DNA of 64,000 bases from Deltaproteobacteria bacterium. GTDB taxonomy: Bacteria > Myxococcota > XYA12-FULL-58-9. The position numbers were made by a program, and so were the translations under genes. The DNA is taken from contig JACRCV010000041.1 in assembly GCA_016218825.1 (NCBI GenBank), positions 1 through 64,000 of the forward strand, given 5' to 3'. Below are positions 1 through 64,000 of the stretch, in pieces (within the stretch, counting starts at the first letter, position 1; every line of letters starts with the position of its first letter). Under the pieces are notes generated by a model. The model was not told the DNA's origin, ran no database searches, and saw nothing but the letters and a program-made list of their open reading frames with translations.

Positions 1-3000
1 TCGTGGGCTCGCCGTACGCCAAGAGGCCGTGCCACAGGCCGAGCCCGGCAGCGCCGCCCATCCACAACGCCGCGTTGCCGTCGTAGGAGGTCTTCGGGGC
101 CCAGACGCTCGAGAGGACCGCCAACCCCAGCCCGGGTCCGACGACCCACGGCCGCAGGTCTCGCCGGCCGGCGACGAGCCCCAAGCCGAGCCCGGTTGCA
201 TTGCCGACGCCGCTCGTCAGTACGATCTCGGCGACGTCGGCGGCCGCGAAGGGCGGCATCGCCTGTGCCGCCCCGGCAACGACCAAGCCACCGGCGGCAC
301 CGCCGAGCAGCAGGCCCCCGGACGCCTTCCGGCCCGAGCTCGCGAAGCTCAATCGCTGCGGCTGCGCCTGCAGGCCGCCCGAAAGCAAGGCGCCGTTCCA
401 ACCACCGACGAGCACTCCGGCGCCAAGCCACCAGGCGTCCGCCCCGGAGAATGAGGTCCACGGCGCGCTCGCGGCCCCGACGACCATGCCGGCCGTGCCC
501 GCGACCTGCATGCTCAGCGTCAGCGGCCGGTCGCGGTCCAACCCGAAACCCGCGCCGAGCGCGTTGCCGAGAACGGCGGCGAGCGCCGTCTGGGTCAGCT
601 CCGCGTCGCCGAGCCACGGGGACAGCCCGAGCGCAAGCGCCGCGCCCGTCACGCCGCCGACCACCGCGCCGCCGGCGACTCGCCGCGACCGCGCGCCTGT
701 GTCCGGCCGCCAGGTGTACGGCAACAGCGCCGTGTGCCAGGCCCCGAGCGCGAGCCCGAGCGCCGCCGCGGGCGCATGGAGCTCGAGCCTCTCGTGGAGC
801 AGCCACGCCGCGCTCCCGCCGGTCGCCGCGAGCCCGAGCGGTGCCAGAAGCGTCAGGCCGAGCTTTTTGCGCGTCGAGCTCTCGGGCAGGACGTAGCCGA
901 GCCCCGCGCCCCAGGCGTTGCCGACGAGGGTACCGGCGAGGCCGAGCCACAGGGCCCCCGGGCCGAGGCCGAGACCCTCCGCGGCGAGGTAGCCGGCGCC
1001 GCCGGCGAGGCTGGAGAGCACCATCGCTCCGCCGAGGACAACCCGGTTCGGCGCGTCCCGGTCCAGGCGCGTGAGCAGATAACCGTTCCACGCTCCGAAC
1101 CCCGCGCCCGCCAGGCCGTTCGAGGCGGCGCTGCCACTGGTCGGCAGGCGATCGGCGACGAGGCCGGCCCCGAGCACGCCCGCGGCGCCGCCGAGCTCGG
1201 CAAAGAGCGTGAGGCCTGCCCGCGTTGGACAACGCCTGGGATCCGGGGCCAGGTCGCAGCTGAGCAGCCCGCTGCCCAAGCCGAGCAGGCTGCTCCAGAC
1301 CGTCAGGCCGACGCCGGCCGCGAGGGTCCGCGGCGCTGGGTCAACCGCCGGCGCCAGGGCCGAGCCCAAGAGCAGCCCCAGAGAACCGCCAGCGAGCGCG
1401 CCACCGACGAGGCGTCTCGACCCGGTCTGATAGGCGAAAGTCGGCTGCGCCAGCGGCAACAGCGCCCCGGCGACGCCACCATACAGCGTGCCGAGCAGCA
1501 GCATGTCGCGCTTGCCGACCGCGAGCTCACGCATCTGCGGCAGTGCGATCGCCCCGATCAGCCCGACCGTGGTGCCAGCGTCGACCGCGAGGGCGAGCGT
1601 GCGCGCGGTGGGTTTCTCCCGCGGCACCGCCCGCGCCAGACCAAAGCCGAGCGCCGCGCCGAGGCCTGCCTGCAGCACCAATTTGCCGGTGGTCAGCGGC
1701 TCGACCTCGAGGTTGGCGCTCAACACTTCGCCGGCCAAGAAACCCAGTGATTGCCCGGCCAAGACCCCCACCGCCAATCGTTGCCCTTCACTCGACAACA
1801 GCTCTCGGCCGGCGGCGTGCCCGCCCCACCCGAAGAGCCAGGCACCAAGGCCGGACGAGAATGTCAGCAGGTAGGCGTCGTTGCCGGTGAGCGTCAGATC
1901 GCGATTGAACCACGTCGCCGGCATCAGCCCGACGCCCCAGGCGACGACGACAGCGAGATTGTCCAGCTGCGCCGCGTCGTGGTCTTCGTTGCCGCTGTCG
2001 ACGAGCATGCCGATGGTCTTCGCGGCGAGGCCCGCTTGGATCGCGGTGAAGTTGGCCAGCAGCGCGTCGTGTCCGGTCCAATCGGCACTCCCGGCTCGCC
2101 ACGCGGAGAGCCCGGCGCCGGCGAGGCCCGCGAGGATGCCGACGCTGCGGTTGGCGCCGTGAAGCTCGGTCGCGGCTTCGAGGTGCAGCAGCTGGGCCGC
2201 GTGCAGGCCGGCGGCCGCGGCCCAGCCGGTGTGCGACGTGATGTACGTCGCCTCGCCCATGGTCAGATCGTGGTTCAGCGTCAGCAGGAACGGCGTCGCG
2301 CCGCCGATCACCGTGCCCAAGGCGTAAGCCGCGAACTGTCCGCCGGGCCGCATCGCGGCGATGTTGGCGACGGTGCCGAACGCGACCGCCCCCATGCCCG
2401 CCATCGACAGCACCAGCGGCCAGCGCCCGTTCCATGGAAGGTCGGGCACCGTGGGCTCAACGGGCAGCGCCTCCTCGGCCTCCGAGAGCAGCGGCGCCGC
2501 GGCCGCCACGCGGCCGGCGGCCACCTCCCCCGCCGACCTGTCGGCATCGCGCCCGATGTCGCCCGCGCCCGATGTCCCCAGGCTTTCGGCCGCCCCGCCG
2601 GGGAGCTCTCGGGCTTGCGTCGCCTCGAGCGTCGGCACACCGGCGACCGGCGTCTCGGTGCCGCCCGACTCCGCGAGCAACACGGCTATGGCGCGCCGCA
2701 CCGCGGGCGCGTCGTCGTCACGATAGGGCGCAAGCGCCTCGACCCATCCGGGCGCGCCGTCGTTAGCCACCTCCCGCGCGGCGTCGACGCGGAGGCTCGA
2801 AGGCAGGCGGCGGTTCCCCAAGAACCGCGTGGTCAAAGCGTCGAGGCCGCGTGGCCTCCAGAGCCGCAGGTAGTGATACAGCTGCCTCGCGACCGCGGGG
2901 CTGGTCGTCGCCTCGATGGCGGCGGCGAGCATCTCGGCCACGGCATCGTCCTCCGGCCGTGGCGGCTGCCCCAAGATCTTCAGGCTCTGGTTGCTGACCC

Positions 3001-4471
3001 CGGGATCGGGGAACGCCAACGCCGCCGCGAGCACCGGCACCAGGAACGGCAAGGTCGCCTTGGTCTTGCGCGCGCTGACGGTGTCGAGGATCCGGCGCGC
3101 GACGTCACTGCCGTTGTCGCGCAGCAGCTCGACCACGGCCGCGATCGCCTCCGGCTCCGGGCGACCGACGAGGAGCTCGATCTGCACCGCGCTCGGCAGC
3201 TCGCCGCGGCGCTCGATCCCGATGGCGCCGAGCTCGGGATCGGCCCCGTCCTCTGGCCGGATCAACCGCGCTCCTTCTCGGACGACGGCAGACGATCGAT
3301 GTGCGAGCGCCAGCGCCAGCGCCCGCCGGCGGACCTCCGGCGCGAGGCGCCGCTCGCCGATGTCACGCAGCGCCCGCCTCGCCACCTCGGGCTCCGGATG
3401 ACCCACCGCCTCCGCCAACACCGCGGTCGCGGCATCGTCGTCACGCAGGGCGAGAAGCTCGGCGGCTCGCAGCGCCACGGCGCCGGCGGGATCCAACGCC
3501 GCGGCCCGCAAAGCCACGGACGCCTCGGACCGCGGGTCCGCCAGCAACGCCTCGGTCGCGAGCTTCACGAGCGGCGGCTCGCTCGACGTGGTCGCGAGCC
3601 GCACCAAGAGAGGCAGCGCCTCCGGCGCCGACCGCGCCACGGTCAAGAGCGACTGCGCCGCGTTCGCCCGGCTTGTTTGATCCTCGTCGGCGACCGCGTG
3701 ACCGAGGAGCTGCAGCTTGGCGGCGAGCGGGATCGGCAGTTGCCCGAGCTCGGCCGCCGCGCTCTGGCGTTTCGCTGCGCTCGTCGCGAACAGATCGAGC
3801 AGCACCTGGGTCCGCCGCATCTCCAGGCACGCAGCGCAGGGCGCGGGGGCGCGCGCCGCCGCCTCGACTGCGACACGCCAGGCCTCGGTCGCCCCTTCCT
3901 CGACGCTGGCCGCCAGCGCTTGGATCGCGGCATGCGCCTCGAGGGTGTGGTGCGCGCTGAGAGCTTGAAGCGCCGCCAGCCGGGCTGGCAACGGCTGCTC
4001 GGCGTCAGCCGCTATGGCTGAGAGCCGCTCCCGGCTCGGCGGGAGCGGCAGGCCGCCGAGCGCCTCGATCGCCGCCAGGCGCACCGACAAGAAGGGGTCG
4101 CGGCAGGCTTCCAAGACCAGAGTCAGCGCCCGCACCTCGCCGACCTTGCCGAGCGCGGCGAGCGCCGCGGCACGCACCGCCGGGACCGGATCGGCCCGGG
4201 CGACGCGACCGAGCGCCGCGGTCACGAGAAGCGGCGGGCCGGCGGCGAGCGCGGCGACTGCCGCCTCGCGCACCGCGGGGTCAGGGCTCGCCAGGCGCAC
4301 CAGGTCGAGGGCGACGTCGCCGCAGGTGACACACTCTTCGCTAAGGGTCTCGGGGACCGCGGGCACGGCCGCTGGGGCCGGATCGGCCGCGGCAAAGACC
4401 GGCAACGAGAAGGCCAGGGCGGCGACGCCGAGCCCGCGTGACCAACGTGCTGTGCCGTTCCCCCGCAGCAG
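1..4471 (-). CDS. Giant HEAT-repeat / glycine-rich polytopic membrane protein (3' end outside window)
   Basis: One frame stays open from an in-frame TAG at 4498-4496 to the left edge, about 1490 codons, so the gene is partial. A signal-like segment (WSRGLGVAALAFSLPVFAAA) comes first, then a CxxC (EECVTCG, residue ~47). Residues ~50-560 are alternating Ala/Leu-rich helices with the spacing and Asp/Pro/Arg pattern of HEAT repeats. A Ser/Thr/Glu linker (~560-675) follows. From ~685 to the edge run many Gly/Ala-rich hydrophobic segments such as VGGALAGGSLGLLLGSALA, like glycine-zipper helices. The start is odd: between the stop and the signal segment there is no ATG, GTG or TTG. CTG at 4471 or 4468 follows a GAGGGGGG stretch; TTG at 4405 would cut into the signal. 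A one-base error in the G6 run is another explanation. The HEAT part probably mediates protein contacts; function is unknown. Confidence 0.72.
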   Translation of the reverse strand, partial: MLRGNGTARWSRGLGVAALAFSLPVFAAADPAPAAVPAVPETLSEECVTCGDVALDLVRLASPDPAVREAAVAALAAGPPLLVTAALGRVARADPVPAVRAAALAALGKVGEVRALTLVLEACRDPFLSVRLAAIEALGGLPLPPSRERLSAIAADAEQPLPARLAALQALSAHHTLEAHAAIQALAASVEEGATEAWRVAVEAAARAPAPCAACLEMRRTQVLLDLFATSAAKRQSAAAELGQLPIPLAAKLQLLGHAVADEDQTSRANAAQSLLTVARSAPEALPLLVRLATTSSEPPLVKLATEALLADPRSEASVALRAAALDPAGAVALRAAELLALRDDDAATAVLAEAVGHPEPEVARRALRDIGERRLAPEVRRRALALALAHRSSAVVREGARLIRPEDGADPELGAIGIERRGELPSAVQIELLVGRPEPEAIAAVVELLRDNGSDVARRILDTVSARKTKATLPFLVPVLAAALAFPDPGVSNQSLKILGQPPRPEDDAVAEMLAAAIEATTSPAVARQLYHYLRLWRPRGLDALTTRFLGNRRLPSSLRVDAAREVANDGAPGWVEALAPYRDDDAPAVRRAIAVLLAESGGTETPVAGVPTLEATQARELPGGAAESLGTSGAGDIGRDADRSAGEVAAGRVAAAAPLLSEAEEALPVEPTVPDLPWNGRWPLVLSMAGMGAVAFGTVANIAAMRPGGQFAAYALGTVIGGATPFLLTLNHDLTMGEATYITSHTGWAAAAGLHAAQLLHLEAATELHGANRSVGILAGLAGAGLSAWRAGSADWTGHDALLANFTAIQAGLAAKTIGMLVDSGNEDHDAAQLDNLAVVVAWGVGLMPATWFNRDLTLTGNDAYLLTFSSGLGAWLFGWGGHAAGRELLSSEGQRLAVGVLAGQSLGFLAGEVLSANLEVEPLTTGKLVLQAGLGAALGFGLARAVPREKPTARTLALAVDAGTTVGLIGAIALPQMRELAVGKRDMLLLGTLYGGVAGALLPLAQPTFAYQTGSRRLVGGALAGGSLGLLLGSALAPAVDPAPRTLAAGVGLTVWSSLLGLGSGLLSCDLAPDPRRCPTRAGLTLFAELGGAAGVLGAGLVADRLPTSGSAASNGLAGAGFGAWNGYLLTRLDRDAPNRVVLGGAMVLSSLAGGAGYLAAEGLGLGPGALWLGLAGTLVGNAWGAGLGYVLPESSTRKKLGLTLLAPLGLAATGGSAAWLLHERLELHAPAAALGLALGAWHTALLPYTWRPDTGARSRRVAGGAVVGGVTGAALALGLSPWLGDAELTQTALAAVLGNALGAGFGLDRDRPLTLSMQVAGTAGMVVGAASAPWTSFSGADAWWLGAGVLVGGWNGALLSGGLQAQPQRLSFASSGRKASGGLLLGGAAGGLVVAGAAQAMPPFAAADVAEIVLTSGVGNATGLGLGLVAGRRDLRPWVVGPGLGLAVLSSVWAPKTSYDGNAALWMGGAAGLGLWHGLLAYGEPT

Positions 4472-4568
4472 ATCCCCCCTCGGAAGCCACGGAATCTAGC
4501 GCAGCCGCCGCCCCCAAAGAAAGGAGGAATTCCGTCGCGCGGTCGTTCACGCTAGAGTCTGACGCCGC

Positions 4569-5483
4569 ATGGGGGGACTCGTCGTCATCTTCGCCTTGAC
4601 CGCGGCGACGGCCGAGTCTGCGGCCATTCTCGTGGCCCCGGCGAGCGCCCCGGCGGAGCTCAAGGCCGCCGACCTGGCCGAGACCCAGCGCTTGCTCTCG
4701 GACGCCGTGACCCGCGGCGGATTCCGGCTCGTCGGGCCGCCGGCCGAGATCATCCCACCGGACTGCGCTGACGAAGCCTGCGCCCGTCGCTTGCGGGCCC
4801 TGACGGGCTGCGATTGGCTGCTCGTCACCCGATTCGATGCCCGCGACGGCCAGCTCGCGGTCCGGCTCACGTTGCTGGACGCCGTCGCCGAGCGTCCGGC
4901 GCTGGTGCAGCTCAACCGCGTCCCCGACGTCTACGGCATCGCCGCCCTGGACCTCGTGTCGTTGACCACGCTCCTGTTGCAGAGCGTCGCCGAACCGGGG
5001 AAACACCGCGCCGGCGCAGCGACGTCACCACCCGAGCCGGTCTCGACCGCCGCCCAAGCCGGGTCGCCGCCGGCCGAGGTCGCGGCCGAACCCCCCGCCC
5101 CTTGGTCGCCGCGGCCGTTGGCGCCGCCGGCCCCGACGCTCACCTGCCCGGCGTGCTCCGGGGACCGCGACGCGACGTTCCTCCGCCCCGAGGACTGGAA
5201 GCGCTACGAGAGGTATCGCCGGTACGCCGAGGATCCGGTGCCGGTCGCTCTGTGGGTCGCGCGAGAGAACGAGGAGTCGATGGCGTTGAACGTCGCGTGG
5301 ATCGCGCCGCCGATCGCGCTCACCATCGGCCTCATCGCCCGTAGCGTGTCGCTGTCCGCGCTGGGCTTGGTGCTCCTGCCGGTCGCGATCGTCGCCGGCA
5401 TCGTCGACGCCGTTGACGTCGGCGAAGTGCCGGCCTGTAGCGCCGACCCATTTGCCGAGCGCGCCGAGCGCGACCCGCCGTGA
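4569..5483 (+). CDS. Secreted protein of a CsgG/AMIN-like paralogous family, C-terminal hydrophobic segments
   Basis: 304 residues. The N-terminus (GLVVIFALTAATAESAA) looks like a Sec signal. Residues ~20-135 form a small alpha/beta domain with a conserved Cys pair and following helix (CADEACARRLRALTGCDWLL), then a strand reading an activity-like core. The same pattern recurs in the proteins at 7499-8962 and 43591-44724, so the three are paralogues. A Pro/Ala linker, a second CxxC (CPAC), a charged YxxYxR region and two hydrophobic stretches (~240-280) follow. These layouts resemble myxobacterial secreted proteins that gather envelope stress or curli-assembly-like signals, but no function is established. 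No strong ribosome site precedes the ATG. It overlaps the next gene by four bases (GTGA), so the two are probably co-translated. Confidence 0.8.
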   Translation: MGGLVVIFALTAATAESAAILVAPASAPAELKAADLAETQRLLSDAVTRGGFRLVGPPAEIIPPDCADEACARRLRALTGCDWLLVTRFDARDGQLAVRLTLLDAVAERPALVQLNRVPDVYGIAALDLVSLTTLLLQSVAEPGKHRAGAATSPPEPVSTAAQAGSPPAEVAAEPPAPWSPRPLAPPAPTLTCPACSGDRDATFLRPEDWKRYERYRRYAEDPVPVALWVARENEESMALNVAWIAPPIALTIGLIARSVSLSALGLVLLPVAIVAGIVDAVDVGEVPACSADPFAERAERDPP

Positions 5484-6079
5484 CGAAGGTGTGGCGAATG
5501 CGCTCGGCGGCGATGGTCCTGATGGCGATCACCTGCGCCGCGTGCCGCGAGCGGCCGGCGCCGACCGAGGAGCGCTACGCGGACGGCAGCCGCAAGGCGC
5601 GCGGCGTCTGGGCGCCGGGCGACGACGGCCGGCGGCGGGTCGGGCAGTGGACGTTCTGGTACCCGAACGGTCAGAAGAAAGCCGAGGGCGACTACGCGTT
5701 CGGCCGAGACGACGGCCGGCTGGACGAGCTCGGCATTCCGGTGGACGGGCAGCGGGGCGAGTGGCTCGGTTGGTACGAGAATGGCCAGCGGGCGTTCGCG
5801 TATCGGCTGGACGGCGACGGGCGGCACGTCGGGCTGTCGCAGCGCTGGCACAAGAACGGCAAGCTCGCGGTCGAAGCGTCACCGCCGGATCGCAACGGCC
5901 GCATCGTGGTCCGCCAATGGCGCGCCGACGGCACGACGTGGCTCGAGAGCAGCCAGGACGCCGACGGTGAGCTCGACGGCAACCTCGTCGAGTGGGATGG
6001 CGCCGGCGACGTCGTGCGGGTCGAGACCTACGAGCACGGCAAGCCGATCTGCCGCGGCAAGGCCTGCCGAGCACCGTGA
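5480..6079 (+). CDS. Lipoprotein with MORN/YwqK-like repeats
   Basis: 199 residues from GTG at 5480, which overlaps the previous stop as GTGA; ATG at 5498 with AAGGTG upstream is an alternative and keeps the signal. The leader (MVLMAITCAAC) is lipoprotein-like, with Cys at the end of the hydrophobic stretch, though the lipobox is not ideal. The rest has repeated W-Y/W-x-N-G-Q/K segments (FWYPNGQKKAEGDY, GWYENGQRAFAY, QRWHKNGKLAVEA, VEWDGAGDVV), the pattern of MORN-type or YwqK antitoxin-like repeats that form beta-meander sheets. Such proteins are usually surface or periplasmic and of unknown function; I infer an envelope lipoprotein acting with its co-translated neighbour. Confidence 0.8.
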   Translation: MTKVWRMRSAAMVLMAITCAACRERPAPTEERYADGSRKARGVWAPGDDGRRRVGQWTFWYPNGQKKAEGDYAFGRDDGRLDELGIPVDGQRGEWLGWYENGQRAFAYRLDGDGRHVGLSQRWHKNGKLAVEASPPDRNGRIVVRQWRADGTTWLESSQDADGELDGNLVEWDGAGDVVRVETYEHGKPICRGKACRAP

Positions 6080-6158
6080 AGCTCGAGGCGCAGTCGCGGC
6101 GGCGGCGGCCGGCCGGCGCACCTCGCCCCCGGTCGACAAAACCGCTACAACCAAGAGC

Positions 6159-6833
6159 GTGGCGATCGCGTTCTTCGATCTGGACAAGACGCTGTTGTCG
6201 TTCAACTCGGCCTCCCGGTGGGTGCGCTCGGAGCTGCGACTCGGCCACTTGAGCCTGCGGCAGGCGCTCGCGGCCTTTGGCTGGATCGCCCGCTATCACC
6301 TAGGCTTCGCCGACATCGAGACCGGGCTGCGCGCCGCCATCACCACGCTCGCCGGCGAGCGCGAGGCGGCGATCGAGGCACGCACCCTGGTGTTCTACGA
6401 GCGCGAGATCCGGGGCCGCGTTAGACCCGGCGCCCTGCCGGTGCTCCGACAGCACCGCGACCAGAAGGACGACCTCGTGCTGCTGACCTCCAGCTCGCCG
6501 TACTTGTCGACGCCGGTCGTCGCCGAGCTCGGCCTCGACGGCTTTCTCTGCACCCGCTTCGCGGTCGACGCCGACGGCCGCTTCACCGGGGCCAGCGCCG
6601 GGCCGCTGTGCTTCGGCGCCGGCAAGGTCGTACACGCCGAGGCGTACGCGACCGAGCGCGGCGTCGCCCTCGAGGCCTGCGCGTACTACGCCGACTCGAT
6701 GGCGGACGTGGCGATGCTGCAGGCAGTGGGACACCCGGTCGCGGTGAACCCCGATCCCCGCCTGCGGCTCTTGGCGCGGGAGCGGGGCTGGAAAGTCGTC
6801 GATTGGGGGTCGGCGCCGCCCGGAGGCCGTTGA
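6159..6833 (+). CDS. HAD-IB family phosphatase (SerB-like)
   Basis: 224 residues from GTG at 6159, the codon directly before the catalytic motif; longer upstream extension in this frame is low-complexity and overlaps the previous gene. All four HAD motifs are visible: DxDxT (FFDLDKTLL, nucleophile Asp7 and acid/base Asp9), motif II (LTSSS), the Lys of motif III (GKVVHAEAYA) and the acidic motif IV (YADSMADVAML). The helical insert between motifs I and II is the C1 cap of subfamily IB, which contains phosphoserine phosphatases and related lipid- or sugar-phosphate phosphatases. The substrate cannot be told from sequence. Cytoplasmic; no signal. It lies 79 bases after the MORN-like gene in the same direction. 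Confidence 0.88.
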   Translation: MAIAFFDLDKTLLSFNSASRWVRSELRLGHLSLRQALAAFGWIARYHLGFADIETGLRAAITTLAGEREAAIEARTLVFYEREIRGRVRPGALPVLRQHRDQKDDLVLLTSSSPYLSTPVVAELGLDGFLCTRFAVDADGRFTGASAGPLCFGAGKVVHAEAYATERGVALEACAYYADSMADVAMLQAVGHPVAVNPDPRLRLLARERGWKVVDWGSAPPGGR

Positions 6834-6935
6834 CACCCCCGGTTCGAATGTTCTCGCTAATCGGCGTCGGGCATGGTACCCGCCACACTGCAGCGCCGCA
6901 CTGCATGCGGCAACTCGATATGGAGCGACAGCAAC

Positions 6936-7259
6936 ATGGGTAACAAACTCTTCGTAGGTGGACTCAGCTTCAACACGACCGACGACGGTCTGCGCGAGGG
7001 CTTCGCGCGCTTCGGCGAAATCACCGAGGCCAAGGTCATCACGGACCGCGACACCGGCCGCTCCCGCGGCTTCGGTTTCGTGACCTATACCGACGCCCAG
7101 TCGGCGCAGAAGGCGATGGCCGAGCTGAACTGCACCGAGTTCGACGGCCGGACCATCAAGGTCAACGAGGCCGAAGACAAGCCGCGCGGCGGCGGGTTCG
7201 GTGGTGGTCGTGGCGGTGGCGGCGGCGGTGACCGCGGCAGCCGCGGCGGTCGCTGGTAG
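6936..7259 (+). CDS. RRM-domain glycine-rich RNA-binding protein
   Basis: 107 residues. One RNA recognition motif fills residues 1-80, with RNP2 (LFVGGL) near the start and RNP1 (RGFGFVTY) at ~residue 45. A short Gly/Arg-rich tail (GGGFGGGRGGGGGG) follows. Bacterial single-RRM proteins of this build (Rbp type) bind single-stranded RNA and in cyanobacteria are cold-induced or help mRNA localisation; the role here is inferred to be post-transcriptional control. ATG 6936 has GGAG ten bases upstream and begins exactly where the RRM begins, so the longer in-frame GTG at 6873 is unlikely. It stands alone with a hairpin just downstream, so it is probably monocistronic. Confidence 0.92.
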   Translation: MGNKLFVGGLSFNTTDDGLREGFARFGEITEAKVITDRDTGRSRGFGFVTYTDAQSAQKAMAELNCTEFDGRTIKVNEAEDKPRGGGFGGGRGGGGGGDRGSRGGRW

Positions 7260-7284
7260 CGACACCCTTCAGTCAAACGCAACC

Positions 7285-7315
7285 CTCGCCGCTCGCCAAC
7301 AGTAGGGGCGGCGAG
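7285..7315 (+). terminator. Possible terminator hairpin after the RRM gene
   Basis: CTCGCCGC (7285-7292) pairs perfectly with GCGGCGAG (7308-7315), 15-base loop, 25 bases after the stop codon. There is no real T tract (AGTTACGG follows), so it may be a non-canonical or Rho-assisted terminator, or mRNA 3' end protection. Confidence 0.35.
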
Positions 7316-7419
7316 AGTTACGGGGCGCTCATGGGGTAGCCACGTGGCTGCCCGTGGCCTCGGACATCCTCTCGACCGATTGCAGCCTCCCGACCGGGTC
7401 GCGCACGCCCAGGGCGTGG

Positions 7420-7448
7420 TTGCCTTGGCCGCGGTTGACCCGTATTGT
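7420..7448 (+). promoter_or_regulatory. Candidate sigma-70-type promoter for the 7499 gene
   Basis: TTGCCT at 7420-7425 and TATTGT at 7443-7448 are separated by exactly 17 bases. The predicted transcript would start near 7455 and leave a leader of about 45 bases ahead of the GAGGGAG ribosome site and ATG at 7499. Confidence 0.4.
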
Positions 7449-7498
7449 GGTTGGCAGGAGCGTCCAATCCCGGTTGCACCGCCTTGAGGGAGCCCGTC

Positions 7499-8962
7499 AT
7501 GCTTCAGACCGCGTTGGCCCTGGTTCTCCTTGCCGCTGCTCCGTCCGACATCGTCCCGAGCGGCAACCCGACCACGGTGCCGTGGGGCAAGAAGGACAGC
7601 GGCTACCTCTTCGACGACAACAAGTCCCTCACCCTCGACGTCACCGGTCCGACCGCGGTGGTGTTGGAGCTGCGCGGCAACGCCACCCTCAAAGGGAAGA
7701 AGATCGCGCTCGAGATCGCGCGCAACGACGCCTTCACCTCGAAGAACAGCATCGCCTTCAAGCCGACGCCCGGCGGCCCCGACAAGCTCCGCTTCATGGC
7801 CAAGCTCGGCTTCAAGGTCGCGGACGGGCCGCAGCACTTCGTCCTGACCGCCGACACCGCCGGCCTGGCGTTGCGCGCGATCACGGCGAAGGCCGTGCCC
7901 AAACCCATCACCGCCGCGGCCGAGCAGCCGCTGCCTGGCCCTGGTCCTGGCGCTGCCGTGGCCGGCAAGGCGCCGACGCCGCCCGCCGAGACCGCGGCAC
8001 CGCCACCCGCCGCCGCCGTCGAAGCGCCGGCCGCCCCGGCACCCGCCCCGGCGACGACCGAAGAGATCGCGGCGACGACGGTAGCGACCGCGCACGACGC
8101 CAACGCGATGCTCATGGGCGCGGACCAGAAGGACGCCCCCAAGGCCGCGCCGGAGGCGGGCGTCGCGACCGCGGCGTTGCGAGTCGCGGTGTACGACCTC
8201 GAGCTCCAGGGCGTCGACCCCCGCGTCGGCAAGGTGGTCACCGACAGCTTGCTCGCCGAGGTGCGCAAGCTCCAGGGGGTGGCGGCGATCGGCATGACCG
8301 AGATCCGCGACATGCTGTCGATGGAGGCCAGCAAGCAGATGGCGGGCTGCGAGTCGAACGAGTCGTGCCTCGCCGAGATCGCGGGGGCGCTGGGCGTCGA
8401 CGACTTGGTCACCGGCTCGCTCGCGAAGGTCGGCGACGGCAACATGTTCGTCGTCCGCCGCGTCGACCAGCGGCAGGCCAAGATCCGCGGCACCGTGAAC
8501 CAGCGGCTGAAGGCCGGGGCCGGCGACGAGTTCCTGCTCGCCATCGGGCCGGCGGTGCAGGAGCTGTTCCCGGAGCGCGACCTGAAGGCCGGCAAAGAAC
8601 GCGGCGTCGCCAAAGAGGTGGCGTTGCGCATCAACCCGCCGCCGCTACCGAAGTGGACATTCTACTCCGCCGCCGGCGCGGCCCTGGTGGCGGTGGCCGC
8701 CGGCGGGGTCATGGAGTTTCTGGCGCAGGACAAGGCCAAGGACTACCGCGCCACCGCGGCGCGCGGCGTGCCGACCGCGGCGAACCCCAACGCCGAGATC
8801 TCGGGCGCCGAGCTGAAAGCGAAGGCCGACTCGGCCACCTTCAGGGCCGACACCGCCCGCTACACCTTCATCGGCTCGGGCGTGTTCGCGCTCGCCGCCG
8901 GCGTCATGGCCTTCTTCACCGACTGGCAGGGCTACGGCGAAGTCCAGCCCGGCGGTCGCTAG
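7499..8962 (+). CDS. Secreted/membrane protein of the CsgG/AMIN-like paralogous family
   Basis: 487 residues; ATG 7499 has GAGGGAG at 7486-7492. A short Sec-like signal (LQTALALVLLAAAPS) leads into a beta-rich domain (~20-140) and a Pro/Ala-rich linker (~150-205). The core domain (~235-370) begins LRVAVYDLELQGVDPRVGKV and carries the Cys pair and helix CESNESCLAEIAGALGVDDLV, shared with the 4569 and 43591 proteins. The family reads like an outer-membrane-associated CsgG-type fold in which a target value is reported per component, but this is inference. Two hydrophobic segments near residues 400-420 and 455-475 suggest a C-terminal membrane hairpin. It is convergent with the large propeller/FN3 gene, only 27 bases apart. 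Confidence 0.85.
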   Translation: MLQTALALVLLAAAPSDIVPSGNPTTVPWGKKDSGYLFDDNKSLTLDVTGPTAVVLELRGNATLKGKKIALEIARNDAFTSKNSIAFKPTPGGPDKLRFMAKLGFKVADGPQHFVLTADTAGLALRAITAKAVPKPITAAAEQPLPGPGPGAAVAGKAPTPPAETAAPPPAAAVEAPAAPAPAPATTEEIAATTVATAHDANAMLMGADQKDAPKAAPEAGVATAALRVAVYDLELQGVDPRVGKVVTDSLLAEVRKLQGVAAIGMTEIRDMLSMEASKQMAGCESNESCLAEIAGALGVDDLVTGSLAKVGDGNMFVVRRVDQRQAKIRGTVNQRLKAGAGDEFLLAIGPAVQELFPERDLKAGKERGVAKEVALRINPPPLPKWTFYSAAGAALVAVAAGGVMEFLAQDKAKDYRATAARGVPTAANPNAEISGAELKAKADSATFRADTARYTFIGSGVFALAAGVMAFFTDWQGYGEVQPGGR

Positions 8963-8980
8963 CCGGTCGTCGACAGCTGC

Positions 8981-9000
8981 CGTGTCGCGCTACCGACACG
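8981..9000. terminator. Weak convergent hairpin
   Basis: CGTGTCG (8981-8987) pairs with CGACACG (8994-9000), loop of six. It sits between and partly inside two convergent 3' ends, over the stop codon of the minus-strand gene. It lacks T tracts, so a bidirectional terminator is only possible. Confidence 0.25.
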
Positions 9001-12000
9001 TATCCTCACCGAGGGCGAAGGCCCAGGTCGTGACGAGCGCCTGCGCGCTGTAACGCGAGTAGTCGCCGCCGCGGTGCGAACGGACCCGGTAGACGTAGGT
9101 GTGCTCCGGCTCCAGGCCGAGGGTGTCGGTGTGGCCGACCATGTTCGGCCCCACGCCCGCGATGCGGGCAAACCCGCCGTGCCAGAGCTGCCGCTCGACC
9201 TCGAAGCCGTCCTCGACGCTGGCGAAGTCCTGCCACTCGAGGCGAACGGCCATCGCGCCCACCGCGGTCGCGATCAAGCTCGCCGGTGCCCCCGACGCCG
9301 TGACGATCCCGACGTCCGCGCTCGGCGTGCTCCAACCACAGACCGCGGTCTTGTACGCGGCGACTCGGTAGCGGTAGCTGGTCTCCGCCGTCAGCCCGCC
9401 GTCCACGTGGTTGCGCGCGGTCGTCGGCTCGAGCCCCACCTCGGAGAACAGAGTGCAATCGGCGCCGCTGCAGCGCTCGATACGGTAACCGCTCGCGTCG
9501 CTCGGCGTATGGCTCCACGCGATCGCGGTCGCCACGTCGCTCACGACCCGCGCGGTGACCCCGGTGGGCGCCGTCGACCGCGGCGTCGTCGCGTAGGCAG
9601 CAGCGCTCCAGTCGGTGATCCAATAGGGCGCCGCACCGCGCTCGGCGCGGATGCGGTAGCAGTACGTCCGGCCCTCGCAGGCCGTGGCGTCGACGTAGGC
9701 GGTCGCGTTGGCCGGCGCGTTCATCACCGCGACGCCGCCCGAGAAGTCGCAGCTGTCGCCGTCGACCCGCTCGATCCCAAAGCCGGTCTCCGAGCCCGTC
9801 ACATCGCCGAACCCGAGCCGCAGCTCGGTCGTGCTCGCAGGCGCCACCGTTAGAGTGGTGGGGACGCCGGGCAGGCCGGTCGCGGCGATCGCGGTGTTGC
9901 TGTAGGCCGTCGGCCAGACGCAGGCGGCGGTCTTGAAGGCCCGAGCCCGATAGGAATAGGAGGTGTCGAGATCGACCTGCAGATCGGCGTAGGCGCCGAT
10001 GCCGCCGACGACCGTCGCGATCGGCGCAAACCCCAGGGTTTGGCAGGTGGCGGTCTCGCAGCGCTCGAGGGTGAAGCCGCTTTCGTCGCTGTTGGTGTCG
10101 ACCCACGCCAGACCGATGTTCGACTCGTTCGCCCGGGTCGCGACCAGCGCCGACGGCACCGTGGGCACCGGCGTCGTCACCGTGACCGGTCCCGTCCACG
10201 CTGTCAGCCAGGTCGGCGCGGTGTTCTTCTCGGCGCGGATCCAATAGTGGTAGGTCGTCCCGGCGCAGACTCCGGTGTCGACGAGGAGCTGCGTGTTCGC
10301 GGCTGCGGCCAGCACCACGTTGCCGGCGGCATCGACGGCACATGGATCACCCGCGCAGCGCTGAACCGTGAAGACGGTCTCGGCGCCGGTGCGATCGACC
10401 CACTCGAGGTTGACGGTCGTGGTGTTGACCGGCGTCGCTCTAAGCGCGGAGGGCGCCGGCGGCGTCAACGTCGTCGCCGCGGCTTCGTTGCTGAACGCTG
10501 TCGTCCACCCGCAAGCGGCCGCCTTCACCGACCGAACCCGGTAGGTGTAGGAGGTCGAGACCTCGAGGTCGGTATCGCGGTAGGTGACGATGTTGGTGCC
10601 GACGGTGGTGAGCTGGCCGAAGGCCGGGCAGTCTCCGGCGCGGCAGCGTTGGATCTCGACGTAGGACTCATCGGCGTTGGTGTCGCTCCACGCCAGGGAG
10701 ATCTCCGACTCGGTGACCGCGGTCGCCACCAGCGTCGTCGGCGCCGCGATCGCCGGCAAGCTCACGTCTGCGCTCGGCGCGCTGGTCACGGTCCAGGTGG
10801 TCGTCACAGTGCGCGCCGCGACGACGCGGTAGCGATAGGTGGTAGCCGCACACACACCGGTGTCGGAGTACCGCCAGCTGTTCGCGCCGAGGGTCGCGAC
10901 CGGGGCGAAGGCGCTGCACGCCGCCGCCTCGCAGCGCTCGATCCGATACTCGCTCTCGGTGGCGGTGTTGTCCGTCCACGTCAGATCGATGCGCGTCGTG
11001 CCCACAGGCGTCACGGCGACGTTGGTCGGCCCGGCCACGGTCGTGACCGCCTCGGCTTGGCCGGAGTACCCCGTGTCCCAGCCGCAGCTCGCGGCCTTGG
11101 TGGCGCGCAGCCGGTAGCGATAGGTGCTGTTGGGCTGCAGGCCGGTGTTGACGAAGCTCGTGGCGTTGGCGGCGGCGACCGCGATCTCGGCGAAGTCGAC
11201 GCAGCTCGAGCCCAGACAGCGCTCGATCCTGAACCCGGTCTCGTCGACGGTGGTGTCCTGCCAGGTCAGGTTGATCCGGTCCTCGTAGCCGCGCGTCACC
11301 GCCAACAGCACCGGCGGCAACGGTGCAGCGCTGGTCGCCGCGGCCGGCCCACCGTAGGGGCTCGACCAGTCGGTGCCGTTGAACGCTTGGACCTGATAAC
11401 GGTAGGTCGTGCCGTTACAGATGCTGGTGTCGACGTAGCGCGTCGCGTTCGCCGCCGCGGTGGCGAGATAGCTGAAGCTCGTGCACCCGGGGCCGGTGCA
11501 GCGCTCGATGCGGAAGCCCTCTTCGCCGTCGGTGTTGTCGGTCCAGTCCAGACGCACTTGGGTCGTGTCCGGCGCCGACGCGGTGACGCTGCCGGGCGCC
11601 GCGGGAGCCAAGGTCATGGTCGCGGCCACCACCCATCGGCTGGTCTCGCCGCCGGCCTTGAAAGCCCGCAGGCGGTAGCAGTAGAGGGCGCTGGTATACC
11701 GGCCGCTGTCGGTGGCGCTGACCGCGTTGGCGGCGGTGGTCGCGACCACCGCCCATGCGCCCCCGGAGCTGCAATCGCCGCTCTTGCGCTCGAGCTGGTA
11801 GCCGGACTCCGAGGTCGAGTTGTCCACCCAGGTCACAGCGACCGTGGTGTAGCTCGGGGTAAGGACGAGCTGCGTCGGCACCTCCAACAGGTCGTTGGCG
11901 AGCTTCAACAGCAGCAGGTCGTAGTCGCCGACCGCGCTCGTCGTCGTGCCGACCACGAAGGCCTCCCCGAGCGCGTTCACCGCCACGCCGGCGGCGCGAT

Positions 12001-14881
12001 CCTCGCCTCCGGCGCTGCCGTCGTAGACCACGCCGTCGATGAACCGGCCGTGCTCGTCGTAGCGCACCCCCATGGCGTCGGAGTGGAGGCCGCCGTGGGT
12101 GTCACCGGCCAGCACCACGCGACCCGAGAGATCCATCGCCGCGCCGTGGACGACGTCGTCGTGACTGGAACGCACGAAGGTGTTCTGCCACAAGAGCGTA
12201 CCGTCGGTGTCGTAGCGCCGCAGGTGCCAGTCCCGGTCTTGCACCGCCGCGGTCACCGTGCCGACCACGACGGCGTCGAAGCTCACCGGGTCTACGAGCA
12301 GCGCCGTGGCGCGATCGTCCCCGCCCGACGGCGCGCCGTAGGACCGCTCCCATAACCGGGTGCCGCTCGCGCCGTCGTACTTCACCACGTAGAAGTCGGC
12401 CGTACCGGAGGCGCTGGCCGACACCCCGGCGACGTACACCGACGCCGACGGGCCGAGCGCCACCGCCATCGCGCAGTCCTCGCCGCCACCGGCGGTCGCG
12501 AGGATGTCCGTCCAGCCGCGGATCCCCGTCGCGCCGTCGTAACGCGCCGCAAACCAATCGTCATCGACCCCGTTGGCGCTCCTGCCGACGACGAAGACGT
12601 CGCCGGCCGGCGAGGTGGCGACCGCGGTGGGCTGGTCGTTGCCGTGCGCGCCGCGGTCATAGGGCGTCGCCTCCCACAAGAGCGCGCCGCTGTCGCTCAG
12701 TCGCAGCACGTAGACGTCATCGTCCCAGGCGGCGTTGCGTCCGTAACCGACGACGATGAAGCCGCCCGTGGGATCGGCGGCGACCGCCACCGCGACGCTG
12801 CGGTCGTCATCCCCCGCCGGGCCGTTGTATTGCCGCCCCCAGACACGCGCCCCGGTCGAGCCGTCGTACGCGAGCGTGTAGATGTCGTTCGAGTCGCCGC
12901 CGGGGAAGCTATAGAGGTAGGAGAAGCCCGACACCACCACGCCGCCCCCGGCGCCGACGGTGACCGTCGCCGGAAGATCGGAGCCGTCCTGGTCGCCGTT
13001 GTAGCGCGCCTCCCAGAGGATCTGGGGGTCGCTGCCGTCGACCTTCACCGTCAGGTAGTCGAACTGCCCCAGCGTCGAGTAGCTCGAGGCCACTGCCACC
13101 GGCCGATTGTCGGGCCCGGTCGCGATGCCGACGCCGAGGTCGTCACCGCCGTTCTGCAGCGCGTCGTAGACGAAGGTCCATTCGGGGGCGCCGAGCACGG
13201 CCTCGCTGGTGGCCGCGTGCGCCTCGTTGCTGTAGTCCGAGTACGTGCCCGCCCCGAGGTAGGCGCGAACGCGATAGGTGTAGTCGCTGTCGGGCGCGAT
13301 ACCGGTGTCGGTGTACGTCGCCCTTTGGGCGGCGAGCGTCGCCACCTCGACGAAGCTGCCGCTGGTGCCCGCGCGGCGCTCCACCTTGAAGCCGGTCTCG
13401 TTGTCGGAGTTGTCCACCCACGTCAGGCGAACCTCGAGGGCGGTGTCGACGGCGGCCCACAGCGCCGTCGGCCGGTTCAAGCTCCCCGGGTCCAGAGAGA
13501 CAAGAGCGACGTCGAGATCGGACGCGCCGCTCGCCGCCGCGTCGGCAAAGCCAGCGACCACGACGCTCCCGACCGGGGTGAGTCCGACACCTACCGCACG
13601 GTCGTTGCGCCCGGCGACGCCGCCCCAGCGCCGGGCCCACGCCTCGCCGCCGGTGCTCGACACGTACTTGAGCACCACGAAGTCGTAGTAGCCGCTCGCC
13701 TCGTCGAAGGAGTCGCCGGCGACGAAGACCGCATCAGCAGCCGGCGCCAGCACCAGCGCCACCCCCCGATCGGCGTTGCCGTTCACCGAGTTGTAGGTGC
13801 TGCTCCAGCGCACCTCGCCGGTGGCGTGATCATAGCGCACGGTGAGCACGTCGCTCGCGGTCGCCGGGTCGAAGGCATAGCCGGTCACGTAGACGTCGCC
13901 CGCGGCGTCGAGCTCCAGATCTCGGACCACCTCGTCGTAGCCGTCGTCGCGGCTGACCGTCCAGACGACGCTGCCGGTCGCGCCGCTCAGCTTGGTGACG
14001 TGGAAGTCGCGGTTGACGCCGTTCGCGTAGGTGCCGGCGACCACCACGTCGCCGCCGGCGTCCTGACGCACGAGCTCGCCCAACGAGTCGCCGCCGAGAG
14101 GACGGCGAGCCTCCCAGCGCCGGACGCCGTCGATCGTCCAGGCGATGACCACGAGCTCGAAGACCCCGGCGGCGTTCTGCGACTCGCCGGCCACGACGAC
14201 ACCGGCAGCGCCGACCGCGACCGCCGCCGCCCGATCGTGCCCGGCGGCCGTCCCGTCGTAGGTCCTCTGCCACAGCGGCGCGCCGGCGGCCGAATACTTC
14301 TGCAGCAGCAGGTCGTCGGGCCCGGCCGCGGTCTGCGAGTAGCCGGCCACGTAGACGTTGCGGCTCGCGTCGGCCGTCACCGCGGTGGCGCGATCGGTGC
14401 CGTTGGCGCTGCCGTTCACGCTCCGCTGCCACACGATGGCGCCGTCGGCCGCGGCAAACTTCACCGTGAGGAAATCGAAGCCGGTCCCGCCCCAGGTGTC
14501 GCCCGCCACCACGACGTCATCGGCGCCGTCGACCACCACCCCGGCCAGGTAGTCGTCGTGCCCGGCGCTGCCGTTCGTCTGCCGCCAGCGGACGCTCGTG
14601 CCATCCACCGAGTGCTTGGTGACCTGCCAATCCCGAGCGCCCGGCTCGTCGACGTAGCCGGCGACGACGACATTGCCGCCGGAGTCCATCGCCTGGTGCT
14701 TGGCCTCCTGCGACAGCGGCCGCGGGTCCACGAGAGTCCACAGCGTCGCGCCGCCGACACCGGGGATCGTCACGACCGGCACGACGAGCACCAGCGCGAA
14801 GAGGGCCGCCACGCCCGCGTTCAGCCACCGCCGCCGCCGGCGCCGGCCTACGGACACTCTGCGTTCGTCATCAGAGGTCAC
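8990..14881 (-). CDS. Giant beta-propeller (SBBP-like) and fibronectin type III repeat surface protein
   Basis: 1963 residues from GTG 14881, which overlaps the cytochrome stop as GTGA; GGGAGG lies five bases upstream. An Arg-rich stretch and one hydrophobic helix (~25-40) act as signal or anchor. Residues ~45-465 and ~565-1000 are two sets of propeller-like repeats with the recurring pattern G-x-V-x-V-A-G ... W ... Y-D/N-G, often GxDxA, typical of SBBP repeats. One FN3 module (~467-560) separates them and ten more run in tandem from ~1000 to the end. The FN3 units keep L-x-W-x-D, I-E-R-C and Y-R-Y-R-V signatures; most carry a Cys pair (IERCxxxxCxxF) suited to disulphides outside the cytoplasm. 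Expected to be a long extracellular or periplasmic rod. Coupling to the multihaem cytochrome suggests it scaffolds or exposes it. No sorting signal is visible; the protein ends in TCR. Confidence 0.9.
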   Translation of the reverse strand: MTSDDERRVSVGRRRRRRWLNAGVAALFALVLVVPVVTIPGVGGATLWTLVDPRPLSQEAKHQAMDSGGNVVVAGYVDEPGARDWQVTKHSVDGTSVRWRQTNGSAGHDDYLAGVVVDGADDVVVAGDTWGGTGFDFLTVKFAAADGAIVWQRSVNGSANGTDRATAVTADASRNVYVAGYSQTAAGPDDLLLQKYSAAGAPLWQRTYDGTAAGHDRAAAVAVGAAGVVVAGESQNAAGVFELVVIAWTIDGVRRWEARRPLGGDSLGELVRQDAGGDVVVAGTYANGVNRDFHVTKLSGATGSVVWTVSRDDGYDEVVRDLELDAAGDVYVTGYAFDPATASDVLTVRYDHATGEVRWSSTYNSVNGNADRGVALVLAPAADAVFVAGDSFDEASGYYDFVVLKYVSSTGGEAWARRWGGVAGRNDRAVGVGLTPVGSVVVAGFADAAASGASDLDVALVSLDPGSLNRPTALWAAVDTALEVRLTWVDNSDNETGFKVERRAGTSGSFVEVATLAAQRATYTDTGIAPDSDYTYRVRAYLGAGTYSDYSNEAHAATSEAVLGAPEWTFVYDALQNGGDDLGVGIATGPDNRPVAVASSYSTLGQFDYLTVKVDGSDPQILWEARYNGDQDGSDLPATVTVGAGGGVVVSGFSYLYSFPGGDSNDIYTLAYDGSTGARVWGRQYNGPAGDDDRSVAVAVAADPTGGFIVVGYGRNAAWDDDVYVLRLSDSGALLWEATPYDRGAHGNDQPTAVATSPAGDVFVVGRSANGVDDDWFAARYDGATGIRGWTDILATAGGGEDCAMAVALGPSASVYVAGVSASASGTADFYVVKYDGASGTRLWERSYGAPSGGDDRATALLVDPVSFDAVVVGTVTAAVQDRDWHLRRYDTDGTLLWQNTFVRSSHDDVVHGAAMDLSGRVVLAGDTHGGLHSDAMGVRYDEHGRFIDGVVYDGSAGGEDRAAGVAVNALGEAFVVGTTTSAVGDYDLLLLKLANDLLEVPTQLVLTPSYTTVAVTWVDNSTSESGYQLERKSGDCSSGGAWAVVATTAANAVSATDSGRYTSALYCYRLRAFKAGGETSRWVVAATMTLAPAAPGSVTASAPDTTQVRLDWTDNTDGEEGFRIERCTGPGCTSFSYLATAAANATRYVDTSICNGTTYRYQVQAFNGTDWSSPYGGPAAATSAAPLPPVLLAVTRGYEDRINLTWQDTTVDETGFRIERCLGSSCVDFAEIAVAAANATSFVNTGLQPNSTYRYRLRATKAASCGWDTGYSGQAEAVTTVAGPTNVAVTPVGTTRIDLTWTDNTATESEYRIERCEAAACSAFAPVATLGANSWRYSDTGVCAATTYRYRVVAARTVTTTWTVTSAPSADVSLPAIAAPTTLVATAVTESEISLAWSDTNADESYVEIQRCRAGDCPAFGQLTTVGTNIVTYRDTDLEVSTSYTYRVRSVKAAACGWTTAFSNEAAATTLTPPAPSALRATPVNTTTVNLEWVDRTGAETVFTVQRCAGDPCAVDAAGNVVLAAAANTQLLVDTGVCAGTTYHYWIRAEKNTAPTWLTAWTGPVTVTTPVPTVPSALVATRANESNIGLAWVDTNSDESGFTLERCETATCQTLGFAPIATVVGGIGAYADLQVDLDTSYSYRARAFKTAACVWPTAYSNTAIAATGLPGVPTTLTVAPASTTELRLGFGDVTGSETGFGIERVDGDSCDFSGGVAVMNAPANATAYVDATACEGRTYCYRIRAERGAAPYWITDWSAAAYATTPRSTAPTGVTARVVSDVATAIAWSHTPSDASGYRIERCSGADCTLFSEVGLEPTTARNHVDGGLTAETSYRYRVAAYKTAVCGWSTPSADVGIVTASGAPASLIATAVGAMAVRLEWQDFASVEDGFEVERQLWHGGFARIAGVGPNMVGHTDTLGLEPEHTYVYRVRSHRGGDYSRYSAQALVTTWAFALGEDTCR

Positions 14882-17800
14882 GGCGCCTCCCACTCCGACA
14901 CCCCGTTCCAGGAGTTGTCGGGCCACGACCCGGTCGGATGACAGTTCACGCCGCGCTGGCCCGAGCCGCGCGGGAAGCTGCCGCGACTGCCCTGGCCCAC
15001 GACCCCGCCGGCCGGCACCCGGCCGCGGTGCGCAAAATCGAGCGCGTTGGTGTCGAGCAGCTCCGGCAGGCCGGAGGCGTGCGGCTGGTGGCACTTGGAG
15101 CACGGGAAGGAGTGCTGGACGTTGTCGCCCCAGCCCTTCACCGCTTCGTGGACGCGGTCGAGGCTCCGCCAGGGCATGGTGTCATTGACGCCGTCCGCGA
15201 GCTCGGTCTTCGGGTGGCAGCGCAAACACAGACCGGCGAACTGCTCTTCGGTCTCGACGATGCGCGCCGCGCCGCCGAAGGTGTTCTGGTCGATGTTCAC
15301 CCCTGGGGTCGGCGGGTTGTTCTGGATGGTCAGCGCCGGCGGTGGCAGATCTTCCTTGTACGGCGACGTCAGCCACGTCCCTTTGAGCAGCGGCACGGCG
15401 TAGGCTTGGTTCGCCCCCAACGTCGGCGAGACGCCGTGGGGGTCGTGACACGGGGTGCACAGCCCGTCGATGGTCCCCATCGCCTCGGTCTCGAGGGGGA
15501 ACGAGGCCTTGAGGTGACCGCCGAGGACGTGGCGACTCTCTTTGTAGGCCATGCGCAGCTTCACGCCTCGCACGCCGTCGCCGAACCGCGGGCCGTCGCG
15601 GTAGCCCATGACCGGGGCCGACTCGCCGAAGGTCGAGGCGTAGCCCCACGGCGTCGCGCCGGCGTCCGGGGTCTCGTGACAGTCGAAGCACTGCGCGGCG
15701 CCGGCGTTGTAGGGGTTGGGATCGATCTTCGCCGCCTGGGCGGTGTACGTGCTCCGGTAGCCGCCCTTGCCTGCCTGGGTCTCCTTCAGGTTGCCGCCGT
15801 TCTTGGTGCCGTTGAAGGTCACGTAGCTCGAGGTGACACCCTGGGTCTTGGAGCCGTGCGAGCTGTGACAGTCGAAGCACGCCACGCGCTCGGTGCCGGT
15901 GCGGCTGTTCGCGATCGGCCCGTCGACCCCGGTCGCGACGCTGAAGCCGCCCTCGTTGGCCTCAGGGTGACCGTGCGCCGAGTAGGCCTTGAGGACGCTC
16001 TTTGGCGCCGCGCCCGCGACGCCCGGGTACTTGCCCCAGGGGGTGGTCGCGGTCTGCTCGTAGCGGCTGGCGATGCTCGTCGTGTCCCAGGCGTACTGAC
16101 GCGGCGTCTTGCAGTCGCCGTGCTCGGCGTCGACGACGTCGAACGGCCGGGTGTCGTTGTTCTGGTCGGAGTGACACGACAGGCAGTGCGCGGTCACCTT
16201 GGCGACCTCGGCCCGCTCCTCCACCGTCCCGATCTTGCCGGCGACGAACTGCACCGCGGTGCTGCCGAGAGCGAACGTCGGCGGCCGGGTCCCCGGGCCC
16301 CAGATCGCGAGATCCACCGGCGCGTTCCTGATCGAGGTGTGGCTCTGGAAGTCGTAGCCCTCGTGATGCTCGGTGTTGATGATGCCAATCTCGGTCGCCT
16401 CGAAGTGGCAGGCGTAGCAGTGGCGGCCGGTGACCTCCGTCCCCTGGATGTGATGCGAGCTCGCGGCGAGCTGCGCCATCACGTTCATCCGGTCGCCGAC
16501 GACGCCGGCGTGACACTTGACGCAGTCGCGCGGCAGGCTGAAGCCCGAGTGGCGCGGCACCGGCTTGGCCCGGTGACAGGTGCCGCAGGCCTGGTGACTG
16601 GCGTGCGAGTCGGTGAAGCGGTGCTCGTGGCACTCGGTGCAGATCCGACCGGCCTGATGGCCGTCGCCGTAGTCATAGCGGTAGTGCTGCCGCGGCTCGG
16701 AGTGGCAAACGTTGCAGACGCCGTCGTACGGCGGGTTGGCGCGGGCGTAGTCGAAGCCGGTCTGCTTGCGGGTGAACTTCGCCTCGCGGCGCGTCAGGGG
16801 GATGCCGAAGGTGCCGTCGGTGGTGAGCGCGATCGACTTCTGGATCATGTAGAGGTTGGCGTCGCCGTGCGGATCGTGGCAGTCCCAGCAGAACTTGCCG
16901 CCCTTCCACACGCCGTCGTTGACGTAGGCGTTCCAGTGCTTGTAGCCGAAGTGGGTCGAGGTGGCGCGTGACACCGCGGTGACGAGCCCGGTGCCGGGGT
17001 CGTAGCCCGGGACGTACTGCGCGCCGCTGTGGCACTCGGTGCACTGGCCATCGGCGCCGCCGTCGTGACACTGGAGGCAGACGCCCATCATCACGTACTG
17101 GTTCTGCACGTCGGCCTTCTGCGAGGCGGTCCAGACCCCGGCCCCGGCCTTGTGGGTGCTGGCGTCGTCGAGGTGGCATCCGGCCACGACGCACGAGCCG
17201 CCGCCGCCGGCATAGGGCGCGTGGTCGGGCGGCCCTGGGATCTGATCGAGCTGCGGCGCCAGCGTCGATTCGACAGCGTCGTGACAGGCCCGACACTCGT
17301 CGTCCTGGTGCTCCATGTGACAGAACACGCACTCCTTCTCGAAGCGCCGGTTGTACTGCTCGTGCTTCTTCAGGCGGAACGGGTTGTCGGCCACCTTGTG
17401 CAGGACCTTGTTGTCGTGACAGTACCAACACGGGTTTCCCGGAAAGTTGGCGGCCGGGTTCCCGGAAGGGTACGGACCGGCGGCGGTCGGCCGGCCGTGG
17501 CCGGTCGTTTGCCACTCGACCATGTTGATCCGCGCCCGCCGGCTGTTCCAGGCATTGAAGTCGTCGACGTCGGCCTCGGTCGTGCCGTGGCAGGTGAAGC
17601 AGAGGATGGCGTTGTTGGCGGAGTCGCCCCACTGCGGCTCGTCCCCGGTGTGGCAGACGGTGTTGGCGCAGGTCTTGGTGACCGGGTCGTAGGTGCCGCC
17701 GTCCTTGAAGGCCACGTCCTTGACGCGGTTGACGTGATACGCCGGGTTGATGTGGCTGAGCTCGGACATGTGGCCGGACGGGACGCGGTCCTTGTGGCAG

Positions 17801-19683
17801 TCGGTGCAGGCGCCGTTCACCACGGTCAGCATGTGGCAGTCGTCACACGAGAAGTCGGTGAGGATGTGGCGCGCATGGGTGTTGGCGCGCTCGGTGCCGG
17901 TGCCGGAGTTCGGATACATCGGCATCGCCGACTTCCACTCTTCGCCCGGTTGCCACGCGGTCCTTTGGGGATGGCAGTTGCCGCAGGCCCCGGTGGGGTG
18001 GCCGTGGCAGGTGTTGCAGCTGGTGCGACCGTCGGTCCAGGCGAAGTTGCGGATCTCGGGATTGACGGTCGTGCCGTCGGAGTGACAGTAGACGTCGCTG
18101 CACACCCTGGTGACCGGATCGTACGAGGACGGCGGGTTGCCGACGATCGACCACTGCGGCGCGATGACGACGTCGACCTGACCGTTCACGTGCCTCTGGT
18201 AGTCCGTGATGTTGCCGTCCTGATCGGCGACGCCGGCGTGGCAATAGTCGCAGGGGTAGTGCCGCACCCAGCTGCTGCCCACCAGACGCTCGTGGCCGTG
18301 GCTCGTCATCTCCCGGGGCGCGCCGTTCAAGCCGTTGTGGCAGGCGTCACAGGCGAGGCTGCCGGCGTCGGCGAACGCCACCGGCTGGTTCGGCGGCCCG
18401 CCCGCCGCGTCGCTGTGACAGTAGGTGCCGGTGCAGGCGCCGCCGGCGTCATCGTAGGAGCCGCCCTGAGAGAAGCGCACCTCGACACGGCCGTTCACGT
18501 GGCGTGCCTTGTCGGCGATCGCGGTCGAGCTCGACGCAGTCGCGGTGTGGCAGCGCTCGCATCCGAAGCCGTAAGTCGCCGCATCGGTGTGGGCCGGGTG
18601 CCGACCGGAGAGCGAGGTCGAGGCGCCGCCGTTCGCGTGGCAGGCGCCGCAGCGCGCGGCGTCAGCGAGGATCGTGTCGAATGACGGCGACCGGACGTAG
18701 GTCGGCGGGCTCTTGCCGTCGCTGTGGCAGTAGACGTCGGCGCAGCGCTGGTCGGCGAAGGTGGCGGTGGGCGGGTTCAGGGCCTTCAGACTCGTGGGCG
18801 GCGCTTGCAGGTCGGCGAGCCGGAGATCGAGGACGCCGTTCGGATGCGGCACTTCGGCGCCCTTGTGGCAATTGGAGCAGCCGAAGGCGTAGTGGTCGCT
18901 CGCCTGGTCGCCGGTGAGCTCGGCGGTCTGGCGGTAGTCGGTGTACGACGCCGCGGCCGGGTCCAGATCTTCCCCCAGGTGCGTGGCGTGCGCGCCCACC
19001 GGCGGCGGCAGCGGGTGGCAGACACCACAGGTGGTGGGCTGCACCTCGAGGGTGCCGTTGATGTGGGTGGCGACGTCTTCGGGCCTGAGCCCGGCGAACG
19101 GGTGGCAGCCGTCGCAGCGGTCGGGAAGGAGCAGGTGCGGATGGGGCGGCGGTGGTGGCGCGCCGTGGCAGGCGTCGCAGGCCATTGGGCCGTCCGGATC
19201 TGCCAGCCACCGCGGCCGCGTGCGCTTCCCCCCGGCGCCGGCCGGCTCGAGCGTCTGCCCGTGACAGTAGACGCTGCAGGCGCCGTCGGTCATCGCGGGC
19301 ACGGCGCCCGCCGCAGAGGCGATCGCTCGCCACTCGATCTCGGCGGGCCACTGGTCATCGATGTGGCCGGCGTCGAAGATCGAAACCGGTACGACGTGGC
19401 AGGTCTCGCAGGCGATCGCCGGGCGCCAGATGGATGATTGCAGATGCGCCTGGTGGGCGTCGACGGCCGTGCCGTCGCGCCAGTACGCGGGTGGCGGCGC
19501 CGGGTTGCCGTTCGCCGGGGTGCCGTGACACTCGTAGCAAACGTCCCAGGAATCGGCGGCGGCGAGCGGGCGGGCGCGGCTACACGCCGTCGCGAGACCG
19601 GCGGCGAGCATTACCCAAGCGACCGGTCCCAGCGAGGGGCGGTGAAGGCGAGTCAGGCGGGCTTGTGCAGCAACCGCGAGCAC
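14878..19683 (-). CDS. Giant multihaem c-type cytochrome, ~38 haem-binding motifs
   Basis: 1601 residues. I count 32 CXXCH motifs (CYECH near residue 48 to CSKCH near 1540), one CX3CH (CSVYCH) and five CX4CH (for example CADVYCH, CTGTYCH, CSDVYCH, CANTVCH), plus an orphan NCHP near the C-terminus. The alternation of CX4CH with CXXCH in the first half matches the Geobacter CxxxxCH...CXXCH domain family (TIGR01904-type). Many extra His residues are available as distal ligands. The leader (VAWVMLAAGLATACSRA) has a Cys that could be lipidated. GTG 19683 lacks a good ribosome site and lies nine bases after a TACGAT box, so it may be leaderless; ATG ~24 codons in is an alternative start. Such proteins move electrons through the periplasm and to the cell surface. 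Haem attachment needs cytochrome c maturation genes, which are not in this window. Confidence 0.95.
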   Translation of the reverse strand: MLAVAAQARLTRLHRPSLGPVAWVMLAAGLATACSRARPLAAADSWDVCYECHGTPANGNPAPPPAYWRDGTAVDAHQAHLQSSIWRPAIACETCHVVPVSIFDAGHIDDQWPAEIEWRAIASAAGAVPAMTDGACSVYCHGQTLEPAGAGGKRTRPRWLADPDGPMACDACHGAPPPPPHPHLLLPDRCDGCHPFAGLRPEDVATHINGTLEVQPTTCGVCHPLPPPVGAHATHLGEDLDPAAASYTDYRQTAELTGDQASDHYAFGCSNCHKGAEVPHPNGVLDLRLADLQAPPTSLKALNPPTATFADQRCADVYCHSDGKSPPTYVRSPSFDTILADAARCGACHANGGASTSLSGRHPAHTDAATYGFGCERCHTATASSSTAIADKARHVNGRVEVRFSQGGSYDDAGGACTGTYCHSDAAGGPPNQPVAFADAGSLACDACHNGLNGAPREMTSHGHERLVGSSWVRHYPCDYCHAGVADQDGNITDYQRHVNGQVDVVIAPQWSIVGNPPSSYDPVTRVCSDVYCHSDGTTVNPEIRNFAWTDGRTSCNTCHGHPTGACGNCHPQRTAWQPGEEWKSAMPMYPNSGTGTERANTHARHILTDFSCDDCHMLTVVNGACTDCHKDRVPSGHMSELSHINPAYHVNRVKDVAFKDGGTYDPVTKTCANTVCHTGDEPQWGDSANNAILCFTCHGTTEADVDDFNAWNSRRARINMVEWQTTGHGRPTAAGPYPSGNPAANFPGNPCWYCHDNKVLHKVADNPFRLKKHEQYNRRFEKECVFCHMEHQDDECRACHDAVESTLAPQLDQIPGPPDHAPYAGGGGSCVVAGCHLDDASTHKAGAGVWTASQKADVQNQYVMMGVCLQCHDGGADGQCTECHSGAQYVPGYDPGTGLVTAVSRATSTHFGYKHWNAYVNDGVWKGGKFCWDCHDPHGDANLYMIQKSIALTTDGTFGIPLTRREAKFTRKQTGFDYARANPPYDGVCNVCHSEPRQHYRYDYGDGHQAGRICTECHEHRFTDSHASHQACGTCHRAKPVPRHSGFSLPRDCVKCHAGVVGDRMNVMAQLAASSHHIQGTEVTGRHCYACHFEATEIGIINTEHHEGYDFQSHTSIRNAPVDLAIWGPGTRPPTFALGSTAVQFVAGKIGTVEERAEVAKVTAHCLSCHSDQNNDTRPFDVVDAEHGDCKTPRQYAWDTTSIASRYEQTATTPWGKYPGVAGAAPKSVLKAYSAHGHPEANEGGFSVATGVDGPIANSRTGTERVACFDCHSSHGSKTQGVTSSYVTFNGTKNGGNLKETQAGKGGYRSTYTAQAAKIDPNPYNAGAAQCFDCHETPDAGATPWGYASTFGESAPVMGYRDGPRFGDGVRGVKLRMAYKESRHVLGGHLKASFPLETEAMGTIDGLCTPCHDPHGVSPTLGANQAYAVPLLKGTWLTSPYKEDLPPPALTIQNNPPTPGVNIDQNTFGGAARIVETEEQFAGLCLRCHPKTELADGVNDTMPWRSLDRVHEAVKGWGDNVQHSFPCSKCHQPHASGLPELLDTNALDFAHRGRVPAGGVVGQGSRGSFPRGSGQRGVNCHPTGSWPDNSWNGVSEWEAP

Positions 19684-19727
19684 GATGACAGCATCGTACC
19701 ACAGGACCAGCTGCGGTGGGTGAAAGC

Positions 19728-19837
19728 GTTCACGGGGTCATCGCGATGGCTCTCGTAATACACGGGGGACGCAGAGCCGCGCCACAACGCCTTGTTTTCG
19801 CCGAAGATCTTCTCGCGGCGGGCGGTCCCCCGTGAAC
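19728..19837. promoter_or_regulatory. Inverted-repeat cluster upstream of the multihaem cytochrome gene
   Basis: The gap between the cytochrome and the regulatory-like lipoprotein contains CACGGGGGAC (19761-19770) and its perfect complement GTCCCCCGTG (19825-19834), and GTTCACGGGG (19728-19737) matched by CCCCGTGAAC (19828-19837). Three copies of one CACGGGG core within 110 bases look like an operator or a long-range RNA hairpin controlling the cytochrome transcript. No regulator gene is adjacent. Confidence 0.45.
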
Positions 19838-19850
19838 GGTAACCAGTGGG

Positions 19851-20963
19851 CTACCATTCCGGGAATGGCGTCACCACGATCTCGACGTCGGTCAAGGTCG
19901 AGCCGCCGTCGACGCCGACGCTGCCATCCGGACTGCCGGTGTAGACCCCGACGAGCTCGCCGGGCGCCGCCCGGTGGCCGAGCGCGCGGCGCGCCATGAG
20001 CGCGTAGCGTCCGCCTTCGGGGAGCGTGAGGCTGAAGCGGCCGTCGGTGGTGGTCGCGTTGGCCACGGCGTCCGGTCGTCCGGCGCGCAGCGTGCCCCGG
20101 TAGGCGCCGACGAAGATCCCGGCCACCGGTCGCCGCTGGTCGTCGAGCACGATCCCGTCGATCCGCGTCGGTCGCGGCTCGCTCTTGTAGTAGCCGGCAT
20201 CCCGCACGACAGAGCTCAACGCCACCGGCACCGCGCCCGGACCACGAATGATCACGGGGTTGCGGTCGTGGTAGGCGAAGGCGTCGCCCACCGCCAGCGG
20301 GCCGAACAGCATGCCGCTCTGGCGTTTGCGCGCCACCAGGAAATAGCGGCCGCGGTCGAGGTCCAACGCGAAGCGGCCGCGCGCGTCGGTCAGGGTCTGG
20401 GCCACCGGGGCGCCGCGGAGCTCGGTCGACAAATCCATGTACGCGAGCACCTGGGCGCCGGCCACCGGGGTCGTGCCTTGAAACACCATGCCGTTCACAC
20501 CCTGTCCGGTCGCGAGCGGCGGGAGGGTCGCGGCGTCCGCCTCCTGGTGCCGGACGACGGCGAACCGCACGAAGAGCTCCTGGCCGGCGACCAGCTCTTC
20601 GGGGTTGCCTCCGAAGTAGCCGTAGATCTGATCGCCGCCGGTGGCGATCAGGTAGTAGACGCCCGGGGGCACCGTGAAGCGGAACGCGCCGTCAACGCCG
20701 GTGGGCGGCGATTCGAAAGCCGCCGGCCCGCGCAGCTCGGCCTCGACGTCGGTATAAAGGTGGACGGTCGCGCCGCTTTGCGGACGGCCGTCGATGGTGA
20801 CCACGCCCTCGATGGTCGCCGGCTCGGCCGCAAGTCGGGTCGCCGCCGGCGTCGCGACCGGAGCTTCAACGGCATCGGCGCGCGGCTCGCACCCCCGACA
20901 GCCGGGAAACGCGGTGAGGCACGAGGCGACCACGCCGAACAGAGCTGTTACGGGTGTTGTCAT
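19851..20963 (-). CDS. Lipoprotein with three carboxypeptidase-regulatory-like domains
   Basis: 370 residues from ATG 20963. The leader ends in a good lipobox (VASC, Cys15), so it is probably lipid-anchored. Three beta-sandwich units of the CarboxypepD_reg/Cna-B-like type follow: each opens with a G-x-V-x-x-x-G-x-P-x-x-G-A-x-V motif (IEGVVTIDGRPQSGATV at ~52, VNGMVFQGTTPVAGAQV at ~157, IDGIVLDDQRRPVAGIF at ~265) and closes with D/A-x-G-x-F-x-L-x-x-x-x-G-x-Y. Such domains are non-catalytic and mediate binding at the cell surface. Placed 167 bases upstream of, and in the same direction as, the multihaem cytochrome; in metal-reducing bacteria proteins of this type often accompany cytochromes, so I infer a docking role. 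Confidence 0.85.
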   Translation of the reverse strand: MTTPVTALFGVVASCLTAFPGCRGCEPRADAVEAPVATPAATRLAAEPATIEGVVTIDGRPQSGATVHLYTDVEAELRGPAAFESPPTGVDGAFRFTVPPGVYYLIATGGDQIYGYFGGNPEELVAGQELFVRFAVVRHQEADAATLPPLATGQGVNGMVFQGTTPVAGAQVLAYMDLSTELRGAPVAQTLTDARGRFALDLDRGRYFLVARKRQSGMLFGPLAVGDAFAYHDRNPVIIRGPGAVPVALSSVVRDAGYYKSEPRPTRIDGIVLDDQRRPVAGIFVGAYRGTLRAGRPDAVANATTTDGRFSLTLPEGGRYALMARRALGHRAAPGELVGVYTGSPDGSVGVDGGSTLTDVEIVVTPFPEW

Positions 20964-21056
20964 GGCGTCCGTCCGCAGAGACTTAGCACCATGGGCGGGC
21001 TCCGGTCACTCGCTCGCGTAGGCTACGGCAGCGCGAGTACGCGACCGCCGGCCGGG

Positions 21057-24000
21057 TCAGAGCGGTTGGCGATTGCGGCCGAGCCGCACCTTGAGGTCTT
21101 CGAAGAGCGAGTAGGCGACCGGCACGATCACCAGCGTGATCACGAGCGACAGCGCCTGGCCGCCGACGATCACCTTGGCGAGCGAGGCGCGCGCCGCCGC
21201 GCCCGGGCCGTTGCCGAGCGCGATCGGGGTCATGCCGGCGATGAGCGTCAACGTCGTCATCAAGATCGGCCGCAGCCGGGCGTGGTTGGCCTCGAGGATC
21301 GCCGCCCTGATCTCGCGCCCCTTTGCCCGCAAGGTGTTGGTGTAGTCGATCTGCAGGATGCCGTTCTTCTTGACGATGCCGAAGAGCATGAACACCCCGA
21401 GGAGGCTGTAGAGGTTCATGGTCTCCTGCAGCAACAAGAGCGACAGCAGCGCGAACGGCAAGGTGAGCGGCAGCGACAACAAGATGGTGATCGGGTGCAG
21501 GAAGCTCTCGAACTGCGCCGCCAGCACGATGTACATGAAGATGAACGCCAACAGGAAGGCGAGGCCCATGTTGCGCATCGTCTCGCCCATCATCTTGGCG
21601 CGTCCGAGCGCGACGCCGCGGTAACCGGGCGCGAAGCTGATCTCCTTCGCGGCGGCGTTGACCTCGGTGATGGCGCTCGCGAGATCGAGGCCGTCGAGGT
21701 TGGCGTAGACGGTCACCAGGCGCTGCCGATTGTAGCGGTCGACCTGGGTCGGGGAGCGACCCTCGGTGAGGTCCGCCACCTGCTGCAGCGCCACCAGCGC
21801 GCCGCTCTGGGCCAAGAGCGGGTGGCGCGCGACCCGCGCCGCGCTGTCCCGATCCGCCTCGGCGAGCCGCAGCCAGACGTCGTATTGCTCGACGCCCTCG
21901 CGAAACTTCGAGACCGGCTCGCCGCCGACGAGGGTGCGCAGCGACGTCGCGAGCTCCGCCGCGGTGATCCCCAGATCCGCCGCCTTCGCCCGATCGATGT
22001 GCACCGCGACCTCGGGCTGGCGCGCCGCGAGCGAGGTGTCGACGTCCACGAAGCCTGGAAGCCGCCGGATCTTCGCGGCGAGCGCGTCGGAGTACTGCAT
22101 CAGCGCCTCCAGATCCGGCCCGGTGATGCTGTAGGAGAATCCGTAGCCGCCCCGGGTCCCCGACAGGCCGCCGATGTCGTTGACCGCCGAGCGGAGCTCC
22201 GGGAAGCGCCGCAAGATCTGGCGCACCTGCTTCATCACCTCGCTCTGGGGGTAAGGGCGCGCTTCGAGATCCTCGATCGCGATGTAGATCGAGCCGCGGG
22301 TCACGTCCTCGCCGCCGGTGTCGGCGCTGCCGATCTGGGTCAGCGTCGTCACCGGCCCCTCGAGCGCGTGGATCGCGTCCTCCACCTTGCCGAACAGCTC
22401 GCTCGTCGCCTCGAGGCTGGTGCCGGCGGGTGCGATCAGGGTGACTTGAAACTCGCTGCGATCGTCGACCGGCAAGAAGTCCTTGCCGAGCACCGCCAAG
22501 AGCGGCGCGGTCGTCGCGACCAGGCCGAGCGCCAAGAGCACCGTGGCCAGCCGATGCTCGAGCGCGGCGCGCAGGATCCAGCCGTAGCTCGCCTCGATCG
22601 CCTGCCAGACCCGGTTCGCTTTCGACGAGGCCGCCGCGGCCGCCGGTCGCAAGAAGCGCGACGACAGCATCGGCGTCAGCGTGAACGACACCACGAGGGA
22701 GATGCCGATGGCGAACGCCACCGTCATGCCGAACTGGTAGAAGAAGCGGCCGACCATGCCCTGCATGAAGGCCACCGGCAAGAAGATCACCATCAGGGAG
22801 GTGGTGGTCGCCATCACCGCGAGGCCGATCTCGGTCAACCCGTCGATCGCCGCTTGCAGCGGATCCTTGTGATGCTCCTCCATGTGCCGGAAGACGTTCT
22901 CGAGGACGACGATGGCGTCGTCGATGACGATGCCCACCGCGAGGGTGAGGCCCAACAGCGACATGTTGTTGAGGGTGAAGTCGAGGGCGCGCATCAACGT
23001 AAAGGTCGCGACCAGCGAGGTCGGGATCGCGAGCGCCGCGATGACGGTCGAGCGCCAGTTGCGCATGAACAACAGCACCGCGAGCGCCGCGAGGATGCCG
23101 CCCAACACCAGGTGGAGCTTGAGCTCGGCGATCGAGGTGCTGATGAAGCGCGACTGGTCGGAGACCACGCCGATGGCGACGTCCTTCGGCAACCGCGGCG
23201 CGATCTCGGCGAGGCGCTTCTTCACCCGCTCGATCACCTCGATGGTGTTGGTGCCCGACTGCTTCTGGACCACGAGCGACACCGACGGCCGGCCGCGCCC
23301 GGGATCGCCCTTCCGCCACAGCCGCGCCATCGAGCGCGGCTCCTCGACCCCGTCCTTGATGGCGGCGACGTCGCCGAGGGTCACGGGCCCACCGCCGCGG
23401 TTCGCGACCACCAGGCGCGAAAACTCCGCGACCCGGTCGAGGCGCGCCATGGTCCGCAGCACCTGTTCGCTGTCGCCGCGGTCGATCCGCCCCGACGGGA
23501 TCTCGACGTTCTGACTCAGGAGCGCCGTCTTCAGGCGCGAGATCGGCAGGCCGTAGGCGAAGAGCTTGTCGACATCGACCTCGACGTTGATGGCGCGCTT
23601 CCAGGCGCCGGCGGGGATCACCGCGCCGACGCCGTCGACGTTCTCGATGGCCTCCTTGACCTTGAGGCGCGCGATCTCGGAGACCTCCTTCAGGTCACGG
23701 TCCGCGGTCACCGTCAGGGTCACGACCGGGATGGCGTCGAAGTCGATCTTGGTGATGATCGGCGGCTCGGTGCCCTCCGGCAGCCGGGCGATCACCGTCG
23801 CCACCTTGTCGCGCACGTCCTGCACCGCCTCGGCGATCGAGCGCTCGAGCAGGAAGCGCACCGCGACCCGCGACACGCCTTCCATGCTCACGGAGTTGAG
23901 CTCGTCGATGCCGGAGACGGTGTTGACGACCTCTTCGATGGGCTTGGTGATCTGCGACTCGATCTCCTCTGGCGAGGCGCCGCGCAGCACCGTGGTGACG

Positions 24001-24137
24001 GTCACCATCGGGAACTCGATCTTCGGCATCAGATCGACGCCCAAGGTGCGGTACGAGAAGTACCCCAACACCAACAGCAGCGCGGTGACCATCGTCGCCA
24101 ACACCGGCCGACGGATGAAGACGGTCAGAGACTCCAT
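21057..24137 (-). CDS. RND-family efflux transporter permease (AcrB/MexB type)
   Basis: 1026 residues, the usual HAE-1 RND length. TM1 (LATMVTALLLVLGYF) is followed by the periplasmic porter loop, TM2-6 near 330-480, a second large loop and TM8-12 at the end. The proton-relay pair is intact in TM4 (GIVIDDAIVVLENV, two adjacent Asp). FxPxxD-like segments near the start of each half (LMPKIEFP, DFLPVDDRSEF) are typical. The protein works as a trimer in the inner membrane, taking substrates from periplasm or membrane and passing them to the TolC-type channel. It is the last gene of TolC-MFP-RND on the minus strand, eight bases after the adaptor gene. Substrate unknown; drug, lipid or metabolite export are all possible. 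Confidence 0.96.
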   Translation of the reverse strand: MESLTVFIRRPVLATMVTALLLVLGYFSYRTLGVDLMPKIEFPMVTVTTVLRGASPEEIESQITKPIEEVVNTVSGIDELNSVSMEGVSRVAVRFLLERSIAEAVQDVRDKVATVIARLPEGTEPPIITKIDFDAIPVVTLTVTADRDLKEVSEIARLKVKEAIENVDGVGAVIPAGAWKRAINVEVDVDKLFAYGLPISRLKTALLSQNVEIPSGRIDRGDSEQVLRTMARLDRVAEFSRLVVANRGGGPVTLGDVAAIKDGVEEPRSMARLWRKGDPGRGRPSVSLVVQKQSGTNTIEVIERVKKRLAEIAPRLPKDVAIGVVSDQSRFISTSIAELKLHLVLGGILAALAVLLFMRNWRSTVIAALAIPTSLVATFTLMRALDFTLNNMSLLGLTLAVGIVIDDAIVVLENVFRHMEEHHKDPLQAAIDGLTEIGLAVMATTTSLMVIFLPVAFMQGMVGRFFYQFGMTVAFAIGISLVVSFTLTPMLSSRFLRPAAAAASSKANRVWQAIEASYGWILRAALEHRLATVLLALGLVATTAPLLAVLGKDFLPVDDRSEFQVTLIAPAGTSLEATSELFGKVEDAIHALEGPVTTLTQIGSADTGGEDVTRGSIYIAIEDLEARPYPQSEVMKQVRQILRRFPELRSAVNDIGGLSGTRGGYGFSYSITGPDLEALMQYSDALAAKIRRLPGFVDVDTSLAARQPEVAVHIDRAKAADLGITAAELATSLRTLVGGEPVSKFREGVEQYDVWLRLAEADRDSAARVARHPLLAQSGALVALQQVADLTEGRSPTQVDRYNRQRLVTVYANLDGLDLASAITEVNAAAKEISFAPGYRGVALGRAKMMGETMRNMGLAFLLAFIFMYIVLAAQFESFLHPITILLSLPLTLPFALLSLLLLQETMNLYSLLGVFMLFGIVKKNGILQIDYTNTLRAKGREIRAAILEANHARLRPILMTTLTLIAGMTPIALGNGPGAAARASLAKVIVGGQALSLVITLVIVPVAYSLFEDLKVRLGRNRQPL

Positions 24138-24145
24138 GCCTCGCC

Positions 24146-25183
24146 TCAGCGCACGCTGACCGCGCGACCGTCGGCCAACAGCTCGACGCCGGTCACCGCC
24201 ACCCGCTGCCCTACCGTGAGCCCCTTTTGCACCAGCACCTTGGCGTCGCTCTTGCCGCTCACCTCGATCGGGGTCTCTCTGGCGTGGTCACCGTCGATCA
24301 CGAAGACCCGAGGATTGCCGGCGAACATCGACACCGCGGCCTCGGGCACGGTGAGCGCCTCGATGCGGCCCGAGGTGCCAATCGACAGGCGCGCGAAGGT
24401 GCCGGCCTTGATGCGGCCGTCGGCGTTGTCGATTCTGGCCTCGATCGGAAACGAGCGCGACTCCAGGGTCACCGCGGGCCCGATGCGGACGATGCTGCCG
24501 GTACGGCCCTCCTTGTGGTCGCCGTCCGCGAACGCGGTGGCCTGGTCGCCGACCTTGACGTCGGCGGCGAACCGCTGCGGCACTTCGCCACGGAACTTCA
24601 AGAGCGTACTGTTCACGACCTGGAAGGCCGGGGTGCCGACGCGGACGTACTCGCCGGCGTTCACCAACCGCTTCGCGACCTGACCGGCGAACGGCGCCCG
24701 GAGACTGGTGTCGGCGTACTTCTTCGCCGCGAGGTCGGCGGCGGCGCGCGCCACGTCCAGACGGCGGCGGCCCTCCTCGAGCTGTTGCTTCGAGACCAGG
24801 CTCTGCTTGCCGAGGTCGGCGAGGCGGTTGAAGTCGGCCTCGGCGGCGGCGAGATCGGCGTCGGCCTGCGCCTTCTTCCACGCGAGCTCGGCCGGCGTCA
24901 GGCGGGCGAGGACGGCGCCTTTCTGGACGCTGTCGCCCAGGTCGGCGTTGATCTCCGAGATCCGCCCCTCGACCTCGAGCGACACCGTCGCCTCCTCCCA
25001 GGCGGCGAGGGTGCCGGGGATCTCGACCTTGCGCTCGATCACCTCGACCACCACCGCGGCCGCGGTGATCGACAACGGCGGCGGCGCCTCCGCGTGAAGC
25101 GCACGAGGCTCCGCGCGCCGACACGCCGAGGTCAGAGCGACCAGCAGCAGCGCGCCCACGACACGACCGCCCGACTTCAGCAT
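24146..25183 (-). CDS. RND efflux periplasmic adaptor (HlyD/AcrA family)
   Basis: 345 residues from ATG 25183 with an AGGTAGGTG ribosome site; the longer in-frame start 33 bases upstream would overlap the TolC gene. The leader ends LTSAC (Cys21), consistent with a lipoprotein anchored in the inner membrane like AcrA. Order of domains: barrel-sandwich/lipoyl half (VEVIERKVEIPGTLAAWEEA), a coiled-coil hairpin (~105-170), the second lipoyl half (TSLRAPFAGQVAKRLVNAGEYV), beta-barrel and membrane-proximal domains. It bridges the permease and the outer-membrane channel. Ten bases separate it from the TolC gene and eight from the permease, so all three should be one transcript. Confidence 0.95.
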   Translation of the reverse strand: MLKSGGRVVGALLLVALTSACRRAEPRALHAEAPPPLSITAAAVVVEVIERKVEIPGTLAAWEEATVSLEVEGRISEINADLGDSVQKGAVLARLTPAELAWKKAQADADLAAAEADFNRLADLGKQSLVSKQQLEEGRRRLDVARAAADLAAKKYADTSLRAPFAGQVAKRLVNAGEYVRVGTPAFQVVNSTLLKFRGEVPQRFAADVKVGDQATAFADGDHKEGRTGSIVRIGPAVTLESRSFPIEARIDNADGRIKAGTFARLSIGTSGRIEALTVPEAAVSMFAGNPRVFVIDGDHARETPIEVSGKSDAKVLVQKGLTVGQRVAVTGVELLADGRAVSVR

Positions 25184-25193
25184 GACACCTACC

Positions 25194-26531
25194 TCACGTG
25201 CTCCAGTCAACGTCACCGAGGGCCTTCAGCAGGCGCGCGCGCGCCACCTCCAGGTCGTAGTCGGCGCCGATCGCCGCGGCGCGGGCCTGGGTCACGAGCG
25301 CCTGGGCGTCGGTCACCTCGACGATGCTGCCGGCGCCCGCCTGGTAGCGACCCTCGGCCATCTCCAGGGTCTCGGTCGCGGCGCCAAGCATCGCCGCCGC
25401 CGGGGCGCGGCGCTCGGTGGCCTCGTGCAGCGCCAACAGCGCGGTCTCGATCTCGTTGCGGATGCCGATCTCGAGGTTCTTCAAAGACGCCTCGAGCGCC
25501 AGGCGGTGGGCGCCGAGCTCGTCGACCGCGCTCTTGGTGGCGAGCCCGGAGAAGAAGCTCCAGGTCAAGGTCGCGCCGACGCCCCAGTTGTACACCAGCG
25601 CCTTGGGCTCCAGACCGGCGTAGGTGACGTTGGCGCTCGCCGCCAAGGTCGGCAGGTAGCCGGCGGTCGCGGCCGCGGTGAGCCCGGTCATCGCGTCGAT
25701 CTTGGCCCTGAGGCTGCGGTGGTCGGCGCGCTTGGCGAGCGCCGCCTGCAGGCTGCCGTCGATCAGCGCCGGCTCCAGGGCCGCCGGGGCCGGCGGCCGC
25801 TCGACCCGGTAGTCGCTGGTGGTCTCGGAGAGCCCCATGACCGCGTTCAGCGCGCTCTTCGCCATCGCCAGCCGGTTGTCGGCGGTGATCACCGCCAGCG
25901 TCGCCCCGGCGACGTCGGCCTTGGCCCGGGTGACGTCGATCTTCGGCCGCACCCCGGCGCTGGTCTGGGCAACGGCGAGCTCCAGGTGCCGCTGCATCTG
26001 CCGCTCGGTCTCGTGCGCCGCCTGCAGCAGCTCTTGGCTCGCGAGCACCGCGAAGTACGCGGCGACCGTCGCGACGTAGACCCCGTCGGCCGTGGTCTTG
26101 ACGTCCGCCGCCGCCGCCTCGCCGTCCGCGATCGCCGCGTCGTAGACGCCGCCGGTCTTGCCGAAGTCGTAGATCGTCTGACTGACGTTCAGCGCCGCCG
26201 AGTAGTAGTCGACCGAGGTCATCGACTCGGGCGGCAGCTGCAGCCTGAAGCTCGAGAAGCCCGGCCGCGGCGTGAAGTTCGAGGTGCCGCGCGCGTAGCT
26301 CGCGACGACGTTCGCCTGCGGCAGGTAACCGGCGCGCACCTCGTCGACCTTGTAGCCCGCGGCCGCGGCGTTGGCGCGCGCGGCGATGAGCAGCGGGTTG
26401 TCCTGCTTCGCGGCGCTGAGCGCGTCGTCCAAGGTCAACAGGCGGGCCGCGGCGGTGGCCGGGGGTGGGGCGACGAGCAACGCGAACGCCAGCCACCCGC
26501 TTGCGACCTGCGGGCGCCAACTCGTCGTCAT
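25194..26531 (-). CDS. TolC-family outer membrane efflux protein
   Basis: 445 residues from ATG 26531, chosen because a near-perfect AAGGAGGT lies five bases upstream; GTG 26552 is a longer alternative. A signal peptide (WLAFALLVAPPPATAAA) is followed by two repeats of the OEP fold: LTLDDALSAAKQDNPLL opens the first; the second has the LSGL/FFSGLATKSAV turn and long Ala/Glu/Leu helices with AEGRYQAGAGSIVEVTDAQ, a family signature. Three copies form a channel-tunnel across outer membrane and periplasm. It is the first gene of the efflux operon, so its transcript start probably lies in the 61 bases between 26532 and 26592. No TetR or MarR regulator flanks the operon. Confidence 0.95.
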   Translation of the reverse strand: MTTSWRPQVASGWLAFALLVAPPPATAAARLLTLDDALSAAKQDNPLLIAARANAAAAGYKVDEVRAGYLPQANVVASYARGTSNFTPRPGFSSFRLQLPPESMTSVDYYSAALNVSQTIYDFGKTGGVYDAAIADGEAAAADVKTTADGVYVATVAAYFAVLASQELLQAAHETERQMQRHLELAVAQTSAGVRPKIDVTRAKADVAGATLAVITADNRLAMAKSALNAVMGLSETTSDYRVERPPAPAALEPALIDGSLQAALAKRADHRSLRAKIDAMTGLTAAATAGYLPTLAASANVTYAGLEPKALVYNWGVGATLTWSFFSGLATKSAVDELGAHRLALEASLKNLEIGIRNEIETALLALHEATERRAPAAAMLGAATETLEMAEGRYQAGAGSIVEVTDAQALVTQARAAAIGADYDLEVARARLLKALGDVDWST

Positions 26532-26592
26532 CGAGACCTCCTTCACCCCCACGACGCCGACCGGCGCCGCCGGCCGCGGTCGCAGTTTCCTC

Positions 26593-27063
26593 CTAGGCCC
26601 GCTTCTTGCGCGCCCGCACGCTCCAGACCGAGCAATAGGCGTCGCGGGTGACCTTCTCGGAGGTGCTGCCGAGCGCCGAGCCGAGGCCGCCGTCGCCGCT
26701 CGAGCCGATGACGATGAGGTCGGCCTCTTTCTCTTTGGCGACCGCGAGGATCTCGGCCGCGGCCTTGCCGCCGCGGACCACCAGGTGGATCTTGCGCCGG
26801 TCGACGGCCTCGAGGCCGCCCTCCTCCCAGAGCTCGTTGATGCGGCGCTGGACCCCTTCTTCGACTCGGGCGATGGTGTCGGCGGTCTCGACGTAGCGCT
26901 TCTTGCCGAAGTCGAAGGCGCGGATCGGCTCGGAGACGTGCAGCACGTAGACCTCGGCGCCGGTCTTGGCGGCGATGCTGATCCCGGCGTAGAACGCCTG
27001 GCGCGCGGAGTCGGTGAAGTCGACGGGGATGAGGATGGTGCGGATCGGGACTTGCCTGTGCAT
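26593..27063 (-). CDS. Universal stress protein (UspA family)
   Basis: 156 residues from ATG 27063 with GGAGGAG upstream; an in-frame upstream start (27123) would add a tail before the fold. The domain begins IRTILIPVDFTDSARQAF, the beta1-alpha1 of the Usp fold, and ends with the nucleotide-binding loop GSSGDGGLGSALGSTSEKV, which fits G-x2-G-x9-G-S/T, so ATP binding is expected. One Usp domain only, of usual length. Usp proteins dimerise and help survive starvation, oxidative or envelope stress. It shares a divergent 95-base promoter region with smpB and lies 61 bases upstream of the efflux operon in the same direction. Confidence 0.93.
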   Translation of the reverse strand: MHRQVPIRTILIPVDFTDSARQAFYAGISIAAKTGAEVYVLHVSEPIRAFDFGKKRYVETADTIARVEEGVQRRINELWEEGGLEAVDRRKIHLVVRGGKAAAEILAVAKEKEADLIVIGSSGDGGLGSALGSTSEKVTRDAYCSVWSVRARKKRA

Positions 27064-27158
27064 CGCTAGCTCCTCCGGTGGTACGAATCCCGGGGCTTCT
27101 ACCATAGAAGTGGGCGCAAGCACACGTGTCGACCACGGTGTGGTATGAGCAGCAGCCG

Positions 27159-27638
27159 ATGAGCAAAGCCCAAGCCACCGCCGACAAGGCGCGACGCCTG
27201 ATCGCCCAGAATCGCCGGGCGCTGCACGACTTCACCATCGAGGACCACCTCGAGGCCGGCATCAGCCTCAAAGGCTCCGAAGTAAAGTCCTGCCGCGCCG
27301 GCCGGGTGACGTTGAAGGACTCCCACGTCCAGGTGGAGCGCGGCGAGGCGTTTCTGCTCAACAGCCACATCGCGGAGTACGAGGCCGCGAACCGCTTCAA
27401 CCACGAGCCGACCCGGGCGCGGAAGCTCTTGTTGCATCGCAAGGAGATCGACCGCCTCGAGGTCCGCCTGCGGCAGCAGGGCCAGAGCGCGGTGCCGCTG
27501 TCGTTCTACTTCAAGGACGGCCGGGTGAAGGTCGACATCGGCATCGGCAAAGGCAAGACCTACGCCGACCGCCGCGACACGGTGCGGGAGCGCGAGGCGA
27601 AGCGCGAGATCGAGCGCACGATGCGGCGGCGGCGGTAG
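27159..27638 (+). CDS. smpB: SsrA-binding protein SmpB
   Basis: 159 residues, the usual size. Hallmarks: ARRLIAQNRRALHDFTIEDHLEAGI at the start, GSEVKSCRAGRVTLKDSH, then FLLNSHIAEYEAAN, HEPTRARKLLLHRKEI, and a basic C-terminal tail (RREAKREIERTMRRRR) that inserts into the empty mRNA channel. SmpB binds tmRNA and brings it to stalled ribosomes for trans-translation and tagging. ATG 27159 starts directly before the conserved N-terminus; the in-frame GTG at 27126 is unlikely. No ssrA gene is recognised in the window, which is normal since it is often elsewhere. Confidence 0.97.
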   Translation: MSKAQATADKARRLIAQNRRALHDFTIEDHLEAGISLKGSEVKSCRAGRVTLKDSHVQVERGEAFLLNSHIAEYEAANRFNHEPTRARKLLLHRKEIDRLEVRLRQQGQSAVPLSFYFKDGRVKVDIGIGKGKTYADRRDTVREREAKREIERTMRRRR

Positions 27639-27684
27639 TGGTGGGCGGCTTCACACTCCGAGAGGGAGGCGGTAGATTGAGTCC

Positions 27685-27999
27685 ATGGTGCTGCCGAACG
27701 TAAACATCGATCGCCGGGCGCTCGCGTCCTTTTGCCGCCGGTGGAAGGTGCGCGGCCTGGAGCTCTTCGGGTCGGTGCTTCGACCCGATTTCGGGCCGAA
27801 CAGCGACATCGACATCCTGGTGGACTTCGACGCCGATGCGGCCTGGAGCCTCTTCGACCACGAGGCCATGCGCCTGGAGCTTTGCGGCCTGCTCGGTCGG
27901 AAGGTGGACCTGGTGAGCAAGCGTGCTATCGAGCGCAGCACCAACTGGATCCGTCGCAAGGCGATCCTGGAAAGCGCCGTTCCGTTCAATGTCGCGTGA
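27685..27999 (+). CDS. MNT-type minimal nucleotidyltransferase (MntA-like antitoxin)
   Basis: 104 residues. The polymerase-beta-like core is complete: GS motif (LFGSVLRPDF), then SDIDILVDF with the catalytic DxD, and a later Asp in KVDLVSKR. In intact HEPN-MNT modules this protein adds AMP groups to the HEPN ribonuclease and so silences it. Here the expected HEPN gene begins at 27989, overlapping the MNT end, but stops after 18 codons. The antitoxin is therefore an orphan or a remnant. It follows smpB by 46 bases in the same direction with no evident functional link; ATG 27685 is preceded by AGAGGGAGG-like sequence. Confidence 0.88.
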   Translation: MVLPNVNIDRRALASFCRRWKVRGLELFGSVLRPDFGPNSDIDILVDFDADAAWSLFDHEAMRLELCGLLGRKVDLVSKRAIERSTNWIRRKAILESAVPFNVA

Positions 28000-28045
28000 C
28001 GCCGCCGTGGTGTGGACCTCCCGAACGCACAGACAACCGGCCTGA
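27989..28045 (+). pseudogene. Truncated HEPN toxin stub
   Basis: ATG 27989, overlapping the MNT gene by 11 bases, reads MSRDAAVVWTSRTHRQPA and then stops. The first residues match the usual start of DUF86-type HEPN toxins (MSRDxAxL), and the overlap is the usual arrangement, but the R-x4-6-H active site and all helices are missing. I infer a decayed toxin whose body was deleted. The identity rests on position and a few residues, so it is moderate at best. Confidence 0.45.
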
Positions 28046-28788
28046 CTCCTTGTTCGTGCGGTCAAGGCATCGCCTGCTGCCTTGGGCTGTAGGCCGCCGT
28101 ACGCGGGCCGTGCAGCTCGCCGCCGGCGGCGGCAGCTCAGTGACGGTCGGCTGCGGCCTCGACCGCCCGGTGCAAAGAAGTGTCGGTTCGCTGCAGATCT
28201 GAACCGGCGGGAGGGATCAGGCGCCGTGTGAGCGCAGACGCTACTCCGGCACAATCGCCTCGAAGCCCTCGGCCTGTGCCGCAGCGGCGAGCTCGGTGTC
28301 GGCGGTGACGAAGGGCAGGCGGCGCGGCCGGTCGTCGACGAAGATCAAAGCCGCCGCGAGCTGCAACGGGTCTGCGGTCCGCAGGACTGACGCCGGACGG
28401 CAAACAGCTGGTGACTACTGGGCGCCGGAACGCCACCCGTCCTGGTCAGCGCGAGCATCACTTCCGCGCCAGGGAGGCCGGAGGGGGCGGCGCGCGGGTG
28501 GCGCGCCGCAGACCCCGCAGCCGGCGATGCTGTGGCGATCGCGGCCCGATCGAGCAGCCGGCGAGGAGGCCGAGGCGATTCGCCGAGCCCGGAGGACGCC
28601 CGCCGCTCGGCCGTGAGGCCGAGCGGGGCGCCCAACAAAGCACGACCTCAATGCCCGCCGCCCGGTGACCGAGAGGGCCTCGAACAGCGGATGACGGCCG
28701 CCAAGCTGCGTGGTACGGTGCCCGGTGGTGCGCCATCAACCGGTCGGTCGAGGCCCGTGCGTTGGACTCGCCGCCTTTGGAGGACCTG
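28046..28788. other. 743-base gene-poor region with toxin-antitoxin remnants
   Basis: Apart from the PIN fragment at 28241-28390 on the minus strand, no frame here has a ribosome site, a recognisable domain or a convincing protein-like composition. Open frames exist only because of high GC. The region looks like debris between a broken HEPN-MNT pair, a broken PIN toxin and the next gene. Confidence 0.5.
28241..28390 (-). pseudogene. C-terminal fragment of a VapC/PIN-domain toxin
   Basis: On the minus strand the codons from ~28385 to the TAG at 28243-28241 read LRTADPLQLAAALIF, then LPFVTADTELAAAAQAEGFE and IVPE. This is the C-terminal third of a PIN ribonuclease: the DPLQLAAAL helix, the F-V-T-A-D strand with a catalytic Asp, and the A-x-A-x-G-F/L end. 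Upstream the frame runs into a TAG and the first ~85 residues, with the N-terminal catalytic Asp, are absent. No VapB antitoxin was found. It is a non-functional relic. Confidence 0.65.
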
Positions 28789-29685
28789 ATGAAGACGACG
28801 GGGATCGATGCCGAGCGCAAGGTCGGGCTGCAGAAGGACGTCGGCGTGGTGTCGGCGCCGGCGGCCGCCAAGCTCGATCGCGCTGCGGTCGCTCAGGCGT
28901 TCACCGCGGTGGTGGTCGACATGATGACCACGAACGGCGCGGCGATCCCGGCCAACGTCCGCAGCCTGCCGCGGTCGCTGGCCGCGAAGGATGACCAGGG
29001 GATGCGGGTGCTCGGCCTCAAGAAGGTGCAAGACGGCGTGCGCGTCGGCGTGCTCTACGCCTCCGACGCCGCCGACTCCGCTTGGGTCGGGCGCTCGACG
29101 TCGCAGATGCTGGACGTCCAGTATTGGATCGAGGCGGCGACGAAGGACGGCTTGATCAAACCGGTGTCCGACGCCTGGCGCGGGCTCATCGAGGTCGGGA
29201 CCTTCTGGCTCGACGCGGTGAGCGCCGGCCACAAGAGCCGCAAGGGTCTGGTCGCCGCAGACGACCAGCAGGCCGCAGGCCTCGCGATCCTCGACGCCAA
29301 GGCCGACCACTACGATCCCGACTGCCGCAAGACGGTGAGCGCGATGCAGGCATTCCCGGGGCTCAAGTCGTGGAGCGCCGACGAGGCCGAGCGGCTCGGC
29401 GCGTTGCTCTCGGGGACCGGCGGCGGCGTGGACGTCGAGAAGCTCATCGCGTCGCCGGCGGAGGCCGTCGCCCGGCTGCGGGCGCGCACCGGCGCCCCCC
29501 TCAAGTTCCTCGACAATCCAAGCGAGCGCCGGGCGTTCGCCGAGGCGCTCTTGATCCTCAAGCTCGCCGACCGCTCCCGGGGCCAGGCGCGCGCCGCGGT
29601 CGAGGCCGGCCAAGATCTCTGCAAGCACGGGCTCTACAACGGCGCCACGGTCGCATTCTTCCGCAAAGCCGTCACCGGCGGCTGA
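28789..29685 (+). CDS. Conserved-looking protein of unknown function
   Basis: 298 residues, no signal, no clear membrane helix. ATG 28789 has TTTGGAGG six bases upstream; the longer TTG at 28762 is less likely. The sequence is mainly alpha-helical with an Ala/Leu/Lys pattern: MKTTGIDAERKVGLQKDVG at the start, a central QMLDVQYWIEAATKDGLIK helix, DAWRGLIEVGTFWLDAV, and a C-terminal helix pair. Composition and third-position GC match the neighbours, so it is a real gene, but I recognise no family. It stands alone between toxin debris and the convergent exonuclease gene. Confidence 0.8.
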   Translation: MKTTGIDAERKVGLQKDVGVVSAPAAAKLDRAAVAQAFTAVVVDMMTTNGAAIPANVRSLPRSLAAKDDQGMRVLGLKKVQDGVRVGVLYASDAADSAWVGRSTSQMLDVQYWIEAATKDGLIKPVSDAWRGLIEVGTFWLDAVSAGHKSRKGLVAADDQQAAGLAILDAKADHYDPDCRKTVSAMQAFPGLKSWSADEAERLGALLSGTGGGVDVEKLIASPAEAVARLRARTGAPLKFLDNPSERRAFAEALLILKLADRSRGQARAAVEAGQDLCKHGLYNGATVAFFRKAVTGG

Positions 29686-29826
29686 GGGCGGCGGACTCGC
29701 CGATCCTGTCGTCGTCGACCAGAGCGGAAGCGCATCGGTAAGCGTTCACGTCATTGTGTATCCGGCGGGACACACGGCGCATCTCCGCCGGCGGCACCCG
29801 CAGCACCGCCGCGTCCGCCAAAGCCC

Positions 29827-30639
29827 TCAATGCCCGCCGTTGCCGTTGGGCGCCGGACGCGGCGGCGGATCGGGGAAGCGACCGGCGAGCGCGGCGCGCA
29901 CGATCTGCTTCACCTCCTTGGAGAAGTCGGCCTTGTCGACGATCCACTGCAGGTAGTCCGGGTTGTCCGCCGCGAGCTGCCGCAACGAGCGGTCGCGGTG
30001 CTTGCCGAACCCCAACACCGCCTCGTCGCCGCGCCAGAGAATGCGGCCATCGGGGTCGAGCCAGTCTTGATGACAGTACTCGTGCAAGTCGGAGACCTTC
30101 GGCGGCAGGTCCGGGTAGCGCTCCACCTGCGCCTCGAGGATGTCGGCGGCGGCCACCGCGTCGGCCTCGGCGGAGTGAGCGTTCTCCAGGCCCTTGTCGC
30201 AGTAGTGCTTGTAGGCGGCGGTCAGGTTGCGGGGCTCCTTGGCGAGATAGATCCGCCAGGTGTCGATGACCGCGGTGGGCGCCGGCGGAAACTCGAGGCC
30301 GGCGCGGGCGAACTCGTGCTTGAGCATCGGCAAGTCGAAGCGCTCGACGTTGAAGCCCGAGAGGTCGGCGCCCTTGAGGAAGTCGAACAGGCTCTTCGCC
30401 AGCTGCACGAAGGTGGGCTCGTTCAGGACGTCGGCGTCGGCGATGCCGTGGATCTGGGTCGCCTCCGGCGAGATCGGCATCTCGGGGTTCACGCGCCGGG
30501 TCTTCACCTCGCGGCTGCCGTCGGGGTTGAGCTTGACGCAGGAGATCTCGACCACCCGGTCTTTGACGACGTCGCGCCCGGTGGTCTCGAGGTCGAAGAC
30601 GATGAGCGGCCGTTCGAGCTGCAGTCTGCGAGGCGCCAT
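29827..30639 (-). CDS. DEDDh 3'-5' exonuclease (DnaQ/epsilon-like) with C-terminal DUF3820-like domain
   Basis: 270 residues from ATG 30639 with GGGGAG upstream. The exonuclease domain (~8-180) has Exo I FDLETTG with the two acidic residues, Exo II GFNVERFDLP, and Exo III HSAEADAVA with the DEDDh His and Asp. A second small domain (~205-255) reads GFGKHRDRSLRQLAADNPDYLQWI, the pattern of the DUF3820 / quorum-sensing-regulated virulence factor family, which often follows DnaQ-type nucleases. Proteins of this type trim single-stranded DNA or RNA ends in repair or proofreading. A Pro-rich tail (PPPRPAPNGNGGH) ends it. It is divergent from the choice-of-anchor gene, 143 bases apart. Confidence 0.93.
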   Translation of the reverse strand: MAPRRLQLERPLIVFDLETTGRDVVKDRVVEISCVKLNPDGSREVKTRRVNPEMPISPEATQIHGIADADVLNEPTFVQLAKSLFDFLKGADLSGFNVERFDLPMLKHEFARAGLEFPPAPTAVIDTWRIYLAKEPRNLTAAYKHYCDKGLENAHSAEADAVAAADILEAQVERYPDLPPKVSDLHEYCHQDWLDPDGRILWRGDEAVLGFGKHRDRSLRQLAADNPDYLQWIVDKADFSKEVKQIVRAALAGRFPDPPPRPAPNGNGGH

Positions 30640-30782
30640 GACACTCCCCACGAGCTCGAGCACGAGCTCAAGTCGTGAAGATATGCCAGGGGTCTGTCGG
30701 TTTTCGCGTGCGGCTTGCGGATCGCCCCCGGACGCACGTAGGGTAGGCCGTCTTTTCCGGGCTCGATCACCCTGGAGGTGCC

Positions 30783-33700
30783 ATGCGACCCAACCTGATC
30801 TCCGCCGGCCTGGTGCTCATCGCCCTGGCGATCACCGACTGCACCTGCAACGAGAGCCTGGGGCTCGCGGTCGGCAAGATCGAGCTCGCCACCTGCGACC
30901 GCGGCAGCGCCTGCGGCTGCCAGGCCCTCGAGCCGGCGGCGGGAAGCGTCGACTTCGGCAGCCCGGCGGCCGGCACCGGCGCCCTGCGGGTGCTGACGAT
31001 CCACAACACCAACCAGCCGCGCAAGCTGACGGTGAGCGAGATCACCATCGGCGGCGGCGGCGACCTGTTCGCGATCACCAGCGTCGTGCGCCGCGACAGC
31101 GCCGCCGCGGACGCCGCCACCCAGACACACAACATGACCCAAGGGCCGCTCCTCCTCGACGGCAGCCAGGAGGCCGAGGTCTACCTGTCGTTTCGGCCGA
31201 GCAGCGCCGGCGAGTTCAACGCGACCTTGACCGTCCGCTCCACGTCGCCGACCTACTCCCCTTGGGTCGTGGCCCTGCACGGCGGCGGCGGCACCTCGAG
31301 CACCTGTCTGCCGCTCGGCAGCTGCGACGACGGCACCACCCTCGACTTCGGCACCTTCGACGACTCGCAAATCGGCCTGGACTACGCCGACCCCCGCGGC
31401 CGGCCGCTGGCGCTCGGCACCCAGCTCATCACCGTCAAGAACCAAGGCGCCGCGGAGCTGTTCTTCGCGGTGGAGATCACCAACGACGGCATCCCCGAAG
31501 CCGACGGCGAGCTCGTCGGCGACACCGGGGTGTTCTTCGTCGGCGACGTCGGCTGCGCGGTGGTCAAGCCGGGGGCGACCGGCACCATCCCCGTCGAGTA
31601 CCGACCGTCGTCGGCGGGCGTGCACCACGGCGAGGTCGTGGTCAAGGCGGTGGGCCCGGTGCGCCACATCCCGCTGTTGGGTAAGGTGGTGGGCGCGAGC
31701 CTGTGCTTCCGCACCGAGGACGACCGGCCCGATGACGCGACGCTGACCTTCGGCGCCGCCCCCGGCTACTACACCGCCGTCAATAGAGATCCCGCCGAGC
31801 GGCGCAGCGCCTTCGTCAAGAACTGCGGCTTCGAGAAGGACCTGACGATCGCGGCGGTCAACGTCGCCCCGGGCTCGGCCGCCGACTTCGTCACCCCGGC
31901 GCTGCCGTGGGCTGCCCACCCGCCGCTCGCCCCCGATGCCGAGATCGAGCTGCCGGTGACCTTGCACCCGGTGGCCGCCGTCGGCACCCCGGTCGCGGCG
32001 CGCTACAACTTCGAGAGCAACGACCGCCTGCGACCGACCGCGAGCTTGAGCCTGGTGGCGCGGATCGGCGCCCCGGAGCAGTGCGTGCTGGTGCCGGCGC
32101 CGTCCGCCGTCGACTTCGGCTGGGTGGCCTCGGACGACGCTGAGCAGGGGATGCAGTGCCCGCCGCCGCCGCTCCCGTGTCCGGGCGGTGGGGTCAAGAT
32201 CTCGCGCTTCCAGCCGCTCAGACTCGTCAACGTCGGCGAGCGCGCCTGCACCCAGATCACCCTGGAGAGCATGGTCCCGGACTCGAGCTCGGCCGGGATG
32301 TTCTCGGTCGAAGAGAACCCGAACGGCGACGGCTTCACGCTCGCGCCCGGAGCGACCTCGGAGGACGTCACCCTGCTGTTCGTCCGCAACCCCACGGACA
32401 CCGTGACGATGCACTACGCCCGGCTGCCGTACGCGTCGCCGGACATGCCGATCTCGCCCTTCTCCGTCGTGCTGCAGGCGAAGGCCGGCGGCTCGCCGCA
32501 CTGCGCGCTCTCCTTCCAGCCGGTGGCGGCGGCGAGCTTCTTCTGCCCGCTGCCGTCGTTGGCGTTCGGCAACGTCAACATCGGCCAGACCAAGACCATG
32601 GACCTGCGGTTGACGAACGTCGGCTCCGAGACCTGCAACGTCACCAACATCGGCCCGGCGCCCGGCACCGCGTCGGCGTTCACCTTCCCGACGACGCCGC
32701 TCACCATCGCGGTCAACGCCGCGGCGGTGATCCCGGTGAGCTTCGCGCCGCGGCCGCCGTCCGGCAACCCGTTCGAGGAGCTGCCGTTCAACTGCATCCA
32801 GAACGGCATCCAGATGACCGCGAACTCCGGGGCCGGCGGCGCCGACGAGCAGCAGAGCGTGGCGTTCTCGGGCAAGGGCAAGCCGCCGTCGATCCAGGTC
32901 ATCCCCGGCGAGGTCGACTTCGGCCTGGTCACGGTCGGCTGCTGCTCGGCGGAGCGCCGGGTGGCGATCTACAACACCGGCGCCCCGACCCTGACCTTGG
33001 ACTCGATCGCGATCCTGGGCGGCGCGGCGTCCGACTTCCAGATCGTGTCGCCGGCGTCGTCGATGACGATCGGCAACGGCCAGTCCACCGAGCTGACGCT
33101 GCGGTTCTGCGCCGCAGCCGTCGGCCCGGCTGCCGACGCCCTCGAGGTCCAGGGCCACGACGACAACGGCAACCAGGAGTACTACTCGGTGGCGCTCTCC
33201 GGCACCGGCACCACCGACAACCAGGGTGACGACCAGTTCCCGCAGCCGCTGCGCCCGAAGGTGGACGTGCTGTGGGTGGTCGACGACTCCGGCTCGATGA
33301 GCGACGACCAGGAGAACCTCGCCAACAACTTCGACGCCTTCATCTCCCGGGCGGTGTCGTTGAACGCCGACTACCACATCGGCGTCACCAACAGCGACGG
33401 CGAGACCGAATGGTCCGGGAGGCTGCACACCTGCAACGCCGGGCGCAAGTACGTCACCGACACGATGCCGCAGGCGCAGCAGCAGAGCGACTTCCGCTGC
33501 AACGTCAAGACCTCGCAGCCGGCCGACGGCCGGCCGTCGACCGACAGCAAGGAGTCGCCGCTACAGGCGGCGAAGGCCGCGTTCGAGTACCCGAACCTCG
33601 ACGGCTGGAACGCGACCTTCTACCGCGAGGACGCCGCGCTCTACGTGCTGATGGTGACCGACGAGACCGACCAGTCCGACGGCTCGGCGCAGCTCTACGT

Positions 33701-34139
33701 CGACTACTTCCGCAACCTCAAAGGCCTCGGCAACCCCGATCTGCTCGACGTCTCCGCGATCTCCGGACCGCCGCCCGACGGCTGCCCGTCCGCCGAGGGC
33801 AATCAGCCGGGCTACGACGTGGTCGGCGCCGTCGGCGGGCAGTTCCGCTCGATCTGCACCGCCGACTGGACCGATCTCATCAACACCCTGGGCCTGGACG
33901 TGTTCCACGCCCGGCGGCAGTTCCCGCTCTCCCGTCCCGCGACCGCGGCCAGCATCGAGGTGCACCTGTGCGCCGGCGCCTGCCCGGCCGACCCGACGAC
34001 CTGTCCGCCGGTGCCGCAAAGCCCGACCGCCGGCTGGACCTTCGACGCCACCGCCAACGCCGTCACCCTGAACGGCAACCCCGAGCCGACGCCGGGCTCG
34101 TGCGTCGCGGTCACCTACCTCGCGGTCTGTTACCAATGA
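30783..34139 (+). CDS. Choice-of-anchor-D repeat lipoprotein with VWA-like domain
   Basis: 1118 residues; GGAGGTG lies just upstream of ATG 30783. The leader ends in Cys20/Cys22 (AITDCTC), probably lipidated or disulphide-forming. Residues ~55-810 hold at least five Ig-like choice-of-anchor-D/ASPM-SPD-2 modules, each opening V/L-D/A-F-G (VDFGSPAAGTG, LDFGTFDDS, VDFGWVASDD, LAFGNVNIGQT, VDFGLVTVG) with N-x-G strands. From ~826 a von Willebrand A-like domain carries the MIDAS motif DDSGSM and later TDETDQSDGS, so metal-dependent ligand binding is plausible. The build suggests a surface adhesin or matrix protein. Its stop overlaps the next start (ATGA), which ties it to the unknown protein at 34136. 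Confidence 0.9.
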   Translation: MRPNLISAGLVLIALAITDCTCNESLGLAVGKIELATCDRGSACGCQALEPAAGSVDFGSPAAGTGALRVLTIHNTNQPRKLTVSEITIGGGGDLFAITSVVRRDSAAADAATQTHNMTQGPLLLDGSQEAEVYLSFRPSSAGEFNATLTVRSTSPTYSPWVVALHGGGGTSSTCLPLGSCDDGTTLDFGTFDDSQIGLDYADPRGRPLALGTQLITVKNQGAAELFFAVEITNDGIPEADGELVGDTGVFFVGDVGCAVVKPGATGTIPVEYRPSSAGVHHGEVVVKAVGPVRHIPLLGKVVGASLCFRTEDDRPDDATLTFGAAPGYYTAVNRDPAERRSAFVKNCGFEKDLTIAAVNVAPGSAADFVTPALPWAAHPPLAPDAEIELPVTLHPVAAVGTPVAARYNFESNDRLRPTASLSLVARIGAPEQCVLVPAPSAVDFGWVASDDAEQGMQCPPPPLPCPGGGVKISRFQPLRLVNVGERACTQITLESMVPDSSSAGMFSVEENPNGDGFTLAPGATSEDVTLLFVRNPTDTVTMHYARLPYASPDMPISPFSVVLQAKAGGSPHCALSFQPVAAASFFCPLPSLAFGNVNIGQTKTMDLRLTNVGSETCNVTNIGPAPGTASAFTFPTTPLTIAVNAAAVIPVSFAPRPPSGNPFEELPFNCIQNGIQMTANSGAGGADEQQSVAFSGKGKPPSIQVIPGEVDFGLVTVGCCSAERRVAIYNTGAPTLTLDSIAILGGAASDFQIVSPASSMTIGNGQSTELTLRFCAAAVGPAADALEVQGHDDNGNQEYYSVALSGTGTTDNQGDDQFPQPLRPKVDVLWVVDDSGSMSDDQENLANNFDAFISRAVSLNADYHIGVTNSDGETEWSGRLHTCNAGRKYVTDTMPQAQQQSDFRCNVKTSQPADGRPSTDSKESPLQAAKAAFEYPNLDGWNATFYREDAALYVLMVTDETDQSDGSAQLYVDYFRNLKGLGNPDLLDVSAISGPPPDGCPSAEGNQPGYDVVGAVGGQFRSICTADWTDLINTLGLDVFHARRQFPLSRPATAASIEVHLCAGACPADPTTCPPVPQSPTAGWTFDATANAVTLNGNPEPTPGSCVAVTYLAVCYQ

Positions 34140-35836
34140 CCAAGGCCGACCTCGACGGCATCGGCCTCAAGGGCGACTACGCGCCGGCCGGGGGGGTGGA
34201 CGTCGGCGACGTCCTGCGCTTGATCTACGAGGCCGAGCTCGCGAACCCGAGCGACACCTTCGGGCGCCTGGACCTGTCGCTGTGGCAGCAACAGCAGCGC
34301 TCGGAGCTCGCCGCCAAGATGACGGCCGAGCACGCCGAGCTCTCGGAGGCCGACAAGGCGGCGCTCGAGCGCGGCGACGACGCCGCGATCCGCAAGCTCG
34401 CCGAGCGGATCTATCACCAGCGCCAGGCCGAGCGCGCCAAGGCCCGCGGCCGCACGGTCCAAGAACAACAGGCGCATGACCGCCTGACGCAGTCGCACAT
34501 CGACCGCAGCCGGCTCGCCGCCAAAGCCCGCGACGACCACCTGACGGCGAGAGACGACCGCGCCGAGCCGCAGCCCCGGCAGCGCGACGCCTCGGGCGAA
34601 GAGCGGCGGCCGGCGCCGGCGACCCACGCCGAGAGCGAGGATCCGCGCCGCGCCCTGGCGTTGCGACCCCCGGTCACCGACGCGGCGCTGTTGACGGCGG
34701 CGCGCCAACGGCTGGCGCAGCTCACCTACGCGGCGACCCAGCAGCCGCACACCGACCTCCGCTCCCAACGGCTCGGCAAAGACCAGCCCGCCTACGTGTT
34801 GTTGAGCGGCTTCCCGTGGGGTGGGCGCTCCGGCGCCCTGCAGCAGCTGCCGCTCATCCAGTTCTGCCCCGAGTCGCTGCGCGCGGTGCTCAAGGCGCTC
34901 GGCATCCAGACGCTGATGGACTACCTCGCGGCGGTTTCGAGCCGCGCCGGGCGCCTGCTCTTCGCCGAGATGTCGGGGCTGCCGGTCACGTCGCTCTTGT
35001 TGTCGGCCTACCGCGCCGAGCTGTTGGACCTGCCGATCGCGAGGCAGCGCGCGCCCTTGCCGCACCTCAAGGACGTGCTGCTCTTGTCGCGGCTGGGGAT
35101 CAGCGGCGTCCGCGACCTCGGCATGCTCGCCGGGTTGTTCGACGACGCTGCCGAGCAGCTGGAGTTCTTGGCGTCGCTCGTCGACATCTTGCAGCGCGCC
35201 GATCGCCGCGCGGTGGGACGGACGCGGATCACGCGCCACGACCTGCGCGAGTGGGCCCACGCCGCCAAGCGCCGCGGCAGCGAGCTCGAGGCGCCCGCCA
35301 AGGTACCAGCGTCGTTGTTCGCCGACCTCGACGCCGCCGGCCGCTTGCAGCTCTGCGCCGAGGCGGTGCTCGCCTGGTATCTGCCGAGTCGCCACGCCGA
35401 CGCCGACGCTCTCTGGAACACCATGGTGCTTCGCCTGCTGCACTGGTTGCGGGCGGTCGGGGTCGCACCGGAGGGCGACGCGTTGGCGCGCTTCGCCGCC
35501 AAGCTGACGGCGGCGGGCCGCCAGGCGCTGGCGCAGCTCTTGGCCGCCGACCGCGAGCTCGACGCCGCGACCGATCCGGCGCTGACGCGCTTTGACGACT
35601 TCGCGCTGCGCATCGACGAGACCTCGTTGTTCTACGACCTGTACCCGTGGACCAGCCCCGACGATCCACGCGCCGACGGCCTGATCTGCTTCTTCGTCGA
35701 GCCGGTGCCCGACTTCCGCCACGTGCTCGGCGCGGCCGCCAAAGCCGAGGGCCGCCTGCCGCAGGCGCTCGCCCAGAGCTACGTCTGCATGAACCCGGTG
35801 ACCGGCGAGGTCGTCACCTTCGGTACCCCGCACTGA
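34136..35836 (+). CDS. Unknown 566-residue cytoplasmic protein coupled to the VWA lipoprotein
   Basis: ATG 34136 overlaps the previous stop (ATGA), so translation is coupled. No signal or membrane helix. Residues ~1-190 are charged helices rich in Gln/Arg/Glu (ELAAKMTAEHAELSEADK and AERIYHQRQAERAKARGR) with a disordered basic stretch. From ~205 the chain is globular: LGKDQPAYVLLSGFPWGGRS near 222, a helical core, and a C-terminal beta part ending YVCMNPVTGEVVTFGTPH. I recognise no family. Because it is co-translated with a lipoprotein it may act at the inner face of the envelope or in that protein's assembly; this is inference only. Confidence 0.82.
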   Translation: MTKADLDGIGLKGDYAPAGGVDVGDVLRLIYEAELANPSDTFGRLDLSLWQQQQRSELAAKMTAEHAELSEADKAALERGDDAAIRKLAERIYHQRQAERAKARGRTVQEQQAHDRLTQSHIDRSRLAAKARDDHLTARDDRAEPQPRQRDASGEERRPAPATHAESEDPRRALALRPPVTDAALLTAARQRLAQLTYAATQQPHTDLRSQRLGKDQPAYVLLSGFPWGGRSGALQQLPLIQFCPESLRAVLKALGIQTLMDYLAAVSSRAGRLLFAEMSGLPVTSLLLSAYRAELLDLPIARQRAPLPHLKDVLLLSRLGISGVRDLGMLAGLFDDAAEQLEFLASLVDILQRADRRAVGRTRITRHDLREWAHAAKRRGSELEAPAKVPASLFADLDAAGRLQLCAEAVLAWYLPSRHADADALWNTMVLRLLHWLRAVGVAPEGDALARFAAKLTAAGRQALAQLLAADRELDAATDPALTRFDDFALRIDETSLFYDLYPWTSPDDPRADGLICFFVEPVPDFRHVLGAAAKAEGRLPQALAQSYVCMNPVTGEVVTFGTPH

Positions 35837-35878
35837 CCATGGACACGCCCGCGGCCCCCTGTGTACTGTGTGCCCGCC

Positions 35879-38800
35879 ATGGCACACACGAAAAGATCAG
35901 AGCAGGCCGAACCCGAGACCAAGAACAGCAAAGCCGCGGATAGAGGCGCCGACAAGCACGCCGACAAGGCTGCGGAGCACGGCGACAAGGAAGGCCGCGG
36001 CAAGAAGGCCGCCGCGCCGGAGGCCCCGGCCACGGCCCTCGAGTTCATGCGCCGCCCCAAGGTCGGCGGCGACGCGACCAACAAGCGCCGCCACCAGCGC
36101 CTGCGCCTGACGCAGAAGGTGTCCTACGACCTCGACGGCCGCAACCGCTGGGCCTTCTGCCGCGATCTGAGCGCCGACGGCATCTTCGTGCGCACCCGCG
36201 ACCCCTTCAAGAAGGGCGACAAGGTGCTGTTGTCGATCGAGCGCGGCGGCAAGGGTGACGCCCTGCAGATCGCGGCCAAGGTCGTGCGCGCCGAGCAGAG
36301 CGCCACCGAGCACGGCTTCGCGTTCCAGTTCGACCCGGACGCCATCAAAGAGCGCGCCGTCATCGCGACCTACGTCTTGGCGCAGCTCGAAGAGAAAGCC
36401 CGCGGCCTGTTGCAGGCGCGCGCCACCAACGTCAAGGCCCTCGAGGACCTGGCCGAGATCGCGATGGCCAAGGGCCAGCCGTCGGCGGCCCTCGACTGCA
36501 TGCAGAAGATCCTCAAGGTCGACCCGAACCATCAGATGGCGCACGCCCGGCTGGCGGAGCACCTCGTCGACCAGTCGCGCTCCCGCGGTGACCCCGAGCT
36601 CCTGAAGCAGGCCATCGAGCACCTCGAGATCGCCGGCCTCGGTGAGAAGAGCGACCCGTGGAAGAAGCTCGAGATCGAGACCCGCCGCGCCCTCGACGCG
36701 GTCGCCAAGCTCAAGAAAGAGGAAGAGCTCCGCAAGGCACAGGAGGCCGAGGCCGAGCGCCGCGATCTGATGCGCCGCGCCCGCACCGCGGAGCAGACGC
36801 TGCAAGAGAAGCTCGACGAGCTGGAGCGCGACCGCCACGCGGTGCAACAGAAGGCCAAGCGCCTCGAGAACCGCGAGGAGGCCATCGTCGAGCGCGAGCG
36901 CGCTGCCGACGAAGCGCACCAGCAGGCGCAGCAAGAGGGCCGCAAGCTCAAGGAAGAGCTGCGGCAGCAAGCGGCCGAGAAGGAGGCCGCCCTCGAGGAG
37001 CAGAAGCTCAAGCTCGCCCAGGAGAAGAAGGCCCTGCGCAAGGAGCAGCGCGACCTCGTCGCCAGCCTCGAGGCGCGCGAGGCCGCCGCCGCCGAGCTGA
37101 GCCGCGAGGCGACCGCCGCCAAGAACGGCGCCCGGAGCCAGAAAGAAAAGCTCGACGCGATGGAGGCCGCGGTCAAGGAGGGGATGGCGGAGCTCAAGAG
37201 CAAGCGCCTGGAGATGGAGGAGGCCGTCGAGCAACGCCTCGCGGCGATGGAGGCCGAGCACCAGGAGAAGCTCCAGGCCGTCGACACCAAGCTCGCCGAC
37301 GCCAAGCAGCGCGAGAAGGAGCGCGAGGCGGAGCGCAAGCAGCGGGAGCACGAGGCGGTGGCAGAGCGCGACAACGCCGTCACCGCGCTGCAGGAGGGCC
37401 AGCGCTTGCTGGCGCGCCGCGAGGCCGAGTTCGAGTCCAAGGAGGCCGAGATCCTCGCCGCCAAGCGCGCCGGCCAAAAGCGCATCGAGCGCGAGCGCCA
37501 GGCCAACGAGGAGGCGATGGCGGCGAAGGAGGCCGAGCTCCAGAGCCTGGTCACGGCCGCGCAGCGTAAGGTCGAGCAGCTGGAGAAGGCGCTCGAGGCC
37601 GAGCGCGAGAAGGCGCGCGAGGTCCACGCCGCCGCCAAGCAGAAGGTCGCCGAGCTCGACGCCACCTTGACCAAGGAGCGCGAGGCGTTCGAGGTCGAGC
37701 GCCAGGAGCGCCTCGCGAAGTCGCGCGCCCGTTGGGCCGAGGCCCGCCGCCAGGCGCAGAAGGCCGAGGAAGCGCAGCACAAGCGCGAGGAGGAGTTCAA
37801 GCGCCGCGAGGCCGAGCTCGCCAAGGCGCAGCGGGAGCTGTCCGGCTCGCAGGCCAAGCTCGAGGAGCGCGAGGCCGCGCTCGCCGACGAAGACGTGCGG
37901 GTGCGCAAGAACAAGAAGGAGATCGAGGACAAACACCGCACCCTGCTGCAACAGCTCGGCGAACGCCGCGCCGCGCTCGACCGGGAGCTCGCCGCCAAGG
38001 AGGCGCAGCTCGAGGCCGAGCGTCAACGCCTGGCGACCGCGGCCGAGAACCAGGAGCGCGAGTTCGCCGCCAAGCAGGCGGCGGTCGAGATCAAGCGGCG
38101 CGCCGCGCAAGCGGCGACCAAGCAGCTCGAGACCGAGAAGAAGGAGCGCGACGCCGAGTTCGCGGCGCGCGAGAAGGCGCTGCAGGCGCAGGCCGACGAG
38201 CTGCGGCGAACGCTCGAGGCGGAGGTCCGCGAGCGGGTCGCGGCGGTCACCGCCAAGGAGCAGGAGCTGCAACGCTCGCTCACCGAAGGCCAGGAGGCCC
38301 TCGAGGCGCGGCGCGCCGAGCTCGAGAGCCAACAGCACGAGCTCAAGGCTGCGGAGGAGTCGCTGGCGACACAGCAACGCGAGGTCGACGACGAGCTCCG
38401 GGTGCAACGCGCCCGGGTCGAGGTTGAGCTCGCCGCCAAGGAGGCGGCGCTCAAGGAGCAGTTGGCGCACTTCGAGGCGGCCGCGGTGCAGCATCGCGAG
38501 GACATCCAGCAGCGCGAGGCCGAGCTACGACAGCGGGATCGAGAGCTGCGCAGCGAGCTCGAGCGCAAGCGCGCCGAGCTCCAGAAGGAGCTCGCGTTGC
38601 AGCGCGCCGCCACCGACGAGGAGCGCCGCGCCAAGGACGGCGAGCTGCAGACGCGTCTGGTGCAGCTGCAGAGCGACTTCGAAGCGGCGCAGCGCCGCCT
38701 CGACTCTGAGCTGCAGCAGCGCCAGAGCGAGCTCCAGGCGCACGAGGCGCAGCGGCGCGATGAGATCGGCGCCGCCAAGCGTCAGTTCGAGCAGGAGGCG

Positions 38801-40432
38801 GTCGAGAAGCAGCGGGCGCTGGAGGAGCGCGAGACCGAGCTCAAGGACAGCCTCGAGACCGAGCGCCACCGCCTGGAGGCGCTGAAGGACGGCATCGGCG
38901 AGGCCGAGAGCAAGCTCCACGACCGCGAGGCGGCGCTCGAGGCCAAGGAGAAGGCGCTGCGCGACCAGGTCGAGCACATGCGCGCCGAGATGGAGGCCCA
39001 CGTCGCCGAGCGCGAGGCCGAGCTCGCCCGCGAGCGCGAGGCGTTGCAGAAGGACGCCCAGGACCGCGAGGCCGAGTTCAAGGCGCTCGAGGCCAAGGTC
39101 AAGGACCGGCTGCACGAGGCCGAGGACGCCGGCCGCCGACTGCAGGAGGAGCACAAGAGGCGGGAGGCGGAGCTCAAGGCGCAGGAGGAGAGGCACCAGC
39201 GCGAGTGGGACGCCGCGAAGCAGAAGCTCGCCGCCGAGCAGAAGGCCAAGGAGACCGAGCTCGCCAAGCGCGAGGCCGAGCTCAAACACCAATTCGACGA
39301 GGTCGAGCGCGGCGTGGTGGCGGCGCAAGCGCGCGTGATCGAAGAGCGCGCCCGGCTGCGCACGCAGGAGGACGTGCTGCAGCAGCAGCGCGCCGCTTAC
39401 GAGCGCGAGATGGAGGAGAAGCGCGCCTCGTTCCTCAAAGAGGTCAACGAGCGCGAGCAGGCGTTGCAGCGCGAGCGCGAGGCGATCGAGAGCCGGGCCA
39501 AGGAGCACGAGGCCAAGCTCCAGGAGCGCCAAGCGGCGCCGACGCAGGTCGATCTCGTGGTCCGGTCCGGCGCGACGAAGCCGGTCGCCGCTGCGGCCGG
39601 CAAGCCGATCGCGGTCGCCGACCCCGAGGCGATGGAGTTCATCCGCGCCCACTGGCCGGACACACTCTTCATGTTCGCGAGCGAGGCGCAGCTGGGCGAC
39701 AGGGCCTCACGCTTGCCACGCCTGGCGTACTGGCCCGGCTCGCGCAAGCAGATCAAGACCAACCCCTTCGAGAAGCCGGTGCGCCACATCCTCGGGTTCA
39801 CGGAGAAGCCCGTGGCCGACGCCCTCAAGCCGACGATGAAGGCGTTGCACGGCCTGACGTTGGGGGTCGAGGACTTCTTCGGCAACGACGCGCAGTACGA
39901 GATCCACGCGGCGACCGCGTCGACCCAGAAGGCCGAGCTCGTCGGGTTGTTGGACGACTTCTGCGGCCGGCTGGCGGTCAAGGAGTACATCATCGACGAG
40001 CTCGCCGAGGTCTTCGACGAGCTGTTCACCAACGCGCTGTTCAACGCCCCGGTCGAGGACGGGGTCTACATCAACGCCAACCGCGAGCGCTCCGAGGACG
40101 TCGAGTCGAGGAAGCCGATCAGCGTCACCTTCGCCGCCAACGGCGAGCGCATCGCGCTCGCGACCCGCGACGAGTACGGCTCGCTGTTGCCGGCGCGGGC
40201 GCTCGCGGTGTTGCGTGACTGCTTCGCGAAGGGCAGCGCCGAGACCGTCGATCAGGCCGGCGGCGCCGGCGTCGGGATCTTCATGATGCTGCAGCGCTCG
40301 ACCTCGATGGCGATCACCATCGACCCGGGCCGCTACTGCGAGTTCATCGTCACCCGTAGCCTGAGCGAGAGCCGGCGCGACTTCTCGCACAGCTCGCCGT
40401 CCTTCAACATCTGCGTGACCGACGGGCGGTGA
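35879..40432 (+). CDS. PilZ domain / giant coiled coil / GHKL ATPase-like protein
   Basis: 1517 residues from ATG 35879; a GTG 18 bases upstream is also possible and neither has a clear ribosome site. Order: a disordered Lys/Ala/Glu head (~1-55), a PilZ domain (~65-160) with both c-di-GMP signatures (RRHQR and DLSADG), a short TPR-like helical part (~170-255), then almost 950 residues of uninterrupted coiled coil rich in Glu, Lys, Arg, Ala. The C-terminus (~1225-1517) has an N-box DELFTNALFN (~1380), a G1-like TRDEYGSL and a G2-like GGAGVGIFMM, which match the GHKL/anti-sigma HATPase fold. Seen together: a long cytoplasmic rod, likely tens of nanometres, whose head senses c-di-GMP and whose tail may bind ATP. 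No close known family; it could be a scaffold or polarity factor. Confidence 0.9.
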   Translation: MAHTKRSEQAEPETKNSKAADRGADKHADKAAEHGDKEGRGKKAAAPEAPATALEFMRRPKVGGDATNKRRHQRLRLTQKVSYDLDGRNRWAFCRDLSADGIFVRTRDPFKKGDKVLLSIERGGKGDALQIAAKVVRAEQSATEHGFAFQFDPDAIKERAVIATYVLAQLEEKARGLLQARATNVKALEDLAEIAMAKGQPSAALDCMQKILKVDPNHQMAHARLAEHLVDQSRSRGDPELLKQAIEHLEIAGLGEKSDPWKKLEIETRRALDAVAKLKKEEELRKAQEAEAERRDLMRRARTAEQTLQEKLDELERDRHAVQQKAKRLENREEAIVERERAADEAHQQAQQEGRKLKEELRQQAAEKEAALEEQKLKLAQEKKALRKEQRDLVASLEAREAAAAELSREATAAKNGARSQKEKLDAMEAAVKEGMAELKSKRLEMEEAVEQRLAAMEAEHQEKLQAVDTKLADAKQREKEREAERKQREHEAVAERDNAVTALQEGQRLLARREAEFESKEAEILAAKRAGQKRIERERQANEEAMAAKEAELQSLVTAAQRKVEQLEKALEAEREKAREVHAAAKQKVAELDATLTKEREAFEVERQERLAKSRARWAEARRQAQKAEEAQHKREEEFKRREAELAKAQRELSGSQAKLEEREAALADEDVRVRKNKKEIEDKHRTLLQQLGERRAALDRELAAKEAQLEAERQRLATAAENQEREFAAKQAAVEIKRRAAQAATKQLETEKKERDAEFAAREKALQAQADELRRTLEAEVRERVAAVTAKEQELQRSLTEGQEALEARRAELESQQHELKAAEESLATQQREVDDELRVQRARVEVELAAKEAALKEQLAHFEAAAVQHREDIQQREAELRQRDRELRSELERKRAELQKELALQRAATDEERRAKDGELQTRLVQLQSDFEAAQRRLDSELQQRQSELQAHEAQRRDEIGAAKRQFEQEAVEKQRALEERETELKDSLETERHRLEALKDGIGEAESKLHDREAALEAKEKALRDQVEHMRAEMEAHVAEREAELAREREALQKDAQDREAEFKALEAKVKDRLHEAEDAGRRLQEEHKRREAELKAQEERHQREWDAAKQKLAAEQKAKETELAKREAELKHQFDEVERGVVAAQARVIEERARLRTQEDVLQQQRAAYEREMEEKRASFLKEVNEREQALQREREAIESRAKEHEAKLQERQAAPTQVDLVVRSGATKPVAAAAGKPIAVADPEAMEFIRAHWPDTLFMFASEAQLGDRASRLPRLAYWPGSRKQIKTNPFEKPVRHILGFTEKPVADALKPTMKALHGLTLGVEDFFGNDAQYEIHAATASTQKAELVGLLDDFCGRLAVKEYIIDELAEVFDELFTNALFNAPVEDGVYINANRERSEDVESRKPISVTFAANGERIALATRDEYGSLLPARALAVLRDCFAKGSAETVDQAGGAGVGIFMMLQRSTSMAITIDPGRYCEFIVTRSLSESRRDFSHSSPSFNICVTDGR

Positions 40433-40478
40433 ACCGACCGGCACCGCGGCGCGGGAATCAAGAGAAGTGCAGCGCGCC

Positions 40479-41354
40479 TTAGAACGGCTGCGCCAGCACC
40501 AGGTGCGTGGCGATGAAGGCGCCCGCCAGGAAGCCGACGAGCAGCGCCAACAACACGTCGTTGGTGACCACCCAACGCCGGCTGTCCGCGGCGAGCATCG
40601 CCGGGGCCGCCGCCATCGACGCGGCCTTGGCCGCGCCCTCGGGCGCTGACCATCCGGCCGGGCTCGCCGCCGGCTTCCCCGCCCCCTCGATCGCGGGCCA
40701 GCTGGACGCCGGCGCGGCTGGTGCCGGTGCCGCCGCGGCCGGGGCGGTGCTTGGTGACGGCGGCGGCACCGATAGCACGTGCACCGGCGCGGTGACGCCC
40801 TCGTCGATCGGAGCGCTCTGCGAAGCGCGGAGGTTGTCATACTGGCGCACCAACGCCACGTGCTCGACCTGGCTCTGGTTCAGACCGTGCAGCGACGCGA
40901 ACGCGAAGTAGGTCTCCATGTCCTCGGCCATCTCGGCGTCGCCGCCACACTGCGCGCACTTGGCCTTGACGTTCTCCGGCACGCCTTGGCGGATGTCGAC
41001 CGGCACCTTCATGTCGCGGTCGCAGGTGTTACAGAACACCGGCGCGGTCACCGAGAGCACGGTCGCGGTGCCGGCGAAGCCGCGGATCATGTTGAGCTGC
41101 GACACGAACGCGAACGAGCAGTTCTCGATGAACACCTGCTGGGCTTTTTGCGACAGCGCGGTGATCGCCCGGATCCACTGTCGCGATCCAAACGACGTGA
41201 TCCGCGCCAGCTTGCCGACGTCGATGAAGACCACCTTGCCGGCGGCTGACTCGACCAACAGGTCGACGGTGAAGGTCTCGTTGATCGTGCCCTCCACCTG
41301 AAGCGTCAGGAAGGGGCCCAACATTCCTCTGGTTACCCTTGCATCGTTGCTCAT
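40479..41354 (-). CDS. STAS-like domain, zinc ribbon and C-terminal membrane anchor protein
   Basis: 291 residues. Residues ~10-95 follow the anti-sigma-antagonist (STAS) fold: LQVEGTINETFTVDLLV, KVVFIDVGKLARITSFGSRQ, then QVFIENCSFAFVSQLNMI. The usual phosphorylatable Ser is in a TSFG rather than DSSG context. Two CxxC pairs (CNTC ~107, CAQC ~133) make a zinc ribbon. A Pro/Ala linker and a hydrophobic tail helix (ALLVGFLAGAFIATHLVLA) close the chain, so it is tail-anchored with the fold in the cytoplasm. ATG 41354 has no ribosome site but lies seven bases from a TATATT box, suggesting a leaderless transcript. Convergent with the PilZ/GHKL gene and divergent from the AAA gene; STAS and GHKL domains are classical partner-switching partners. 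Confidence 0.87.
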   Translation of the reverse strand: MSNDARVTRGMLGPFLTLQVEGTINETFTVDLLVESAAGKVVFIDVGKLARITSFGSRQWIRAITALSQKAQQVFIENCSFAFVSQLNMIRGFAGTATVLSVTAPVFCNTCDRDMKVPVDIRQGVPENVKAKCAQCGGDAEMAEDMETYFAFASLHGLNQSQVEHVALVRQYDNLRASQSAPIDEGVTAPVHVLSVPPPSPSTAPAAAAPAPAAPASSWPAIEGAGKPAASPAGWSAPEGAAKAASMAAAPAMLAADSRRWVVTNDVLLALLVGFLAGAFIATHLVLAQPF

Positions 41355-41361
41355 AGGGCGG

Positions 41362-41367
41362 AATATA
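41362..41367 (-). promoter_or_regulatory. TATATT -10 box, apparently leaderless
   Basis: On the minus strand TATATT ends seven bases before the ATG at 41354, so transcription should start at or within two bases of the start codon. No convincing -35 element is present. This fits the absence of a ribosome site for that gene. Confidence 0.4.
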
Positions 41368-41466
41368 TCTCGATTCTCGAGGAGACCGCACGAGGTATGT
41401 TGCGGTTATGATGGCGAGCGGCAACCGTTGTCGAGGCCGGCAGTCATCGAGGGTGAGGTGAGTCAC

Positions 41467-43575
41467 GTGAGCCAGAAGAGCCGTTCTCCGGGTCAGGAAG
41501 CTGCGGGTGGCGTCGGCGAGGCCGGCACCTACATCGGCAGGCGCGCCGATCTGGAGCTGCCGGACGCGCTGCGCAAGGGTGAATACTGCTGGGTGGTCGG
41601 ACCGCGACAGATCGGCAAGACCAGCCTGTTCCAGCGCGTCTCGCGCCGCCTCGCGAACGAAGGCACGCTGTGCGCGTTCGTCGACCTCAACACCTTCCAA
41701 GGCGCCGAGGACGCCGACGGTTGGTACTTCGCGCTCGCCGACCAGCTGGCCCGCGACCTCGACTGCCCGGCGCCGCTCGAGTGGTGGGATCGACCGAAGA
41801 GCCAGAAGCTGCCGGCCTCCGAGCGCTGGAGCGGCTTCGTGCGCGAGGTGCTGGTCGCCGGCCGCGAGCAGCCGGTCGCGATCTTCCTCGACGAGGTGCA
41901 GACGACGCACTCGATCGCCAGTCGCCGCCTGGGGTTCCTGGCGGTGCTCAGGAGCCTGCACGCCGGCCGCGGCAAGGACGAGGTCTTGCGCCGGCTGACC
42001 TTCTGTCTGGCGAGCGTCGTCACCCCGGAGGATCTGGTCGACGACCCGCTCGAGGCCTCGGCGTCGTTCGGGCGCCACGTGCAGCTCGAGGACTTCTCCC
42101 GCCAGGAGGTGTCCCTGCTGCGCGGCTCGCTGGCGGCGACCGGCGTCGACGTCGAGAAGCTCCTCGATCTGGTGTACGCCAAGACCAACGGCCACCCGTA
42201 CATGACGATGCGGCTGGCGGCGGCGTTGGCGAAGACCAAGCTCGCCGCCGACAAGGTGGCGCCGGCGGTCGAGCGCTTGATCGACGAGATCTTCATCGCC
42301 AAGCCGTCCGAGCACCCGTGTCTGGCCTACGCCGCGAAGCGCTTCGCCTACCGGCCGCGGGATCGGGCCAACGCCGGCCCGGGCGCGAAGATGGAGATCT
42401 ACCGCCGCATCCTCGAGTCCGGCGGCGTCACGGTGAAGAGCGACGACCCGGTGCAGCTCGAGCTGCAGCTCGCCGGCCTGGTGCGCGCCACGAGCGGCGA
42501 GCAGGGCCAGCTGGTCTGCCCGCGCAACGCGATCTTCGCCCGGGTGTTCGACGACGCCTGGCTCCGGGCTCAAAGCCACGGCCGCTTCCTCTCCGACGCG
42601 ATGTGGCAGTGGCAAGACAACGCCCGCAGCCCCGAGGCGCTCTTGCGCGGCCCGGTGCTGCAGCGCGCCATCGAGTGGGCGCGCGCCAACCAGCTGGCGG
42701 CCGACGAGCGCGAGTTCCTCGACCTGAGCCTGCGCGCCGAGCACGCCCAGGTGGAGGCGGAGACCCGAAACAAGAAGCGCCACGTGCGGCAGCTGGCGCT
42801 GCTCGCCAGCCTCTTGGTGGTGGCGGTCGGCGCCGGGGTCGTGACCTACTCCCAGGCCGAGCTCAAGGTGGCGCGGGAGCGCGAGGAGATCGCGCTGAAG
42901 GCGCAGCACGAGGCCGAGCAGGCGCGCGCCGCGCTCGAGGCCCGCGCCAAGGACGCCGAGGCCCAGACCGCCACCGCCCAGGCCGAGATGCAGCGCGCCA
43001 CGGCCGCCGCCGAGGAGGCCCGGCGGCTCGCCCGCGACGCGGCCGCCCAGGTCGCGGCCGCAAAGCGCGGGGTCGCGGCGGCCCAGAAGCAGCGGGTCGA
43101 GGCGATGGTGGCGGCGGAGCGCGCCAACCGTGACGCCGAGCAGGCCGAGCGCAAGGCGCGGATGACGGTCGAGGCGTCGGAGGCGGAGCGCGCCGAGCTG
43201 ATGCAGCAGGCCAAGGAGCTCGGCGCGGTGGGCGAAGGCGCCGGCAAGCTGCCGCTCAAGGACGTGCTCGCCGAGGTGCAGAAGCGCACCGCGCACATGG
43301 CGAAGAAGATCGGCCGGCTGGAGTCCGAGATCCAACCGCTGGCCGGCGAGAACCTGGCGCTCGCCACCTGCCGGCTGCTGGTGGAGGCGGGGCGCGGCGA
43401 GGGCCACGAGCTCTACCGTATGCAAGCAGAGCTGGCGAGAAACGGCGTCGCGGTCGAGCTCGGGCAGTTGGTGTCGACGCTCATCGACCTCAACCGCGCC
43501 GGCGCGCTGTGCCCCGGCAACACCCGCTGGGACGACGTCCGCAGCCTGGCGGCGTCGCGCCTCGGACACAAGTAG
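41467..43575 (+). CDS. Membrane AAA-like ATPase with long coiled-coil arm
   Basis: 702 residues from GTG 41467, with GAGGTGA six bases upstream; a TTG 120 bases upstream would extend into the divergent promoter. The N-terminus reads TYIGRRADLELPDALRKGEYCWVVGPRQIGKTSL: the lead-in and Walker A of the AAA_35-type domain (often seen in NACHT-like and caspase-associated proteins). Walker B is VAIFLDEVQTT (~137), and a winged-helix-like end runs to ~430. One transmembrane helix (LALLASLLVVAVGAGVVTY, ~445-463) separates this cytoplasmic ATPase from ~125 residues of Ala/Glu/Arg coiled coil and a small C-terminal domain with Cys residues. The coil would lie outside the inner membrane. Function unknown: a signal-transducing STAND-like ATPase is the best guess. 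Confidence 0.9.
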   Translation: MSQKSRSPGQEAAGGVGEAGTYIGRRADLELPDALRKGEYCWVVGPRQIGKTSLFQRVSRRLANEGTLCAFVDLNTFQGAEDADGWYFALADQLARDLDCPAPLEWWDRPKSQKLPASERWSGFVREVLVAGREQPVAIFLDEVQTTHSIASRRLGFLAVLRSLHAGRGKDEVLRRLTFCLASVVTPEDLVDDPLEASASFGRHVQLEDFSRQEVSLLRGSLAATGVDVEKLLDLVYAKTNGHPYMTMRLAAALAKTKLAADKVAPAVERLIDEIFIAKPSEHPCLAYAAKRFAYRPRDRANAGPGAKMEIYRRILESGGVTVKSDDPVQLELQLAGLVRATSGEQGQLVCPRNAIFARVFDDAWLRAQSHGRFLSDAMWQWQDNARSPEALLRGPVLQRAIEWARANQLAADEREFLDLSLRAEHAQVEAETRNKKRHVRQLALLASLLVVAVGAGVVTYSQAELKVAREREEIALKAQHEAEQARAALEARAKDAEAQTATAQAEMQRATAAAEEARRLARDAAAQVAAAKRGVAAAQKQRVEAMVAAERANRDAEQAERKARMTVEASEAERAELMQQAKELGAVGEGAGKLPLKDVLAEVQKRTAHMAKKIGRLESEIQPLAGENLALATCRLLVEAGRGEGHELYRMQAELARNGVAVELGQLVSTLIDLNRAGALCPGNTRWDDVRSLAASRLGHK

Positions 43576-43590
43576 CGTCCGGTCGCCGTG

Positions 43591-44724
43591 ATGCGCGTCC
43601 TCGCTCGGTGTGGCCGCAGCGCTCGGTCGCTCTCGGGGATCGCGCTCCTGGTGCGGCTCGCCGGCAGCGCCGCCTGCGCCCCCACCGTCCCGGCGTCGCC
43701 CCCCGTCGGCGTCGGGGCGGCTTCGACCTCGACGCCGCCCAGGGTTGCCCCGACGACGCCGGCCGACGGTCGGCCGACGTTGCTCATCATGCCGCTCAAG
43801 AGCGAGCTCGGTCTGGAGACCGCGGCGCGCTCGCTCGACGAGCTGATCTTGACCGCGGCGCACGGCATCGGTCGCTACCGGGTCCTCGGACCGGCGGACC
43901 TGAACGCGCTGTTGGGGGTCGAGGCGCTCAAGGACGCGGTCGGCTGCGACGACGTGAGCTGCGCCGCGGAGATCGGCGGCGCGCTCGGGGCGCCGTTGCT
44001 CGTGGCCGGCCAGCTCGGCAAGCTCGGCGACCAGCTGCTGTTGTCGCTGCGGCTGATGGACACCGTGGGGCCGGCGGTGCTGCGGCGGGCATCGGCGCGG
44101 GGCGGCGGCGACGCCGACTCGCTCGGGCGACGGATGTCCAACAACCAGTACACCGAGATGCTCGCGGACCTCGATCGCTACGAGAGGACGACGGTGGCGG
44201 TGCCGGACAACGTCAACCTCGCCGAGCTCTTGGTCTTCTACCGGGTCACCGCGTGCTTCATGTTGAGGCGCCTGCAGTGCATGCGCACGGCGGCGCAGGA
44301 CTATCTCGCGCGCTTTCCGGCCGGCCTGTACGCGAGCGCGGTCCAGTCGTACGTCGATCAGATCGAAGACGCGGCGCTGCAGCGCGACGCCAAGAACGAC
44401 GAGCTCGGACGCCGGCTGAAGGAGATCAGGGCGCAGCTACAGCAGGGCGCCCTCGACCCGGCCCAGGCCCAGGAGATGACGGCGTACGCCTACTTCGGCG
44501 CCCAACACTACGAGGAGGCCGCGCCGCTGTTCGCGGCGCTGATCGAGAGCTACCAGAACAAACCCGACAAGATGATGGAGCTGGTGCAGTCGCTGGCGAT
44601 CGGCCTCGAGCAGCTCGGCCGCTTCGACCAGGCGCGCGGGGTCCTGGAGAAGGCCGAGCAGCGCTATCCGCGGGAGTTCCGTCTCCACGGCCTCGCGCCG
44701 CAGCTCCGCCGCCTGCCGAAATAG
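43591..44724 (+). CDS. Lipoprotein of the CsgG/AMIN-like family with TPR-like tail
   Basis: 377 residues, ATG 43591, 15 bases after the AAA gene, so probably one transcript; GTG 43588 just before is also possible. The leader ends GSAACAP (Cys29), probably lipidated though -3 is atypical. Residues ~55-165 hold the family core with GRPTLLIMPLKSELGL and the Cys motif CDDVSCAAEIGGALGAPLLV, the clearest copy among the three paralogues. From ~170 the chain is helical, with TPR-like pairs (AYFGAQHYEEAAPLFAALIE and QLGRFDQARGVLEKAEQ). Envelope localisation is likely. Its partner may be the membrane ATPase encoded just upstream. Confidence 0.85.
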   Translation: MRVLARCGRSARSLSGIALLVRLAGSAACAPTVPASPPVGVGAASTSTPPRVAPTTPADGRPTLLIMPLKSELGLETAARSLDELILTAAHGIGRYRVLGPADLNALLGVEALKDAVGCDDVSCAAEIGGALGAPLLVAGQLGKLGDQLLLSLRLMDTVGPAVLRRASARGGGDADSLGRRMSNNQYTEMLADLDRYERTTVAVPDNVNLAELLVFYRVTACFMLRRLQCMRTAAQDYLARFPAGLYASAVQSYVDQIEDAALQRDAKNDELGRRLKEIRAQLQQGALDPAQAQEMTAYAYFGAQHYEEAAPLFAALIESYQNKPDKMMELVQSLAIGLEQLGRFDQARGVLEKAEQRYPREFRLHGLAPQLRRLPK

Positions 44725-44734
44725 GCCCGACCCC

Positions 44735-46309
44735 CTACGCCTTCTTCGCGATCTGGCTCATCGCGTACTCGGCGATCGCGGTGATCGTCAGGCCCGGGTT
44801 GACGCCGAGGTTCGCGGGGATCATCGCGCCGTCGACGACGTAGAGGTTGTCGTAGCCGAACACCCGGCAGTGCTTGTCGACGACGCCGGCCTCCGGATCG
44901 CGGCCGATGGCGCAGCCGCCGAGGATGTGCGCGGTGATCGGGGTGTCGAGCAGGATGTCGGTCACCGCGGACAGCGGCACCGCGTCGAGGCGCCGGGCGA
45001 TCGCCTTGGCGGCGGCGTCACCGGCGGGGATCGTCGTCGGCAGCCGGCCCGCGCCGACGTCGGTGGTCAACCGCTTCGCGAACGGCCACCACCAGCGGCG
45101 CTCGTACTTGAGCTCGAGGTGGTTGTCGGCGTTCTGCATCACCAGGCAGATGGTGCTGTTCTCGGCGCGGTGGAACGGCCACAGGGTGCGCAGGAACCGC
45201 AGCGGCTGGCGGACCACGGCGCCGAGCCACTTCAGCCACCGCGGCACCCGACCGCCGGCGTCCACCATCAGGGTCCCGAGCATCAGCATCAGCCCCGACC
45301 CCTTGGGGTAGCGGACCGGCTCGACGTGCGTCTGCTCGTCGACCCACAGCCCCGAGGTGATGGCGATGCCGCGGCTGTAGTCGTAGCCGCGGGTGTTGCT
45401 CATCAGGCCGTTCAAGATCTCGCTGTTGGTCCGCACCAGGGTCCCGAGCCGGGCGGAGAGCTTCGGCAGGTGCCCTCGATCGCGGGCCCGCATCAGGATG
45501 CGGTTGGTGCCGAGCGCCCCGGCGGCGAGCACGACCCGCGCCGCGCGGTACACGGTCTGGGGGTGCGACCACAGGCCGGAGGTGCGGCGCGCGACGACGT
45601 CATAGCCGCCGTCTCGCGGCACCAGATCGGTGACCGTGGTGTCCGGGATGATCTGCGCCCCGAGCGCCTCGGCGAGATAGAGGTAGTTGCGGTCCAACGA
45701 GTTCTTGCCGCCGTTCTTGCAGCCCACCATGCAGTGCCCGGTGTGGGTGCAGCCGACCCGCCGCGGCCCCTTGCCGCCGAAGTAGGGATCGTCGACCTCG
45801 ACCCCGGGCTCGCCGAAGAACACCCCGACCTCGGTGAGGTGGAAGCGGTCGGCGCGGCCGAGCTCGCGGCCGTAGTCGGCGAGCGCCTCGTCGGCGCGCC
45901 ACTGCTTGGGGTTGGTCGCGACGCCCAGCATCTGCTTCGCGGTGGCGTAGTGCGGCGCGAGCGTAGTTCGCCAATCGGGATCGAGCGCCGCCCACTGCGG
46001 ATCGCGAAAGAACGGCGCCGGCGGCACCAGCAGGGTGTTGGCGTACACCAGCGAGCCGCCGCCGACCCCGGCACCGGCGAGCACCATGACGTGGCGCATC
46101 AGGGTGATGCGCTGGATGCCGTAGCAGCCGATCGCCGGCCAGAACAGGAAGCGGCGCAGATCCCAGCTGGTCTCGGCGAAGTCTTGGGGTCGAAAGCGCT
46201 TGCCCGCCTCGAGCACCGCGACCTTGTAGCCCTTCTCCGAAAGCCGCAGCGCCGCGACGCTGCCACCGAAGCCCGAGCCCACCACCAGGACGTCGTAATC
46301 CGAGGCCAT
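44735..46309 (-). CDS. GMC-family FAD oxidoreductase (cholesterol oxidase-like)
   Basis: 524 residues from ATG 46309 with AGGA upstream; TTG 46327 is unlikely. The FAD site is the Rossmann GSGFGGSVAALRLSEKG with the ribose-binding Glu in VLEAGKRF. GMC features follow: GGGSLVYANTL, the NGGKNSLDRNYL and AGALGTNRIL segments, and the C-terminal GGCAIGRDPEAGVVDKHCRVFGYDNLYVVDG and NPGLTITAIAEY, in which the second His/Asn pair acts on the substrate C-OH. The layout matches bacterial cholesterol/sterol or alcohol oxidoreductases of the vanillyl-free GMC class rather than glucose oxidase. It oxidises an alcohol and reduces FAD; sterol or polyprenol substrates are possible, not shown. No signal peptide. 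Convergent with the previous gene. Confidence 0.93.
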   Translation of the reverse strand: MASDYDVLVVGSGFGGSVAALRLSEKGYKVAVLEAGKRFRPQDFAETSWDLRRFLFWPAIGCYGIQRITLMRHVMVLAGAGVGGGSLVYANTLLVPPAPFFRDPQWAALDPDWRTTLAPHYATAKQMLGVATNPKQWRADEALADYGRELGRADRFHLTEVGVFFGEPGVEVDDPYFGGKGPRRVGCTHTGHCMVGCKNGGKNSLDRNYLYLAEALGAQIIPDTTVTDLVPRDGGYDVVARRTSGLWSHPQTVYRAARVVLAAGALGTNRILMRARDRGHLPKLSARLGTLVRTNSEILNGLMSNTRGYDYSRGIAITSGLWVDEQTHVEPVRYPKGSGLMLMLGTLMVDAGGRVPRWLKWLGAVVRQPLRFLRTLWPFHRAENSTICLVMQNADNHLELKYERRWWWPFAKRLTTDVGAGRLPTTIPAGDAAAKAIARRLDAVPLSAVTDILLDTPITAHILGGCAIGRDPEAGVVDKHCRVFGYDNLYVVDGAMIPANLGVNPGLTITAIAEYAMSQIAKKA

Positions 46310-46378
46310 GCTCTTGTCCTGCCCCAACTCGCGCGGAACCGCAACCGCCGACGACCTGTGGCATCACGTCGCCGGGGC

Positions 46379-46387
46379 TGCTATAAG
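46379..46387 (+). promoter_or_regulatory. Extended -10 promoter candidate for the 46472 gene
   Basis: TGC-TATAAG (46379-46387) is an extended -10 (TGnTATAAT) in the 162-base divergent gap. A very similar block, CGGGCTTGCTATACC, precedes the methyl-accepting protein gene at 55858. No clear -35. The leader would be about 78 bases. Confidence 0.35.
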
Positions 46388-46471
46388 GTCGCGGTTGTCG
46401 GCGGCGGTCGAAACCGGGGGGCACCACACGAGAGTGCCCACCACAGCGGCTTTTGATGCCATGGAGGGTCT

Positions 46472-47398
46472 ATGAGAACCTTGTTGAGATCGACGGTCTT
46501 GATTGGTCTGTTGGGTGCTGCCGCCACCGCGGCCGCGCAGCCGCGCTCGACCCGGCGACCGATGCCGCCGAGCAACCGTCCGGCGCCGCCGCCGCCCGCG
46601 CCCGGGCCCGGCCCGGCGATGGCCCCCGCTCCGGCGCCGCAGGGCAACCAGGCGCACGTCTGCAACCAGAAGCGCTCGATCTTGGCCCAGGAGCAGGATC
46701 GGCTCGACGACTCCCGCTCGCAGCTCTCCGGCATCGACGCCGAGCTCGCGCAGCTGAAGCGGCGGATGGATGACCTGAACCGCCAGCGACCGAACGTCCA
46801 GAACACCGTGACCTACTACGACCAGCGGGTGAAGAACGCCAACAACGACTACCGCCGCGACTGCGCCGCGAACGAGAGCTGCCAGCAGTACGACACCCTG
46901 GCGACGCAGCTCGACCAGCAGGGCAACACCACCCAGGCGCAGCTGCAGACGGTGCGCACCCAGATCGAGGGCTACCGCCGCGACACCACGATGCTCGATC
47001 AGCAGATCCAACCGCTGCGCAACGAGTACAGCTCGCTGCAGTGCAACAACATGGTCCCGGGGATGACCGCGCAGCAGACCATCGACCGCTGCAGCTGGAT
47101 CTTCAGCGAGTGGAACCGGCTGCAGAGCCAGCTCAACAACATGAACGGCAACCTGCCGAACCTGAAGAGCCAATACGACCAGCTCCTGGCGCAGCTGCGC
47201 AACATCGAGGCCCGGGCCCGCGACTACGACGTCTACATGTCGCGCAACTGCACGACCAGCGCCCAATACCAGTCGGTGCAGAACCACGGCCGCGGCAACG
47301 TGCGCCAGAACGCCGAGAACCTCGGCGCCGAGCTCGACAACGTCATCCGCGAGGTGGCGCGCCTGAAGGGCGTCCAGATCTCGGTGACCACGCGGTAG
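46472..47398 (+). CDS. Secreted coiled-coil protein with paired cysteines
   Basis: 308 residues, ATG 46472 with GGAGGG eleven bases upstream. A clear signal peptide (LLRSTVLIGLLGAAATAAAQ) is followed by a Pro/Ala/Gly linker and a long Gln/Asn/Arg-rich coiled coil from ~70 (QEQDRLDDSRSQLSGIDAEL) to the C-terminus. Cys residues recur in pairs (VCNQK, DCAANESC, QCNN, RCSW, NCTTSA), so disulphide bridges are expected in the periplasm. The Asn/Gln richness and heptads suggest an extended periplasmic stalk or gel-like protein. No family recognised. It opens a run of plus-strand genes through 58735, four bases before the next start. Confidence 0.85.
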   Translation: MRTLLRSTVLIGLLGAAATAAAQPRSTRRPMPPSNRPAPPPPAPGPGPAMAPAPAPQGNQAHVCNQKRSILAQEQDRLDDSRSQLSGIDAELAQLKRRMDDLNRQRPNVQNTVTYYDQRVKNANNDYRRDCAANESCQQYDTLATQLDQQGNTTQAQLQTVRTQIEGYRRDTTMLDQQIQPLRNEYSSLQCNNMVPGMTAQQTIDRCSWIFSEWNRLQSQLNNMNGNLPNLKSQYDQLLAQLRNIEARARDYDVYMSRNCTTSAQYQSVQNHGRGNVRQNAENLGAELDNVIREVARLKGVQISVTTR

Positions 47399-47401
47399 CG
47401 A

Positions 47402-48142
47402 GTGCCGGCCCCCGCGGCGCCGCTGCCCACCGTCCGTCGCCTCGAGCAGCTGTTCACCGAGGTGACGGCGAAGCCGCTGTGGGCGCCGCCCAACTTCTGG
47501 CGCTACCTGCGGCTCTGCTCGCGGGTGCGGCTGCGCTTCGCCCGCCTCGAGGCGATGACGATGGTGCCGCCGCCGGGCAAGGTGAACCACTGTGCCGCGT
47601 GCCTCGACAACTGCTGCATCGGCAAGCACGCGTCGGTGCCGCTGCGGCTCCGAGACATCGCCACCCTGATCGACGTCGGCCGCACCGACCTGATGACCCA
47701 CGCCCGACCGGCGTTTGCCGACGCCGAGCTCGCTGAGCGCCCGGCGCTCCGCCGCCAGCTGGGGTCGGCCGCCTGGGCGATCTTTCCCCGGCTGCGTCAG
47801 ACCCGGTATTACGCCTGTCTGGCGCTGTCGACCGCGGGGCAGTGCACCCTCTACCCCCACTGGCCGCTGTCCTGCGCCCGGTTTCCGTACGCGCTCGACG
47901 TCGGCGGGCGCGAGATCTTCTACAGCCGGCGCTGTGACGCCTTCTGGGTGCGACCCTCGGCCCGCGAGCGCGCCACCGCGATGGCGGCCGGCGCGGTCGC
48001 GGCCTACAACGAGACCATCAAGGATTTCATCCTGTTGTCCTACGCCCGCGCCGCGCTCCAGGAGCTCGGCCTCGCCCAATACCTGAGGCAAGACGACGCG
48101 GGAGCAGCCGTTGACACGACAACGGAGCCGATGGGACAGTGA
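47402..48142 (+). CDS. YkgJ-type CxxCxxCC protein (metal-chelating)
   Basis: 246 residues from GTG 47402, four bases after the previous stop. The zinc/iron-chelating domain is visible: HCAACLDNCCIGKHASVPL (Cys cluster near residue 63), CTLYPHWPLSCARFPY, and SRRCDAFW, the ordered Cys set of the YkgJ family (UPF0153). These domains bind a metal or Fe-S centre and their biochemical role is still unclear. No signal peptide, so it is cytoplasmic. The C-terminal helix (NETIKDFILLSYARAALQEL) is amphipathic. Whether it matures metal sites of the neighbouring proteins is only a guess. Confidence 0.88.
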   Translation: MPAPAAPLPTVRRLEQLFTEVTAKPLWAPPNFWRYLRLCSRVRLRFARLEAMTMVPPPGKVNHCAACLDNCCIGKHASVPLRLRDIATLIDVGRTDLMTHARPAFADAELAERPALRRQLGSAAWAIFPRLRQTRYYACLALSTAGQCTLYPHWPLSCARFPYALDVGGREIFYSRRCDAFWVRPSARERATAMAAGAVAAYNETIKDFILLSYARAALQELGLAQYLRQDDAGAAVDTTTEPMGQ

Positions 48143-48195
48143 GCCGCAGAGTAGAGAGAATGGGCGCGGTGTGATCGCCCGCGAGGGTCAGGGCC

Positions 48196-49818
48196 ATGCG
48201 AACCGTGAGGTTGTTCCTCGTCTGGGTCTCGATCGCCGGCCTCCCGGTCTTGGCCGCGGCGGAGCCGCAGCTCGCCGCCGGTCGGACGTCGAAGGACGCC
48301 GACGTCGGCGCCGATGGCTCCTGGGTGGGCGGGATCGGCGCCGCCGGCATGCGCGGTGTCCACCGCGTCGACGCCGGGTTCCCGATCCAAGCGGGCGACC
48401 TGATCCTGCTGCTCTCCGGCGAATACTCCTACGCCCGTGACCTCTTCGAGCCCGACGACCTCAATCAGAGGAGCGGCCAGCACATCACCGTGGTGTGGAG
48501 CCCGGTCGCCAACGTCGCCATCGCCGCCACCCAGTCGATGGTCTCGAACCGCAACACCGCGTTCGAGCCGCGCACCACGCAGACGCTCGGCGACCCGAGC
48601 CTGGGGCTGAAGGTCGCGATGCCGCTGGGCTCCCTGGGGGTCGGCGGCGTGGTCGCGGTGACGCTGCCGACCTCGGCGCAGGGCAACGGCCTGCAGGCGA
48701 AGGCCTTCGTGCTCGACGGCCGCGCCGCGGTGTCGATGCTCGCGACCCGTTGGCTGTCGGTGTCGGCCAACGTCGGCTATCGACTCGACAACAGCCGCAA
48801 GATCTTCGATCGCCCGATCCTCGACGTGCAGCGCTTCGCCGCCAACATCTCGCAGAAGAACGCCATCCTCGCCGGCCTCGGCATCGAGACCGGCTTCAGC
48901 GTCGGTGACATGATGGTGCTCGGACCCTTCGCCGAGCTGTCGGCCGGCATCCCGGTCGGCGGCACGACCGCGCAAGGCCCGGTGCGGGCGACCGTCGGCG
49001 CCAAGCTCCAGCCGCTGGGCCTCGACACCCTCGACGTCGCCCTCGGCGCTGACTACGCGCTGAAAGGCAAGCCGGTCGCGGGCGGCGAGATGGCCGGGAT
49101 CCCGCCGTGGGAGGTGTTCGGCAGCATCGCCGCGCACGTCGGGCCGAAACCGCAGGCGGCCGCCAAGGTCACCGGGCCGATGGTGTGCGCCGCCGACGCC
49201 GACTGTCTCGAGGCGCAGGCCTGCATCGACGGCTACTGCGGCCGGCTCAAGGTCGTCAAAGAGGAGATCATCAAAGAGGTCGAGCGGCCGGCGCCGAGCT
49301 TCACGGTCGAGGGCGGCGTCTTCGATCAGACGACCGGCGACCCGGTGGGCAACGCCACCGTGACCTTCAGCGGCGTCGGCGGCAGTGCTTTGGCGGTGGA
49401 CTACAAGGCCGGGACCTTCAAGTCCTGGCCGATCCCGGCGGGCGACGGCCTGCTCAAGGTGTCGGTCGCGGCCCCGGGCTATCGCCCCTACGAGGAGACC
49501 CTGCAGAAGGGCAAGGGCGGCGAGGTCAAGTCGTTGACCCTGAAGATCCAGAACGCCGGCGAAGCGGCGCTGGGCGAGATCAAGGGCAGCCTGAAGGACG
49601 CCACCAGCGGCCAGCCGATCAAGAACGGCCAGATCTTCATCCCGATCCTGAACCAGAAGATCAAGTCCGACGCCGAAGGCAAGTTCAGCGCCCAGCTCAA
49701 GGCCGGACGCTACCAAGTGCTGATCTCCGGCAACAAGTTCATCACCCAGAAGAAAGAGGTCGAGATCCGGGCCGGTGACGTGGTCATCTTCAACGTCGAC
49801 ATGACACCGAAGAAGTAA
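48196..49818 (+). CDS. Outer-membrane barrel-like protein with C-terminal regulatory-like domains
   Basis: 540 residues, ATG 48196. A signal peptide (LFLVWVSIAGLPVLAAAE) is followed by ~270 residues of alternating beta strands ending in aromatic or small residues (VNFGYR-like, AAVSMLATRWLSVSANVGYR, VGAKLQPLGLDTLDVALGADY), consistent with a transmembrane beta barrel. After it comes a Cys pair region (CAADADCLEAQACIDGYC), a short charged helix, and two beta-sandwich regulatory-like domains (~375-455 and ~465-540: ATVTFSGVGGSALAV, KNGQIFIPILNQKIKS). The tail resembles CarboxypepD_reg modules. It may export or bind at the surface. The following gene, 34 bases away, is a FecR lipoprotein. Confidence 0.8.
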   Translation: MRTVRLFLVWVSIAGLPVLAAAEPQLAAGRTSKDADVGADGSWVGGIGAAGMRGVHRVDAGFPIQAGDLILLLSGEYSYARDLFEPDDLNQRSGQHITVVWSPVANVAIAATQSMVSNRNTAFEPRTTQTLGDPSLGLKVAMPLGSLGVGGVVAVTLPTSAQGNGLQAKAFVLDGRAAVSMLATRWLSVSANVGYRLDNSRKIFDRPILDVQRFAANISQKNAILAGLGIETGFSVGDMMVLGPFAELSAGIPVGGTTAQGPVRATVGAKLQPLGLDTLDVALGADYALKGKPVAGGEMAGIPPWEVFGSIAAHVGPKPQAAAKVTGPMVCAADADCLEAQACIDGYCGRLKVVKEEIIKEVERPAPSFTVEGGVFDQTTGDPVGNATVTFSGVGGSALAVDYKAGTFKSWPIPAGDGLLKVSVAAPGYRPYEETLQKGKGGEVKSLTLKIQNAGEAALGEIKGSLKDATSGQPIKNGQIFIPILNQKIKSDAEGKFSAQLKAGRYQVLISGNKFITQKKEVEIRAGDVVIFNVDMTPKK

Positions 49819-49852
49819 CGCCGCGAAACCCCGGCGCCCGACAAGAAACACC

Positions 49853-51835
49853 ATGTCCGCGCCCCGAGTCGCCGCTTCGCACCCTCCGGTTGCCGCCCGG
49901 TTCATGGCCGGGCGGCGCGCCGTCGGCATCGCGGTCTCGGTCTGCGCCGCGCTCGCCCCGGCCGGCTGCAAGGAGGCGGCCCCGCCGGCGGCGGTGATTC
50001 GCGCCCTCGCGGGTGCGGTGACGGTCAGCGACGCCGAGGGTGCCGCGGGCCGTCCGGCCTCGGTCGACCTCGGGCTCCACGCGGGCAACCTGGTGACCAC
50101 CGGCAACGACGGCACCGCGACCGTCGAGTTCGAGGGCGGCAACAAGGTCGATCTGCGGCCCGACACCACGTTGGTGGTGAAGAGCGGCGGCGGCACCACG
50201 GCGCAGTTCGGCGCCGTCCTCTTGGCCGGCAAAGCCACGGCCTCGTCGTCGGGGCACGGCGTGCTGCTCTCCATCGGCACCCCCTTCGGGATCACCGAGC
50301 TCGGCGGCGCGGCGTCGTCTCTCGAGCTCAGCCTCGACAAGGGCATCACGGTCTTGGTCGGCGAGGTCACGGTCATCGGCAGCGACGGGGCGCGCACCAC
50401 GGTGACCGCCGGGAGCTCGTTGACGTTGAAGGGCCTCGAGGTGGCGATCGGCAGCGAGCCCGAGGGCCCGGTGGTGCTGGGGCCGATGGAGTTCGTGCTG
50501 CTCGGCAACCCCAAGCAGGTGCAGATCAAGAAGAAGGGCGAGAGCAGCTGGCGGACGCCGCGCAAGCGCGAGCTCCTGGGCCCGGGGGACGCGGTGCGCA
50601 CCCGCAAGGCGACCGGCACCCAGGTGCAGTTTGGCGACCTCGCCGAGGTCGAGCTCGGCCCGAAGGCGGAGATGCGCTTCGACGACGCCGCGACCGGGCC
50701 GCGCGCGCATCGGGCGCGCTACGCGGTCACGGTGGGCGACATCATCATCAACCTCAAGGCCAAGGACAAGGTCGGCGCCAAGCACGAGATCGACGTCGCC
50801 GGTTTGGCCATGACGGTCGAGCCCGGGCTCAAAGAGGCCGAGGTCGAGATCAGCTCGACGAGCCCCGACAAAGCGCAGCTGACGGTGCGCTTCGGCAAGG
50901 TGGCGCTCTCGGACGGCACCGTGGTCGACGCCGGCTCGACGGTGGCGATATCCAAGGGCAAGGTGACGACCCCGGTCAAGCCGCTCGCGACCACCGAGCT
51001 GGCGCTGAAGCCGAAGTCGAGCTCGGTGGTCTACTTTCAATCCGAGGTGCCGCCGATCGAGTTTACCTGGAAGGCCGACGACGGCAGCAAGGGCTACGAA
51101 CTCGAGCTCGCGAACGACAAGAGCTTCGCGACCCCGGTGTTTCGCGAGAAGATCGCGAAGAACAGCTTCGTGTACGACCGCTTCCCGCCGGGCCGCTACT
51201 ACTGGCGCGTCAAGGGCGAGGGCGAGTGGCAGAACGGCAACCTGACGATCCAGAAGCGCAAAGAGGCCGAGTGCGCCAACTGCAAGCGCCACAACGTCAT
51301 CGACGACACCGGTGAGAAGACCGTGGTCTACTACCAGAAGGAGCTGCCGGCGATCACGCTGCGCTGGGGGCCGGTCGCCGGCGCCACCAAGTACCAGGTG
51401 AAGGTCTATCCGGACGGGGAGTTCGAGAAGCCGCTGGTCGACAAGGTCGTGGCCGACACCACGGTCGCCTTCAACGAGGGTCAATTCGGAGAGGGCAAGT
51501 ACTACTGGCACATGGTGGCGCAGAGCGACGGCGGCAAGGACATCGCCACCGGCAAGATGAACACCCTGCAGATCGCCTACGACAACGCCATCGTCGATCT
51601 GGCGATCAAGGTCCCGAAGGCCGGCCAGAAGGTCACGAGCAAGAGCATCGTCACCAGGGGCGAGGTGCAGCTCGGTGCGTCTTTGAGCATCAACGGCAAG
51701 CGCGCGCCGCTCGACGACAACGGTCGTTTCAGCGAGAGCGTCGGCCTCGACAAGGGCGACAACGACATCGTCTACCGGACGATGTCCTCCGACGGCATCG
51801 AGCGCTATTACGTCCGCAGGGTCGTGCGCCGCTGA
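49853..51835 (+). CDS. FecR-domain lipoprotein with two FecR-like modules
   Basis: 660 residues from ATG 49853; ATG 49904 (residue 18) gives a cleaner signal ending at Cys39 (LAPAGC) and may be the true start. Two FecR-like units follow: AVTVSDAEGAAGRPASVDLG...LVTTGNDGTATVEFEGGNKVDL (~55-110) and a second near 230-310 (AVRTRKATGTQVQFGDLAEVEL). Later parts have a WYYW-type fibronectin-like module (IEFTWKADDGSKGYEL and TLRWGPVAGATKYQVKVY) twice. FecR domains sense signals through the envelope; here no sigma factor is seen, so they may be structural. A CANC...H segment is not a haem motif. Followed four bases later by the kinase. Confidence 0.85.
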   Translation: MSAPRVAASHPPVAARFMAGRRAVGIAVSVCAALAPAGCKEAAPPAAVIRALAGAVTVSDAEGAAGRPASVDLGLHAGNLVTTGNDGTATVEFEGGNKVDLRPDTTLVVKSGGGTTAQFGAVLLAGKATASSSGHGVLLSIGTPFGITELGGAASSLELSLDKGITVLVGEVTVIGSDGARTTVTAGSSLTLKGLEVAIGSEPEGPVVLGPMEFVLLGNPKQVQIKKKGESSWRTPRKRELLGPGDAVRTRKATGTQVQFGDLAEVELGPKAEMRFDDAATGPRAHRARYAVTVGDIIINLKAKDKVGAKHEIDVAGLAMTVEPGLKEAEVEISSTSPDKAQLTVRFGKVALSDGTVVDAGSTVAISKGKVTTPVKPLATTELALKPKSSSVVYFQSEVPPIEFTWKADDGSKGYELELANDKSFATPVFREKIAKNSFVYDRFPPGRYYWRVKGEGEWQNGNLTIQKRKEAECANCKRHNVIDDTGEKTVVYYQKELPAITLRWGPVAGATKYQVKVYPDGEFEKPLVDKVVADTTVAFNEGQFGEGKYYWHMVAQSDGGKDIATGKMNTLQIAYDNAIVDLAIKVPKAGQKVTSKSIVTRGEVQLGASLSINGKRAPLDDNGRFSESVGLDKGDNDIVYRTMSSDGIERYYVRRVVRR

Positions 51836-51839
51836 CCCG

Positions 51840-53888
51840 GTGATCGAGAGCCGCGGCGCGGCGGCGGCGAACGCCGAGCGTGCGTGGATGCGGTACGCGG
51901 TCGTGGACACGCTCCAGGGCCTATGGCACAAGGACCCTCAGACGGGGCCCGCCTTGGAAGTCAGCTGCACCAGCTGTAATCGCACCTTCGTCCTGGACGA
52001 CAAGAGAGCCCAGAAGGCGGTGGTGGCTCGCTGTGTGTGCGGCGCCCGGGTGCGGCTCCTGACCGCCCGCGGCGACCCGGCGACCGGGCCGCACCGGCTC
52101 GGGAAATACGTGCTGCTGCAGCGCCTCGCGGTCGGCGGGATGGGCGAGATCTACTACGGCAAGATGGCCGGCGTCGAAGGCTTCCAGCGCGAGGTGGCGA
52201 TCAAGCGCATGCTGCCGCATCTCTCCGCGGACCGCGCCTTCGTCGACATGATGATCAAAGAGGCCAAGCTCACCGTCCTCTTGCACCACCCCAACATCGT
52301 CCAGGTCTACGACCTGGCGAAAGAGGGCAACGACTACTACATCGCGATGGAGTACGTCCCCGGCGTCACGGTCTCGCATCTGTTGGAGGAGGCGCACAGC
52401 ACCGGGGAGCACTTGCCGGTCGCGGTCGCGGTGCACGTCGCGATGCAGGTGCTGCGGGGCCTGGGCTACGCCCACGACCTCAAGACCCAAGACGGCGAGG
52501 CGATGCAGATCCTGCACCGCGACATCACGCCGCAGAACATCCTCGTGACCCGCGGCGCCTGGGTGAAGATCACCGACTTCGGCATCGCCAAGGCGCGCAA
52601 CGAGATCTCGACCACCAGCCCGGGCATGATCAAGGGCAAGATCGGTTATCTGGCGCCGGAGCAGATCGCCGGCCAAAACCCCGACCACCGCGCCGACCTG
52701 TTCTGCTGCGCCATCATCCTCTGGGAGTCGCTTGCCGGGCGGCGGCTGTTCAAGGCCGCGGACGAGATCTCGACCTTTCGGATGATCGCCGAGGCCGAGA
52801 TCCCGCCGCTCGCGGAGTTTCGTAGCGGCGTGCCGCGGGAGATCGAAGAGGTCGTCCGCACCGGCCTCGCGCGCCTCCCGGACAACCGCTTCAAGAGCGC
52901 CGACCAATTCTGCGACGCCTTGAACCAGGCGCTGTTCCCGAGCACCGCGGACGAGAACGCCGACGACGCCAAGAAGTACTTCAACGACCACCCGGAGATG
53001 TTCGCCGCGGTCGACAACGTCGGTCGCGACACCGCCCAATTCGCGACCGACGCCAACCACACCGTCGCCGTCCCCGGCCCGAGCGAACGGCTGACCGACA
53101 TCACCAACCTGTCGATCGGCGCCGACCGCGGTCGCGGCCTGCGGACGCTCTTGATCGCCGCCGGTGCGGTGCTGTTCCTGGTCGCCGCGCTCGGTATCTG
53201 GCTCGCCCCCCGGGTGTTGCCGCGCCTGTCCGAGTCGCAGACCAAGCCCACCGGCCACGAGGTCCAGACGCCGGGCAGCGCGCCGTTGACGGTGGACGAG
53301 GTACAGCTCGCGGTGGACGGTGAGGCGGCCCGCTTCGCGCCTTGCGCCGCGAGCTTGCCGCCGGCGCTGCGCAAGCTCGACCAGGTCGCGCTGCGCCTGG
53401 TGATCGCGTCGACCGGCGGCGTCGCCGAGCTGGCGACGACGCCACCGCTCGTCGAGCTCGCGAAAGCCGGGGCCTGCATCGACAGGACGGTGCGGGCCTT
53501 GAGATTCCGCGCTCACCCGACGCCGTCGTTCACCGCCAACGTCGTGGTGCCGCTGCCGAAGCGGGCGGTGGCGACGGAGCCGCCGCCGGACGCCGGCGCC
53601 AAGCTGGCGCTCGGGGCCGGGGACATCCAGGCCGAGCTCAAGCGCAACACCGGCGCCATCCTCAACTGCCTGTCGGCGTTCAAGGGCGACGGCAGCGCGC
53701 CGTCGCAGATCGTCGCGGTCGCCAGCATCAACACCAGCGGCAAGATCGTCGACGTCGACTTCGAGCCGCCGCTCTCGAACGACGCGGTCGCCGGCTGCCT
53801 GCGGCGCGCGTTCCGGGCGTTCAAGCTCGGCCGCAAGCCCAAGGCCGAGATGTCGGTGAAGATCCCGCTGACAATCAAGACCCTGTGA
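51840..53888 (+). CDS. Ser/Thr protein kinase with zinc ribbon and AgmX/TonB-like C-terminal domain
   Basis: 682 residues from GTG 51840, four bases after the FecR gene; ATG 51888 is an alternative. Residues ~42-66 have two Cys pairs (CTSC, CVC) of a zinc ribbon. The Hanks-type kinase domain (~87-365) has the glycine loop (RLAVGGMGEIYYG), VAIK (~119), catalytic HRDITPQN (~226), DFG (~246) and APE. HRDITPQN replaces the commoner HRDLKPEN, as often in Myxococcota. A transmembrane helix (~437-457) leads to a periplasmic part that ends in the TonB-like AgmX/PglI fold (GAILNCLSAFKGDG, AVASINTSGKIVDVDF, AGCLRRAFRAFKLG). Thus an envelope signal or mechanical load could control an intracellular kinase. 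An FHA protein encoded next is the likely phospho-binding partner. Confidence 0.94.
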   Translation: MIESRGAAAANAERAWMRYAVVDTLQGLWHKDPQTGPALEVSCTSCNRTFVLDDKRAQKAVVARCVCGARVRLLTARGDPATGPHRLGKYVLLQRLAVGGMGEIYYGKMAGVEGFQREVAIKRMLPHLSADRAFVDMMIKEAKLTVLLHHPNIVQVYDLAKEGNDYYIAMEYVPGVTVSHLLEEAHSTGEHLPVAVAVHVAMQVLRGLGYAHDLKTQDGEAMQILHRDITPQNILVTRGAWVKITDFGIAKARNEISTTSPGMIKGKIGYLAPEQIAGQNPDHRADLFCCAIILWESLAGRRLFKAADEISTFRMIAEAEIPPLAEFRSGVPREIEEVVRTGLARLPDNRFKSADQFCDALNQALFPSTADENADDAKKYFNDHPEMFAAVDNVGRDTAQFATDANHTVAVPGPSERLTDITNLSIGADRGRGLRTLLIAAGAVLFLVAALGIWLAPRVLPRLSESQTKPTGHEVQTPGSAPLTVDEVQLAVDGEAARFAPCAASLPPALRKLDQVALRLVIASTGGVAELATTPPLVELAKAGACIDRTVRALRFRAHPTPSFTANVVVPLPKRAVATEPPPDAGAKLALGAGDIQAELKRNTGAILNCLSAFKGDGSAPSQIVAVASINTSGKIVDVDFEPPLSNDAVAGCLRRAFRAFKLGRKPKAEMSVKIPLTIKTL

Positions 53889-53955
53889 GCCCGGCCGAGC
53901 CGCGGGGCTTTCCCCGGCCACCTCGGTCGGACTATGATTCGAGGCAGGGCGGTGG

Positions 53956-54513
53956 ATGGTACGACTCTTCGAATACGTCGTTCCGGTGCGAAAGATGACC
54001 CGCGGCGAGTTCGTGGCGGCGCACCCGCACCCGTTCCTGGTCGCGGCGGTCGCGTCCGACGTGCGGCGCCAGGACTGGACCTTCAAGACCCAGACGCTCG
54101 GCAACATCCCCGCGAAGCTCGCGACCCTGGTCGCCGAGGAGGAGCTGACGCTGTTGCCGGGCCTGGCCGACTTCGAGGTCATCCCGATCGTCAAGGCGCT
54201 GAACAACCCCTGGCAGGGGCACGTGAGCGTCGGCCGGGCGCGCAACAACGACATCGTGCTGACCGACATCTCGGTGTCGAAGCTGCACGCGCAGCTGCGG
54301 CGGGGTGCGGCGCAGACCTGCTACGTCAAGGACGCCGGCTCTCGCAACGGCACCCGGGTCAACGACGTGCGCCTCGACGCCCACCTGGAGGTCGAGGTAC
54401 GGGTGGGGGACAAGATCACCTTTGGGCGAGCGGACGCGACATTTGTAGATGCCAATAGCCTCTATGATTTGGTATCCAAGTACGTACAAGCACCGGAAAA
54501 GCCGGTTGAATAG
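53956..54513 (+). CDS. FHA-domain protein
   Basis: 185 residues, ATG 53956. The FHA beta sandwich begins at ~95: SVGRARNNDIVLTDISVSKLHAQL is the GRxxxxDIxLxDxxVSxxHA signature with the Arg and Ser that read phosphothreonine, and the turn SRNGTRVND is the conserved SxNG. The front ~90 residues form a separate domain of unknown type (VRLFEYVVPVRKMTRGEF, LVAAVASDVRR). FHA proteins bind phosphothreonine peptides; the kinase gene ends 67 bases upstream, so this is its probable reader. Its tail (DLVSKYVQAPEKPVE) is acidic and helical. Cytoplasmic. Confidence 0.92.
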   Translation: MVRLFEYVVPVRKMTRGEFVAAHPHPFLVAAVASDVRRQDWTFKTQTLGNIPAKLATLVAEEELTLLPGLADFEVIPIVKALNNPWQGHVSVGRARNNDIVLTDISVSKLHAQLRRGAAQTCYVKDAGSRNGTRVNDVRLDAHLEVEVRVGDKITFGRADATFVDANSLYDLVSKYVQAPEKPVE

Positions 54514-54591
54514 GGTTCCTTTTGCCGCGTCCAACGCGGGAATGCTGCGCCGCGCGCGCAAGTCAACGTTGGTGAGAGAACGGAGAGATCC

Positions 54592-55695
54592 ATGATGCTT
54601 CGGTCCTTGATCCTGTGCACGGCCGTGCTGTCCGGAAACGTCGCCGCGGCCGCTCCCGACAGTGGCGGCAAGCTCACGCTGGTCAAGGGCCAGGCCTTCA
54701 CCACCGCTGCCGGCGGCAGCGAGGCGAAGGCGGCGCAGGGCGACAGCGTGGCGCCGGGGACCAAGATCCGCACCGGCAAGGACGGCCTGGTCGAGGTCAC
54801 GTTCACCGACGGCTCGCTGCTGAAGATCCAGGCCGGCTCGTCGCTGGTCCTGTCGGGCGCCAAGCGCCAGAAGAAGAAGAACGTCGTGGTGCTGTTCTTC
54901 GGCCGGGTGTGGAGCAAGGTCACGAAGTCCGGCGGCGAGACCAACTACGAGATCAACACCCCGAACGCGGTCTGCGGCGTGCGCGGCACCGAGTTCGACA
55001 CCGTGGTCGCCGATGACGGCAGCGCCCGGGTGCGGGTCACCTCCGGGACCGTCGGGGTCGCGGGCGACGGCAGCGGCGAGCGCGCGGTCGGCGCCAACCA
55101 ACAGGTGGACGCCGACGACGACGGCGTCGAGCCGCCGGCGAACGCCGAGGAGCAGGCCAAGTGGGACGCGTGGCAGAAGAGCAAGCAGGAGCGTCTCAAC
55201 AAGGACAGCCGCGTCGTCGTCGACCGGGTCAAGGGCAAGATCATGTCCCGCAAGGACAAGATCGAGGGGCTGCGCGCCGAGCAGAAGAGCATCGAGGCGA
55301 AGCGCAAAGGCGCCGAGGGCCGCGCCCAGGACGGTGACTCGTCGGCGGTGGTTGAGATCCGGCAGTACAACCAACGGTTGGCGGAAATCGCCGACTTGAT
55401 CGCCGACCTCGGCGATCAGACCGCGAGCCAGTTCGGCATCGTCGACCACTTCGCCGACCTGGCGGGCGATCCCCGCTTCAAGAACATCGACCGCAAGTAC
55501 CTCGAGGCCGAGGCCGCGAGCCTGCGGCGCGTCAAGGCGACCCTCGACAAGCTGGTGACCGAGGGCACCGACATCTCCATCGAGGGGATGGACAAGATGT
55601 TGAAGGACATGTCGGGGGGCAAACGCGGCAGCCTCAAGGACAAGGACTCGGCCGGCGACGACCTGTTTGGCAAAGATCCGATGGACATGAAGTAG
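54592..55695 (+). CDS. Secreted FecR-domain protein with helical tail
   Basis: 367 residues, ATG 54592 (or 54595) with GGAGAG upstream. Signal peptide (LRSLILCTAVLSGNVAAAA), then one classical FecR domain (~25-170): GTKIRTGKDGLVEVTFTDGSLLKIQAGSSL, the VWSKVTKSGGETNYEINTP and the typical CGVRGTEF end with the Thr/Glu-Phe motif. In FecR proteins this periplasmic domain reports on ligands. The rest is a Lys/Asp/Glu-rich helical segment (~185-360) with possible coiled coil. It follows the FHA gene and is likely part of the kinase run. No anti-sigma cytoplasmic domain or sigma factor is present, so classical Fec signalling cannot be assumed. Confidence 0.9.
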   Translation: MMLRSLILCTAVLSGNVAAAAPDSGGKLTLVKGQAFTTAAGGSEAKAAQGDSVAPGTKIRTGKDGLVEVTFTDGSLLKIQAGSSLVLSGAKRQKKKNVVVLFFGRVWSKVTKSGGETNYEINTPNAVCGVRGTEFDTVVADDGSARVRVTSGTVGVAGDGSGERAVGANQQVDADDDGVEPPANAEEQAKWDAWQKSKQERLNKDSRVVVDRVKGKIMSRKDKIEGLRAEQKSIEAKRKGAEGRAQDGDSSAVVEIRQYNQRLAEIADLIADLGDQTASQFGIVDHFADLAGDPRFKNIDRKYLEAEAASLRRVKATLDKLVTEGTDISIEGMDKMLKDMSGGKRGSLKDKDSAGDDLFGKDPMDMK

Positions 55696-55764
55696 CAGCC
55701 ACGGCTCCCCGGACCGATCGGCCGCTTTTGGCTGGTCGACCGGCTGGCTCTCCAAGACCGGGCT

Positions 55765-55773
55765 TGCTATACC
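55765..55773 (+). promoter_or_regulatory. Extended -10 promoter candidate upstream of the methyl-accepting protein
   Basis: TGC-TATACC at 55765-55773 is an extended -10 in the 162-base gap between the FecR gene and GTG 55858, preceded by CGGGCT as at 46379. No matching -35. The leader would be about 80 bases. Confidence 0.35.
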
Positions 55774-55857
55774 CCCCGGAGGGGCGGCTGCTGGCGCCCT
55801 CGTGAGTATTGGCCAAGGCGAGCCCGTCGCCGACCCGTTGACCGTGGAGGCTCCTCC

Positions 55858-57564
55858 GTGTCTGAGACTTCCCCCGCTGCTGCTTCCAGCTTCTCGGGAA
55901 CCCTGGCGCTGATCATCGCGCCGCTGCTCGTCGGCTGGGGGGTGGGCCGGATGTGGGTCGAGTCCGGGGTCGGCGCCGCCACCCCCGAGACCCAGGTGCT
56001 CGTCAACGACGTGATCCAGAAGCTGAGCTGGACGTTCTTTGCCGGCGTCATCGTCGCCGCCGTGCTCGCGTTCTGGCGGCTGCGCGCGGCACGCGCCCCG
56101 GTCGCGATCGACGACGTCATCGAGCGGTTGGCGCGCGGCGACACCAGCGGCGTCTTGACCTCGCTGCAAGAGACGGCCGCCGGCGGCTCGCCGACGATCG
56201 CGACCGCGGTCAAGCGCCTCCAGGGCCGCGATCAGGCGGCGCGCGAGCTGGTCACGAAGCAGCGCTCGACGTTGGAGTACATCGGCGCGTCGGCGACCAC
56301 GATCGGCGCGGCGGTCAGCGCCCACGAAGAGGCCTTCAAAGACACCAAGTCGTCCACCGAGACCTCGCGCAAGATCGTCGACGAGGTCACGAACAACATC
56401 GAAGGGCTGTCGAAGAACGCCGAGGCCACGTCGTCGAGCATCTTGCAGATGGTGGCGATCAACAACGAGGTCACCGAGAACATCCACAACCTGGCGCAGA
56501 GCGTCCAGGAGACCACCACCGCGATCGAGGAGATGACGTTCTCGGTCAAAGAGGTGGCGAAGAACATCGAGGAGCTGTCGACCGCCGCCGAGGAGACCGC
56601 GGCGTCGATGAACGAGATGGACGTGTCGATCAGCCAGGTCGAGACCAACGCCAACGAGACCTCGAGGCTCTCGGAGACCGTCACCGTCGACGCCGAGACC
56701 GGGGTGACCGCGATCGGTCGCACGATGCAGGGCATCGATCGGATCAAAGAGTCGAGCCGGATCGCCGCCAACGTCATCGGCGCGCTCGGCCAGAAGATCG
56801 ACGAGATCGGCAACATCCTCACGGTGATCGACGACGTCGCCGAGCAGACCAACCTCCTGGCGCTGAACGCCGCGATCATCGCCGCCCAGGCCGGCGAGCA
56901 CGGTCGCGGCTTCGCGGTGGTCGCCGACGAGATCAAGGCCCTGGCGGAGCGCACCGGCGCGTCCACCAAGGAGATCGCCGACCTGATCAAGACCGTGCAG
57001 TCGGAGTCGAAGAACGCCATCACCACGATGTCCGAGGGCGTCACCGCGGTCGAGGAGGGCGTGCAGCTCGGCCACAACGCCGAGGCAGCGCTTTTGAAGA
57101 TCGTCGACTCCGCGAAGCGCTCGACCTTGATGATCAAGGCCATCGCCCAGGCGACCGTCGAGCAGGCCAAGGGATCGAAGCAGGTGACGAACTCGATCAG
57201 CCGCATCGCCGAGACCGTCCAGCAGATCGCGCTCGCCACCTCCGAGCAGGCCAAAGGCTCGGAGCAGATCATGCGCAGCGCCGAGCGCATGCGCTCGATC
57301 ACCCAGCAGGTCGAGCGCAGCACCGAGGAGCAGAACCGCGGTGGCCAGCAGGTGACCCAGGCGGTCGAGAGCATCCGCGACGCCATCGAGCGCTTGAGCC
57401 GCTCGCAGGAGAACCAGCTGCGTTCCCACGTCGCGCTGCAACAGGCGCTCGCGAGCTTCGCCGACGCCAACAAGCGCACCCGCTCGGTGGTCGTGGGTCT
57501 GGAGCAGCTGCTCACCGACGCCGGCAAGCAGCTAGAGCCGCTCGCCGCGCAGCTCGCGAACTGA
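55858..57564 (+). CDS. Methyl-accepting chemotaxis protein-like transducer without a sensor domain
   Basis: 568 residues from GTG 55858 with GGAGG seven bases upstream. Two transmembrane helices near residues 12-33 and 56-76 bound a loop of only ~20 residues, so no periplasmic ligand domain is present. A HAMP-like linker and a long coiled-coil signalling rod follow, with methylation-type Glu/Gln pairs and the conserved hairpin tip [31 protein letters not shown]. Canonical tips read NAAIEAARAGE; here Ile replaces the second Glu and Gln replaces Arg. It would bind CheA/CheW and signal on cues sensed in the membrane, e.g. lipid or protein partners, or cytoplasmically. No che genes lie nearby. 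Confidence 0.93.
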
Positions 57565-57584
57565 GACACGGGGCAGCACACCAC

Positions 57585-57962
57585 ATGTTCGGGCTCGACT
57601 TGTGGGAGGTGGCGATCATTCTGGTCGTGGCGCTGGTAGTCCTGGGCCCGCAGAAGCTCCCCGAGATCGCTCGGACCGTCGCCAAGGTGATGCGGGAGTT
57701 TCGCCGTGCCTCCAACGAGATCCGCCGCGGCCTCGACGAGGTCATGGTCGAGCCCCCGCCGACGCCCCGCCCGCCGCGCCCGATCCCGCCGCCGCGCCAG
57801 GTCGAGCTGACCGCCGCGCTCCCAGCCGCCCCGGCGCCCGCGGCGCCGGCCCCCGCGGCGCCGACTCCCGCGGCGCCGAACACCACCGCGACACCGGCGG
57901 CGCCGGTCGCCTCCGTCGCGCCGACCGAGGCGGAGGCAGCGAAGCCCAAGGGCCCGACATGA
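57585..57962 (+). CDS. Sec-independent translocase TatA/TatB-type subunit
   Basis: 125 residues, ATG 57585. The N-terminal helix (LWEVAIILVVALVVLGPQKL) with the conserved Gly-Pro hinge and amphipathic helix (PEIARTVAKVMREFRRASNEI) is classic TatA/B. The Glu at position 8 (WE) and the FRRASNEIRR helix favour TatB over TatA, so it probably forms the TatBC receptor. The tail is Pro/Ala repeats (PAAPAPAAPAPAAP), longer than average. Its TGA overlaps the tatC start (ATGA), so translation is coupled; a separate TatA was not found in the window. Confidence 0.9.
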   Translation: MFGLDLWEVAIILVVALVVLGPQKLPEIARTVAKVMREFRRASNEIRRGLDEVMVEPPPTPRPPRPIPPPRQVELTAALPAAPAPAAPAPAAPTPAAPNTTATPAAPVASVAPTEAEAAKPKGPT

Positions 57963-58735
57963 GCGGCGCCGGCGACAAACCGGACAGCGCCGACGGCTCG
58001 CGGATGACGCTCATCGAGCACCTCGAGGAGCTCCGCCGCCGCATCGTCTACAGCGGCAGCGTGCTCTTGGTGGCGACCGTAGCCAGCTTCGCGCTGGCGC
58101 CGAGGCTGTTCGACTGGCTGCGGCTGCCGCTCGAGAGCGTCAAGGGCCAGAAGCTGATCACGCTCGGGCCCCTCGAGCTGTTCATGACCTACCTGAAGAT
58201 CTCGATCTTGGCCGCGGTGTTCGCGACCGCGCCCTGGATCTTGTATCAGGCGTGGCAGTTCGTCGCGCCCGGTCTCTACCGCCACGAGAAGCGTTGGATC
58301 GTGCCCTTCGTCGGCTTCGGCACCGTGTTCTTCGCAGCCGGCGGCGCCTTCAGCTTCCTCGTGGTGTTGCCGTACGGCTTTCAATACCTGGTGCAGATGG
58401 CGCCGGCGACCGTCGAGACCCAGTACTCGGTCTCCAACTACTTCAGCTTCGTGATCCAGCTCACCCTCGCCTTCGGCCTGGTCTTCGAGCTGCCGCTCAT
58501 CATGTGGGTGCTGGCCGCCGCCGGAATCGTCGCGCCGAAGACCTACTCCGGCTTTCGAAAGTATTGGATCGTCCTGGCGTTCATCATCGGCGGCGTGCTG
58601 ACGCCGCCGGACCCGTTCAGCCAGTTCTTGATGGCGATCCCGCTGCTGTTGTTCTTCGAGCTCGGGATCTTGGGCGCCCGCATGCTGCACCGTCGCCGCC
58701 AGCAGGCGAGCGCCACGACGCCGCCGGCTGGATAG
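57959..58735 (+). CDS. tatC: Sec-independent protein translocase TatC
   Basis: 258 residues from ATG 57959, overlapping the TatA/B stop; upstream in-frame extension is inside that gene. TatC features: the N-terminal MTLIEHLEELRRRI with the twin-arginine-binding Glu, LGPLELFMTYLKIS, PWILYQAWQFVAPGLYRHEKR, and six transmembrane helices; the FxxxFGLVFELP segment and conserved PPDPFSQ loop are intact. TatC recognises twin-arginine signals of folded exports such as cofactor-loaded enzymes. A strong palindrome straddles its stop codon. Convergent with the PilZ gene, 97 bases away. Confidence 0.96.
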   Translation: MSGAGDKPDSADGSRMTLIEHLEELRRRIVYSGSVLLVATVASFALAPRLFDWLRLPLESVKGQKLITLGPLELFMTYLKISILAAVFATAPWILYQAWQFVAPGLYRHEKRWIVPFVGFGTVFFAAGGAFSFLVVLPYGFQYLVQMAPATVETQYSVSNYFSFVIQLTLAFGLVFELPLIMWVLAAAGIVAPKTYSGFRKYWIVLAFIIGGVLTPPDPFSQFLMAIPLLLFFELGILGARMLHRRRQQASATTPPAG

Positions 58736-58755
58736 CCGGCGGCATCGCCGCCGGC
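58720..58755 (+). terminator. Two overlapping, mutually exclusive hairpins over the tatC stop
   Basis: Hairpin one: GCCGCCGGCT (58720-58729) pairs with AGCCGGCGGC (58734-58743), loop GGAT. Hairpin two: GCCGGCGGC (58735-58743) pairs with GCCGCCGGC (58747-58755), loop ATC. They share the middle arm, so only one can form at a time, like terminator and antiterminator. The stop codon TAG is at 58733-58735. The T tract is missing. Confidence 0.45.
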
Positions 58756-58832
58756 GCCGCCTTCGGGCTCGCGAAGCAATCGCCTGACCGAGAGGTCTGC
58801 GAAGCCCGGGGATCAGCGCGCCCGCCGCGGGC

Positions 58833-59486
58833 TCACGCGCCCGCGGCCGCGAGCACCGCGGCGATCTCCCTGCGCACGCGCTCGACGTCCGTCAGCTGCA
58901 AGCCCACGCCGACCGGCGCCTGGCCGTGAAACACCACCTTCGCCGGCGTCTGTACCGGCGGGTGCGGTGCCGGAAGCTCCAGATCCAAGACGACGGCGGA
59001 CCCGAGGGGCAGACGGTCGGGGAGCGGCAAGAACAACCCCCCGCGACTGATCTCCGCCGCGAACACCGAACGCAGCTCGTGGGGATCGCGCAGATCGACC
59101 TTGAGCTGCGCCGCTCCGGCGTTGCCCGCCGGTTGCGGCGTCGCCGCGGCCCGGTCGCCGTCGTCCGACCGAGCCCGACTGCGATCGGCCGCCGACCAGG
59201 GGATGATGCGAACGCCGATTCCGTTACCGCGGATCGTCGCCGCCGCCGCCGGGCTGCGTTGCGCCCGGGCGACGACGCCCTCGGCGTAGAACGGCGCCTC
59301 GCCGAAGGCGACCTCCAAGTGAACGCGAGTGCCCGGGCGCAACAGCTGGCGGGTTTCGACGAACATCCCGGAGGTGGACAAGTCGATCGCGAAGCCGGTG
59401 CCCTCGACCCGCTCGTTCCAGAACTTCACGGCGTAGTGCGCCCCGCGCCGCGGCGCCGCGCGGCGCTCGGGCTTCGTAACAGTCAT
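58833..59486 (-). CDS. Protein with two PilZ domains
   Basis: 217 residues from ATG 59486, which has GAGGT six bases upstream; a longer in-frame start at 59519 would lie in the next gene's end. The first PilZ domain (~1-90) keeps the RxxxR-like ERRAAPRRG and the D-x-S-x-x-G motif DLSTSG, so c-di-GMP binding is plausible. A linker (~90-125) is followed by a second, weaker PilZ fold (~130-215) with EISRGGLFLPL in which Glu replaces the Asp. It is one of two PilZ proteins in the window (the other starts at 35879). Cytoplasmic; effector unknown. The radical SAM gene lies upstream on the same strand, 29 bases away. Confidence 0.88.
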   Translation of the reverse strand: MTVTKPERRAAPRRGAHYAVKFWNERVEGTGFAIDLSTSGMFVETRQLLRPGTRVHLEVAFGEAPFYAEGVVARAQRSPAAAATIRGNGIGVRIIPWSAADRSRARSDDGDRAAATPQPAGNAGAAQLKVDLRDPHELRSVFAAEISRGGLFLPLPDRLPLGSAVVLDLELPAPHPPVQTPAKVVFHGQAPVGVGLQLTDVERVRREIAAVLAAAGA

Positions 59487-59515
59487 CGTGGACCTCACCG
59501 ACAGGGCGAAGGTAG

Positions 59516-60826
59516 TCATCTGCCTCGGCGCCCGCCACCGGGTGGACCTCGCACCACGATGCCGTGCTGCGCCACCAGCCGGCGCACGAGCCGCAGCGCG
59601 TCGGCCAGGGCGGTCTCGACGCTCGTCCGCGGCGACGTCCGCTCGACGATGGCCTCGATGCTGTGCCGGCCGTCGACCGCCTTCAGGAGCTCGAGCTCGG
59701 CCGCCGTGAGATCGAGGTTGGCCCAGGTGTCATCCGGCTCGCGCGCGAACGCCACGGTCCGCGGTCCGTGAACAACGAGCTGGAGGTTGTCGCCGACGAG
59801 CTCGGGGACCGCCTGACCGAGGCCGAGGTCGTCCTCGAGCCCGACGCCGCTGCCGGCGCCGATGGCGCGCATCGACCGGACCAGCCGGAAGGTGTAGCAG
59901 CCACCCTGGCACCGCCGGCCGCGCTCGGCGCAGCTTTGACAGCGATCCAGGAGGACGAGGTCCTTGAGCAGCGCGATCCGGCTCTCGAAGTGCGACGCGA
60001 GGTCGGCCGAGCTGCCAAACTGGTCGGTGCGGGCGCGCATGACGTTGTAGAGGCCGTAGCAGCGCCACGCGACGCCGCCGGGGCCGATGTCCAGCGGCCC
60101 GTGGCAGGCGAACTCCAGCCCCGGTTGGTCCCTCGTGAGGTCGGCGAGCTCGGCGGCGCTGAAGAAACACGGTGGGACGTAGCCGCAGTCCGAGTGGATC
60201 GCGAGGCCGACGCGGCGGGCGCGCTCGTTCAGCGCCAGAACCGCGCGCGCCAGCGCCGGGAAATCACGCTCCGGGTCGATGCTCCAAGAACGTGGATCGG
60301 TGGTGGTCGGCGCCGCGACGCTGTAGCGCAGCCGGCGGATGCCGAAGCGCAGGGCGAGGGCGAAGAGCAGCGTGAGGTCGGTGTCGGCTTTCGAGATCGT
60401 CAAGCCCAAGGTCACGCGAGCCGGATCGAGCGCCGCGAGCGTGCGCTCCAGGCGGCTCCGATCGGTCTCGGAGTACGCCCGCGCCTCGAGCACGTTCACC
60501 AGGTAGGCGACGCGGGCCCGATGGCGACGGCCGAGGCTCCTGAGGTGCAGGGTGACGTGCTCCGGCCACAGGCCGTTGGTCATCACGAAAGCGCGGCGCG
60601 CGGCGCGCGCCAACGCCCGATCGAGCATGACCGTGAACTCCGGGTGCAACGTGGGCTCGCCGCCGCAAAAGCGAACGGTGTCGGCGCCGGCGAACACCAT
60701 CTGGCGCTCGAGCTCGGCCACCGACATCCTCGCGACCGCGGCGGCGCCACCGTCGGCGCGATACTCGCTCGCGAAGCAGAACGAGCAGCGCAGGTTGCAG
60801 TGGTTGGTGATGACCAGGTTCGGCAT
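59516..60826 (-). CDS. Radical SAM protein with SPASM-like domain and PqqD-like C-terminus
   Basis: 436 residues from ATG 60826, the start closest to the catalytic site; a TTG 45 bases further up is less likely. The [4Fe-4S] motif C-x3-C-x2-C is CNLRCSFC (Cys10, 14, 17). RFCGGEPTLHPEF follows as the SAM-binding GGE. Extra Cys residues near 235-310 (ACHGPLDIGPGGVAWRCYG and CQSCAERGRRCQGGC) match a SPASM region for auxiliary clusters. The end (~365-425, ANLDLTAAELELLKAVDG) has the PqqD/RRE-like helix-turn fold that binds precursor peptides, fused here. Proteins like this modify ribosomally made peptides or protein side chains. No precursor gene is evident. The lipase lies upstream on the same strand. 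Confidence 0.9.
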   Translation of the reverse strand: MPNLVITNHCNLRCSFCFASEYRADGGAAAVARMSVAELERQMVFAGADTVRFCGGEPTLHPEFTVMLDRALARAARRAFVMTNGLWPEHVTLHLRSLGRRHRARVAYLVNVLEARAYSETDRSRLERTLAALDPARVTLGLTISKADTDLTLLFALALRFGIRRLRYSVAAPTTTDPRSWSIDPERDFPALARAVLALNERARRVGLAIHSDCGYVPPCFFSAAELADLTRDQPGLEFACHGPLDIGPGGVAWRCYGLYNVMRARTDQFGSSADLASHFESRIALLKDLVLLDRCQSCAERGRRCQGGCYTFRLVRSMRAIGAGSGVGLEDDLGLGQAVPELVGDNLQLVVHGPRTVAFAREPDDTWANLDLTAAELELLKAVDGRHSIEAIVERTSPRTSVETALADALRLVRRLVAQHGIVVRGPPGGGRRGR

Positions 60827-60910
60827 CGTGGCGTATCCCGCCCTCCTCCACCCGGATCCGGGCGATGTCAAACAGAGTGCGCGCGACGTTGGCGGCGCCG
60901 GCGCGCCGCG

Positions 60911-61738
60911 TCAGAGCCCCCACGACCGCAGCTTGCGGCTCAGACGCTCGTAGAGCGCGGGCGCGTCGATCCCGTCGGACCAGCCGATCATCGCCCAATG
61001 GTCCGCATGAACCGTGGCGATGACCTTGCCCCAGCGCTGCGACGCCGCCGGCACCACGCCGTCGTTGGGCCCGAACCGGTCGCGCATGTAGGTCAGCCCG
61101 GGCCGCAACAGCGGATGAACCGGGCCGCCCACTCTCGGGCCGACGCCGACCACGCAGGCGTAATGCACGCCGCGCGCGTCCGGCACCGATCGATTGAAGT
61201 CGGCGAGGTGGTCGGTGGTCAGGTCGAAGAGCGCCTCGACGCCAACCCCGGACAGCCAGCGCCTCAGCCCCAGGAGCTCCCCGAGCACCGAGGCGGCGGC
61301 GTTCGCCACCGGCGTGCCCCGATGCGGCGTGCCGACCGTGATGAGCGACGCGACCCGATCGCTCAACCCGAGGCGGCTGATGGCGTAGCGCGCGTCCAGG
61401 CCGCCCATGCTGTGCGCGATGATGTTCACCTTCTTGGCCGGCAAGGCGCGGACCGCCTCGGCCAGCGCCTCGGCCCGCGTCGCGATCGAGGCGGCGGGCG
61501 GCACCGCCGGTACCTGGACCTCGACCCCGAGGCCGCGCAGATGCGCGACCACGCCGCGGAAATAGTCCTGCTTGAAGCCGCCGACGCCGATGGCGTCGAA
61601 GCCGAACAACCCGTGCGCCAACACCACCGGAAATCGCGGCCGCGCCCCCCGCCACGGCCGGGTGCGCAGCAGCCAGCCGAGCGCCGCCAACAACCCGGCG
61701 GCGAGGCCAACGGCGATCGCGAGCAGGTGCCGGTCCAT
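60911..61738 (-). CDS. Triacylglycerol lipase-like alpha/beta hydrolase
   Basis: 275 residues from ATG 61738; an in-frame ATG at ~61774 would start inside the palindrome and is less likely. An N-terminal hydrophobic stretch (LLAIAVGLAAGLLAALGWLL) can be signal or anchor. The lipase fold opens FPVVLAHGLFGFDAIG (oxyanion loop HG), with nucleophile Ser in AHSMGG (Ala replaces the first Gly of GxSxG), then ITVGTPHRGTP, an acid region and the catalytic His near ADHWAMIGW. This is the pattern of family I lipases that cleave long-chain esters, usually secreted. No separate foldase is seen. It is divergent from the histidine-kinase-like gene by 111 bases, with a strong palindrome in between. Confidence 0.92.
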   Translation of the reverse strand: MDRHLLAIAVGLAAGLLAALGWLLRTRPWRGARPRFPVVLAHGLFGFDAIGVGGFKQDYFRGVVAHLRGLGVEVQVPAVPPAASIATRAEALAEAVRALPAKKVNIIAHSMGGLDARYAISRLGLSDRVASLITVGTPHRGTPVANAAASVLGELLGLRRWLSGVGVEALFDLTTDHLADFNRSVPDARGVHYACVVGVGPRVGGPVHPLLRPGLTYMRDRFGPNDGVVPAASQRWGKVIATVHADHWAMIGWSDGIDAPALYERLSRKLRSWGL

Positions 61739-61753
61739 CGGCGCCCAGCTCAC

Positions 61754-61787
61754 CAGGGGCGGCACGCACATGCAAGTGCCGCCCCTG
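61754..61787. promoter_or_regulatory. 12-base perfect inverted repeat upstream of the lipase gene
   Basis: CAGGGGCGGCAC (61754-61765) and GTGCCGCCCCTG (61776-61787) with a ten-base loop, 16-49 bases before the lipase ATG and 62-95 bases before the ATG at 61850. Could be an operator dyad or an mRNA leader hairpin masking the lipase ribosome site. Confidence 0.5.
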
Positions 61788-61849
61788 CCCCAGCCAAGAG
61801 GAACGAGGTTCGGTTCTGGGCGTGTCTGGGGTACGATCGTGGTAGCTCG

Positions 61850-63160
61850 ATGAGGCCAGACCTTCAACATCGCGCCGACTTCGTCGAGCGCCTGGCGTTC
61901 GTGGGTGCGGCCATCGCCGCCTTCTTCGCGCTGTTCTACACCACGGTGTTCGCGTCTTTCGAGGGGGCGGCGGTCTTGGCGGTCGCGGCGCTGGCGCTCT
62001 CCGGATGCGGGGCGCTGCAGCGCCGCGGCGGCTCGCCGTCGCGTGTCGGCAACCTGGCGCTCGCGGTGATCTTCGCGATCGTGAGCTACGTCGCGTCGCT
62101 CCGGGACGATCTGCCGATCGCGCCGATGGCGTACTTCACGTTGTTGCCGCTCGTCGCGAGCTACATCGCCGGGGGCCGCTCGGCGCGGGTTTGGACCGCC
62201 GTGGCGTCGGTGGTCGCGGTTGGCTTTGCGGCGCGCTTCGCCACCGATCTCGCCTACCGTCGCCTCAGCCCGTCGCCGGAGCAAATCATCGCCGCCGACA
62301 CCAGCTCGCTGGTCGCCTTGTTCGTGCTGGTCTGGCAGCTCGCCCGCGTGATCGGCGACCGGCGCCGACGGGCCGAGATCGAACGGCAGGCAACGTTCAC
62401 CAGCATGCAGCGGACCCAGCGCTTCGAGAGCATCGGGCGCTTGGTCGGTGGCGTGGCGCACGAGATCAACAACCCGCTGGCCTGCGTGATTTCCAACCTC
62501 GAGTTCGTCGTCGCCGACACCAAGGGTCAGCTCGCGGCGACCCGTTCGCCGCCCGGGGGCTCGCTCGATCGGGCCGACGCCGCGAAGGTGACGGCGGCCG
62601 CCGAGCGGCTCGAGGCCCTCGAAGACGCGTTGCGCGGCGCCGCCCGGGTGCGGCGAGTGATCGCCGACCTCAAACAGTACGGTGAGCGCGAAGAAGGCAC
62701 GCCGGCGGCGCTGGCGGTCGATACACTCATTGAATGGGTGGTCAGCCTGGCGACGCCTGAGGTCCGACCACGCGCGGCCCTGAGCGCCGAGTGCTTCGAG
62801 TCGGCGACCGTGCTCGCATCGCGCGGCCGGTTGGCGCAGACGCTCATCAGTTTGATCCTCTACCTCGCCGATCTGATGCCGGAGGAGACCCGGAGCGCGA
62901 ACGCGATTCGAGTCGGCGCCGGCACCGACGGCGACCTCGTCGTCCTGACGATAGAGGCCACGACACCGCCCTCAGACTCCCGGCGGACCACGCCCCTCAT
63001 CCGCTTGGCCGGTCCGGCCGCGGATGGGGCGGTGCGCCCCGGTGTCAGCATCGCCGTCAGCGCCGACATCGTCGCGTCGCTCGGCGGCACCCTGACGATC
63101 GAGCCCGCGACCGGCCAGGTCCGGCGCTTCGTCATCCGCCTCCCAGGCTACCGCGCCTGA
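61850..63160 (+). CDS. Membrane histidine-kinase-like protein with degenerate ATPase domain
   Basis: 436 residues from ATG 61850, twelve bases after a TACGAT box. About five transmembrane segments (~15-165) form the sensor, then a linker helix and the dimerisation/HisKA part with the phosphoacceptor box GGVAHEINNPLACVISNLEF, which keeps His-Glu-x-x-N. The catalytic domain is odd: the N-box reads LAQTLISLILYLADL without the usual Asn pair; the G1 DxGxG is missing (EATTPPSDSRRTT); and the G2 GxG is only PGVSIAVSADIVASLGG. It may be phosphorylated in trans or act as a pseudokinase. No response regulator gene is adjacent. Confidence 0.88.
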   Translation: MRPDLQHRADFVERLAFVGAAIAAFFALFYTTVFASFEGAAVLAVAALALSGCGALQRRGGSPSRVGNLALAVIFAIVSYVASLRDDLPIAPMAYFTLLPLVASYIAGGRSARVWTAVASVVAVGFAARFATDLAYRRLSPSPEQIIAADTSSLVALFVLVWQLARVIGDRRRRAEIERQATFTSMQRTQRFESIGRLVGGVAHEINNPLACVISNLEFVVADTKGQLAATRSPPGGSLDRADAAKVTAAAERLEALEDALRGAARVRRVIADLKQYGEREEGTPAALAVDTLIEWVVSLATPEVRPRAALSAECFESATVLASRGRLAQTLISLILYLADLMPEETRSANAIRVGAGTDGDLVVLTIEATTPPSDSRRTTPLIRLAGPAADGAVRPGVSIAVSADIVASLGGTLTIEPATGQVRRFVIRLPGYRA

Positions 63161-63554
63161 CGCTCACGGGCGGACCGCATCGCTTGCGGTCCGACCCCAA
63201 CCGGTCGGGCCAGCGCCGCCGGGCGGACGAGCCGGGAAGAGATACTTTCGCAAGATCGCAAAAACACACCGTCCATGGCCCCGATCTTCTTGCGAAACAG
63301 CGAGAACTCGCGAGCAATAACAACCTGATGCCTTCTTCGCGGCGCTGCGAGCGTGAACGCCGGCAACCCCTGTCCGGGCGGGCACGAGGGCCATCGAGCT
63401 CGCCGCCGCCACGACCGCGTACGGACCGCGGGGCGCGGAACATCCTGAAACCATTCGTCCCTCTTCCGGCGTCGATCTCGACGCTCATGGCATGCCACTT
63501 GCTCGGTGTGCGGGCCGCGCAGACCCATCGTCGGCGCGGGAAGCGGAGCACTGA
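63161..63554. other. 394-base intergenic region with two inverted repeats
   Basis: CGGACCGCA (63171-63179) pairs with TGCGGTCCG (63185-63193) in a five-base-loop hairpin ten bases after the kinase-like stop, a possible terminator lacking T residues. TTTCGCAAG (63246-63254) and CTTGCGAAA (63289-63297) form a second, wider dyad in an AT-richer stretch. No convincing gene, tRNA or mobile remnant is seen; open frames here have no ribosome site or domain. Confidence 0.5.
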
Positions 63555-64000
63555 ATGGTTGTCTGGCCTGCGTGGCGACCGTTGACGCAACTCATCATGA
63601 CAGCGGCTGCGCTCTTGGGCGCGCTGTCCGCGCCACGGGACGCCTGGGCGGTGCCGGTCTTCGCCCGCCGCTACGCGACGAGCTGCCAGACCTGCCATGG
63701 GGCCTTCCCGAAGCTCACCCCTTTTGGCGAGGCATTCCGGCGCAACGCCTATCGCTTCCCGGGCGGTGATGAGGAGGACGCGCGCAAGGATCCGATCATC
63801 GACCTGGGCCAAGAGGCGCATAAGAAGGTGTTTCCTGACAGCGTCTGGCCCGGTGACCTGCCGGCTGCATTGCCGGTGAGCGCCCAGTTCGCCACGCAGG
63901 TGGTCGTAACCCCGGCGACCGCGCAGGCCCCGACCCCCGCTAGTAAGGTGAGCTTCGCCAACCTCGGTGGCATGGCGGGGCTCAACCTCGCGGCGACGTC
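63555..64000 (+). CDS. Secreted monohaem cytochrome-like protein (3' end outside window)
   Basis: The frame from ATG 63555 (GGAG seven bases upstream) stays open to the edge, ~148 residues seen. A signal peptide (LIMTAAALLGALSAPRDAWA) leads to VPVFARRYATSCQTCHGAFPKL with one CXXCH (CQTCH), then TPFGEAFRRNAYRFPGGDE. This arrangement, haem motif within ~40 residues of the mature start followed by F-G-E-x-F-R-R-N-x-Y-R, matches a family of c-type cytochrome proteins that go on as a large predicted outer-membrane barrel. The barrel lies outside the window. It is a second possible electron-transfer component besides the giant cytochrome. Confidence 0.8.
   Translation, partial: MVVWPAWRPLTQLIMTAAALLGALSAPRDAWAVPVFARRYATSCQTCHGAFPKLTPFGEAFRRNAYRFPGGDEEDARKDPIIDLGQEAHKKVFPDSVWPGDLPAALPVSAQFATQVVVTPATAQAPTPASKVSFANLGGMAGLNLAAT

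Follow-up and report, generated by a model that had tools for sequence, protein, structure and literature searches.

A giant multihaem cytochrome with mixed haem-motif spacings and a fibronectin type III partner gene in a Myxococcota genome

The locus and its genes

The window, by which we mean the whole stretch of 64,000 nucleotides that was analysed, has a GC content of 70% and belongs to a host genome of 6.5 Mb in 121 contigs. A giant multihaem c-type cytochrome stands at the centre of a unit of three genes within it:

8963..21056, ~12-kb unit of three genes, missing between the same flanking genes in a same-genus genome
8990..14812, minus strand, partner gene of 1940 amino acids with fibronectin type III (FN3) domains and SBBP-like repeats, probably exported, 65 bp downstream of the cytochrome gene
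14878..19683, minus strand, giant multihaem c-type cytochrome with 38 CXnCH motifs and an orphan CH (TIGR01904, Cytochrome_C7, PF09698)
19851..20963, minus strand, CarboxypepD_reg-domain protein, probably exported, upstream of the cytochrome gene

The cytochrome reading frame encodes 1601 residues from a GTG start, while an alternative ATG at 19611 would give a protein of 1577 residues. Its N-terminal sorting signal is ambiguous, with a weak lipobox around C34. MYXO-CTERM sorting domains occur in the host genome, with matches in none of 14 control genomes, in keeping with a member of the Myxococcota.

Counting by regular expression gave 32 CXXCH, one CX3CH and five CX4CH motifs and one orphan CH, the same numbers as those of a preliminary description made from the letters and translations. 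Its observation that the CX4CH sites cluster in the first half and alternate with CXXCH also holds, as all five lie within residues 1-837 and a CXXCH follows each. The counts are far above chance: 1000 composition-preserving shuffles contained on average 0.25, 0.24 and 0.23 motifs of the CX2, CX3 and CX4 type, respectively, with maxima of 3, 2 and 2. Only two of the 79 cysteines, C34 and C1191, fall outside motifs, and the C-terminal third is poorer in sites, with 7 CH over residues 1093-1601.

The homologue family and its conserved core

A scan of named genomes identified 64 related loci, mostly in Geobacteraceae, Desulfuromonadales, Desulfobulbaceae and Nitrospirota. Full-length homologues are mostly ~44-58% identical to the cytochrome, and a core of ~1260 residues is common to some 50 relatives, mainly from Geobacteraceae, Desulfuromonadales and Nitrospirota. 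The protein can be divided into two parts with different closest relatives:

18673..19551, minus strand, N-terminal module, residues 45-337, containing the CX3CH and a single CX4CH, nearest to other cytochromes from its own genome and phylum
14881..18660, minus strand, conserved core, residues 342-1601, with 30 CXnCH and the orphan CH, nearest to the Geobacter/Nitrospirota family

The preliminary description had named poor conservation of the motifs as grounds for doubting them, yet an alignment of 39 full-length homologues gives the opposite picture. From residue 348 onward, almost all haem sites are found in each of the 39 homologues, and from residue 300 onward the mean conservation of the motif cysteines and CH histidines is 99%, against 49% for other residues. 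Furthermore, the 31 CH sites of the core are accompanied by 32 non-motif histidines conserved in at least 90% of homologues. About one spare conserved histidine per site fits bis-His ligation throughout.

Among the longer family members, three (L034, L062 and L029) reach 2002-2575 residues with 46 to 58 CH sites, a range suggesting probable gains and losses of length in the variable N-terminal part. At L060 and L042, the cytochrome reading frame is in pieces, due to either pseudogene formation or sequencing errors.

The gene neighbourhood is conserved as well. Where the contig extends beyond the cytochrome gene, the FN3 gene follows directly in 49 of 50 loci, the exception being L031, and the FN3 partner is often 2000-2800 residues long. 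Relatives of the CarboxypepD_reg protein are found in several homologous loci, mostly 3' of the FN3 gene, and this protein may be a third component of the unit. Small proteins of this type lie near the cytochrome/FN3 pair at L010, L011, L012, L013, L020, L040, L048 and L050. Conservation of the neighbourhood does not extend to the RND efflux operon, and Rfam recognised no riboswitch in the window or in 14 homologous loci. No description of the pair or of its core, and no experimental work on the family, was found in the open-access full-text literature.

Relation to known multihaem cytochromes and likely role

By profile search, the cytochrome belongs among the TIGR01904-type CxxxxCH/CxxCH cytochromes, a known domain family to which the preliminary description had already pointed. 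TIGR01904 matches five stretches (E 4e-31) with 106.5 bits, above the curated cut-off of 27, and Pfam and NCBIfam also returned Cytochrome_C7 and paired-CXXCH matches. In contrast, the DmsE decahaem family TIGR03508 scored 12.6 bits, below its cut-off of 192.2. As in the Geobacter-type cytochromes covered by TIGR01904 and PF09698, CX4CH alternates with CXXCH, here as five CX4CH-then-CXXCH pairs. However, these models span ~73 or 36 positions, and the ~1260-residue core and the FN3 partner lie outside their descriptions.

The polymer cytochromes OmcS, OmcE and OmcZ of Geobacter are likewise multihaem and occur in organisms with extracellular electron transfer. They carry 4-8 haems per subunit. 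Searches of PDB sequences with the single sequence or a profile found no likeness to these nanowires, only weak or chance matches. AlphaFold2 models were weak (pLDDT 41 for residues 800-1601 and 59 for residues 220-880), and Foldseek with the weak 220-880 model gave no hits in the PDB.

Very large haem numbers have been described before. The extracellular members of PCC3 porin-cytochrome systems have a median of 34 haem sites, and a role as wires has been proposed for them (PMC5566968). While the cytochrome resembles them in its very many sites, it differs in having an FN3 protein as its partner, with no porin or second cytochrome recognised alongside: Pfam identified no porin in the 4.6-51.8 kb part of the window, where several proteins have no Pfam match. 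Giant cytochromes of ANME archaea are likewise single chains, with 20-86 haem sites, and are thought to cross the cell envelope (PMC9012536); compared by description, they differ in being archaeal and in carrying S-layer domains. As single chains of 85 sites in bacteria (PMC5566968) and 86 in archaea (PMC9012536) have already been reported, the novelty does not lie in size.

Nor is the 1601-residue cytochrome the extreme in its own genome, where an 80-site reading frame of 3123 residues is larger. The latter (L113:6216-15584, contig C18, plus strand) has 63 CX2, 4 CX3 and 13 CX4CH sites, close to the 85 and 86 of the published chains just mentioned, and consists mostly of ~171-residue repeats with 14 TIGR01904 stretches (E 9e-128). 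ResB/CcsA-type maturation genes adjoin it on the opposite strand. On contig C36 (L111:5223-17156 and L112), ResB/CcsA-type genes follow a reading frame of 3978 residues that has 55 CH sites, and a second genome of the same phylum (G059) contains a similar frame of 4005 residues.

Judged by its number of haem sites, by the carriers of the family, which include metal-breathing bacteria, and by the FN3 partner, extracellular electron transfer appears to be the most likely role of the cytochrome. Instead of a long-range wire, it could be a capacitor-like store of electrons in the periplasm or at the surface, or the redox component of an oxidoreductase complex. The sparse C-terminal third would leave space for a non-haem fold, and the missing nanowire homology also suits such a function. 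Yet Pfam and NCBIfam detect no enzyme domain in the cytochrome, and conduction would explain the near-total conservation of haem sites no less well. A store or an enzyme part therefore seems rather improbable, and a conducting role in extracellular electron transfer is preferred.

Origin of the unit

In a genome of the same genus (G001), the counterparts of the gene at 7484-8962 and the RND efflux gene at 21057-24137 abut, leaving no space for the three genes. In addition, a search of 194 other genomes of the phylum, including those of the same genus and family, did not recover the cytochrome core. Together, the empty site and this absence suggest that the unit was probably gained by the host lineage, presumably by horizontal transfer. 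In the family tree, the cytochrome lies nearest to Nitrospirota rows, but on a long end branch of 0.67. In a same-family genome (G002), the contig lacks the RND side at this locus. At 70%, the unit has the same GC content as the host, and third-position GC also resembles the host; base composition thus does not indicate recent transfer, and the arrival was either not recent or from a GC-rich donor.

Host-like base composition and the long end branch could also be expected if the gene pair had been inherited vertically and lost in the sampled relatives. Such a history is unlikely, as it would have to account for a core missing throughout the 194 other genomes, for flanking genes that directly abut in a close relative and for Nitrospirota as the nearest rows of the tree.

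While the unit was probably acquired, not all of the cytochrome shares the same affinity. Residues 45-337 share ~44% identity with cytochromes of the host genome and 29-36% with their best hits among the named family loci. From residue ~342 onward the order is reversed, with 49-64% identity to the family versus 31-41%. These opposite affinities point to a probable fusion of an N-terminal module of resident type with an acquired core. Alternatively, the N-terminus may simply have changed faster.

Sites with CX3CH and CX4CH spacing

Six sites deviate from the CXXCH spacing, and they are numbered here by the second cysteine of the motif:

19261..19278, minus strand, CX3CH site C136-H141 (site 140), found by regular expression
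18724..18744, minus strand, CX4CH site C314-H320 (site 319), CX4CH in 35/35 homologues reaching it
18415..18435, minus strand, CX4CH site C417-H423 (site 422), in homologues CX4 32, CX2 4, CX3 3
18082..18102, minus strand, CX4CH site C528-H534 (site 533), CX4CH in 39/39 homologues
17650..17670, minus strand, CX4CH site C672-H678 (site 677), CX4CH in 37/39 homologues
17173..17193, minus strand, CX4CH site C831-H837 (site 836), CH in 39/39 homologues with variable spacing

The spacing is thus retained almost without exception at three of these sites and exchanged at others. The reverse exchange is also seen, as sites 570 and 629, both CXXCH here, are CX4CH in 23 and 7 of the 39 homologues, respectively. 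For example, GHPTGACGNCH is found opposite GHPRGSCANANCH in matching context, and since the neighbouring residues are conserved, the swaps at 422, 570 and 629 are no alignment slips. At site 836 the spacing is free (19 CX4, 8 CX3, 3 CX2 and others), and six homologues have the CH alone. On the family tree, the minimum number of spacing changes is 3 at site 422, 6 at 570, 6 at 629 and 12 at 836. A site whose spacing changes repeatedly while its CH stays behaves as a working haem site.

Published precedent exists for both spacings. CXXXCH and CXXXXCH peptides of MmcA from Methanosarcina show the +615 Da mass shift of haem c in mass spectrometry (PMC11024163), tetrahaem cytochrome c3 has two CXXXXCH (PMC10454114), and a 2017 survey of iron oxidisers likewise included CX3CH and CX4CH among the haem sites that it counted (PMC5566968). 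MmcA and cytochrome c3 resemble the cytochrome in using these motifs beside CXXCH, yet they are small proteins from other organisms, with 7 and 4 haems, respectively. Taken together, the conservation of the sites, their position-for-position exchange with CXXCH and this precedent make it very probable that the CX3CH and CX4CH sites are real haem sites. The same evidence speaks against the view in the preliminary description that non-standard spacings require dedicated machinery or stay empty. Only ~32 haems would be bound if these sites were empty or otherwise used, for a disulfide or a metal, which the looseness of site 836, with six homologues lacking a nearby first cysteine, might suggest, but which is very unlikely in light of the near-invariant CX4CH at 319, 533 and 677, the swaps to CX2CH with the CH retained, a number of conserved spare histidines that agrees with the full number of sites, and the haem c found on both spacings in MmcA.

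As to the attachment of these haems, the CcmF/CcsB homologues that the preliminary description had proposed to look for are represented in the host genome, which has seven PF01578 (CcmF/CcsA-type) matches and PF05140 ResB proteins. Both System I and System II thus appear to be present. No maturation gene was recognised beside the cytochrome gene.

The orphan CH and the lone cysteines

Three positions bear on the C-terminal end of the protein:

14938..14943, minus strand, orphan CH, C1581-H1582
15043..15045, minus strand, A1547, codon GCG, the position of the cysteine of a T[ND]C-like motif in homologues
16111..16113, minus strand, C1191, lone conserved cysteine (DCKTP)

The 20 residues preceding the orphan CH contain no cysteine. 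The CH, its histidine included, is present in all 50 homologues reaching it (38 aligned and 12 further), and in the same 50 of 50 a T[ND]C-like cysteine (the TNC cysteine) lies ~25 to 80 residues before it. The window protein alone has an alanine in its place, and a sequencing error is an unlikely source of it, as GCG differs from TGC/TGT at all three bases. Of 39 homologues, 37 share C1191, and the two that have lost it retain the TNC cysteine.

The most plausible reading of an invariant CH behind a loop of highly variable length is a final haem site that has its two cysteines at either end of this long loop. Haem 1 of OmcZ, where a 14-residue loop separates the two cysteines (PMC9473688), provides a precedent for such a long-loop site. 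By conservation and by this analogy, the orphan CH probably carries one further haem. Here, the haem might be held by one cysteine, or by C1581 together with C1191. Tentatively, and with somewhat more doubt than belief, we propose that the C-terminal haem of the family sits on a TNC-loop(~25-80)-CH arrangement, that the alanine leaves a single thioether or brings in C1191, and that the attachment machinery reads a CH with a spatially near cysteine. A disulfide between the TNC and CH cysteines is possible but disfavoured, since all 50 homologues have the histidine after the cysteine and C1581 remains here despite the lost TNC cysteine. The orphan CH is thus better seen as a probable haem site.

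Proposed mechanism and implications

Overall, it is likely that the cytochrome is an exported giant multihaem wire or relay for extracellular electron transfer, accompanied by an FN3 protein as its surface or scaffold partner. According to this reading, it would conduct electrons at or beyond the outer membrane, possibly to minerals or partner cells, and the 38 CXnCH sites, whatever their spacing, would hold covalent haem c with His/His ligation, the orphan CH probably adding one more. The cell's standard cytochrome c maturation systems would attach the haems, while the giant FN3 protein could act as a surface scaffold or adhesin alongside the cytochrome.

The cytochrome/FN3 pair looks like a cross-phylum unit for extracellular electron transfer and makes the FN3 protein a named candidate partner. 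As one and the same site is CX2CH, CX3CH or CX4CH among relatives, the family offers a natural experiment on haem attachment, and the exchange argues that counts restricted to CXXCH miss haems in giant cytochromes. If the proposal for the C-terminal haem is true, it would, together with this exchange, mean that attachment needs a CH and a spatially near cysteine rather than a fixed spacing.
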